Assembly (NCBI RefSeq): GCF_000377645.1
Contig: NZ_KB898497.1
Location: 1 to 39,418, forward strand
Length of the DNA stretch: 39,418 nucleotides
Reading direction: 5' to 3'
Source of the DNA: Thiomonas sp. FB-6
GTDB lineage: Bacteria; Pseudomonadota; Gammaproteobacteria; Burkholderiales; Burkholderiaceae_C
Made by a program: the position numbers and the translations under genes. Shown here piece by piece: positions 1 to 39,418 of the stretch; positions within the stretch are counted from its first letter, which is position 1; the number at the start of each line of letters is the position of its first letter. Under the pieces are notes generated by a model. The model saw only the letters and a list, made by a program, of their open reading frames with translations. It had not been told where the DNA came from and made no database searches.

Positions 1-15
1 GGAAGCACTGAAGAA
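1..15 (+). repeat. Left terminal inverted repeat of the IS5-type element
   Basis: GGAAGCACTGA at bases 1-11 mirrors the right end (1222-1232) with one mismatch. The inner extent of the repeat is uncertain. Confidence 0.75.
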
Positions 16-141
16 ATGACCTCTTGGGCGAAGCCGCTTGTATCCATGGTCGCGAACTGTGCGAAAAACGGGCGTTTCGCGGTCAGGAGGTCCGAAGCGC
101 GGCCGAAAATCGGCAGCGGACGCCGCCCTTTGCCCCATTTT

Positions 142-1131
142 TCACACTGCGGACGCACCTCGGGTGTCGGAGTTCCAAACCAGCCTGCGCGCCAGCATCA
201 GATTGGCCATGGCGAACAGCGTGTGCAACTGCGCCGTGTTCTTCGCCAGGCCGCGGTAGCGCGCCTTGCGGTGCCGAAAGAGGTTCTTCACGACGTGGAA
301 CGGGTGCTCAACCTTGGCGCGGATGCTGGCCTTGATCTGCTCGATCCACTCCAGCTTCTGCGCCCAGCCGTGCCCGGCCAGCGCGCGGCGCTTGCCGGGG
401 CGCATGGCCACATGCCAGTTGACCGGAACACCGATGTTCTCCTCGCGCTTGGCCACGCCCTGGTAGCCCGCATCGGCGAAGACATCCTCCTCGTCGCCAT
501 GCAGCAGATCTTGTGCCCGGGTCACATCAGCCACATTGGCGGCGGTGCCGACCACGGTGTGCACCAGCCCCGATTGGGCATCGACGCCGATATGGGCCTT
601 CATGCCGAAATGCCACGCGTTGCCTTTCTTGGTCTGGTGCATCTCGGGGTCGCGATCCCCCTTGGCGTTCTTGGTCGACGGCGGCGCCTCGATGATGGTC
701 GCATCCACCACCGTGCCGCGCCGCAGGAACAGCCCCTTGGCCGCCAGGTGCGCGTTGATGGTCGTGAAGATGGTTTCGGTGAGCTGCTTGTCTTCGAGCA
801 GGCGGCGGAACTTGAGCAGCGTCGTGGCGTCGGGTGCCGACTCGCGGCCCAGATCGATGCCAACGAAGCGCCGGATCGCCTGGCTGTCGTAGATGGCATC
901 CTCGATGCCTTCGTCCGACAGCCCGAAGCAGTTCTGCGCGATGTACATGCGCAGCATGCGCTCCAGTCCGATCGGCGGGCGACCGCGGCCACCGCCCTTC
1001 GGATAGTGGCGCTCGATCGCCGCGACCAACTCGCCCCACGGCGTCATCGCTTCGATCTCGGCCAGGAAGCGGTCGCGTCGCGTCTGCCGCTTCTTGCTCC
1101 CGTACTCGTACTCGGAAAAGCTCGTCTGCAT
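142..1131 (-). CDS. IS5-family transposase
   Basis: This is a DDE transposase that cuts and pastes its own insertion sequence. The start is placed at the ATG at 1131, giving 329 residues beginning MQTSFSEYEYGSKKRQTRRD, the usual N-terminus of IS5-group enzymes. An in-frame ATG at 1179 would add 16 atypical residues. An N-terminal DUF772-type region contains RRFVGIDLG and DATTLLKFRRLLE. The catalytic triad is visible as the first Asp in VVDATIIEAP, the second in DVFADAGYQG, and the Glu in KASIRAKVEHPFHVVK, followed by the family signature FRHRKARYRGLAKN near the C-terminus. The frame is intact, with no frameshift or internal stop, so the enzyme may be active. It is transcribed leftward, away from the chromosomal genes to its right. 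Confidence 0.93.
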   Translation of the reverse strand: MQTSFSEYEYGSKKRQTRRDRFLAEIEAMTPWGELVAAIERHYPKGGGRGRPPIGLERMLRMYIAQNCFGLSDEGIEDAIYDSQAIRRFVGIDLGRESAPDATTLLKFRRLLEDKQLTETIFTTINAHLAAKGLFLRRGTVVDATIIEAPPSTKNAKGDRDPEMHQTKKGNAWHFGMKAHIGVDAQSGLVHTVVGTAANVADVTRAQDLLHGDEEDVFADAGYQGVAKREENIGVPVNWHVAMRPGKRRALAGHGWAQKLEWIEQIKASIRAKVEHPFHVVKNLFRHRKARYRGLAKNTAQLHTLFAMANLMLARRLVWNSDTRGASAV

Positions 1132-1218
1132 CGTCGTTCCTCGCGCTCTCGGACGTTCAGGACCATTGTTCCAGTTCACGCCCCGCTCGGCCAGCGTGCG
1201 ATGCCAGCCGCCCCGAAT

Positions 1219-1232
1219 TGATCAGTGTTTCC
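1219..1232 (-). repeat. Right terminal inverted repeat of the IS5-type element
   Basis: Read on the minus strand from 1232 this is GGAAACACTGATCA. It lies about 90 bases upstream of the transposase start and is followed outside by CTAG, the presumed target duplication. Confidence 0.75.
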
Positions 1233-1504
1233 CTAGGAGAATTGCATGGTTTGCATGACTTCATGCACCAGCCGCGCAATGGAACCGCCACGCCGCGGCC
1301 GAGCGGAAGGCATCACAGTCCCCGCTGCATCCGGGCAGTACAGATCATGCCGGCCGCCTCATGTACCGCCCGGATCCGGCCCGCGCTGCACCTGACGCGC
1401 CTTGCCGCGAGCCTGTAGAGTTCGGCCATGCCGCGCGGCTCGGCGACTCCCCCGGGAACCCCCGGGGCCGCGCGATTCCCTTCCCTCTTCGTGTTCCGTT
1501 GCGC
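1233..1504. other. Intergenic region between the IS and the LysE-type gene
   Basis: I see no convincing coding sequence in these 272 bases. Three tandem 9-mers, two of them starting TTGCATG and the third a variant (TTCATGCAC), lie at 1242-1268 just outside the IS end. A short inverted repeat with arms GGGAA/TTCCC at 1454-1480 lies 25 bases before the exporter start. No clear promoter could be assigned. Confidence 0.4.
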
Positions 1505-2113
1505 ATGTCCCATGCAAGCCTGATGGCCTTCGCCTTGTTCGCCTTCGCGGCGTCGATCACGCCGGGCCCCAACAACCTGATGCTGCTGGCCTCGGGTGCC
1601 AACTTCGGCCTGCGCGCCTCGCTGCCGCACCTGCTGGGCGTGGCCTGCGGCTTCCTGTTCCTCGTGGCCTGCGTGGGATTCGGCCTGGCCGAGGTGTTCT
1701 CGCGCCTGCCCTGGCTGTACGCGCTGATGCGCTGGGCGGGAGCCGCCTATCTGCTGTACCTGGCCTGGCGCATGGCCAACGCGGCGCCGCCGGATCCGTC
1801 GCGGCGGGCGGCGGCGCGTCCGATGAGCTTCCTGGGCGCCGTGGCCTTCCAGTGGGTGAACCCCAAGGCCTGGCTGATGGCCGTGAGCGCCTTCAGCACC
1901 TACATCCCCGCCACCAGCGGCGCGCTCGTGCTGCTGGGGGCGATCGCGATGTTCGGCGCCATCAACCTGCCCAGCATCACCGCGTGGGCGGTCGGCGGCA
2001 CCCAGTTGCAGCGCCTGCTGCAGACCCGGCGCCGGGTCGTGGTCTTCAACCTGCTGATGGCGGCCCTGCTGGTGGCTTCGCTGCTGCCGATGCTGCGCGC
2101 CGCGCATCCTTAG
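1505..2113 (+). CDS. LysE/RhtB-family amino-acid exporter
   Basis: This 202-residue inner-membrane protein belongs to the LysE/RhtB/threonine-efflux superfamily, which exports amino acids and related small metabolites. The signature ITPGPNNLMLLASGANFG lies at about residues 17-34, followed by five or six hydrophobic helices. A charged loop with RRAAARPMSF and the conserved NPKAWLM motif (about residue 119) separate the N- and C-terminal halves. The ATG at 1505 is chosen because it begins directly before the first helix; the upstream in-frame ATG at 1361 would add 48 residues of non-family sequence. Its 3' end overlaps the convergent ftsH-like gene by 68 bases (2046-2113). The substrate cannot be predicted. 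Confidence 0.88.
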   Translation: MSHASLMAFALFAFAASITPGPNNLMLLASGANFGLRASLPHLLGVACGFLFLVACVGFGLAEVFSRLPWLYALMRWAGAAYLLYLAWRMANAAPPDPSRRAAARPMSFLGAVAFQWVNPKAWLMAVSAFSTYIPATSGALVLLGAIAMFGAINLPSITAWAVGGTQLQRLLQTRRRVVVFNLLMAALLVASLLPMLRAAHP

Positions 2114-4043
2114 CGTCCAGGCCGAGCACGTCACGCAGGTCGGCCTCGGTCAGGGTCTCACGGCTGAGGAGCAGCGCGGCCCCCTGCTCCAGCTGCGCGC
2201 GGCGTTGCTGCAGCAGCGAGCGAGCGTGCTCGAAGGCCGCCCCCACCAGTTCGCGCACCGCGCAGTCGATCTCGCGTGCGGTCTGCTCGCTGTAGTTGCG
2301 CTGCGCGGGCAGCGGCGTGCCCAGCATGCTCTGCGGCGTGTCCTCCAACGCCACCTGGCCCAGCGAATCCACCATGGCGTAGCGCGTGGCCATGCTGCGC
2401 GCGATGTCGCTGGCCTTGGCCAGGTCGTCCGCGGCGCCGGTGGACAGCACGCCGAACACCAGGGACTCGGCCGCGCGCCCGCCCATCAGCACGGCCATCT
2501 TGTTCTCCAGCTCGACGCGGGTCATCAGGTAGCGGTCCTCGGTGGGGCGCTGGATGGTGTAGCCCAGCGAGCCGATACCGCGCGGGATGATCGACACCTT
2601 GTGCACCACCTCGCTGCCGGGCAGGCTCATGGCCACCAGCGCATGCCCCATTTCGTGGTGCGCCACCACCTCGCGCTCGTGGGGATTGAGCAGTCGGTTG
2701 CGCTTTTCCAGGCCGGCGACGATGCGCTCGACGGCGCGCGTGAAATGGTCGGCGTTCACGGCCTGGGCGTCGTCGCGCGTCGCCAGCAGCGCCGCCTCGT
2801 TGACCAGGTTGGCCAGGTCAGCGCCCGAAAAGCCCGGGGTCAGCGCGGCCACCTGCTCCAGGTCCACGGCGGGATCCAGGCGCACCTTGCGCGCGTGCAC
2901 GCGCAGGATCTGCACCCGCCCGACCTTGTCGGGCCGGTCCACGAGAACCTGGCGGTCGAAACGCCCGGCGCGCAGCAGCGCGGGGTCGAGAATCTCCGGG
3001 CGGTTGGTGGCGGACAGGATCACCAGCCCCGAGCTGGGGTCGAAGCCGTCGAGCTCGACCAGCAGCTGGTTCAGGGTCTGCTCCTTCTCGTCGTGCCCGC
3101 CGCCGAAGGGCGCCGCGGCGCGCGCGCGCCCCAGCGCGTCGAGTTCGTCGATGAAAATGATCGCCGGCGCCTTCGCCCGCGCCTGCTCGAACAGGTCGCG
3201 CACGCGGGCGGCGCCCACGCCCACGAACATTTCCACGAACTCCGAGCCGCTGATGGAGAAAAAGGGCACTCCGGCCTCGCCCGCCACCGCGCGCGCGAGC
3301 AGGGTCTTGCCGGTGCCCGGCGGCCCTACCAGCAGCACCCCCTTGGGCGCGCGCGCGCCCAGGCGCCCGTGGCCCTGCGGATCCTTGAGGAACTCCACCA
3401 CCTCCTGCAGCTCGTGCTTGGCCTCGTCGACGCCGGCCACGTCGGCGTAGCTCACGCCGGTGCTGTTTTCCATGTACACCTTGGCGTGGCTCTTGCCGAT
3501 GGACAGGAACCCTCCGCCCAGGCCGCCCTGCCGGTCCGCGAAACGCCGCACCATGAAATACCACACCCCGAAAAAGGCCAGGGCCGGGAACACCCACGAC
3601 AACAGATTGGCCAGCCAGGCGTTGCTGGGCAGCTGTTCGTAGCGCACGCCGTAGCGCTGCAGCTGCTGCGCCACCTGCGGATCCACGCGCAGCGCGGCCA
3701 GCTTGGTCGGCCCCTTCGGCGCGGGCTGGCGCAGCGTGCCGGTGATGGTCTGTTCGCCCAGCTGCACCTCGCTGAAGCGGCCCTGCTGCAGGGCAGCCTC
3801 GAATTCGCTGTAGGGCACGGTCTGCACCTGGGAGGCGCCCTGCCACAGGCCCTGCAGCCACAACAGCAGCATCAGCGCCACCAGCCAGTAGCCGAAATGG
3901 ATGCGCGCCTTGGGATCCAGGCTCGGCAGGCGCATGCGCCGCGGGGCCGGGCGGCCGGCTTCGTCGCGAGGGTCCGAGGCACCGGACCGTTGCGCGGCGT
4001 CGGGCTCGCGCCCGGCTCGGGGCTCGTCGTCAGGCTGGGGCAT
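2046..4043 (-). CDS. ftsH: FtsH-type ATP-dependent zinc metalloprotease (probable second paralogue)
   Basis: This is a membrane-anchored AAA+ protease of 665 residues that extracts and degrades membrane and cytosolic proteins as a hexamer. A Pro/Arg-rich N-terminus is followed by a helix at about 49-66, a periplasmic FtsH_ext domain, and a second helix at about 147-165. The AAA module has Walker A GPPGTGKT (240-247), Walker [11 protein letters not shown] (about 295-304) and the arginine-finger region AGRFDRQ (about 359-365). The peptidase M41 motif is HEMGH (463-467); the family norm is HEAGH, but the zinc-binding HExxH is kept. A good Shine-Dalgarno (GGAGG) precedes the ATG at 4043. It sits directly downstream of the ba3-oxidase operon, unlike the usual rlmE-ftsH-folP context of the essential copy, so I infer an additional, possibly stress- or oxidase-linked paralogue. 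Confidence 0.93.
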
Positions 4044-4081
4044 CGCGCATCCTCCAGAGGTCCTTCGCGGGTTCCAGCATA

Positions 4082-4097
4082 CGCGGGAGCACCCGCG
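4082..4097 (-). terminator. GC-rich hairpin between the oxidase operon and ftsH
   Basis: The perfect 6-bp stem CGCGGG/CCCGCG with a 4-base loop AGCA lies between the ctaG-like stop (4110) and the ftsH start (4043). There is no T-run, so it may be an attenuator, a weak terminator or chance in GC-rich DNA. Confidence 0.35.
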
Positions 4098-4109
4098 CGA
4101 ACCTTGCGT

Positions 4110-4832
4110 TCACGCATCCCCCATGATCAACAGCCATGCCGCGCGAAACTGCAGCGGCAGGCCGGCGACGAACATGGCCAGCCCCGCGTAGTGCTGGTCC
4201 TGCAGCGGACTGAGGTTCCACAGGCACAGCACGTCCAGGTAGGGCATGTACAGCACGCTCGGGCTCCACACCCAGACCGCGGCGACCAGCATCATCGGCA
4301 GGGTGGCCAGCCAGCCCACCAGCCCGGCCAGCCAGCGCCGCCGGATGCCGCGGCTGCCCTCCAGCAGCTGCGCCCACATCATCAGCCCGCCGAGCAGCAG
4401 CAGCACGCCGATGGGCGCGCTGTACACGGCGTCGCCCAGCGCGGTCTCGAACAGGCCGGGCAGGTTCAGTGCCAGGGTCAGCAGCACGAACACCGCCACC
4501 GCCACCCAGGGGTCCAGCAGCCAGCGCGCCCACCAGCGGTGGCGCGCCGCCCCCCAGGAGGCGCGTACCCGCGCGGGAACGCCCAGCAGCAGCAGCGGTG
4601 ACACGCCCTGGCCGAGCAGCATCAGCGCGGCGGCGTAGACACTCATGGACTGCAAGGGATCGTGCAGGCCCCAGGCCGCGGCCAGCGTCGCGGCGCAGCC
4701 CGCCACGAACAGGGCAGCGCGCCCCGCGCCCCAGGCGCCGCGCCGCGCCTGCCAGGCGTAGACGGCCAGCACCGCCAGCACGCCAAGGGTCCAGCCCATC
4801 CACGCGCCGCGGCCCCAGGACAGCGGGCTCAT
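4110..4832 (-). CDS. CtaG-like (caa3/ba3) cytochrome oxidase assembly membrane protein, degenerate
   Basis: This 240-residue polytopic inner-membrane protein has about seven hydrophobic segments. It resembles the caa3_CtaG family, thought to help insert copper into haem-copper oxidases. The family-like C-terminal stretch PLQDQHYAGLAMFVAGLP (about residues 208-225) supports the call, as does its position as last gene of the oxidase operon. The segment that normally carries the conserved histidines (HMxxH type) here reads ALMLLGQGV (about 69-77) and has no His, so the canonical metal-binding chemistry may be lost. The start ATG at 4832 overlaps the stop of the upstream Sco gene in an ATGA junction, so translation is probably coupled. 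An upstream in-frame ORF extension is a shadow of the Sco gene. Confidence 0.78.
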   Translation of the reverse strand: MSPLSWGRGAWMGWTLGVLAVLAVYAWQARRGAWGAGRAALFVAGCAATLAAAWGLHDPLQSMSVYAAALMLLGQGVSPLLLLGVPARVRASWGAARHRWWARWLLDPWVAVAVFVLLTLALNLPGLFETALGDAVYSAPIGVLLLLGGLMMWAQLLEGSRGIRRRWLAGLVGWLATLPMMLVAAVWVWSPSVLYMPYLDVLCLWNLSPLQDQHYAGLAMFVAGLPLQFRAAWLLIMGDA

Positions 4833-5497
4833 CGCAACAAGGCACGCAGGTCCGCGCGCAACAGGCCGCGCGCGGCCAGCTGGGCATAACCGTAGCGGGC
4901 GCGCAGGTGCCCCTGCGGGCCCACCAGGGTGACCGAGGCGCTGTGGTCGAACCAGTAGTCCCCGCCGCCGCGGGCATCGTCGACCCGGCGCCAGCGCACC
5001 CCCCACTCGGCCGCGCTGCGCGCGGTGGCCCCGGCATCGCCGCGCAGGCCCCGCGCTCCGGGCAGCAAGGCGTCGAGATAGACCCGCAGCACCTTCGGAG
5101 TGTCGCGTGCGGGATCCAGGGTGACGAACACCACGCGCACCCGGCGCGAGCGCGCGCCCAGGCCGTCCAGCACGCGCGCCAGGCGCACGAGGGTCAGCGG
5201 GCATACGTCGGGGCAGTGGGTGTAGCCGAAGAACACCAGCACGGCATCACCGCGCTGGTCCCCCCAGTCGAAGGCCCTGCCGTGCGTGTCGAGCAGGCCC
5301 CGGAAGGCCGGCGCGGGCCGGCCGTCGAGCGCCTGCCCGTGCAGATCGGGCCCGGCCCGGCCGGCGCGCCCCCAGGCCCACAACAGCAGCCCGAGCAGCA
5401 GGCAGGCCAGCAGCGCGCGCAGTGCCGAGCCCCGCCAATCCCCGCCGGGCCGTGGGGGCCCGGCTGCCGCGTCACCAGATGTGGAAACCGACGGCAT
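4829..5497 (-). CDS. SCO1/SenC-family copper chaperone for cytochrome oxidase
   Basis: This membrane-anchored thioredoxin-fold protein of 222 residues delivers copper to, or reduces, the CuA site of cytochrome oxidase subunit II. A single helix (about residues 26-43) anchors it, with the domain facing the periplasm. The copper-binding CxxxC is THCPDVCP (Cys95, Cys99) and the distal histidine is His185 in YWFDHSAS, so all three ligands are present. The family block [10 protein letters not shown] follows at about 126-135. The start ATG at 5497 lies 26 bases inside the end of the subunit I gene and its stop overlaps the next start, placing it in one coupled transcript with the oxidase it presumably serves. 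Confidence 0.93.
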
Positions 5498-7175
5498 GGA
5501 TGGGATGCGTGAACATCGGCCACAGGGTCGGGATGTACACCGCCAGCGTGACGACCAGCGTGACCACGGTCCACAGCACCAGGGGCTCGGCGATGCGCGC
5601 CATCACCGAATGCTCCGGCCCGGTGATCACCTCGGTGAAGGGGATCTGGCGCATCGCCTGCTCGTCGCGGCGGCCGAACAGGGTGCCGAAGAAACAGACG
5701 AAGAAGGCGATGCCTCCCAGCGCCGCGATCACGCCGCCGATGCCCACCAGCTGCAGCGACCCGTGCACGGCGCCGTACAGGCGCATGTACTGGTCGTGCG
5801 GCAGCGCCGAGATCCAGGCACGGCGCGGCACGCCGTCCAGGCCCGCCCAGTGCCCCGCGAAGCCCCACAGCATGAGCCCGGCGAACCACAGCCACACCGA
5901 GGCCAGCGCCAGGCGCGGCGCGAACAGGCGCCGTCCCGTCAGGTGCGGCAGCAGCCAGAAGCTCACGCCCATGAAGACCAGCGTGGTCATTGTGCCCACG
6001 GTCAGGTGGAAGTGCGCGGGAATCCACAGGGTGTTGTGCACCACGTTGTCGAGCTGCCAGCTGGCGTTGACGATGCCGCCGGCGCCGCCGAAGATGAAAC
6101 TGACCAGCGCCAGCACCTGCGCCGCCACCGAGGGGTCGCGCCAAGGCAGCGCGTTCCACCAGCCCATCAGGCCCTTGCCGCCGCGCCTGCGCCCGGCGTA
6201 CTCCAGGCTCAGTGCCACCGTGAAGGCGGTGATCAGGCTGGGAATCGCCACCGACAGGGTCAGCGCGGTCACCACGCCCTTGATCACCGGGGCGATGCCG
6301 GGGTCGGTGTACTGGTGGTGGGTTCCCACCGGCACCGAGAACACCATCAGCAGCAGGAAGGCCAGACGCGCCAGCGGGTCGGACACCAGCTTGCCGCCGG
6401 CCTGGCGCGGCAGCAGCGCGTAGATGGAGATGTAGCCCGGCATCAGCCAGTAGTACACGATCGGATGCCCGGTCCACCAGAACAGGGTGCGCGCCAGCAA
6501 CGGATCCACGGTGGACGTCAGCCCGAGCGACCAGGGATCCAGCAGGAACACCGCCTCGCTGGCCGCTCCCAGCGCGGCCAGCAGCCACATGAGCAGGATG
6601 CTCGCGCTCATGAAGGTCACCAGCGGTGTGATCTGCCCCGGATGGGCGCGCTTCCAGCGCGCGCGCAGGTCCATGACCACGATCAGCGGCAGCAGGCTGG
6701 CCACCACCACCAGCGTGATGCCCAGGTAGAAGTAGGGACTGCCCTGCAGCGGCGGGTAGAAGGTGTAGAGCACGCTCGAGGAGTTGTCGAACATGGCATA
6801 GGCCGCCATCAGCGTGCCCAGCAGCATCAGGCCGTAGGTGAACCAGCCCAGCGCCAGGTTGGGCCGCAGCTTGAGTTCACGCGCCGGCAGGTACATGAGC
6901 CAGCCGGAGATGGTGAAGAAGGTGAACACGAAGGCGTTGAGCACGCCGTGCAGGGTCAGACCCTGGTAGTAGGTCTTGAGGAACGGGGCCAGGTAGGGAT
7001 AGAGGTTGATGCCCGCGTAATTGGCTCCCTGCAGCACGCCGATGGCGATGCCCACCAGCAGCGCGCAAAAGCCCGTGACCCAGAAGGCCAGCAGCAGGCG
7101 CTTGGCCGCGGCCACGTCCCGGGACACCGAAAGCGCGGCGGGCTGCGCGCCGCCTTGCGTCATGACGGCGCTCAT
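5472..7175 (-). CDS. ba3-type (B-family) cytochrome c oxidase subunit I
   Basis: This is the catalytic subunit of a haem-copper terminal oxidase, 567 residues and about 13 helices, reducing O2 and pumping protons. Expected ligands are visible: His76 in [11 protein letters not shown] (low-spin haem), His237 and Tyr241 in the CuB/cross-link motif [13 protein letters not shown], His286-His287 in VGTHHQY, and His388 and His390 in [10 protein letters not shown] (haem ligands). The HGVLNA and [12 protein letters not shown] forms are characteristic of B-type (ba3) enzymes rather than A-type aa3. The ATG at 7175 overlaps the subunit II stop as ATGA. The much longer upstream reading frame is a shadow of subunit II. 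B-type oxidases generally have high oxygen affinity, which suggests use under low oxygen. Confidence 0.95.
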
Positions 7176-7708
7176 GCGTGAGCCCTCCCGGTGATGATGA
7201 TCTTGCCGATCATCGCCTGGTGCCCTGCCCCGCAGTACTCGTTGCAGATGATGTAGTAAGTGCCGGGCTTGTCGAAGGTGTAGCTCACGTGCCCCACCAC
7301 GCCGGGGATGGCCGTCAGGTTGATGCTGGTGCCCTGGATCTCGAATCCGTGCAGCACGTCGCCGCTGGTGACGTAGAAGGTCACGTGCGCGCCGGCCGGC
7401 AGGGTCAGCGGGGTGGCGCTTCCGGGGGTCCAGGACCAGATGCGCCCCATCTCGTACACGCTGTAGGAGTTGGGGCCGGTCTGCTTCACGCCGCTGCCCT
7501 GGAAATCCGCCAGCGTGGCGGGGGTGTTGGGGTCGGCGTAGATGTGCGTTGTCTTGGCCACCACGCCGTAGTCGTGCACGACCAGGTAGACCGCGGCGAT
7601 GAACAGCGCCGCGATCATGACCACCGAAAGGAACACCCACGCGCGCTCGTGGCGCTGCGCGGCCTGGTGGAAGCGGTGCTCGAAGGCATCCTTCGTCGTC
7701 GAACTCAT
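7172..7708 (-). CDS. ba3-type cytochrome c oxidase subunit II (CuA subunit)
   Basis: This 178-residue subunit accepts electrons from cytochrome c through its CuA centre. One N-terminal helix (about residues 23-44) anchors a periplasmic cupredoxin domain. The CuA ligands are His120 in [10 protein letters not shown] and the cluster [12 protein letters not shown], giving Cys155, Glu157, Cys159, His163 and Met166, so the site is complete. It is short, as expected for B-type oxidases, and has no fused cytochrome c domain. It follows the small subunit by 9 bases and overlaps subunit I by 4 bases. It is therefore the second gene of the coupled operon. Confidence 0.95.
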
Positions 7709-7717
7709 GGCGCGTCC

Positions 7718-7918
7718 TCAGGCGTGGGCGGAGAAGAACACCGCGATCATCGTCCACAGCGCGACGACCACCACGAACAGCGCGCCGACGATCACCCAGG
7801 CCCCCATCGGGCGGGCGAATCGCAGATCGGGGACGGGCCAGTCGGGCTCGGCCAGCGCTGGCGCGCCAGCGCGCGCGCCGGGCAGCGCGAGCGGCTGATA
7901 AGGGTGCTCTACGGACAT
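7718..7918 (-). CDS. Small one-helix protein heading the ba3 oxidase operon (probable subunit IIa-like)
   Basis: This 66-residue protein starts [18 protein letters not shown] and has one transmembrane helix at about residues 39-62 ([20 protein letters not shown]). The ATG at 7918 is preceded by a strong Shine-Dalgarno (AAGGAG, 8 bases away); a longer in-frame start at 7966 has no such site. It ends 9 bases before subunit II. Single-helix accessory subunits are known in ba3 oxidases (subunit IIa of Thermus), and the position suggests the same role. The sequence itself carries no diagnostic motif, so the function is inferred from context. Confidence 0.8.
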
Positions 7919-8144
7919 GAACGAGGCTCCTTGCAGGAATGCGGGTCGGGAACGACACCAGAGCAAAGCCTAGGCAAGTCGAGCCGCCATTCGCTTGCGC
8001 TAAGTCAGACGGCGCGGCGAAGCTTTCAACACAGATGCATCCGAATGTTTCATGCGCATGGAGTCCATTCTGCGCACGAATGTGGCTCGCGGGGCAAAAA
8101 CCATGCCGCCTGTGTGCGTATAGGCGGGGCCCGCCCCGGGCCCT
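7919..8144. promoter_or_regulatory. Upstream region of the ba3 oxidase operon with repeated GAATG/CATTC motifs
   Basis: This 226-base region is comparatively AT-richer than its surroundings and must hold the oxidase promoter. Five copies of the pentamer GAATG or its complement occur at 7937-7941, 7988-7992, 8043-8047, 8066-8070 and 8078-8082. The last two form an inverted pair separated by 7 bases. I see no clear FNR box or sigma-70 -35/-10 pair. The operator role is inferred. Confidence 0.4.
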
Positions 8145-8154
8145 TCAGAAGGGC
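8140..8154 (-). terminator. Hairpin over the stop codon of the DUF1624 gene
   Basis: GCCCTT and AAGGGC form a perfect 6-bp stem around a 3-base loop that includes the stop codon region of the gene ending at 8145. It is followed on the minus strand by more GC-rich pairing (GGCGGGGCCCGCC, 8123-8135). There is no T-run, so termination is a guess. Confidence 0.35.
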
Positions 8155-8909
8155 GTGGGATGACCCAGGACGCGCGAGGCCAGCCACAGCAGCCCGATGA
8201 GCAGCGGCTGGTGCAGCAGGTAGACGCTCAGCGGCCAGCGGCCCAGCCAGGCCAGCGGCGCCACCCGCGGCAGCACGCGCAACGGACGCAGGTCCACGCG
8301 GCGCAGCAGCGCGCCCACGCCGGCGCCGGCCCAGAACACCCCGAGCCAGGGCAGCAGCGGCACGTAGTCCTCGGTGATGGGCTTGTGCGTGATCAAGCCG
8401 GTCCAGTTCCACCACGGAGGGTTGAAGCGGGCCGACGCGAACACATGGGGCGCGGCGATGGCCAGCGGCGCCAGCAGCAGCACCCAGGGGCCCAGGCGCC
8501 GCCCCAGCAGTCGGTGCACCAGCAGGATGGCCGACACTCCCTGCAGGATGCCGAAATAGATGAAGCTATCCGGGAATAACAACCAGCTTCCGGCCACTAC
8601 CAGCAGCCCTGCGCCGAAGATCTGCGCCCAGCGCTTCCAGAAAGCCGCCTCGCTGCGCGCACGTGCGTCGCTCACCGCCTGGCTCAGGCCCGAGCTGAGC
8701 AGGAACAGGCTGACGATGCACACCCGTTGCCACAGCCACAGCGGGCTGGTGTAGAAATCGGTGTGGATGTAGCCGAACCAGTTCAGGTCGAAACTGAAAT
8801 GGAAGGCCATCATCCACACGATGGCCAGCCCGCGCAGGCTGTCCAGCCCGCCCAGCCGGCTTGCGCCGGCCCGGGGGGTATCCCCTTCAAGCACACCAGG
8901 CCCGCGCAT
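8145..8909 (-). CDS. DUF1624 / HGSNAT-like membrane protein (probable acyltransferase)
   Basis: This is a 254-residue integral membrane protein with about seven or eight helices. The N-terminal motif [22 protein letters not shown] (about residues 22-43) places it in the DUF1624 family, related to heparan-alpha-glucosaminide N-acetyltransferase and to acyltransferase-3 proteins; the His at 37 is the likely functional residue. A later block [16 protein letters not shown] and the C-terminal [21 protein letters not shown] are also typical. The substrate is unknown. The start overlaps the end of purL by 23 bases on the same strand, so it is probably co-transcribed with purL, although no functional link is evident. 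Confidence 0.85.
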
Positions 8910-11900
8910 TGCGGAACATGCGCGCCCACGGCGAAGCGTCGCCCCACTCGCTCGGCGCCCAGCTGAACTGCAGCCCGCGGTGCACGCGCTCCGGGTGCGG
9001 CATCAGCGCGGTGAAACGCCCGTCCGCGGTGGTCACCCCGGTCAGGCCGCCGGCGCTGCCGTTGGGGTTCAGGGGATAGGCCTCGGTGGGCCGGCCGTGG
9101 CCGTCCACGAAACGCAGCGCGGCATCGACCCCCGCGGCATTGCCCTGCTGGGAGAAGTCCGCGTAGCCTTCGCCATGCGCGACCACGATGGGCATGCGGC
9201 TGCCCGCCATGCCGCTGAAGAACAGCGACGGCGAGGGCAGAACCTCGACCATGGCCAGGCGCGCCTCGTACTGCTCGGAGCGGTTGCGGGTGAAACGCGG
9301 CCAGGCCTGTGCGCCCGGGATCATCGGCGCCAGCGCGGCCAGCATCTGGCAGCCGTTGCACACACCCAGCGCGAAGGTGTCGGCACGGCCGAAGAACTCC
9401 GCGAAAGCCGTCTCCAGCGCGGGGTTGAAGCGGATGGTGCGCGCCCAGCCCTCGCCGGCTCCGAGCACGTCGCCGTAGCTGAAGCCGCCGCAGGCCACCA
9501 GGCCGCGGAACTCGCGCAGGTCCACGCGTGCGGCGATCAGGTCGCTCATGTGCACGTCGTGCGCGGCGAAGCCGGCACGGTCCATGGCCCAGGCCATCTC
9601 GCGCTGCGAGTTCACGCCCTGCTCGCGCAGGATCGCCACGCGCGGACGCGCGCCCACGGCCACGAAGGGAGCGGCGACGTCCTCGGCGAGGTCGAAGCCC
9701 AGCTGGGCATGCAGGCCGGGGTCGTCGCCGCAGGCCAGCGCGTGTTCCGAGTCGGCGCACTCCGGGTTGTCGCGCAGGCGCGCGATGGCGTGCGAGACGT
9801 GGTCCCACTCGCGCATCAGCTCGGCGCGCTGCAGCTGCAGGATGCGGCGCGAATCGCGCCAGACCTCCAGCGTGTCGCCCGGGCCGACCTGCCCCACCAC
9901 GTGGCTGCAGGCCGACAGCCCGTGCGCACGCAGGATGCGCATCGCCTCGTCGCGCCGATCCAGGCGCAATTGCAGCACCACCCCGGGTTCCTCGTTGAAC
10001 AGCACGCGCAGGGCCAGGTCGTTGCGCCGCTCGGCCACCTGCTGGGCCCAGTTCTTGGCGTCGCCCTCGTCGGGCAGCGCCTCGGCCGCGGCGATGGGCA
10101 TATCCAGGTTCAGCGCCAGCCCGGCGCGGCCGGCGAAGGCCATCTCGCACACGGCCGCCCACAGGCCGCCGTCGCTGCGGTCGTGGTAGGCCAGCACCAT
10201 GTCCTGCCGGCGCAGCTCGGCCAGCGCGGCGCACAGGTTCAGCAGGTCCTGCGCCTCGTCCAGGTCGGGCACCGGCTGCACCGCCTGTCCCAGCGCCTGC
10301 GCGAGGATGCTGCCGCCCATGCGCTGGCGTCCGTGGCCCAGGTCGACCAGCAGCAGCACGCTGGCGTCCTGGTCCAGGCGCAGCTGCGGGGTCCAGGCGC
10401 CGCGCACGTCGTCGAGCACCGCGAAGGCCGACACCAGCAGCGACACCGGCGAGCTCACCGAACGCTCGGCGCCGTCGGCCTGCCAGCGCGTGTGCATGGA
10501 CAGCGAATCCTTGCCCACCGGCACGGCGATGCCCAGGCGCGGGCACAGATCCATCGCCACCGCGCGTACCGTCTCGTACAAGGCTGCGTCCTGGCCCGGC
10601 TGGCCGCAGGCGGCCATCCAGTTGCACGACAGCTTCACCTGGCCCAGCGAGTGCAGCGGCGCGGCCATCAGGTTGGTCAGCGCCTCGGCCACCGCCATGC
10701 GCCCGCTGGCCGCCGCGTCGGCCACCGCCAGCGGAGTGCGCTCGCCCATGGCCATGGCCTCGCCGCGGGTGCCCGCGTAGTCGGCCAGGGTGATCGCGCA
10801 ATCGGCCACCGGAACCTGCCAGGGGCCGACCATGGGGTCGCGGTGCGAAAGTCCGCCCACGGTGCGGTCGCCGATGCTGATCAGGAAGCGCTTGCTGGCC
10901 ACGCTGGGGTGGCGCAGCACGGTGCGCGCCGCCCATTCCAGCTCCACGCCGGTGAGATCGATGTCCGGCAGGCGCAGCGCCTGGCTGCGCACGTCGCGCA
11001 CCATGCGCGGGGGCTTGCCCAGCAGCACCGACATGGGCATGTTCACCGGCGCCTGGCCGAGCAGGCGGTCGGCCATCTGCAGCAAGGCGCGGTCCTGCGC
11101 GCGGCCCAGCACCGCGAAGGGGCAGCGCTCGCGCTCGCACAGCGCGGCGAACTCCTCCAGCGCCTCCGGGGCGATGGCCAGCACGTAGCGTTCCTGGCTT
11201 TCGTTGCACCAGATCTCGCGCGGGCTCATGCCGCTTTCCTCGACCGGCACGTCGCGCAATTCCAGCGCCGCGCCCAGCCCGGCGCCGTCCACCAGCTCGG
11301 GCAGCGCGTTGGACAGGCCGCCGGCGCCCACGTCGTGGATGGCCAGGATCGGGTTGGCCGCTCCCAGCGCGCGGCAGGCCTCGATGACCTCCTGCGCACG
11401 GCGCTGCATCTCGGGGTTGCCGCGCTGCACCGAATCGAAGTCGAGGTGCTCGGCGTTGGTGCCGGTGGCCAGGCTGGAGGCCGCGCCGCCGCCCACGCCG
11501 ATGCGCATGCCCGGGCCGCCCAGCTGCAGCAGCAGCGTGCCGGGCGGGAACTCGATCTTGTGGGTGTGCGCGTCGGCGATCTCGCCCACGCCCCCGGCGA
11601 CCATGATGGGCTTGTGGTAGCCCCAGCGACGCTCTCCCGCGGACTGCTCGAACACGCGGAACACGCCGCACAGGTTCGGGCGCCCGAACTCGTTGTTGAA
11701 GGCGGCCGCGCCGATCGGGCCGTCGACCATGATCTGCAGCGCGCTGGCCAGGTGGCCGGGGCGCCCCACGTCCTCGCCCTCCCAGGGCTCGGGATGCGCC
11801 GGATCCAGGCGCAGGCTGGAGACGTGGAAACCGCTCAGGCCCGCCTTCGGCCGCCCGCCACGTCCGGTGGCGCCTTCGTCGCGGATCTCCCCGCCGGCGC

Positions 11901-12990
11901 CGGTGGCGGCGCCCGGGAAGGGCGAGATCGCCGTCGGGTGGTTGTGGGTCTCCACCTTCATCAAGGTGTGCACCAGCGCGGGCTCGGCGGCGTAGCGGTG
12001 ATCCGCGCCCTGCGGCTGCCAGCGCTGCACCGTGCCGCCTTCCATCACCGAGGCGTTGTCCGAGTAGGCCACCACCGTGCCCTGCGGGTTCGCGGCATGG
12101 GTGTTGCGGATCATGCCGAACAGGGTGTGCTCCTGCTCGCGTCCGTCGATGATGAAGCGGGCGTTGAAGATCTTGTGCCGGCAATGCTCGCTGTTGGCCT
12201 GCGCGAACATGAGCAATTCGACATCGGTGGGGTTGCGCCGCAACTGACCCGCGAAGGCCTCCACCAGGTAGTCGATCTCGTCGTCCGACAGCGCCAGGCC
12301 CTGCTCCACGTTGGCGCGCGCCAGCGCCTCGCGCCCCTGGCCCAGCACGTCCACGCTGCGCAGCTCCTGGGGCGGCAGGTCGTCGAACAGACGGTGAGCG
12401 TCGGCACGCGACAGCACCACGCTCTCGGTCATGCGGTCGTGCAGCGCGCGCGCCAGCAGCAGCAGTTGCTGCGCGCCGGGCGCCTGCGCGCGCCGCGCCA
12501 GCTCGAAGCGGAACTCCACCGCGCGCTCGATGCGCCGCACCTGCGCGCCGCAGTGGCGGGCAATCTCGGTGGCCTTGCTCGCCCACGGCGAGATCGTGCC
12601 CAGGCGCGGAACCACCAGCAGCGAGGGGCCATCCTCCGGCCCGGTGTACGGCGTGCCGTAGCGCAGCAATTCGGCCAGGCGCTCGCGCAGCGCGGCGTCG
12701 GCGGGCGCTTCGGTGGCCACGAAATGCACCTGGCGCGCGTGCAGCGCGGCGATGCCCGCGGCCTCGGCCGGACAGCTTTCGCGCAGGCGCTGCAGCAGCG
12801 CGCCCAGGCGGAACGCGGACAGCGCCACGCCGCCTTCGAATTCGGCGATCGGGGGAGCTCCGCCGGCGCGGCCGGCATCGGAGGAGACGGAAGGGGCGGG
12901 GAAAGCGGGAGAAGCGGTGGGAGTGGACAAGGCGGGAACTCGCGTAGCGGCGGATCGGCGCCGCCGCGCCTCGACGCGGGGCCCGGCCAT
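8887..12990 (-). CDS. purL: Phosphoribosylformylglycinamidine synthase (FGAM synthase, large type)
   Basis: This cytosolic single-chain enzyme makes FGAM from FGAR, glutamine and ATP in step 4 of purine synthesis. From the ATG at 12990 it has 1367 residues, somewhat longer than usual because about 45 residues precede the conserved [20 protein letters not shown]. That tail is low-complexity (Arg, Ser, Pro, Ala), so a downstream TTG (near 12927) may be the true start. The FGAM domain has [24 protein letters not shown] and [16 protein letters not shown]. The glutaminase domain has its nucleophile in [11 protein letters not shown] (near residue 1210), then [10 protein letters not shown] and [10 protein letters not shown]. 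The gene is opposite to map, with 57 bases between their likely starts. An open frame runs on upstream for kilobases, but that is an artefact of GC-rich sequence. Confidence 0.96.
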
Positions 12991-13034
12991 TGTAGGGGGG
13001 CGCACCCACGCGCACGCGCGAGGGCCGCGGGTGA

Positions 13035-13047
13035 GATAATGCGAAAC
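13035..13047 (+). promoter_or_regulatory. -10-like box immediately upstream of map
   Basis: GATAAT at 13035-13040 lies only 7 bases before the ATG at 13048. If used as a -10 hexamer it puts the transcription start at or next to the start codon, predicting a leaderless map mRNA. No good -35 is visible and no Shine-Dalgarno precedes the ATG. Confidence 0.45.
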
Positions 13048-13863
13048 ATGAGTATTTCCATCAAAACCGAGCAGGACCTGGTCGAGCTGCGCATCGCGGC
13101 GCGCCTGGGGGCCGAATTGCTCGACTACCTCACGCCCTTCGTCAAGCCGGGAATCACGACGAAGGAAATCGACCGGCTGGCGCATGAATACACGGTGAAG
13201 GTGCAGGGAGGCATCCCGGCCCCGCTGAACTACGCCCCGCCCGGCTACACGCCCTACCCGGCGTCCATCTGCACCTCGGTCAACCACGTCGTGTGCCACG
13301 GCATCCCGAACGACCGCGCGCTCAAGGACGGTGACGTCGTCAACATCGACGTCACCGTGATCAAGAACGGCTGGCACGGCGACACCAGCCGCATGTTCCT
13401 GGTGGGCAAGGTGCCGCCGCACGTCGAGCGCCTGTGCCGCATCACCTACGAGGCCATGTGGCACGGCATCCAGCAGGTGCGCCCGGGCGCCCACCTGGGC
13501 GACATCGGCCACGCCATCCAGACCTTCGCCGAGGCGGCGGGCTACAGCGTGGTGCGCGAGTTCTGCGGCCACGGCATCGGGCGCAAGTTCCACGAGGACC
13601 CGCAGGTGCTGCACTACGGCCGGCCCGGCACGCTGGAGGAATTGCGCCCGGGCATGGTGTTCACCATCGAGCCGATGATCAACGCCGGGCGCCGCGAGAT
13701 CCGCGAAATGCCCGACGGCTGGACCATCGTCACCAAGGACCGCTCGCTGTCGGCGCAGTGGGAGCACATGGTGCTGGTCACCCCCACCGGCTACGAGGTC
13801 CTCACGGTCTCCACCGGCACGCCGGCCCCGCCGGCCTTCGTCGGCGCCGCGCAGGCGGCCTGA
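13048..13863 (+). CDS. map: Methionine aminopeptidase, type I
   Basis: This essential cytosolic enzyme removes the initiator Met from new proteins. It has 271 residues from the ATG at 13048 (an ATG three codons upstream at 13039 is the alternative). The dinuclear metal site is complete: Asp101 in VVNIDVTV, Asp112 in HGDTSRMF, His175 in [11 protein letters not shown], Glu208 in FTIEPMI and Glu239 in SAQWEHM. The substrate-binding region [12 protein letters not shown] lies at 79-90. The gene is divergent from purL and followed after only 6 bases by glnD, so the two are probably one operon, a pairing often seen in proteobacteria. Confidence 0.96.
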
Positions 13864-13869
13864 AGCGCG

Positions 13870-16506
13870 GTGGGCGAAGCCGCGACGACCATGGGCGCGC
13901 TCGCCACATCGGCCTCGGGCCAGGCCGCCGAGGCGGCCCGCATCCGCGGCGCCTGGCGTGACACGCGCCAGGCCTGCATCGACGATTTCCGCGCTCACCC
14001 CGGGCGCCTGAGCCAGTTGCTGCGCGGCCTGTGCCGCGGCGCCGAGCTGGCCCTGCGCGAGGTGTGGGCGCTGGCGCGCATGCCCGAGGCGGCGGCGCTG
14101 CTGGCGGTGGGCGGTTTCGGGCGCGGCGAGCAGTTCCCCGGCTCGGACATCGACGTGCTGGTGCTGCTGCCCGACGCGCCCGACGCGCACACGCAGGCCG
14201 CCGCCGAGCGCTTCGTCGCGGCCTGCTGGGACGCGGGGCTGGAAATCGCGCCCAGCGTGCGCACCGTGCAGGCCTGCGTGGAGGAATCGGCCGCCGACCT
14301 GACGGTGCAGACCTCGCTGCTGGAGGCGCGGCCGCTGTGCGGCAACGCCGCGCTGGTGCGGCGCTTTCGCACGGTCTGGAGCGCCGGGCTCGACCCGCGC
14401 GCCTTCTTCCAGGGCAAGCTGCTGGAAATGCGCCAGCGCCACGCCAAGTTCGAGAACACGCCCTACGCGCTCGAGCCCAATTGCAAGGAAAGCCCCGGCG
14501 GCCTGCGCGACCTGCAGATCCTGCGGTGGGTGGCGCGCGCGGCCGGCCTGGGCAGCAGTTGGCCGCAGCTGCTGCGCAGCGGCGTGCTCAGCCCCTACGA
14601 GACGCGCAAGATCCAGGCCAACGAGCGCGTGCTCAAGCGCATCCGCGCCCACCTGCACCTGGCCGCCGGCCGGCGCGAGGACCGTCTGGTGTTCGACCTG
14701 CAGACCGTCGTGGCCTCCTCGCTGGGCCTGGGGGCCGAGCCCGGCAAGCGCGCCGGCGAGGTGCTGATGCAGCAGTACTACTGGGCCGCCAAGGCGGTGG
14801 AGCAGCTCAACCAGATCGTGCTGCTGACCATCGAGGGCCGGCTGTGGCCGGAGCTGGCCGAGCAGACCGGGCGTCCGGTCACTGGCATCGACGGCGTGGC
14901 CGACGGCATGTTCCTGGACAAGGACGGCCGCCTGGAGCCGGCCGACCCGCGCCTGTACGAGCGCGATCCGCCGGCCATCCTCGAGACCTTCGTGGCTTTC
15001 ACGCTGGCGCCGGGAATCCGCGGACTCACCGCGCCGACCCTGCGCGCTCTGTATCACGCTCGCGAGAGCATGGACGCGCGCTTTCGTGCCGACCCGCGAA
15101 GCCGGGCCGCCTTCATGCGCATCCTGCGCTCGCCCAGCGGCATCACCCACGCGCTGCGCCTGATGAACCGCACCAGCGTGCTGGGGCGCTACGTGCCGGC
15201 CTTCCGGCGCATCGTCGGGCGCATGCAGCACGACCTGTTCCACGTCTACACGGTGGACCAGCACACGCTGATGGTGGTGCGCAACGTGCGGCGCTTCTTC
15301 ATCCTGGAACACGCGCACGAGTATCCCTTTTGCGCGCAGCTGGCCGCCGGCCTGGAAAAGCCCTGGCGCCTGGTGCTGGCCGCGCTGTTCCACGACATCG
15401 CCAAGGGCCGCGGCGGCGACCACTCCCAGCTCGGTGCACAGGATCTGCGCGCCTTCGCGCGCGCCCACGGCATGAGCCGCGAGGACACCGAATTCGTCGC
15501 CCAGCTGGTCGCGCACCACCTGACCATGTCGCGCGTGGCCCAGAAGGAAGACCTCAGCGACCCCGACGTGGTGCTGCGCTTCGCCTCGCAGGTGGGCAGC
15601 GCGCCGCTGCTCACCGCGCTGTACCTGCTGACGGTGGCCGACATCCGCGGCACCAGCCCCAAGGTCTGGAACGGATGGAAGGCCAAGCTGCTGGAAGACC
15701 TGTACCGCGCCACGCTGCGCGTGCTGGGAGGCCAGGCGCCGAATCCGCAGGCGGACATCGAGCAGCGCCGCGCCGAGGCGCGGCGCCTGCTGAACCTGTA
15801 CGGCCTGGACGAACAGGGCTCGGCGCAGCTGTGGGACACGCTGGACTCCAGCTACTTCCTGCGCCACGACCCGGCCGACGTCGCCTGGCACACGCGCGAG
15901 CTTCTGCGCCACGGCGGCGGCGACGCCAGCGTGGTGAGCTGCCGCCTGGCCCCGCACGGCGAAGGCCTGCAGGTGCTGGTGTACTGGGCCGACCAGCCCG
16001 ATCTGTTCGCCCGCATCTGCGGCTTCTTCGACAGCCACAACTTCAGCATCCTCGACGCCAAGGTGCACACCACGCGGGCCGGGCGCGCGCTGGACAGCTT
16101 CGTCGTGGCCGAGCCCTCGCTGGCCCAGCGCTACCGCCACCTGATCTCGCTGGTCGAGGTGGAACTGGCGCGCACGCTGGCCGAGCGCGGTCCGCTGCCC
16201 GAGCCGGTGCGCGGCCGGGTGTCGCGCCGGGTGCGAAATTTCCCGGTGCAGCCGCGGGTCGACCTGCGCGCCGACGAGCGCCGCAACCACTGGATCCTCA
16301 GCGTGCGCGCCAGCGACCGCACCGGCCTGCTCTACGCCATCGCGCGGGTGCTGGCTGCACGCGCCATCAGCGTGCAGCTGGCCAAGATCAGCACCCTGGG
16401 CGAACGGGTGGAAGACACTTTCCTGCTGCAAGGCGAGGGTCTGGGCAGCGAGCGCACGCAGACCGAGCTGGAAAGCGAACTGCTGGCCGAACTGGCGCCG
16501 CAGTAG
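13870..16506 (+). CDS. glnD: [Protein-PII] uridylyltransferase / uridylyl-removing enzyme
   Basis: This is the bifunctional nitrogen sensor that uridylylates PII proteins when glutamine is low and removes UMP when it is high. It has 878 residues if the GTG at 13870 is used; an in-frame ATG at 13891 would give 871, and neither has a strong ribosome site. The nucleotidyltransferase motif [19 protein letters not shown] is at about 81-99, followed by the PII-UR middle region [18 protein letters not shown]. The HD phosphohydrolase motif is [14 protein letters not shown] (about 507-520). Two C-terminal ACT domains for glutamine sensing begin near 715 ([17 protein letters not shown]) and 815 ([17 protein letters not shown]). 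All modules are intact. Confidence 0.96.
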
Positions 16507-16518
16507 CGGCCCGGCCCG

Positions 16519-16530
16519 GCGCCGCGGCGC
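16519..16530. terminator. Perfect 12-base palindrome between convergent glnD and cbpM
   Basis: GCGCCGCGGCGC lies in the 24-base gap between the glnD stop (16506) and the cbpM stop (16531). The position suits a bidirectional stop signal, but there is no loop or T-run, so evidence is thin. Confidence 0.3.
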
Positions 16531-16875
16531 TCAGGCGTCGTGGCCCGGCTCCAGCGCGGCCGGCGCAGGCTCCACGCCGACGCGGCGCAGCAGGGCCTCC
16601 AGGCGCTCGATGCGTTCGAGCAGATCCAGCGCCAGCGCGGCCCCCTCCAGGTTCACGCCGAGATCGCGCTGCAGCCGGCGCACCCGGCGCGCGACGAACA
16701 AGGCGTGGCCGGCGAACAGCATCGGCGCCTGCGAATGCGCGGCGGTGTCCAGGATCGAGGCCTGCACCAGCTCCAGCACCCAGGCCTCGGATTCGCCGCA
16801 GGCGCGCGCGATGTCGACGGCGCGCAGCAGCACGTTCTCGTCCATGGCCAGGCATTCGACTCGAGGCTCTTGCAT
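16531..16875 (-). CDS. cbpM: Chaperone-modulator protein CbpM
   Basis: This 114-residue protein of the CbpM family (MerR-HTH-2-like fold) binds the J-domain of CbpA and inhibits its co-chaperone activity. Typical features are the N-terminal WVLELVQASILD block (about residues 32-43) and the C-terminal helical part RRVRRLQRDLGVNLEGAALALDLLERIERLEALLRR. The ATG at 16875 is chosen because the family sequence begins there; longer upstream frames are shadows of cbpA. It follows cbpA by 17 bases, the conserved cbpA-cbpM order, so the two form an operon. The call relies on family resemblance and on the neighbour, which agree. Confidence 0.88.
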   Translation of the reverse strand: MQEPRVECLAMDENVLLRAVDIARACGESEAWVLELVQASILDTAAHSQAPMLFAGHALFVARRVRRLQRDLGVNLEGAALALDLLERIERLEALLRRVGVEPAPAALEPGHDA

Positions 16876-16892
16876 GGAATCGGCCCTCCGGT

Positions 16893-17822
16893 TCAGTTGC
16901 CTGCCTTGGCGCGCGGATCGAAGGACACCTCGGAGGCCATGCGGCGCCAGGCCTGTGCCACCTTGGGGTCGCCGGCCGGCGGCAGCACCACGCGCAGCTC
17001 GACGTACAGGTCGCCCGGCGGCTTGCCGGGCAGCCCCCGGCCCTTCAGGCGCAGCTTGCGCCCGGGCTGCGAGCCCGGCGGCACCTGCAGCTCGACCATG
17101 CCGCCGGGCACGGCGATCTGCAGTTTCGCGCCCAGCGCCGCCTCCCACGGAGCCAGCGGAAGTTCCATGTACAGGTCGCGCTCGACCAGACGCCACGCCG
17201 GGTGCGGGCGAAAGCGCAGCTCCAGGTACAGGTCGCCGCGCTTGCCCCCGGCCCCTGGCGCGCCCTGCCCGGCCAGGCGCAGGCGCTGGCCTTCGCGCAC
17301 GCCGGCGGGAATGCGCACCAGCAGGCTGCGCTCCACCAGGCGCACCCGTCCCGAGGCGTCGGTCTGCGGGCTTTGCAGCTTGATGGTTCGCTCGGCGCCG
17401 CCGAAGGCGTCTTCCAGGTCGATGTCCACGCGTGCGTGGTGGTCGGCAGTCATGCCCGCGTGGCCTCCGCCGCGGCGCGCGGCTCCGAACAGGGACTCGA
17501 AGAATTCGCTGAAGGCGGCCTCGTCGTCGGGGGCGCCGGAGTCGCCGCCGCTGAACTCGTAGCCGCTGCCGAAGTCCGGCGGGGGGCGGAAGTCCTGCCC
17601 CTCGCGCCAGCGCGAACCCAGTCGGTCGTAGGCGGCGCGCTTTTCCGCGTCGCCCAGCACCTCGTAGGCCTCGCCGATTTCCTTGAAACGTTCCTCGGCC
17701 TGAGGTTCCTTGCTGACGTCCGGGTGGTACTTGCGCGCCAGCTTGCGGTAGGCGCGCTTGATCTCGTCCGCGCCGGCACCGCGGGGCACGCCCAGAAGCT
17801 CGTAGTAGTCCTTGAACTGCAT
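16893..17822 (-). CDS. cbpA: Curved-DNA-binding protein / DnaJ-type co-chaperone CbpA
   Basis: This 309-residue Hsp40 co-chaperone stimulates DnaK and also binds DNA. The N-terminal J-domain (about residues 3-70, YYELLGVPRGAGADEIKRAY) carries the essential HPD at 33-35. A Gly/Phe-rich linker follows, then two beta-rich substrate-binding domains with LLVRIPAGVREGQRLRLAGQG and QVPPGSQPGRKLRLKGRGLP. No zinc-finger repeats are present, which separates it from DnaJ. The start is the ATG at 17822; a 17-residue upstream extension lacks family similarity. It is first in the cbpA-cbpM pair. Confidence 0.94.
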   Translation of the reverse strand: MQFKDYYELLGVPRGAGADEIKRAYRKLARKYHPDVSKEPQAEERFKEIGEAYEVLGDAEKRAAYDRLGSRWREGQDFRPPPDFGSGYEFSGGDSGAPDDEAAFSEFFESLFGAARRGGGHAGMTADHHARVDIDLEDAFGGAERTIKLQSPQTDASGRVRLVERSLLVRIPAGVREGQRLRLAGQGAPGAGGKRGDLYLELRFRPHPAWRLVERDLYMELPLAPWEAALGAKLQIAVPGGMVELQVPPGSQPGRKLRLKGRGLPGKPPGDLYVELRVVLPPAGDPKVAQAWRRMASEVSFDPRAKAGN

Positions 17823-17919
17823 TGGGATGGCGGCAGGGTCAGTCGCAAAAGCCCAGCATAGCCGGTCGCGCACGCGCGCGCGATGACCTGCGGCAATCCG
17901 CGTGCGAACCTGAGGCTCT

Positions 17920-17994
17920 CAAGAAAACGCCGGGCCGCCCCAAGTTTTCTTGACCCCCACGGGGGGCGGGCTGGGCGCAGCCCGGCCCTGGGGG
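17920..17994 (-). repeat. Dispersed double-hairpin element, copy 1 (3' side of the XRE-cupin gene)
   Basis: Read on the minus strand from 17994, the element starts 3 bases after the stop of the XRE-cupin gene. Hairpin A has outer arms CCCCCA (17989-17994 on the minus strand) and TGGGGG (17954-17959) and an inner 6-bp stem, GGGCTG with CAGCCC, around a GGCG loop (17968-17983). Hairpin B is a perfect 9-bp stem, CAAGAAAAC with GTTTTCTTG (17920-17952), around a GC-rich 15-base loop. The same element occurs at 37752-37827 on the plus strand. Confidence 0.85.
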
Positions 17995-17997
17995 CGC

Positions 17998-18633
17998 TCA
18001 ACCGCGAACCGCGGCTCGCCCTCGCGGGTAGTGGATCAGGTCCAGGAACACCACGGGCGCGCCGCCCGGGTTGCGGTAGCCGTGCTCACGGTCGCCGGCC
18101 AGGCGCAGACCATCCCCCTCTCCCAGGCGGACCCAGGCTCCGCCGCTCAGCACTTCCAGGCTGCCGCGCTGCACCACGACGTGCTCGACCACGCCCGCGA
18201 CGTGGGGCTCGGACACGCGCTCGTAGCCGGGCAGCAGGGTCAGCTCGAAGACCTCGAAGCCCAGCGCGGGGTCGAAGGCGAACAACGGTGCCATCAGCAT
18301 GGCGTCGCTGGCCGGCCGGGAACGCACGCGCCGCGGATCGCGCACCTCGGCCGCCGCCCCCGCATGGGGCGGCAGCAGGTCGCTGAGGGCGCAGCCGAAG
18401 CCGCCGGCGATGCGCCACAGCAGTGCCACCGTCGGGCTGGATTCTCCGCGCTCGATCTGGCCCAGCATGGCCTTGCTCACCCCGCAGGCCTCGGCCGCGC
18501 GCTGCAGGCTCCAGCCCCGCTCGGCGCGCAGCGCGCGCAGCCGCTCCGAGAGCCTGCGCGCGATGTCCGGGCCGGCATCGGCGGCTTGCGCCGCCTGGGC
18601 TTGGGCGGCCCCCTTGTGCGTTATAGCGTCCAT
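17998..18633 (-). CDS. XRE-family transcriptional regulator with C-terminal cupin domain
   Basis: This 211-residue cytosolic DNA-binding protein has a lambda-repressor-like HTH at about residues 24-82, LRALRAERGWSLQRAAEACG then SKAMLGQIERGESSPTVALL. A single-domain cupin follows at about 115-205, with YERVSEPHVAGVVEHVVVQRGSL and DREHGYRNPG. This layout is the SutR/YdcN-type, where the cupin presumably senses a small ligand or metal. It is divergent from the BenE-like transporter with 81 bases between starts, which suggests that it controls that gene and itself. Two direct repeats in that interval (18616-18629, 18653-18666) are the likely operators; the first overlaps its own first codons. The ligand is not predictable. 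Confidence 0.9.
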   Translation of the reverse strand: MDAITHKGAAQAQAAQAADAGPDIARRLSERLRALRAERGWSLQRAAEACGVSKAMLGQIERGESSPTVALLWRIAGGFGCALSDLLPPHAGAAAEVRDPRRVRSRPASDAMLMAPLFAFDPALGFEVFELTLLPGYERVSEPHVAGVVEHVVVQRGSLEVLSGGAWVRLGEGDGLRLAGDREHGYRNPGGAPVVFLDLIHYPRGRAAVRG

Positions 18634-18666
18634 CGGCTAGGCTCGGGCTTTCGTGCGTTATCGCGT
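18616..18666. promoter_or_regulatory. Twin direct repeats, candidate operators of the XRE-cupin regulator
   Basis: GTGCGTTATAGCGT (18616-18629) and GTGCGTTATCGCGT (18653-18666) differ at one base in 14 and start 37 bases apart, about 3.5 helical turns. They are located between the divergent regulator and transporter genes. The second contains a partial dyad, GCG-TTAT-CGC. Binding is inferred, not shown. Confidence 0.6.
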
Positions 18667-18714
18667 ACGCCGCCAGCTTAGCGCAGGCACCGCCGCCCTC
18701 GAAGCCCCGCCGCC

Positions 18715-19902
18715 ATGACCCAGCCCGCCACACCCACGCCACGCGCCCTCGCGCGCTGGTTCTCGCCTTCGCACGTGTCGGCCGGCTTCGTCACGGTGCT
18801 GGTCGGCTACACCAGCTCGGCGGCCATCGTGTTCGAGGCGGCCCGCGCCGCCGGCGCGGGCCCGGCGGAAATCGCTTCCTGGCTGTGGGCGCTGGGCCTG
18901 GGCATGGGCCTGAGCTGCATCGGCCTGTCGCTGCGCTACCGGGCCCCCGTGCTCACCGCATGGTCCACACCGGGCGCCGCGCTGCTGGCCACCTCGCTGC
19001 ACGGCGTGCCGATGGCGCAGGCGCTGGGCGTGTTCGTGTTCGCCTCCGCGCTGGCCGCGCTGGCGGGCTTCAGCGGCTGGTTCGAGCGCCTGATGCACCG
19101 CATTCCCCGCGCGCTGGCCGCGGGCATGCTGGCCGGCGTGCTGCTGGAGTTCGGCCTCGGGGTGTTCGGCGCGCTGCAACATCGCCTCGGGCTGGTGGGC
19201 GCGATGCTGCTGACCCTGCTGGTGGCGCGGCGCTGGCTCGCGCGCTACGCGGTGGCGCTGAGCTTCGCGGTCGGCCTGCTGGTGGCCACGCTGGGCGGCG
19301 ACTGGCACCTGGCCGCACTGCCGCTGCGCCTGACCCATCCGGTATGGGTCACACCGAGTTTCGCGTGGAGCAGCCTGCTGGGCATCGGGCTGCCGTTGTT
19401 CATCGTGTCGATGGCCTCGCAGAACGTGCCCGGCATCGCCATGCTGCGCACCCACGGCTATTCGACGCCGGCCTCGCCCCTGGTGGGCTGGACCGGCCTG
19501 CTCGGCGTGCTGCTGGCGCCCTTCGGCGGCTTTTCCTACAACCTGGCGGCGATCACCGCGGCCATCTGCATGAGCCCCGAGGCCGACCCCGACCCGCGCC
19601 AGCGCTGGCGCGCCGCCGTGTGGGCCGGCGTGTTCTACGCCATCACCGGGCTGCTCGGCGCCAGCGTGGCGGCGCTATTCGCAGCCTTCCCGCACGCCCT
19701 GGTGGCGGCCATCGCCGGGCTGGCGCTGCTGAGCACCATCGGCAACAGCCTGGCCGGCGCGCTGGCCGACGAGGCTTGGCGCGACGGCGCGCTGGTGACC
19801 TTCCTCGTGACCGCCTCGGGCTTCACGCTGGGAGGCGTCGGCAGCGCGCTGTGGGGGCTGCTGCTGGGCATGGCCACCGCCGCGCTCACGCGGCGCGGCT
19901 GA
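18715..19902 (+). CDS. benE: BenE-family transporter (benzoate/H+ symporter-like)
   Basis: This 395-residue inner-membrane transporter has about 11-12 hydrophobic segments. BenE-family features include FSPSHVSAGFVTVLVGYTSS at the N-terminus, the helix-break WSTPGAALLATS (about residues 83-94), and the block PLFIVSMASQNVPGIAMLRTHGY followed by APFGGFSYNLAAITAAICMSPEA. Known family members include the Acinetobacter benzoate permease, but no ben or cat catabolic gene is present here, so the substrate could be another aromatic or organic acid. It is divergent from an XRE-cupin regulator that probably controls it. Confidence 0.88.
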   Translation: MTQPATPTPRALARWFSPSHVSAGFVTVLVGYTSSAAIVFEAARAAGAGPAEIASWLWALGLGMGLSCIGLSLRYRAPVLTAWSTPGAALLATSLHGVPMAQALGVFVFASALAALAGFSGWFERLMHRIPRALAAGMLAGVLLEFGLGVFGALQHRLGLVGAMLLTLLVARRWLARYAVALSFAVGLLVATLGGDWHLAALPLRLTHPVWVTPSFAWSSLLGIGLPLFIVSMASQNVPGIAMLRTHGYSTPASPLVGWTGLLGVLLAPFGGFSYNLAAITAAICMSPEADPDPRQRWRAAVWAGVFYAITGLLGASVAALFAAFPHALVAAIAGLALLSTIGNSLAGALADEAWRDGALVTFLVTASGFTLGGVGSALWGLLLGMATAALTRRG

Positions 19903-19914
19903 GGGCGGGCGCGC

Positions 19915-20205
19915 TCAGCGGTCGTGGCCCCAGCGTTCGTCGTCGTCGCGGTGCCAGCGGTGGCCGCGGCGCCAGCCGTAGGCCGGCGGCGCGGCGTAGA
20001 CGGGCGCGTAGTACACCGGTGCCGGCGCGTACACCACGGGCGGCGCCACCACCACCGGCGGAGCCGGCAGCACGTTGCCCAGGTTGGCCACCAGGCCGGG
20101 CGTGCCCACCGACAGGGACCAGTAGGGTTCCTCGGCCTGCGCCGCGGTGAACAAGGCCCCGCCGAGCAACAGGGCGAGTGCGGAAATCTTCCAATGGCGA
20201 GTCAT
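19915..20205 (-). CDS. Small exported Pro/Tyr/Arg-rich protein of unknown function
   Basis: This 96-residue protein has a clear Sec signal peptide, ISALALLLGGALFTAAQA, with predicted cleavage after residue 24 (AQA before EE). The mature part has a PPVVVAPPVVYAPAPVYYAP region (about residues 49-68) and ends in an Arg/His/Asp-rich tail (WRRGHRWHRDDDERWGHD). Such low-complexity tails are common in small periplasmic or outer-surface proteins of Burkholderiales. A good ribosome site (AAAGGGAG) precedes the ATG at 20205. It converges with benE, 12 bases apart. I do not recognise a specific family. Confidence 0.8.
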   Translation of the reverse strand: MTRHWKISALALLLGGALFTAAQAEEPYWSLSVGTPGLVANLGNVLPAPPVVVAPPVVYAPAPVYYAPVYAAPPAYGWRRGHRWHRDDDERWGHDR

Positions 20206-20380
20206 GATTCAGGCGCTCCCTTTCACGAGTCCGAAAACTGCTGCGCCCCCCGTGGAATCGTCGATGCCGGTGGCATCTGAATGTGCATTTTTCCCAGATA
20301 ATAGGTGCTGGCCGGGGATGCGCCGACGCGCGCCGGCCCGGCGTTGCCCTTGCGCCACAGCCTCGGGGAGCGCCGGCCGC
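20206..20380 (-). promoter_or_regulatory. Intergenic region upstream of the small exported protein gene
   Basis: An AT-rich patch around 20280-20303 contains, on the minus strand, TATTAT (20298-20303). It is a plausible -10 box about 95 bases before the exported-protein ATG. No matching -35 was found. Confidence 0.3.
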
Positions 20381-21328
20381 TCAGCCCTGCCCGAGCAGGA
20401 AGGGCAATGCGGCGTCCAGCAGTTCGCGTGGCGCTTCCTCCGGGACGTAGTGTCCGCAGGGCAAGGTCGCGCCGCGCAGGTCGTCGGCCACCTCGCGCCA
20501 TTCGTCCAGCGGACGCAAGCAGCGCTGCACCACGCCATGCTCGCCCCACAGCACCTGCAGGGGCATGCCCAGGCGTGCGCGGCGCGCGCGGTCGGCGGCG
20601 TCATGCTCGAGGTCGATGCCGGCCGCCGCGCGGTAGTCCTCGCACAGGCCGTGCGCCGCTCCCGGCTGCGCCAGGCTGCGCGCGTAGGCCTCGAGCGCGC
20701 GCGGGTCGAAAGCCTCCAGGCCGCCGTTGCGCGAACGCATGAGGTCGCGCACGTAGGCTCCGGGGTCGGCCTGGATCAGGCGCTCGGGAAGCGGCGCCGG
20801 CTGGATCAGGAAGAACCAGTGCCAGTAGGCCCGAGCAAAGGCCTCGTCGGTCTTGCGGTACATGGCCAGCGTGGGCGCGATGTCCAGCAGCGTCATGCGG
20901 CGCGCCGCCTCCGGATGGTCGGCGGCCAGCCGGTGCGCCACCCGGGCTCCACGGTCGTGCGCGAGCACGGCGAAGCGCTGGTGCCCCAGCGCGCGCATCA
21001 CCGCCAGCATGTCGCCGGCCATCGCGCGCCGGCTGTATTCGGCGTGGTCGGCGCCGCCGGCGGGCTTGGACGAATCGCCGTAGCCGCGCAGGTCGCAGAA
21101 CACGACGCGGAAATGCCGGGCCAGCTCGCCGGCCACGCGATGCCAGATCACGTGGGTTTGCGGATGGCCGTGCAGCACCAGCAGCGGCGGACCCTCGCCG
21201 CCCTGCAGGGTGTGGATCCAGATGCCGGGCGCCGTGGCCACGCGCCGCGGCTCGAAACCGGGAAAGAACCAGGCGTCGTCGGCGGCGCTGGCGCTGGAGA
21301 CTTCGGCGGCGGAGGTGTCGGGCTGCAT
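20381..21328 (-). CDS. Alpha/beta hydrolase, fluoroacetate dehalogenase type
   Basis: This 315-residue alpha/beta hydrolase closely follows the fluoroacetate dehalogenase pattern (EC 3.8.1.3, hydrolytic C-F cleavage). Visible residues are the oxyanion loop HGHPQTHVIW, nucleophile Asp125 with carboxylate-binding Arg126 and Arg129 (AHDRGARVAHRL), and acid Asp149 (TLLDIAPT). The halide-pocket His170-Trp171 (YWHWFF) and Tyr232 (CEDYR) and catalytic His293 (CGHYVPEEAP) are also present. From memory these match Asp110, Arg111, Arg114, Asp134, His155, Trp156, Tyr219 and His280 of the Rhodopseudomonas palustris enzyme, at steady offsets of 15 then 13. Ordinary haloacetates or related esters remain possible substrates. 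It stands alone between a small exported protein and a divergent YbaK gene. Confidence 0.88.
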   Translation of the reverse strand: MQPDTSAAEVSSASAADDAWFFPGFEPRRVATAPGIWIHTLQGGEGPPLLVLHGHPQTHVIWHRVAGELARHFRVVFCDLRGYGDSSKPAGGADHAEYSRRAMAGDMLAVMRALGHQRFAVLAHDRGARVAHRLAADHPEAARRMTLLDIAPTLAMYRKTDEAFARAYWHWFFLIQPAPLPERLIQADPGAYVRDLMRSRNGGLEAFDPRALEAYARSLAQPGAAHGLCEDYRAAAGIDLEHDAADRARRARLGMPLQVLWGEHGVVQRCLRPLDEWREVADDLRGATLPCGHYVPEEAPRELLDAALPFLLGQG

Positions 21329-21386
21329 GGCCCTAGCATACGGCCCGCCGCCCCTGCGCGCCGGGGCGGCGAAGCCTGGCGGCAGG

Positions 21387-21402
21387 TGCTAATCTCGGCC
21401 CC
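21387..21402 (+). promoter_or_regulatory. -10-like box directly upstream of the ybaK-like gene
   Basis: GCTAAT at 21388-21393 lies 9 bases before the GTG start at 21403, without a Shine-Dalgarno between. The spacing suits a leaderless transcript. No clear -35 is seen. Confidence 0.35.
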
Positions 21403-21897
21403 GTGTCCACGCGCCGCCAGCACCCCACCGAGACGCCCGCCACCGCCTGGCTGCGCAGCCGCGGCGTGGAGTTCAGCCTCCACCCCTACGAGTATGTCGA
21501 GCACGGAGGCGCCGCCTGGGGCGCGCAGGCGCTCGGCCTGGACCCGCACGCCGTGGTGAAGACCCTGGTCATGCAGGACCCGTCGGCGCGGCCGCTGGTG
21601 GTGCTCATGCACGGCGACCGTCAGGTCTCCACCAAGAACCTGGCGCGCGCCATCGGCGCCAAGCAGGTGCAGCCCTGCGATCCGGCGGTGGCCGAGCGCC
21701 ACAGCGGCTACCAGGTGGGGGGAACCTCTCCGTTCGCGCTGCGCAAGCCCATGCCCGTGTACCTGCAGCTCAGCGTGCTCGAACTGCCGCGCATGTACGT
21801 GAACGCGGGGCGCCGGGGGCTGCTGCTGGGGATGCCGCCGCAGCAGTTGCAGCAGTTGCTGCAGGCGCTCAGCGTGGATTGCGCGCTGGCGGCCTGA
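21403..21897 (+). CDS. ybaK: YbaK/EbsC-type Cys-tRNA(Pro) deacylase
   Basis: This 164-residue cytosolic trans-editing enzyme hydrolyses Cys-tRNA(Pro) or related misacylated tRNAs. The fold signature is spread over TPATAWLRSRGVEFSLHPYEY, VVKTLVMQD (with the conserved Lys), STKNLARAIGAKQVQPCDPAVAERHSGYQVGGTSPFALRKPMPVY and a final NAGRRGLLLGM. The GTG at 21403 is the only reasonable start and follows directly on a -10-like box. The next gene, fdhD, begins 13 bases after the stop, so the two are probably co-transcribed. Confidence 0.93.
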   Translation: MSTRRQHPTETPATAWLRSRGVEFSLHPYEYVEHGGAAWGAQALGLDPHAVVKTLVMQDPSARPLVVLMHGDRQVSTKNLARAIGAKQVQPCDPAVAERHSGYQVGGTSPFALRKPMPVYLQLSVLELPRMYVNAGRRGLLLGMPPQQLQQLLQALSVDCALAA

Positions 21898-21910
21898 AAG
21901 GCAGGCGCCG

Positions 21911-22750
21911 ATGGACCCACGCGCTCCCGACGCCCCTCCCGGCGCGGCCGCCGCCGAGGTGCTCAGCCTGCACGCCGGACAGGCGCTCGCACGCCGGGAC
22001 CTGCTGTGCGAGGAAGTCCCGGTGGCGCTGGAGTTCAACGGCATTTCCCACGCGGTGATGCTGGCGACACCGGCCGACCTGGAGGATTTCGCGCTGGGCT
22101 TCGCCCTCACCGAGGGCATCGTGGAGCATCCCGGCGAGGTGTTCGACATCGCGGCCGAGGCCTCGGCGCAGGGCATCACCCTGCGCGTGGACATCGCGTC
22201 GCGCCGGCTTCAGGCGCTCAAGCTGCGCCGGCGCAGCCTCGCCGGACGCACCGGCTGCGGGCTGTGCGGCACCGATTCGCTGGACCAGGCGCTGCGCCCG
22301 GTCGCCCCCGTGGGCACCGGGCAGCGCGTGGAACCGGCCGCGCTGGCCCGCGCCGTGGCCGCGCTGCGCCCGCTGCAGGCCTTGTTCGCGGCCACCGGCT
22401 CGGTGCATGCCGCGGCGCTGTGCGGGGCCGACGGCCGCCCGCTGCTGCTGCGCGAGGACGTAGGTCGCCACAACGCGCTGGACAAGCTGGTCGGCGGCGC
22501 CGCGCGCGGCGGGCTCGACGCCGGCGCGGGACTGATCGTGATCAGCAGCCGGGCCAGCATCGAGATGGTGCAAAAGGCCGCCAGCACGGGCTGCACCGTG
22601 CTGGCCGCGGTGTCGGCGCCGACGGCGCTGGCGGTACGCGCCGCGGCGCAGGCCGGCATGACCCTGGTCGGGCGCATCCGCGGCCAGGACATGGTCGTGT
22701 ACTGCGGCGCCTGGCGCCTGCAAGCCCCGCCCGCCGCGCCGGGCCCTTGA
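21911..22750 (+). CDS. fdhD: Formate dehydrogenase accessory sulfurtransferase FdhD
   Basis: This 279-residue protein carries sulfur from IscS to the molybdenum cofactor and so activates formate dehydrogenases. The diagnostic CxxC is in GRTGCGLCG (Cys116, Cys119). Other family blocks are EEVPVALEFNG, DLEDFALGFALTEGIV, TGSVHAAALC, REDVGRHNALDKLVG, SSRASIEMVQKAA and RGQDMVVYCG. No formate dehydrogenase genes lie in the window, so its client enzyme must be encoded elsewhere. Its stop overlaps a CTTGAA hexamer that may be the -35 of the following heat-shock gene. Confidence 0.95.
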   Translation: MDPRAPDAPPGAAAAEVLSLHAGQALARRDLLCEEVPVALEFNGISHAVMLATPADLEDFALGFALTEGIVEHPGEVFDIAAEASAQGITLRVDIASRRLQALKLRRRSLAGRTGCGLCGTDSLDQALRPVAPVGTGQRVEPAALARAVAALRPLQALFAATGSVHAAALCGADGRPLLLREDVGRHNALDKLVGGAARGGLDAGAGLIVISSRASIEMVQKAASTGCTVLAAVSAPTALAVRAAAQAGMTLVGRIRGQDMVVYCGAWRLQAPPAAPGP

Positions 22751-22776
22751 AATCCTGCACAGGCGCACGCAGATAG
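22746..22776 (+). promoter_or_regulatory. Putative promoter (possibly sigma-32 type) for the small heat-shock genes
   Basis: CTTGAA at 22746-22751 is the sigma-32 -35 consensus core and overlaps the fdhD stop codon. The downstream -10 region (CAGATA at 22771-22776) fits neither sigma-32 nor sigma-70 well. The location upstream of two Hsp20 genes is the main argument. Confidence 0.35.
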
Positions 22777-22843
22777 GCAGCAAAGGGCGCTGCAGCCTCG
22801 CGGCGCGACGCCCTGACCCGACCATCTGCAAGGAGCCAGGACC

Positions 22844-23290
22844 ATGATTGCAACCATGCTGAAGACGCCGGCGAGCTGGTTCGCCGATCTCGACCGCCTG
22901 CAGCGCGAGCTCGACCGCGACCTCGCCGGATTCGGGCTGCCCGTGAGCATCCGCGCGGTGGGCGGCGCCGGCTTTCCCGCCATCAACGTGGCGTCCACGC
23001 CGCAGGCCGTGGAGGTCTACGCCTTCGCCCCCGGCATCGACGCCTCGCAACTCGAAGTCACGGTGGACCACAACCTGTTGAGCATCGTCGGCAAGCGCGA
23101 ACTGCCCGCGGCGCCCAAGGGCCAGGTCAGCTATGCCGAGGAACGCTTCAGCGGCGGCTTCCGCCGCGTGATCTCCCTGCCCGAGGACATCGATGCGTCG
23201 AAGATCGAGGCGCGCTACACCGACGGCGTGCTGCGCGTGAGCATCGCGCGCCGCGAGGCCGTGCAGCCGCGGCGCATCGCCGTGAACTGA
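22844..23290 (+). CDS. Hsp20-family small heat-shock protein (first of two)
   Basis: This 148-residue ATP-independent holdase has an alpha-crystallin domain. The N-terminal helix WFADLDRLQRELDRDLAGFG is followed by FPAINVASTPQAVEVYAFAPGIDASQLEVTV and the terminal strand region FRRVISLPEDIDASKIEARYTDGVLRVSIARRE. The A-x-x-x-n-G-v-L motif appears as ARYTDGVLRV, and the tail ends in RRIAVN. A strong ribosome site (AAGGAG) precedes the ATG. It heads a pair with the next gene, 30 bases downstream, presumably giving a two-component small heat-shock system as in other betaproteobacteria. Confidence 0.93.
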   Translation: MIATMLKTPASWFADLDRLQRELDRDLAGFGLPVSIRAVGGAGFPAINVASTPQAVEVYAFAPGIDASQLEVTVDHNLLSIVGKRELPAAPKGQVSYAEERFSGGFRRVISLPEDIDASKIEARYTDGVLRVSIARREAVQPRRIAVN

Positions 23291-23320
23291 AACCGAAGCG
23301 GGATCGCAAGGAGTCCGACC

Positions 23321-23731
23321 ATGAACACGACGAATACCCAGATCGCCCCCTCCTCCACGGCACCCCAGGCGGGCGCCGCCGGCGGCGGCGCGCGCGCGAC
23401 GCCCACCCAGGCCCCGCGCGTGGACATCTTCGAGGATGCCGAAGGCATCACGCTGCGCGCCGACATGCCCGGCGTGCCGCGCGAGCAGTTGCAGGTGCAG
23501 GTCGACGGCGACACGCTGACCCTGCGCGGGCAGGTGCGCATCGAACTGGCCCAGGGCATGCAGCCCTTCTACGCCGAGCTGCGCAGCGCCGCCTGGGAAC
23601 GCAGTTTCACGCTGTCGCGCGAACTCGATTCGGCGGCCATCCAGGCCAGCATGAAGGACGGGGTGCTGGAGCTGCGCATTCCCAAGGCCGAGCACGCGAA
23701 GCCGCGGCGGGTCGAGGTCAAGCTGAACTGA
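23321..23731 (+). CDS. Hsp20-family small heat-shock protein (second of two)
   Basis: This is a 136-residue holdase. A Ser/Thr/Ala/Gly-rich N-terminus (about residues 1-30) replaces the helical N-terminus of its neighbour. The alpha-crystallin domain runs from VDIFEDAEGITLRADMPGVP to the motif ASMKDGVLELRIPKAEH, and the tail is KPRRVEVKLN. The two proteins are clearly different sequences, so they are an old pair and not a recent duplication. An AAGGAG ribosome site precedes the ATG. It probably shares the transcript of the preceding gene. Confidence 0.93.
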   Translation: MNTTNTQIAPSSTAPQAGAAGGGARATPTQAPRVDIFEDAEGITLRADMPGVPREQLQVQVDGDTLTLRGQVRIELAQGMQPFYAELRSAAWERSFTLSRELDSAAIQASMKDGVLELRIPKAEHAKPRRVEVKLN

Positions 23732-23796
23732 AGCGCCGGCCGGTGCGGGCGCCGGCGGGCACAATGCGGGCCTTGCCCGCAGCTTCGACCCCGCCC

Positions 23797-25107
23797 ATGT
23801 TCCCGCCCCCTGCCCGCTCCGGCATTTCCGCGCCCCGCGCCGCGCTGGCGCGCGTGGCGGCGGGGCTGGACTTCGGCACCAGCGGCGCGCGCCTGTGCGT
23901 GATCGACCGGCGCCAACGCCGCCTGTTCGAGACCGCCTGCCACTACGCCGACGCGCGCGCCCAGGGCTGCGCCGAGTGGGAGGGCGCGCTGTTCCAACTG
24001 CTGGCGGCGATTCCCGCGGCGCTGCGCGCGCGGCTGGACGCGCTGTCGCTTTGCGCCACCTCCGGCAGCGTGTTGTGGGCGGGGCGCAACCTGCGCCCGC
24101 GCGGGCCGGTGCTGATGTACTTCGAGCATCGGCCTGCCGACTTCCCGCCCGGCCACAGCGGTCCTCTGGACGGCCTGGCCCGGCTGGCCTGGCTTTGGCA
24201 GGAACTGGGCAGCCAGGCGCTGGACGACGCCCTGGCGCTGCACCAGGCGGACTGGCTGTTCGCCCGGTTGCGCGCGGGCGGCCTCGCCCGCGGCGGCATC
24301 ACCGACTGGCACAACGCGCTCAAGAGCGGCGGCGACCCCGCACGCTGCGCGTGGAGCGAGCCCGCCTCGCGCCAGCCCTTCGCGGCGCGGCTGCCGCGCA
24401 TCGTCGCGCCGGGCAGCCGCATCGGCCGCGTGGATCCCGCGCTGGCGCGCCTGATGGGCCTGCGGCCCGAGCTGCGCCTGGTGGCGGGCACCACCGACGC
24501 GAATGCCGCCTTCCTGGGCAGCGGCGCCGACCGCCCGGGGCTGGGCTTGAGCAGCCTGGGCAGCACGCTGGCCCTCAAGCTGCTGTCGCCGCGGCGCATC
24601 GACGATGCGAGGCACGGGGTCTACAGCCACCGCTTCGGAGCCGGCTGGCTGGTCTCCGGCGCCAGCCAGGCCGGCGGCGCCGCGCTGCGGGCCCTGTTCG
24701 ACGACCAGCGCCTGCGCGAACTCAGCGCGCGCATCGACCCCGAACGCGACAGCCCGCTGGACCTGTACCCGCTGCCGGGCGTGGGCGAGCGCTTTCCGCG
24801 GGCCGATCCCGGCATGCGCCCGCGCCTGGCTCCGCGCCCGCACGACGATGCCGAATACCTGCACGGCCTGCTGCAGGGCCTGGCGCGCATCGAGGCGCAG
24901 GGCTATGCACGCTTCGCCGAACTGGGCGCGCCGGCGCCGCGCGAGGTGCTGAGCTGCGGCGGCGGCGCGGCCAACCCCGCCTGGACCCGCCTGCGCGAGC
25001 GCATGCTCGGATGCCCGGTGCGCGCCGCGCGCCACGCCGACGCTGCCTTGGGCGCGGCGCGCCTGGCGCTGCTGGGCATGCGCGTATTCCCGCGCTCGCC
25101 CCCGTGA
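23797..25107 (+). CDS. FGGY-family sugar kinase (SePSK/AtXK1-like)
   Basis: This 436-residue protein of the FGGY carbohydrate-kinase family phosphorylates a sugar with ATP. The N-terminal phosphate loop is AAGLDFGTSGARLCVID and the C-terminal domain has GTTDANAAFLGSG, LGLSSLGSTLALKLLS, ASQAGGAALR and the adenosine motif EVLSCGGGAANPAW. The general layout and LDFGTSGAR motif resemble the small SePSK/AtXK1 subgroup, whose members act on D-ribulose, more than glycerol or xylulose kinases. The ATG at 23797 is preferred over 23764, which abuts a -10-like CACAAT box. It follows the heat-shock genes but no sugar-catabolic genes are nearby. Substrate assignment is tentative. Confidence 0.82.
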   Translation: MFPPPARSGISAPRAALARVAAGLDFGTSGARLCVIDRRQRRLFETACHYADARAQGCAEWEGALFQLLAAIPAALRARLDALSLCATSGSVLWAGRNLRPRGPVLMYFEHRPADFPPGHSGPLDGLARLAWLWQELGSQALDDALALHQADWLFARLRAGGLARGGITDWHNALKSGGDPARCAWSEPASRQPFAARLPRIVAPGSRIGRVDPALARLMGLRPELRLVAGTTDANAAFLGSGADRPGLGLSSLGSTLALKLLSPRRIDDARHGVYSHRFGAGWLVSGASQAGGAALRALFDDQRLRELSARIDPERDSPLDLYPLPGVGERFPRADPGMRPRLAPRPHDDAEYLHGLLQGLARIEAQGYARFAELGAPAPREVLSCGGGAANPAWTRLRERMLGCPVRAARHADAALGAARLALLGMRVFPRSPP

Positions 25108-25189
25108 AGAAAGGATGGCGGGCGCCGTTCGGCGGGTGGAGAATATTGCAAGAGAATGTCACCCTGCGCCCGCCTGGGCATCCCGGCCG

Positions 25190-26116
25190 ATGAACGCCAC
25201 AAGCATTCCCAAGGAAGTCGTAGAACTCGCGCACTCGGGAGACATGGTTGCCCAGGAGTGGCTGGGCGACCACCTGCGCAATCTCGGCGAGCACGAGCAG
25301 GCGGGCGTCTGGTACGAACGCGCGGCCATCCTGGGCTCGGCCAGCGCCCAGTACAACCTGGGCTGGATGCACTACCACGGACGCGGCGTCGCGCAGGACT
25401 ATGCGCGCAGCATGTACTGGTGGAAAAAGGCCGCGGAACAGAACATGGTGCGAGCCATCGGGTCCATCGGCATTCTGTTCGAGAACGGCCAGGTGGTGGC
25501 GCGCAATCACGCCGAAGCGGCGCGCTGGTACCGCGCGGCCGCCGACCAGGGCGACGCTCCGTCCAACTGGTTCCTCGGGCGCCTGTACCTGCAGGGCCTG
25601 GGCGTGCCGCGGGATCGCGCGCTGGCCTTGCAGCTGTTCCGGCGCGCCGCCGAGCAGTCCCACCGTTCCGCGCAGTACTCGCTGGGCCTGACCCTGCTGT
25701 CGGGCCATGCCCGCGAGCGCTGGCCCGAAGCCGTCGACTGGCTGCGCCGCGCGGCCGACGAGGGGCACGACGCCGCCCAGTACATGCTGGGCCTGACCCT
25801 CCTGCGCGGGCGCCGCGCGCCGCGTGATCTGGCCGCCGCGCTGCGCTGGCTGAACCGCGCCGCCGAGCAGGGCCATGTGCTGGCCCAGTACCAGCTGGGC
25901 AAGATGTACTGGCGCGGCATCGGCGTGCTGCCCGACGTGGGGCTCGCCAAGCACTGGTGGAAGCTGGCGGGCGCGCAGCGCCACATGCCGGCCCGCGCGG
26001 CACTGCGCTACCTGCGCGGCCAGATGCTCGAGCACGGCATCGATTTCGAGCACACCGACTTCTCCCCCACCGTGGCCGGGCTGCCGGCGGGAAGGCGGCG
26101 CCGCTCCAGCGCCTGA
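25190..26116 (+). CDS. Sel1-repeat (SLR) protein
   Basis: This 308-residue protein is built from about six or seven Sel1-like repeats of 36 residues, each with the pattern A-x-x-x-L-G-x-x-Y/L-x-x-G-x-G-V and A-x-x-W-x-x-x-A-A-x-Q-G. Examples are AQYNLGWMHYHGRGVAQDYA, APSNWFLGRLYLQGLGVPRD and AQYQLGKMYWRGIGVLPDVG. There is no signal peptide, so it is probably cytosolic and acts as a protein-interaction scaffold. Its partner is unknown. The ATG at 25190 starts just before the first repeat; an earlier start at 25115 adds unrelated sequence. It converges with the acyl-CoA dehydrogenase gene. Confidence 0.9.
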   Translation: MNATSIPKEVVELAHSGDMVAQEWLGDHLRNLGEHEQAGVWYERAAILGSASAQYNLGWMHYHGRGVAQDYARSMYWWKKAAEQNMVRAIGSIGILFENGQVVARNHAEAARWYRAAADQGDAPSNWFLGRLYLQGLGVPRDRALALQLFRRAAEQSHRSAQYSLGLTLLSGHARERWPEAVDWLRRAADEGHDAAQYMLGLTLLRGRRAPRDLAAALRWLNRAAEQGHVLAQYQLGKMYWRGIGVLPDVGLAKHWWKLAGAQRHMPARAALRYLRGQMLEHGIDFEHTDFSPTVAGLPAGRRRRSSA

Positions 26117-26120
26117 GCCG

Positions 26121-26146
26121 GCGCCCAGGCTGTCTAGCCCTGGCGC
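26121..26146. terminator. Hairpin between convergent Sel1 and acyl-CoA dehydrogenase genes
   Basis: Arms GCGCC(C)AGG and CCTGGCGC pair with one bulged base around a loop containing the dehydrogenase stop codon. The position between two convergent stops suits a bidirectional terminator, but there is no T-run. Confidence 0.4.
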
Positions 26147-27318
26147 AGCGAGGCGTCGCGGCGCCCGGCGAGGATCTTGCGGCCCAGGCTGTGGCGGTGC
26201 ACCTCGCTGGGGCCGTCGTAGATGCGGAAGGCCCGCAGGTCGGCGAAGATGCGCGCCACCACGCTCTCGCCCGTCACCCCCTGGCCGCCGAGGATCTGCA
26301 CGCAGCGGTCGACCACCCGCCATTCGGCCTCGGAACAGACCACCTTGGCGCGGCTGGACTCGAAATTCGCGCGCTCGCCGCGGTCCAGAAGCCAGGCGGT
26401 GTGCCAGATGTGCAGGCGCGCGGTGTGCAGGTCCATCTCGTTGTCGGCCAGCATGAAACCCACGCCCTGGTGCTCGCCCAGCGGGCGCCCGAAGGCCTGG
26501 CGCCGGCGCGCGTAGGCCAGCGCCTCGTCGTGCGCGCGCCGCGCCTGTCCCAGCCAGCGCATGCAATGGGTCAGGCGCGCCGGCGCCAGGCGCACCTGCG
26601 CGTAGCGCATGCCCTGCCCCAGCTCGCCCAGCACGTCGGCCTCGCTGACGCGCAGGCCGCCCAGGCGCACCACGCCATGGCCCCCGGTGAAGCAGGAATC
26701 CATCGCGTCCATGGTGCGCAGCACCTCGATGCCCGGGCGGTCCATCTCGCACAGGAACATGGTCGCCGAGCCGTCCTCCATGCGCGCCATGACGATGCCC
26801 AGGCCCGCGCCCCGGGCACCGGTGATGAACCACTTGATCCCGTCGATCACCCAGCCGTCGCCGTCGCGCCGGGCGGTCGTGGACAGCATCGACGGATCGG
26901 AGCCGGCCCCAGGCGGCGGTTCGGTCATGCAAAAGCACGAGCGCAGCCTGCCCTGCACCATCGGCGCCAGCCAGCGTTGCTTCTGCGCCGGGGTGGCCAC
27001 CGCTTCCAGCAGATGCATGTTGCCCTCGTCGGGCGCGTGCACGTTCAGCGCCGTCGGGCCCAGCGAAGAGTAGCCGGCCTCCTCCAGCACGACCGCCTTG
27101 GCCACGTGGCTCAGGCCCATGCCGCCGAACTCGGGCGAAGCCTGCGGGGTGAGCAGCCCGGCGCCGCGCGCCAGGGCCACGAGTTCGTCACGCAGGTCCT
27201 CGGAAGGGCCGTGCGCGCCGTAGCGCGGGTCGCCCTCGAAGGGGAGGATCTGTTCGGCGATGAAGCGCCGTACGCGCAGCTGCAACTCCTGCAACTCGGG
27301 GGAAAGGCTGAAGTCCAT
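26134..27318 (-). CDS. Acyl-CoA dehydrogenase family protein (ACAD10/11-like)
   Basis: This is a 394-residue flavoprotein of the acyl-CoA dehydrogenase superfamily. It has the N-terminal helical domain (SPEFGGMGLSHVAKAVVLEEAGYS), FAD-binding MTEPPPGAGSDP and WVIDGIKWFITGA, and the C-terminal helical domain with RRQAFGRPLGEHQGVGFMLADNEM and QILGGQGVTGESVVARIFADLRAFRIYDGPSEVHRHSL. At the usual base position it has Asp in YDGPSEVH, as in ACAD10/11-type enzymes, instead of the Glu of medium-chain enzymes. The start is the ATG at 27318; the upstream ATG at 27366 adds 16 residues of atypical sequence. The substrate, probably an acyl-CoA, is unknown. No beta-oxidation partners adjoin it. Confidence 0.9.
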   Translation of the reverse strand: MDFSLSPELQELQLRVRRFIAEQILPFEGDPRYGAHGPSEDLRDELVALARGAGLLTPQASPEFGGMGLSHVAKAVVLEEAGYSSLGPTALNVHAPDEGNMHLLEAVATPAQKQRWLAPMVQGRLRSCFCMTEPPPGAGSDPSMLSTTARRDGDGWVIDGIKWFITGARGAGLGIVMARMEDGSATMFLCEMDRPGIEVLRTMDAMDSCFTGGHGVVRLGGLRVSEADVLGELGQGMRYAQVRLAPARLTHCMRWLGQARRAHDEALAYARRRQAFGRPLGEHQGVGFMLADNEMDLHTARLHIWHTAWLLDRGERANFESSRAKVVCSEAEWRVVDRCVQILGGQGVTGESVVARIFADLRAFRIYDGPSEVHRHSLGRKILAGRRDASLRQG

Positions 27319-27383
27319 GGTCGGGGCGGCACGCGGAGTCGGACACTGGACACCCATGGTACGCAAGCGCGCGGGTGTGCAGG

Positions 27384-27395
27384 CACAATGCCCGC
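27384..27395 (+). promoter_or_regulatory. -10-like box directly upstream of the DnaQ-Cho gene
   Basis: CACAAT at 27384-27389 lies 6 bases before the ATG at 27396, with no ribosome site between. This spacing predicts a leaderless mRNA. No strong -35 was found. Confidence 0.4.
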
Positions 27396-28838
27396 ATGCT
27401 CCCGAGTTACCTGCTGCTCGACCTGGAAACCACCGGCGGCGACCCGGTGCGCGACCGCATCACCGAGATCGCCGCCATCCGCTTCGACGGCGGCCGGGAG
27501 ACGGCGCGCTGGCAAAGCCTGGTCGACCCTGGACGCCCGATTCCCCCCTTCATCCAGCGCCTGACCGGGATCAGCGACGCCATGGTGGCCGGCGCTCCCG
27601 CCTTCGAACAACTGCTCGACACCCTGCTGCCGCTGCTGGAAGGCGCGGTGCTGGTGGCGCACAACGTGCGCTTCGACCACGGATTCCTGAAAAACGCGCT
27701 GGCGCGCGCCGGCGTCGAGCCGCGTCTGCGCACCCTGTGCACGGTGCGCCTGTCGCGGCGCCTGGAGCCCCAGCATTCCGGCCACGGGCTGGACGCCATC
27801 ATGCGCCGCCACGGCCTGGTCAACCCGGCCCGCCATCGCGCGCTGGGCGACGTGCTGGTGCTGCGCGACTGGCTCGAGCGCATGCGCGAGCTGCATGGCG
27901 AGGCCGCGCTGGCCGCGCACGCGCAGGCGCTGCTGCAGGCCGCCGCCAGCCTTCCGCCCCAGCTGCGCACCGACGTCTCCACGCTGCCCGAAGGCCCCGG
28001 CGTGTACCTGTTCCACGGCGAGGGCGAGATCCCGCTGTACATCGGCAAGAGCGTCAACCTGCGCCGGCGCGTGCTGTCGCATTTCCAGGCCGACCACCGC
28101 GACGCCCGCGAGACGCGCCTGAGCCAGGAGCTGCGCCGCGTGGAGGTGCGCGAGACCGCCGGCGAGCTGGGCGCGCTGCTGCTCGAGGCCCGGCTGGTCA
28201 AGCAGCTGCAGCCGCTGTTCAACCGCAAGCTGCGGCGCGACAACCAGCTTTGCAGCTGGCGCCTGGCCGCGGATCCGGCGCAGCGCCCGCTGCTCACGCT
28301 GGTGCGCGGCGAGGAACTCGATCCCGAGGTTGTGCCCAGCCTGTACGGCACCTACCGCAGCCGGCGCCAGGCGCTGCAGTCGCTGCGCGACCTGGCCGAC
28401 GCGCAGGGCCTGTGCCAGCGCCTGCTCGGCCTGGAAAGCGGCACCGGGCGCTGCTTCGCGCATCAGCTGGGCCGCTGCCGCGGCGCCTGCTGCGGCGAGG
28501 AGAGCCCGCAGCGCCACGCCTTGCGCGTGCAGGCCGCGCTGGCCTCCGAGCGCCTGCGCGCGTGGCCCTGGAGCGGCCCCGTGGGCCTGCGCGAGGTCTC
28601 GGACGACGGCCAGCGCAGCGACCTGCACGTGTTCGACCAATGGCGCCACCTCGGCACCGTGCACGACGAGGCCGAGCTGGAGGACCTGCTGCGCGAGCGC
28701 CGGGCCGGCGCGGGCTTCGGCTTCGACCTCGACACCTATCGGCTGCTGCTGGCGCACCTGGCCAGGCCCGGCCGCGCGCAGCCGCTGCCGCTGCGCGCGG
28801 CGCGGGCGGATCCTGCAGGGATCGGCGAGCCGGCCTAG
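27396..28838 (+). CDS. Fusion of DnaQ-type 3'-5' exonuclease and UvrC-like (Cho) GIY-YIG endonuclease
   Basis: This is a 480-residue DNA-repair nuclease with two domains. Residues 1-165 form a DEDDh exonuclease with Asp9 and Glu11 (LLDLETTGGD), Asp94 (VRFDHGFL), and His147 and Asp152 (HRALGDV). Residues about 197-275 form a GIY-YIG domain (GPGVYLFHGEGEIPLYIGKS, Tyr204, YIG 215-217, catalytic Glu265 in LLLEARLVKQLQP). The rest, with RSRRQALQSLRDLADAQGLC and the Cys-rich CFAHQLGRCRGACCGEE, matches Cho/UvrC N-terminal homologues. This architecture is known in proteobacteria and is thought to couple incision and end trimming in nucleotide excision repair. The start is the ATG at 27396, directly after a -10-like box. 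Confidence 0.93.
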   Translation: MLPSYLLLDLETTGGDPVRDRITEIAAIRFDGGRETARWQSLVDPGRPIPPFIQRLTGISDAMVAGAPAFEQLLDTLLPLLEGAVLVAHNVRFDHGFLKNALARAGVEPRLRTLCTVRLSRRLEPQHSGHGLDAIMRRHGLVNPARHRALGDVLVLRDWLERMRELHGEAALAAHAQALLQAAASLPPQLRTDVSTLPEGPGVYLFHGEGEIPLYIGKSVNLRRRVLSHFQADHRDARETRLSQELRRVEVRETAGELGALLLEARLVKQLQPLFNRKLRRDNQLCSWRLAADPAQRPLLTLVRGEELDPEVVPSLYGTYRSRRQALQSLRDLADAQGLCQRLLGLESGTGRCFAHQLGRCRGACCGEESPQRHALRVQAALASERLRAWPWSGPVGLREVSDDGQRSDLHVFDQWRHLGTVHDEAELEDLLRERRAGAGFGFDLDTYRLLLAHLARPGRAQPLPLRAARADPAGIGEPA

Positions 28839-28858
28839 GATTTCCCCGGATGCACACC

Positions 28859-28882
28859 GCAGGGCACTGGACCCTGCATTTT
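28859..28882 (+). terminator. Candidate intrinsic terminator after the DnaQ-Cho gene
   Basis: A 6-bp stem GCAGGG/CCCTGC with a 7-base loop is followed by ATTTT. It lies 20 bases after the stop at 28838 and before the ribosome site of the next gene, so it could also act as a 5'-leader structure. Confidence 0.5.
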
Positions 28883-28896
28883 CCCGGGAGGACTTC

Positions 28897-29637
28897 ATGA
28901 GCTTGCGAATGCGTGACCTGCGCGGACAGGTCGCGGTGATCACCGGCGCGTCCAGCGGCATCGGCGCCGCGGCGGCGCGCGCACTGCACGCCGAGGGCGT
29001 GCGCGTGGTGCTGGCGGCGCGCAGCCGCGAACGCATCGAGGCCCTGGCGAGCGAACTGGGCGAAGGTGCGCTGGCCCTGCCCACCGACGTCGGCGACGCC
29101 GCACAGGTGGGCGCCTTGTTCGACACCGTCCAGCAGCGCTTCGGCGGCCTCGACCTGTTGTTCAACAACGCGGGCGTGGGCTACCACGGCGCATTCGAGC
29201 ACGGCAAGGTCGAGGAGTGGAAGGCCACCATCGACGCCAACCTCTGGGGCGTTCTGCATTGCACGCGGGCGGCGATTCCCCTGCTGCACGGACGCCCCGG
29301 GGCGATGATCAGCACCGTCTCCAGCGTCGGCGGGCGCCGCGGCATCGAAGGCTGGGCCGTCTACAACGCCACCAAGTTCGCGGTGGTGGGCCTGCACGAC
29401 GCGCTGCGCAAGGAACTCGGCGGCGAAGGCATCCGCGTGTCGCTGATCGAGCCGGGCGCCGTCTACACCGAGTGGGGGCACAACGTGCCGGCGGAACAGA
29501 TGAAGGCGCGGCGCGACTCCATCCAGGCGCTGCATGCCGAGGACATCGCGCAGGCGCTGCTGTGGGCCTTCGCGCAGCCGCCGCACGTCAACGCCGTGGA
29601 GTCGCTGATCCTGCCCACGCGCCAGGTCAGTCCCTGA
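28897..29637 (+). CDS. Short-chain dehydrogenase/reductase (SDR)
   Basis: This 246-residue classical SDR oxidoreductase has the nucleotide motif TGASSGIG (residues 16-23), NNAG (about 90-93), and a catalytic Ser followed by YNATK with Tyr156 and Lys160. An Arg-rich start of strand 2 (LAARSRERI) suggests preference for NADP(H). EPGAVYTEW near residue 187 is the usual PG motif. The ribosome site GGGAGG precedes the ATG at 28897. The final 11 bases overlap the end of the convergent prpR. The substrate is unknown; position next to the propionate locus is probably coincidental since the gene is on the opposite side of prpR. Confidence 0.92.
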   Translation: MSLRMRDLRGQVAVITGASSGIGAAAARALHAEGVRVVLAARSRERIEALASELGEGALALPTDVGDAAQVGALFDTVQQRFGGLDLLFNNAGVGYHGAFEHGKVEEWKATIDANLWGVLHCTRAAIPLLHGRPGAMISTVSSVGGRRGIEGWAVYNATKFAVVGLHDALRKELGGEGIRVSLIEPGAVYTEWGHNVPAEQMKARRDSIQALHAEDIAQALLWAFAQPPHVNAVESLILPTRQVSP

Positions 29638-31678
29638 GGCGAGCGCCGGCGGCGCCCGCGCGCAGCTTGCGCCACAGCGTGCTGCGCGCGATGCCCAGGC
29701 GCTCGCAGGCCAGCGCCTGGTTGCCCCCGCATTCGGCCAGCGTGCGCTCGATGAGCTCACGCTCGGATTCGGCGCGACGGCCCGCCAGCGTGCCGGCGCC
29801 CGCGACGGGATGCCCGGCGGCCACCGGCGCGCTGCGCGCGGTGTCGGCGGGCGACGCGGCGGTGCCCGCCCCAGGGGACGGCAGCGGCGCGCGGCGCGCC
29901 AACTCCGGCAGCCACTCGGCCAGCGCGACGGCGTCGGCGCCCGCCGGGTCGTGGCCGGCGGCGCCCGCCACGCGCTCGCACAGGTTCTCCAGTTCGCGCA
30001 CGTTGCCGGGCCAGTCGTAGTCGGCGGCCTGGGCGATCAGGCGCAGCAGTTCGCGCAGCAGGGGGGCGCGCGAGGTGTCCGGCGCATGTGCGCGCTCCAG
30101 CGCCCGCTCCAGCAGGTGCGCGCACAGCGCCGGCAGATCCTCGCGGCGCTCGCGCAGGCTGGGAAGCTCCAGGCGCAGGATGTTGATGCGGTAGTAGAGG
30201 TCGCGCCGGAACAGCCCGGCCTCGATGCGCTCGGCCAGGTCCCGGTGCGTGGCGGCGATCACGCGCACGTCCACCGGCGTGGGCTCGGTGGCGCCCACGC
30301 GCAGGATCTCCCGCTCCTGCAGCACGCGCAGCAGCCGGGTCTGCAGCGACACCGGCATGTCGCCGATCTCGTCCAGGAACAGCGTGCCGGTATGGGCGGC
30401 CTCGAACAACCCGGCCTTGCCTGCCTTGCGCGCGCCGGTGAAGGCGCCCTCCTCGTAGCCGAACAGTTCGCTTTCCAGCAGCGACTCGGGGAAGGCCGCG
30501 CAATTGATGGCCACGAAAGGCTGCGCGCGGCGCCGGCTGGCCGCGTGCAGGCCCTGCGCGAACAGTTCCTTGCCGGTTCCGCTGTCGCCCACCAGCAGCA
30601 CGGTGGCCTCGCTGTGCGCGAAGCGTTCGGCCTGCGCCAGCGCACGGCGCATCGCCGCGGACTGGCCGACCAGGTCCGACAGGCGCCAGCGCGTGCCGGT
30701 CGGCGCCGGCCGCGCGCGCGCGCGCAGGCTGCGGTCCACGCGCTGGATCGCGGCAGGGTCCTGGCAGGTCAGCACGGCCCCGGTGCGCAGGCCGCGCTCG
30801 ACGATGGGACTGCGGCTGATCACCAGGGTCTGCGCGCCGAAGCGCACGATGTCCTCGGCCTGCTCGACGCCGTCGCGCAGGGTGCGCGCCAGCGTGAACT
30901 CCGGCGCCACGTCGCCCAGCACGCGCCCCAGCAACTGCGCGCGGCTGCGCCCGAGCAGGCGCTGCATGGGCGGGTTCACGGCCTCGATGCGCTCGGCCTC
31001 GTCGACCGCCACCACGCCGTCGCGCAATTGCTCCAGGATGGTGTTCAGGCGTTCGCGCTTGGCCGAGGCCAGCCGGGAGGCACGGGCAATTTCCACGGCG
31101 TCGTCGATGGCCGCGCGAACCGCGTCGTGGGAATACAGCAGGATGCCCCGCATGCCGGCCTGCTCGGCCAGGTCCAGCACCATGCCGGGAGCCACCACCA
31201 CGTCGATGCCCTCCTCGCGCAGGGACTCGACGCACGCGGCCGCCTGCGCCTCGCTGCGGTAGCTGCGCTGGGTCACCTGCAAGCCGAAGCCGCGGCTGAA
31301 CTGCTCCACCTCGGCGCTGATGGCCCCGAAGCTGACCAGGGCGATGCGCGGCGACAGCTCGCGCGCGCGCGCCAGCGCATGCATGAGGTCGAATCCGCCG
31401 ACCTTGACCATGACCACCGGCAGATCGCAATGGCTGCGCAGGAATTCGCCGTGCAGGCCGGCGGCCACCAGCACGTCCACTCGTTCGACGGCGCGCTGCG
31501 CCTCGATCTCTACCAGCGCCTCGTCGAAACCCCGGTCGACCACGTCGACGCGGGCACGCCGCGCGTACTCGGGAGCCACCTCGAGCAGCAACTGCTTCAG
31601 CCGCAGGAAGCCGATGGCCAGGATGCGCGGCGGCGCCTCTGCGGCGGCGGCGGACGGGGTGGACGGATGCTCGGCCAT
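29627..31678 (-). CDS. prpR: Propionate catabolism sigma-54-dependent activator PrpR
   Basis: This 683-residue enhancer-binding protein is expected to sense 2-methylcitrate and activate the prp operon with sigma-54 RNA polymerase. The N-terminal PrpR_N sensor is at about residues 18-190 ([36 protein letters not shown]), followed by a PAS-like region (about 205-310, [24 protein letters not shown]). The AAA+ domain has Walker A GDSGTGKE (364-371) and the sigma-54 contact loop GAFTGA (411-416), with LFLDEIGDM as Walker B. The Fis-type HTH at the C-terminus reads [22 protein letters not shown]. The ATG at 31678 is chosen over a start at 31945, which would extend across the promoter region into prpB. 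It is divergent from prpB. Confidence 0.95.
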
Positions 31679-31697
31679 GGCGCAAGATGAGAGGCTC

Positions 31698-31766
31698 GGG
31701 TTGCAGGATTGGAACATGTATTTCACTTTTGCAACAGCCCGCATCCGGCGAATCGTCGTGCAACCC
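31698..31766. promoter_or_regulatory. Candidate PrpR upstream activating sites
   Basis: Three TTGCA-centred sites lie 47-115 bases upstream of the sigma-54 promoter: GGGTTGCA (31698-31705), the palindrome TTGCAA (31729-31734) and TGCAACCC (31759-31766). The outer two are perfect inverted complements, and the three centres are about 29 bases apart. Spacing and position suit an enhancer for PrpR; binding is inferred. Confidence 0.55.
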
Positions 31767-31812
31767 AGGCTTTCCCGTGGAAATTCCAGGGCTTGCGCGC
31801 AGACCCACGCGG

Positions 31813-31827
31813 TGGCACGCTCCTTGC
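31813..31827 (+). promoter_or_regulatory. Sigma-54 (-24/-12) promoter of the prp operon
   Basis: TGGCACG-CTCC-TTGC matches the sigma-54 consensus at every core position, with the -24 GG (31814-31815) and -12 GC (31826-31827) exactly 12 bases apart. It lies 39 bases upstream of the prpB ATG and downstream of the TTGCA sites. Confidence 0.9.
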
Positions 31828-31865
31828 GATCGCTGCCCCGTAGCCCCCACAACTTGCCCCTTGCC

Positions 31866-32753
31866 ATGAAATCTCCAGGATCCCTGTTTCGCGCCGCGCT
31901 GGCCGAGGAAAGCCCGCTGCAGGTCATCGGCGCCATCAACGCCAACCACGCGCTGCTGGCCCAGCGCGCCGGCTACCGCGCGATCTACCTGTCCGGCGGC
32001 GGGGTCGCCGCCGGCTCGCTGGGTATGCCCGACCTGGGCATCAACACCCTGGACGACGTGCTCACCGACGTGCGGCGCATCACCGACGTGTGCGAACTGC
32101 CGCTGATGGTGGACATCGACACCGGCTTCGGCCCCAGCGCCTTCAACATCGCGCGCACGATCAAGGGCCTGATCAAGTTCGGTGCCGCCGCCTGCCACAT
32201 CGAGGACCAGGTGGGCGCGAAGCGCTGCGGCCACCGCCCCGGCAAGGAAATCGTGTCCTCCGAGGAAATGGCCGACCGCGTGAAGGCCGCGGCGGACGCG
32301 CGCACCGACGCGCAGTTCTTCCTGCTGGCGCGCACCGACGCCATCGCGGTGGAAGGCGTGGAGCGCGCCATCGAGCGCGCGCGCGCCTGCGTCGAGGCCG
32401 GCGCCGACGGCATCTTCGCCGAGGCGGTGCCCGACCTGGCCACCTACCGGCGCTTCGTCGACGAGCTGAAGGTGCCGGTGCTGGCCAACATCACCGAATT
32501 CGGCAAGACCCCGCTGTTCACGCTGGACGAACTGCGCACGGCCGGCGTGGCCATCGCGCTGTACCCGCTGTCGGCCTTCCGCGCCATGAACAAGGCCGCC
32601 GAGAACGTGTACCAGAGCATCCGCCGCGACGGCACCCAGCGCGCGGTGCTGGACACCATGCAGACCCGCGACGAGCTGTACGACCGCATCGGCTACCACC
32701 GCTACGAGCAAAGCCTGGACCAGATGTTCGCCGGCCGCCGCAACCCCCAATGA
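31866..32753 (+). CDS. prpB: 2-Methylisocitrate lyase
   Basis: This 295-residue cytosolic enzyme of the 2-methylcitrate cycle splits 2-methylisocitrate into pyruvate and succinate. It belongs to the isocitrate-lyase/PEP-mutase family. The catalytic signature KRCGH has its Cys at 121, and the Mg-binding acids are Asp83 and Asp85 in [27 protein letters not shown] at the N-terminus and [19 protein letters not shown] near the end are characteristic of PrpB as opposed to AceA. The ATG at 31866 is 39 bases after the sigma-54 promoter. It is first in the prpBC-acnD-prpF operon. Confidence 0.97.
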
Positions 32754-32776
32754 TCCGTACCCAGGAGCGCCCAAGC

Positions 32777-33931
32777 ATGTCCGAGACCACCACCCCGGGC
32801 TTCAAGCCCAAGAAGTCCGTCGCCCTGTCGGGTACCGTCGCCGGCAACACCGCCATCTGCACCGTCGGGCGTACCGGCAACGACCTGCACTACCGCGGCT
32901 ACGACATCCTGGACCTGGCCGAGACCTGCGAGTTCGAGGAGATTGCCTTCCTGCTGGTGCACGGCAAGCTGCCCGGCGCGGCCGAACTCGGCGCCTACAA
33001 GACCAAGCTGCGCGCGCTGCGCGGCCTGCCGCAGGCGCTGCGCCAGGCGCTGGAGGCGCTGCCTGCGTCCAGCCATCCGATGGACGTGATGCGCACGGCC
33101 GTGTCGGTGCTGGGCTGCCTGCTGCCCGAGAAGGACGACCACAACCTGCCCGGCGCGCGCGACATCGCCGACCGCCTGATGGCCAGCCTGGGCTCGGCGC
33201 TGCTGTACTGGTACCACTTCAGCCACAACGGCCGGCGCATCGAGGTGGAGACCGACGACGACTCCATCGGCGGGCATTTCCTGCACCTGCTGCACGGCCG
33301 GCGCCCGAACGAGCTGTGGGTGCGCGCGATGCACACCTCGCTGATCCTGTACGCCGAGCACGAGTTCAACGCCTCCACCTTCACCTCGCGCGTGGTCGCC
33401 GGCACCGGCTCGGACATGTACTCGGCCATCGCCGGGGGCATCGGCGCGCTGCGCGGCCCGAAGCACGGCGGCGCCAACGAGGTGGCCTTCGAGGTGCAAG
33501 GCCGCTACGCCGGCCCCGACGAGGCCGAGGCCGACATCCGCCGGCGCGTCGAGAACAAGGAGGTGGTGATCGGCTTCGGCCACCCGGTCTACACGGTCAG
33601 CGACCCGCGCAACAAGGTGATCAAGGCGGTGGCCCGGCGCCTGGGCGAGGACCAGCGCGACCTGCGCCTGTTCGCGATCGCCGAGCGCCTGGAAAGCGTG
33701 ATGTGGGACATCAAGAAGATGTTCCCCAACCTGGACTGGTTCTCCGCCGTGAGCTACCACCTGATGGGCGTGCCCACCGCCATGTTCACGCCGCTGTTCG
33801 TGATCTCGCGCACCTCGGGCTGGGCCGCGCACGTGATCGAGCAGCGCCAGGACGGCAAGATCATCCGCCCCAGCGCCAACTACGTGGGCCCCGAGGACCA
33901 GAGCTTCGTGCCGCTGGCCAAGCGTTCCTGA
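32777..33931 (+). CDS. prpC: 2-Methylcitrate synthase
   Basis: This 384-residue member of the citrate synthase family condenses propionyl-CoA with oxaloacetate to 2-methylcitrate. Catalytic residues are His230 (GPKHGGANE), His269 (VIGFGHPVY) and Asp320 ([14 protein letters not shown]). The N-terminal [18 protein letters not shown] and the short length favour PrpC rather than the larger GltA-type citrate synthase. It starts 23 bases after prpB and ends 10 bases before acnD. The call as methylcitrate synthase rests mainly on the operon, which is unambiguous. Confidence 0.97.
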
Positions 33932-33941
33932 GCCGATCCCC

Positions 33942-36536
33942 ATGAACAAGCGCTACCGCAAGCAACTTCCCGGCACCGCCCTGGACTACTTCGACGCCCG
34001 CGAGGCCGTCGAGGCGCTGCGCCCGGGCAGCTGGGACACGCTGTCCTACACCGCCCGCGTGCACGCCGAGAACCTGGTGCGCCGCTGCGACCCGCAGCGG
34101 CTCGACGAGTGCCTGCTGCAGATCGCCGAGGGCCGCCGCGACCGCGACTTCCCCTGGTTCCCGGCGCGCGTGGTGTGCCACGACATCCTGGGCCAGACCG
34201 CGCTGGTGGATCTGGCCGGGCTGCGCGACGCCATCGCCGCCGAGGGCGGCGACCCGGCGCGGGTGAACCCGGTGGTGCCGGTGCAGCTGATCGTGGACCA
34301 CTCGCTGGCCGTCGAGTGCGGCGGCGACGACCCCGAGGCCTTCGCCAAGAACCGTGCCATCGAGGACCGGCGCAACGAGGACCGCTTCCACTTCATCGAC
34401 TGGTGCCGCACGGCCTTCCGCAACGTCGACGTGATCCCGCCGGGCAACGGCATCATGCACCAGATCAACCTGGAGCGCATGTCCCCGGTGATCCACGCCG
34501 ACGCCGGCGTGGCCTACCCCGACACCCTCGTGGGCACCGACAGCCATACCCCGCACGTGGACGCGCTGGGCGTGATCGCGGTGGGCGTGGGCGGCCTGGA
34601 GGCGGAGAACGTGATGCTCGGGCGCGCCTCCTGGATGCGCCTGCCGGAGATCGTCGGCGTGGAGCTGGACGGGCGCCCCGCCCCCGGCATCACCGCCACC
34701 GACATCGTGCTGGCGCTGACCGAGTTCCTGCGCAAGTCCAAGGTGGTGGGCGCCTATCTGGAATTCCGCGGCGAGGGAGCCGCCGCGCTCACGCTGGGCG
34801 ACCGCGCGACCATCTCCAACATGGCCCCGGAGTACGGCGCCACCGCGGCCATGTTCGCGATCGACGAGCAGACCCTCGAGTACCTGCGGCTCACCGGGCG
34901 CGCGCCCGAGCAGGTGCGGCTGGTGGAGACCTACGCGAAGACCGCCGGCCTGTGGGCCGACAGCCTGGCCGGCGCGCAGTACGAGCGCACGCTGCGCTTC
35001 GACCTCTCCGGCGTGGTGCGCAACCTGGCCGGCCCCTCCAACCCGCATGCCCGCGTGGCCACGACCGAGCTGGCCGCCAAGGGCATCGCGAGGCCCTGGG
35101 AACAGCAGCCCGGGCGCATGCCCGACGGCGCGGTGATCATCGCCGCCATCACCAGCTGCACCAACACCTCCAACCCGCGCAACGTGATCGCCGCCGGCCT
35201 GCTGGCGCGCAACGCCCACCGCCTGGGGCTGCAGCGCAAGCCCTGGGTGAAGAGCTCGCTGGCGCCGGGTTCCAAGGCGGTACGCCTGTACCTGGAGCAG
35301 GCCGGGCTGCTGCCCGACCTGGAGGCGCTGGGCTTCGGCATCGTCGCCTATGCCTGCACCTCCTGCAACGGCATGTCCGGCGCGCTGGACCCGGCCATCC
35401 AGCAGGAAATCCAGGAGCGCGACCTGTACGCCACCGCCGTGCTGTCGGGCAACCGCAATTTCGACGGGCGCATCCACCCCTACGCGAAGCAGGCCTTCCT
35501 GGCCTCACCGCCGCTGGTCGTGGCCTACGCCATCGCCGGCACCATCCGCTTCGACATCGAGCGCGACGTGCTGGGCACGGCCGGCGGGCGCGACATCCGC
35601 CTGGCCGACATCTGGCCCGACGACGCCGAGATCGACGCGCTCGTGCGCTCGGCCGTCAAGCCCGAGTTCTTCCGGCAGGTCTACGAGCCCATGTTCGCGC
35701 TGCGCCCGCAGAGCGCGCAGGCCGCCGAGCCGCTGTACGCCTGGCGCGAGCGCTCCACCTACATCCGCCGCCCGCCCTACTGGGAAGGGGCGCTGGCGGG
35801 CGAGCGCACGCTGCGCGGCATGCGCCCGCTGGCCATCCTGCCCGACAACATCACCACCGACCACCTGTCGCCCTCCAACGCGATCCTGCTCGACAGCGCC
35901 GCCGGCGAGTACCTGGCGCACATGGGCCTGCCCGAGGAGGACTTCAACTCCTACGCCACCCACCGCGGCGACCACCTCACCGCGCAGCGCGCCACCTTCG
36001 CCAACCCCACGCTGAGCAACGAGATGGTGCGCAACGCCGACGGCAGCGTGCGCCGGGGCTCGCTGGCGCGCGTGGAACCCGAGGGGCGGGTCATGCGCAT
36101 GTGGGAGGCCATCGAGACCTACATGCAACGGCGCCAGCCGCTGATCATCGTCGCCGGCGCCGACTACGGCCAGGGCTCCTCGCGCGACTGGGCGGCCAAG
36201 GGCGTGCGCCTGGCGGGCGTGGAGGCCATCGCCGCCGAAGGCTTCGAGCGCATCCACCGCACCAACCTGATCGGCATGGGCGTGCTGCCGCTGCAGTTCC
36301 AGCCCGGCACCACGCGCCTGAGCCTGGGCCTGGACGGCACCGAGACCTACGACGTGGCGGGCGAGCGCAAGCCCGGCGCCACGCTCACGCTGGTGGTGAA
36401 CCGGCGCGACGGCAGCCGCGCCGAGGTGCCGGTGACCTGCCGCCTGGACACCGCCGAGGAGCTTTCGATCTACGAAGCCGGCGGAGTCCTGCAGCGCTTC
36501 GCCCAGGACTTCCTGGCCGAGTCGAAGACCGCCTGA
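33942..36536 (+). CDS. acnD: Fe/S-dependent 2-methylcitrate dehydratase AcnD
   Basis: This 864-residue aconitase-family enzyme dehydrates 2-methylcitrate. In organisms with acnD it replaces the cofactor-free PrpD and works together with PrpF. The [4Fe-4S] ligands are visible as Cys406 (ITSCTNTSN), Cys472 and Cys475 (ACTSCNGMSG). Other aconitase motifs are GTDSHTPHVDALGVIAVGVGG, the swivel-domain GADYGQGSSRDWAAKG, and FERIHRTNLIGMGVLPLQF. The divergent second cluster motif CTSCNG, in place of CIGNSG, is typical of AcnD rather than housekeeping AcnA. It sits between prpC and prpF. It is full length with no disruption. Confidence 0.96.
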   Translation: MNKRYRKQLPGTALDYFDAREAVEALRPGSWDTLSYTARVHAENLVRRCDPQRLDECLLQIAEGRRDRDFPWFPARVVCHDILGQTALVDLAGLRDAIAAEGGDPARVNPVVPVQLIVDHSLAVECGGDDPEAFAKNRAIEDRRNEDRFHFIDWCRTAFRNVDVIPPGNGIMHQINLERMSPVIHADAGVAYPDTLVGTDSHTPHVDALGVIAVGVGGLEAENVMLGRASWMRLPEIVGVELDGRPAPGITATDIVLALTEFLRKSKVVGAYLEFRGEGAAALTLGDRATISNMAPEYGATAAMFAIDEQTLEYLRLTGRAPEQVRLVETYAKTAGLWADSLAGAQYERTLRFDLSGVVRNLAGPSNPHARVATTELAAKGIARPWEQQPGRMPDGAVIIAAITSCTNTSNPRNVIAAGLLARNAHRLGLQRKPWVKSSLAPGSKAVRLYLEQAGLLPDLEALGFGIVAYACTSCNGMSGALDPAIQQEIQERDLYATAVLSGNRNFDGRIHPYAKQAFLASPPLVVAYAIAGTIRFDIERDVLGTAGGRDIRLADIWPDDAEIDALVRSAVKPEFFRQVYEPMFALRPQSAQAAEPLYAWRERSTYIRRPPYWEGALAGERTLRGMRPLAILPDNITTDHLSPSNAILLDSAAGEYLAHMGLPEEDFNSYATHRGDHLTAQRATFANPTLSNEMVRNADGSVRRGSLARVEPEGRVMRMWEAIETYMQRRQPLIIVAGADYGQGSSRDWAAKGVRLAGVEAIAAEGFERIHRTNLIGMGVLPLQFQPGTTRLSLGLDGTETYDVAGERKPGATLTLVVNRRDGSRAEVPVTCRLDTAEELSIYEAGGVLQRFAQDFLAESKTA

Positions 36537-36552
36537 ACCCGAGGAACCCAGC

Positions 36553-37749
36553 ATGTCCGAGCTTGCCCAGATCCGCATTCCCGCCACCTACATGCGCGGC
36601 GGCACCAGCAAAGGGGTGTTCTTCCGCCTGCAGGACCTGCCGGAAGCCGCGCGCCAGCCCGGCCGCGCGCGCGACCGGCTGCTGCAGCGGGTGATCGGCA
36701 GCCCCGACCCCTACGCCAAGCAGATCGACGGCATGGGCGGCGCCACCTCCAGCACCAGCAAGACGGTGATCCTGTCCCCCTCCACGCGCCCGGGCCACGA
36801 CGTGGACTACCTGTTCGGCCAGGTGGCCATCGACAGCGACTTCGTCGACTGGAGCGGCAACTGCGGCAATCTTTCCGCGGCGGTGGGCCCCTTCGCCATC
36901 GCCAGCGGCCTGGTGCCGGCGAACAACGTACCGCACGACGGCGTGGCCGTGGTGCGCATCTGGCAGGCCAACATCGGCAAGACCATCGTCGCCCACGTGC
37001 CCATGCGCGCCGGCGCGGTGAAGGAAACCGGCGACTTCGAGCTCGACGGCGTGACCTTCCCCGCCGCCGAGGTGCAACTCGAGTTCCTGGACCCGGCGGC
37101 CGACGAGGACGGCGACGGCGCCGGCGGGGCGATGTTCCCCACCGGCCACGTGGTGGACACGCTGGAGGTCCCCGGCGTGGGCAGCTTCGCGGCCACGATG
37201 ATCAACGCCGGCATTCCCACCATCTTTCTCAACGCTTCCGACCTCGGCTACCGCGGTACCGAGTTGCAGGACGCGATCAACTCCGACCCCGCCGCGCTGG
37301 CCCGCTTCGAGACCATCCGCGCGCACGGGGCCGTGCGCATGGGCCTGATCCGCAGCGTGGACGAGGCCGCCACGCGCCAGCACACGCCCAAGGTGGCCTT
37401 CGTCGCGCCGCCGGCCGACTACGTCGCCTCCAGCGGCAAGCACGTCGCCGCGGGCGACATGGACCTGCTGGTGCGCGCCATGTCCATGGGCAAGCTGCAC
37501 CACGCGATGATGGGCACGGCGGCCGTGTCCATCGGCACCGCCGCGGCCATTCCCGGCACCCTGGTCAACCTGGCCGCCGGCGGCGGCGAACGCTCCTCGG
37601 TGCGCTTCGGACACCCGTCGGGCACGCTGCGCGTGGGCGCCGAGGCCGTGCTCGACAAGGGCCAGTGGAAGGTGACCAAGGCCCTGATGAGCCGCAGCGC
37701 CCGCGTGCTGATGGAAGGCTGGGTGCGCATCCCGGGCGACGCGTTCTGA
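36553..37749 (+). CDS. prpF: 2-Methylaconitate cis-trans isomerase PrpF
   Basis: This 398-residue protein of the PrpF/DUF453 family, with a diaminopimelate-epimerase fold, isomerises the AcnD product to 2-methyl-cis-aconitate so that aconitase can hydrate it. The functional Lys70 (ATSSTSKTVIL) and Cys104 (DWSGNCGNLSAAVG) correspond to the Lys and Cys described for Shewanella PrpF. IPATYMRGGTSKGVFF at the N-terminus and GGGERSSVRFGHPSGT near the C-terminus are family marks. A ribosome site (GAGG) precedes the ATG, 16 bases after acnD. Its stop is followed after 2 bases by a double-hairpin repeat that may end the operon transcript. Confidence 0.96.
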   Translation: MSELAQIRIPATYMRGGTSKGVFFRLQDLPEAARQPGRARDRLLQRVIGSPDPYAKQIDGMGGATSSTSKTVILSPSTRPGHDVDYLFGQVAIDSDFVDWSGNCGNLSAAVGPFAIASGLVPANNVPHDGVAVVRIWQANIGKTIVAHVPMRAGAVKETGDFELDGVTFPAAEVQLEFLDPAADEDGDGAGGAMFPTGHVVDTLEVPGVGSFAATMINAGIPTIFLNASDLGYRGTELQDAINSDPAALARFETIRAHGAVRMGLIRSVDEAATRQHTPKVAFVAPPADYVASSGKHVAAGDMDLLVRAMSMGKLHHAMMGTAAVSIGTAAAIPGTLVNLAAGGGERSSVRFGHPSGTLRVGAEAVLDKGQWKVTKALMSRSARVLMEGWVRIPGDAF

Positions 37750-37751
37750 AT

Positions 37752-37827
37752 CCCCCAGGGCCGGGCTGCGCCCGGCCCTGCCCCGCGTGGGGGTCCAGGA
37801 ATCCTGGGGCGGCCCTGCGATTCCTCG
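37752..37827 (+). repeat. Dispersed double-hairpin element, copy 2 (3' side of prpF)
   Basis: Hairpin A has outer arms CCCCCA (37752-37757) and TGGGGG (37788-37793) and a perfect 10-bp inner stem, AGGGCCGGGC with GCCCGGCCCT (37757-37779), around TGC. Hairpin B has the 7-bp stem AGGAATC/GATTCCT (37797-37825) around a loop containing GGGGCGGCCCTGC. Copy 1 at 17920-17994 has the same layout and loop but different arm sequences in hairpin B, still paired. Confidence 0.85.
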
Positions 37828-37924
37828 AGACGGCCCCCCGGCTCGCGGGGTCTTGTATCCGCACGCCTGCACGGGCAAGCGGGGGCCCCTAGTCTGGCGG
37901 GCAGCGAACCGACGCGCGCCCGCC

Positions 37925-39151
37925 ATGCCCAATCACCTCAACTTCAAGTTCACCACCGTGCGCGGCGGCGGGCCCCCGGCGACCGTGCGCTGCAGCTGCG
38001 ACGACTTCTGGAGCGTGGCCCAGCAGCGCGCGATGCTCGAGCTGTACCCCCGTGTGGTGCACAAGGAGCCGCGGTTCATCCAGCTCTCCCGGGAGGACAT
38101 CCGGATCATTCCCCCTCCGCCGGAACCCAAGCCGCTCGCCGAGGGTCAACGCCTGCGGTTGCTGGAGCGGCAGCACGCCCGCTTCATGGGCGCCAAACCG
38201 GGGCAGTCGCTCGGGCCGCCGCCTGATCCCCTGGCGAGGGCCGAACGGGATCCGGCCGTGATCGAGCACTACCAGCGCGACGGCCTGCGCTACGCGACGC
38301 GCGCCCGGCTCATCGCCCGCGCCTACGCCTGCATGTACCTGGAAGACTTCGAGCACGGCAACCCTAAGCTGCAGGGCCGCTTCTACTGGGCCGGGCTGGC
38401 CGCCTTCGCGTCCAAGCAGGTGGCCTGCACGCTGGAAAAGCTGATCGTCCACTGGCTCGCCCGCGACACGATCCGGGCCCTGGGCAAGGGCAACCTGTGG
38501 CTGTACAACGATGCCTGGCCCTGGCATTACGCCTGGGCGCTGTGCCCCAAGTCGGTCGAGATCTGCACCCAGGAGCGCGACGCGCAGAACCTGCACCCCA
38601 CGGTGCTGAGCAACTTCAGCGCCCAGGAATGGGCGAAAGAGGTCATTGCCTGCGTACCCTGGCATATCGACGAGCAAACCGGAGAAGTCGGGAAACCCAT
38701 CGGACAGTTCCGCATCGCCCCGCTGATGAGCGAGGCGATCGAGGGGTGGAAGCGCATCGAGGACGAGTCGAACCCGGACAACCGTCGAGCGCTGTGCATG
38801 GATCACCTCTGGGCCATGGCCCGCCACGAGCAGGGGGAAGTGCTGCAAGGCCTGGTCTACAGCGACGACGACCTCATCAGGAATCTCGAACAAGGCCGAT
38901 TCCTTCGCGACCGCATGAGACTGGACAAGCTCTTCTACCTGTTCAAGCTCCAGCTCAGTTTCAGCGCCGAGGAATACACCGACGACGACGAATTCCGCTC
39001 CGAGGCGCCCAGGGGAATCGCCCTCGAGCACTACAAGGAGCGCATGGATTGGATCAAGAACACCGCGCAGCAATACGACAAGCTCATGTTCGGCGACAAG
39101 CGTGAGCGCATGCTCGCCGAGTTGCGCAAACTGGCCGAATGGGATGGCTGA
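37925..39151 (+). CDS. Uncharacterised 408-residue protein
   Basis: I do not recognise this protein with confidence. It has no signal peptide or membrane helix and looks cytosolic. Visible blocks are the N-terminal FTTVRGGGPPATVRCSCDDF, an IIPPPPEPKP Pro-rich stretch (about residues 60-69), and a Trp/Tyr-rich core with YLEDFEHGNPKLQGRFYWAG, ASKQVACTLEKLIVHWL and GNLWLYNDAWPWHYAWALCP. The C-terminal half is rich in charged residues. The core loosely recalls the DUF2515 group, but that is only an impression. It starts at the ATG at 37925, after the prpF 3' repeat, and overlaps by 8 bases the next gene, which encodes an exported protein, so the two are probably translationally coupled and functionally linked. 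Confidence 0.8.
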   Translation: MPNHLNFKFTTVRGGGPPATVRCSCDDFWSVAQQRAMLELYPRVVHKEPRFIQLSREDIRIIPPPPEPKPLAEGQRLRLLERQHARFMGAKPGQSLGPPPDPLARAERDPAVIEHYQRDGLRYATRARLIARAYACMYLEDFEHGNPKLQGRFYWAGLAAFASKQVACTLEKLIVHWLARDTIRALGKGNLWLYNDAWPWHYAWALCPKSVEICTQERDAQNLHPTVLSNFSAQEWAKEVIACVPWHIDEQTGEVGKPIGQFRIAPLMSEAIEGWKRIEDESNPDNRRALCMDHLWAMARHEQGEVLQGLVYSDDDLIRNLEQGRFLRDRMRLDKLFYLFKLQLSFSAEEYTDDDEFRSEAPRGIALEHYKERMDWIKNTAQQYDKLMFGDKRERMLAELRKLAEWDG

Positions 39152-39418
39152 CGCGCCCCGCGTCGCGACGCGACGGCGGCTGCTGATCGCAGCCCTGGCC
39201 GCCGCCAGCGGCCTGGCCCTTGCCCAGCGCAAACACTCATGGCTGCCCGCCTCCTCCGCACGTTCCCCGAACGGAGCCACCATGGCCGACGACACCGCGA
39301 CCATCGCCCTGGGCGATCCCAGCGCCTCCTACCTGGGCCCCAAGGGTCCCAGCATCGAGCGCAAGCCCGTGGGCATCGACTTCCACAAACACAACTGGCC
39401 CTTCGATCAACTGGGCAC
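39144..39418 (+). CDS. Partial gene for an exported protein (runs off the window end)
   Basis: An open frame from the ATG at 39144 continues through the end of the window, 91 codons seen. The N-terminus has TRRRLLIAALAAASGLALAQ, a twin-arginine-like or ordinary Sec signal (about residues 9-28) with a possible LALA cleavage site. The visible mature part includes MADDTATIALGDPSASYLGP and GPSIERKPVGIDFHKHNWPF. An internal ATG at 39282 would remove the signal and cannot be excluded as the start. The start overlaps the stop of the preceding gene by 8 bases (ATGGCTGA), indicating a coupled operon. I do not recognise the family. Confidence 0.7.
   Translation, partial: MADAPRVATRRRLLIAALAAASGLALAQRKHSWLPASSARSPNGATMADDTATIALGDPSASYLGPKGPSIERKPVGIDFHKHNWPFDQLG

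What the first reader, a model, noticed from the sequence alone, without database searches (positions are those of the whole stretch)
17920..18000. Dispersed double-hairpin element with compensatory arm changes at gene 3' ends (copy 1)
The element starts 3 bases after the stop of the XRE-cupin gene on the minus strand, and its partner starts 2 bases after the prpF stop on the plus strand. Hairpin B arms are CAAGAAAAC/GTTTTCTTG here and AGGAATC/GATTCCT in copy 2. The bases differ on both sides but still pair, and the loop (GGGGCGGCC) is conserved. That is covariation, which suggests selection on structure. Possible roles are termination, mRNA 3'-end protection, or a REP-like mobile family.
Basis: partly seen in the sequence, partly recalled or inferred. 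Interest (0 to 1): 0.75.

Follow-up and report, generated by a model that had tools for sequence, protein, structure and literature searches.

The report
Jumping double-hairpin repeat after stop codons
The two hairpin sequences belong to a small mobile DNA repeat that many bacteria of the Burkholderia group carry in numerous copies and that inserts next to a short motif which gene-ending TGA codons often supply; what moves it is not known.

Summary
Both window copies belong to a dispersed, mostly 81-nt double-hairpin repeat: 48 model matches in the own genome, partial and subfamily ones included, 24 of 25 genomes of the genus by BLAST, own included, and 55 of 150 of the family. Arms covary. 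A 3'-end function is not what the evidence favours; the repeat is a mobile element. Relatives lack it at ssb, XRE-cupin and prpF. Its left end follows CTTNTGAG (GAG in 93 of 136 left ends), also in copies away from stop codons. Its right end carries CTTGNGAG, with no clear target duplication. TGA stop codons supply the motif: 61 of 136 left ends sit at an in-frame stop, against 7 of 134 right ends and 138 of 8168 random positions. Tandem arrays form, and some copies lie in frame inside enzymes. REP tags are lacking, and no transposase family tested occurs in every carrier searched. Filed as a new, apparently undescribed family of REP/MITE-like repeats with unknown mobiliser.

The parts
17916..17996 (-). 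Copy 1: the 81-nt unit, from CG-CCCCC to CTTG-AGAG
   Evidence: Boundaries from 136 left and 140 right ends and sites without the element in G007, G019, G002
17954..17994 (-). Copy 1 hairpin A (CCCCC...GGGGG with inner hairpin)
   Evidence: Folding; pair counts
17920..17952 (-). Copy 1 hairpin B (CAAGAAAAC ... GTTTTCTTG around the TTGGGGCGGCCCGGC core)
   Evidence: Folding; covariation
17997..18001 (-). Copy 1 target TTGAG, containing the TGA stop (17998-18000) of the XRE-cupin gene
   Evidence: an ortholog without the element has GATTGAG at this place (L343)
17998..18633 (-). HTH_3 + Cupin_2 (XRE-cupin) gene upstream of copy 1
   Evidence: Pfam
37750..37831 (+). Copy 2: diverged unit
37752..37793 (+). 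Copy 2 hairpin A
   Evidence: Alignment to copy 1; the fold of this copy alone prefers a split form
37795..37827 (+). Copy 2 hairpin B (CCAGGAATC ... GATTCCTCG)
37744..37749 (+). Copy 2 target TTCTGA, containing the prpF stop codon (37747-37749)
   Evidence: ortholog without the element in G019 (L328)
36553..37749 (+). prpF upstream of copy 2
   Evidence: Pfam PF04303, E 3.4e-170

Best explanation
The element is a small non-autonomous mobile DNA repeat, most often 81 nt, made of two adjacent hairpins. Shown by sequence: it lies to the right of a CTTNTGAG-like octamer in a fixed orientation and carries the similar octamer CTTGNGAG at its own right end. Compared with relatives that lack it, one clean unit has been added, with no target duplication that can be told from the shared GAG. 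Units also stand head to tail with period 81, joined at that right-end octamer. TGA stop codons followed by G supply the target, and insertions there break no gene, so copies pile up exactly at gene 3' ends. Inferred: the right end serves as a new target for further units; the hairpins are read as folded DNA (or RNA) by the mobilising enzyme, and for that reason the arms change mostly in compensating ways. The enzyme is not identified.
For: Copies: own genome 48 matches at E<=0.01 with R1, of which 12 share the top score. Sites without the element: ssb TTCTGAG|GACGGG in L100 and TTCTGAG|GAACGGG in L105, against TTCTGAG[unit ending CTTGAGAG]GACGGG in the own genome; cupin L342, L343, L344, L353; prpF L328, with matching right flanks. 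Junctions: 136 array-left ends, TGAG at -6..-3 in 75 and GAG in 93. The motif is present in the 75 left ends not called stop-adjacent (T at -9 44, T at -6 45, G at -5 56, A at -4 52, G at -3 64, of 75). Of 140 right ends, G, A, G at the last three places in 129, 113 and 107, then random bases. Stop adjacency: 61 of 136 left ends, 7 of 134 right ends, 138 of 8168 random positions; TGA starting exactly 6 nt before the C-run in 42 of 136 against 4 of 8168. Covariation: 39 double-change cells against 11.4 in shuffles, score 0.137 against 0.069; 52 distinct arm pairs match their own partner at 7.54 of 9 on average against 6.21 shuffled, maximum 6.77 of 2000 shuffles. Tandem period 81 in 19 of 26. 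Different copies or parts of copies follow prpF in 4 of the 15 genomes with a match to the gene: G000, G005, G018, G020 (read by eye).
Against: No mobilising enzyme was found and no excision or circle was looked for or seen. Left and right triplets agree slightly more often than by chance (45 of 101, permuted mean 40.4, share 0.06), so a 3-nt duplication of GAG is not excluded. 75 of 136 left ends were not called stop-adjacent by the heuristic. In the pair counts one pair of hairpin B (columns 56-67) is unpaired in 17 of 32. The copy sample was picked by a pattern and by best matches, so it favours well-kept copies; at least one single copy (L012) was wrongly filed as tandem-internal by the script.
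Confidence: 0.8

Rival explanations
1. A host 3'-end element (terminator, mRNA stabiliser or stop-codon-proximal translation brake) kept by selection for its RNA structure.
For: Hairpins begin 1-3 nt after the stop and lie on the mRNA strand; strong folding; the inner part of hairpin B is terminator-like in the common arm type. E. coli REPs within 15 nt of a stop are reported to stall ribosomes (PMC12306157, passages seen).
Against: Follows ssb in 3 of 26 listed genus loci, cupin in 1 of 11 aligned, prpF in 4 of 15 (own included, by eye). T-rich arms are replaced by arms such as CGCCTCGCC/GGCGAGGCG and GTCGGC/GCCGAC without loss of pairing. At ssb a separate hairpin with T-run lies downstream with or without the element (sequence; the scan lists it on the other strand). 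Some copies read as parts of ORFs, and copies off stop codons share the junction motif.
Confidence: 0.12
2. A REP/REPIN family moved by a RAYT (Y1 HUH) transposase.
For: Short, palindromic, many copies, extragenic, near gene ends; no clear target duplication. Five carriers (G011, G014, G047, G140, G143) have one PF01797 match each.
Against: GTAG in the flanks of 2 and CGTC in 3 region counts over 189 copies. PF01797 gives 0 matches in G000, G005, G088 and G092, all rich in copies, while G022, with 9 matches, has no element by BLAST. In 19 transposase loci (13 of them Y1) the best element match is 14.6 bits, E 0.82. The units are a pair of different hairpins in direct tandem, not inverted REP pairs.
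Confidence: 0.1
3. Stop adjacency is pure survivor bias: insertion is random and only copies outside genes remain.
For: Insertions in genes would mostly be lost; 75 of 136 left ends were not called stop-adjacent.
Against: One exact offset dominates (42 of 136 against 4 of 8168); the octamer motif is present in non-stop copies; left and right sides differ sharply (61 of 136 against 7 of 134); relatives without the element carry the same TTCTGAG.
Confidence: 0.05
4. Movement by a site-specific recombinase or RNA-guided (IS110-type) enzyme that joins a circular unit (junction CTTGNGAG/CGCCCCC) to CTTNTGAG, rather than by a single-strand transposase.
For: Shared GAG at both ends and similar octamers at target and right end are what a shared recombination core would leave. 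PF02371 occurs in 10 of 11 genomes searched.
Against: PF02371 gives no match in G005, one of the richest carriers (93% complete assembly), and it is common (23 matches) in G022, which has no element by BLAST. Other recombinases were not searched.
Confidence: 0.2

Closest known systems
GTAG- and CGTC-tagged REPs (Di Nocera 2013, PMC3733652; passages seen)
   Same: Short palindromic repeats, mostly downstream of genes, sometimes inside ORFs; CGTC REPs also lack a known transposase; GTAG REPs often supply a stop codon.
   Different: Neither tag is present here; the unit is a fixed pair of two different hairpins; the stop codon belongs to the target (seen in sites without the element), not to the element; the junction octamer is CTTNTGAG.
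IS200/IS605-type single-strand elements and TnpA-REP systems (PMC6006769; passages and section 27 seen)
   Same: Hairpins near both ends, a short fixed sequence flanking the left end, a similar fixed sequence ending the right end, no clear duplication. Class 3 enzymes are described as flanked by structures with a CnGA foot; the CTGA here fits that formula, which may be chance.
   Different: No Y1 gene in four copy-rich genomes, no clear 4-nt guide 5' of each hairpin, and the guide idea (TCAAG pairing with CTT..GA) was not supported by comparing guide types.
Rickettsia palindromic elements (described in PMC10969869; passages seen)
   Same: Small palindromic repeats that insert in frame into protein genes.
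   Different: Here gene 3' ends dominate; unit 81 nt (27 codons), other bacterial class. No sequence comparison was made.
Bor repeats of Bordetella (PMC1590033; passages seen)
   Same: Stem-loop repeats of a Burkholderiales genus, close to coding regions.
   Different: 26-30 bp and REP-like as reported; no sequence comparison was made here.

Membership tests
REP (GTAG- or CGTC-tagged) | GTAG or CGTC tetranucleotide at the foot of the hairpin | tested here: not met
   189 copies, three 8-nt regions each: GTAG 2, CGTC 3, reverse forms GACG 11, CTAC 0
REP (RAYT-mobilised) | A Y1 (RAYT) gene in the genome, flanked by the repeat | tested here: not met
   PF01797: 0 in G000, G005, G088, G092; 7 of 11 genomes have one, five of them carriers with one match each; no element match better than E 0.82 in 13 Y1 loci scanned
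MITE with terminal inverted repeats | Terminal inverted repeats and target-site duplication | tested here: not met
   Ends are CGCCCCC.. and ..CTTGNGAG, not inverted copies; triplets identical in 45 of 101, permuted mean 40.4, so a GAG duplication is not excluded
IS200/IS605-derived element | Hairpins plus guide tetranucleotides that pair with the left and right cleavage sites | tested here: inconclusive
   Guide type against target tabulated for 136 left ends; TCAAG (102) and TCGAG (12) groups do not differ in the predicted way
IS91/ISCR (Y2 HUH) derived | A Y2 transposase in carriers | tested here: not met
   PF04986: 0 in carriers G000, G005, G088; 7 of 11 genomes have one
IS110-type | PF02371 transposase in carriers | tested here: inconclusive
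   10 of 11 genomes, but 0 in G005
Intrinsic terminator | GC-rich hairpin followed by a T-run | tested here: inconclusive
   Scan hit in hairpin B of copy 1 and of the ssb copy, none overlapping copy 2; the T-rich arm is not conserved among arm types
Known RNA family (Rfam 15) | Match over gathering score | tested here: not met
   0 matches in the window; in five loci searched by E-value two matches, both in L104 and below their gathering scores
Rickettsia palindromic element | In-frame insertion in protein genes | tested here: met
   ORFs with a recognised family on both sides of the element: ManC L237, NAD-GDH L240, HvfC-like L263. This is a likeness in behaviour
Rickettsia palindromic element | Sequence homology to the RPE families | not tested
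   No RPE sequence was fetched

The most novel reading that the evidence does not exclude
A family of stop-codon-homing mobile repeats whose movement is carried out by an unrecognised enzyme, or by host functions, that reads the two folded hairpins and cuts after CTTNNGAG. Its 27-codon unit, often free of stops in one frame of either strand, also lets it enter protein genes in frame in both orientations.
Probability: 0.35. Interest if true: 0.8.

Novelty: new variant of a known kind. Interest (0 to 1): 0.6.

Why it matters
It gives a sequence-level rule (target CTTNTGAG, right end CTTGNGAG, unit 81 nt) for a repeat family found in many genera of Burkholderiales and in Zoogloea. It explains why hairpins sit exactly at stop codons there: target choice plus survival rather than a 3'-end function. 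It points to an unidentified mobilising activity, since some copy-rich genomes lack the HUH families tested. The repeat also adds peptides of about 26-27 residues to enzymes, which matters for annotation and protein evolution.

Tried and rejected
Element arm or guide type against target octamer: a shift (GAGAG rather than CTGAG) was seen for the CGAG arm type (10 copies, 7 of them from G005 stretches), but the sample is small and not in the predicted direction; left as a lead.

A mobiliser gene next to copies: 1323 ORFs from 220 loci were clustered. The largest shared groups look, by eye, like ABC ATPases (16 loci) and acyl-CoA synthetases (11 loci), as expected of large families; I recognised no transposase among the 25 largest groups printed. 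No profile search was run on these groups.

Mobile vehicle: no phage record, no IMG/VR contig for one exact pattern, 3 plasmid records for copy 1 and 5 for subfamily 2.

Literature: eight searches. A search for five core letter strings found one unrelated paper. The library holds open-licence PMC papers only, so 'undescribed' means not found by these searches. Papers seen as passages only: PMC3733652, PMC1590033, PMC12306157, PMC10969869, PMC2817692, PMC2829063, and PMC6006769 (passages plus section 27). Others were seen as search listing.

Dropped rows: identical contexts and repeated 20-nt left flanks were counted once. 53 of 189 copies were filed as tandem-internal by a pattern, which misfiled at least L012. 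From G088, G092, G005 and G011 I fetched 60 stretches (17, 20, 20 and 3) out of longer match lists; not all of them yielded a copy to the pattern.

Full report
What is there. Copy 1 occupies 17916-17996 (minus) and copy 2 37750-37831 (plus); they are inverted-repeat partners in the window. Copy 1 starts directly behind the TGA of an HTH_3/Cupin_2 gene and copy 2 behind the TGA of prpF. Copy 1 folds into hairpin A (CCCCC...GGGGG with an inner hairpin) and hairpin B (arms around the core TTGGGGCGGCCC.GCG); copy 2 forms hairpin B but its own minimum-energy fold splits hairpin A. The loop motif alone is no evidence (3 found, 3.97 expected).

How many. In the own genome (4.2 Mb, 79 contigs) a DNA search gave 64 matches at E<=1, many partial. 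A covariance model built from 32 diverse copies gave 48 matches at E<=0.01, 12 of them at the same top score and some of them belonging to a second subfamily. Contigs C24 and C61 begin inside an array. Among 41 genomes, 24 had a BLAST match: 24 of 25 of the genus (own included) and 0 of 16 others of the order. Among 150 genomes of the family, own included, 55 had a match at E<=1e-3. Among 300 of the order, 5 had a match at E<=1e-5, own included, and among 398 of the phylum, 2, own included. The last two calls scored only 15 and 11 candidates per genome, so they are lower bounds.

Structure is conserved by compensation. On the MAFFT alignment of the 32 copies, 93.5% of cells pair, 39 cells have a change on both sides (shuffled 11.4), and the covariation score is 0.137 (shuffled 0.069; slid structures 0.020-0.055); one pair of hairpin B is open in 17 of 32. 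At a fixed offset from the core, 52 distinct pairs of hairpin B arms match their own partner at 7.54 of 9 positions against 6.21 when shuffled (maximum of 2000 shuffles 6.77). Arms range from CAAGAAAAC/GTTTTCTTG to CGCCTCGCC/GGCGAGGCG. Some copies are hybrids with arms of two types (for example L005 and L298), as exchange between neighbours in an array could produce.

Ends and target. I took 189 distinct copies from the fetched loci by a pattern. 136 are left ends of arrays (53 were filed as internal, at least one of them wrongly). Their left flank reads CTTNTGAG before CGCCCCC: TGAG at -6..-3 in 75 and GAG in 93. 140 right ends share G, A, G in 129, 113 and 107, directly after the CTTG of the arm and one free base, and then turn random. 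The commonest tandem junction reads CTTG-NGAG-CGCCCC. The period is 81 nt in 19 of 26 neighbouring pairs, and the unit from CG to NGAG is 81 nt in 86 of 115 copies where it could be read.

Sites without the element. At ssb the own genome reads TTCTGAG[unit ending CTTGAGAG]GACGGGG; two relatives read TTCTGAGGACGGG and TTCTGAGGAACGGG (L100, L105). At the XRE-cupin gene, relatives read GATTGAGCGCCGG (L343) or CCTGAGTC-type junctions (L342, L344, L353) without the element, and their right flanks match. At prpF, G019 (L328) has TTCTGA followed by a spacer without it. By eye the element, or a recognisable part, follows ssb in 3 of 26 listed genus loci (G000, G005, and a diverged one in G016), cupin in 1 of 11 aligned loci, and prpF in 4 of 15 (G000, G005, G018 in a long form, G020). 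So the sequence TTCTGAG comes first and the element later. A target duplication was tested: left and right triplets agree in 45 of 101 single arrays, permuted mean 40.4, share 0.06; 4-mers agree in 10, permuted 9.2. A duplicated GAG is thus not excluded.

Why at stop codons. A heuristic for in-frame stops (open frame of at least 60 codons with high third-position GC) of 136 left ends within 15 nt of a stop, against 7 of 134 right ends and 138 of 8168 random positions; TGA at the one exact offset is 42 of 136 against 4 of 8168. The 75 left ends not so called still show the octamer. The target is therefore a sequence motif; TGA stop codons followed by G supply it, and insertions there are harmless. 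A depositor's annotation agrees in one case: on IncP plasmid pAKD16 a partial match (54 of 90 query bases) begins at the last base of sdpA.

Inside genes. Ten distinct ORF readings run through copies with coding-like GC on both sides; several are weak, some have domain support. In L237 the ManC model TIGR01479 matches in two stretches, the second being residues 118-480 on profile 103-467, and the element peptide sits at 93-118. In L240 it sits at 753-778 between the GDH_HM3 and catalytic domains of an NAD-glutamate dehydrogenase. In L263 the HvfC model matches in two stretches, the best at 305-392, and the element peptide sits at 402-426. L300 has two units in a metallophosphatase ORF, L025 and L048 have N-terminal additions to PdxA and a ferritin-like protein; L079 has no family match. 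These are readings of DNA; expression was not tested.

Function and rivals. The common arm type makes the inner part of hairpin B look like a terminator, but other arm types lose the T-run and keep pairing, most orthologs do without the element, and at ssb a separate hairpin followed by T follows with or without it. A side effect on mRNA ends is possible but is not what keeps the family.

The mobiliser. Y1 transposases (PF01797) are absent from G000, G005, G088 and G092, while five other carriers have one each; Y2 (PF04986) is absent from G000, G005 and G088, IS110-type (PF02371) from G005. In 19 loci around such genes no element match is better than E 0.82. No transposase group was recognised among the largest gene groups beside copies. 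Draft assemblies and the limits of these profiles leave room for a missed or lost enzyme. A guide-pairing idea (TCAAG between the hairpins with CTT..GA of the target) was not supported.

Comparison. In the papers looked at (passages), REPs carry GTAG or CGTC tags (PMC3733652), IS200/IS605 and REP systems use a guide tetranucleotide at the hairpin foot (PMC6006769), and Rickettsia palindromic elements enter protein genes in frame (PMC10969869). The present element shares a trait with each and fails the tag and Y1 tests of REPs. No description of it was found in eight searches of the library, which is limited to open-licence papers. Verdict: a new family of a known kind, with an unusually exact junction rule and no known mobiliser.

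Noticed in passing
L315 1450-1860, L316 1230-1560, L317 1200-1520, L320 1200-1460, L318, L319 (own genome): A second subfamily in the same genome: GGCCCCCACGCTCGCT..CGCTGCCCCCCGAGGGGG plus a hairpin B with the same core but arms like CAGTCGGC/GCCGACTG, in tandem arrays of 78-80 nt in four loci; five of the six loci begin at or near a TGA (by eye). L164 from another genus has yet other, paired arms.
   Followed up: partly
L002/L028, L290, L339 (and a partial form in L111): A long form of the element: a similar ~80-nt segment (CACCTCGC.GCCTGCAGGC.GCTCGGATTCGGC..), itself with hairpins, lies inside hairpin A in three genomes; it may be an older, longer version.
   Followed up: partly
L287-L306 (G005): In one genome two arm types seem to prefer different junctions: CGAG-armed copies often follow ..GAGAG, CAAGCAATC-armed copies follow ..CTGAG (10 copies per type, not all from G005).
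   Followed up: partly
L312 around 2990-3035 and L307 2988-3036: Single-hairpin derivatives: a palindrome CCGCCCCCAGGGCCGGGC...GCCCGGCCCTGGGGGCGG, and a deletion that joins the start of hairpin A to the end of hairpin B behind a TGA.
   Followed up: no
G022 and G021 (same genus): These two genomes have none or one copy by BLAST but several Y1 and IS110-type transposase matches (9 and 2; 23 and 4), the reverse of what a Y1 or IS110 mobiliser would predict.
   Followed up: no
window 37787-39151: DUF2515 protein gene downstream of copy 2 (E 3.3e-40); the mechanical ORF start overlaps the element, so the true start probably lies further downstream.
   Followed up: no
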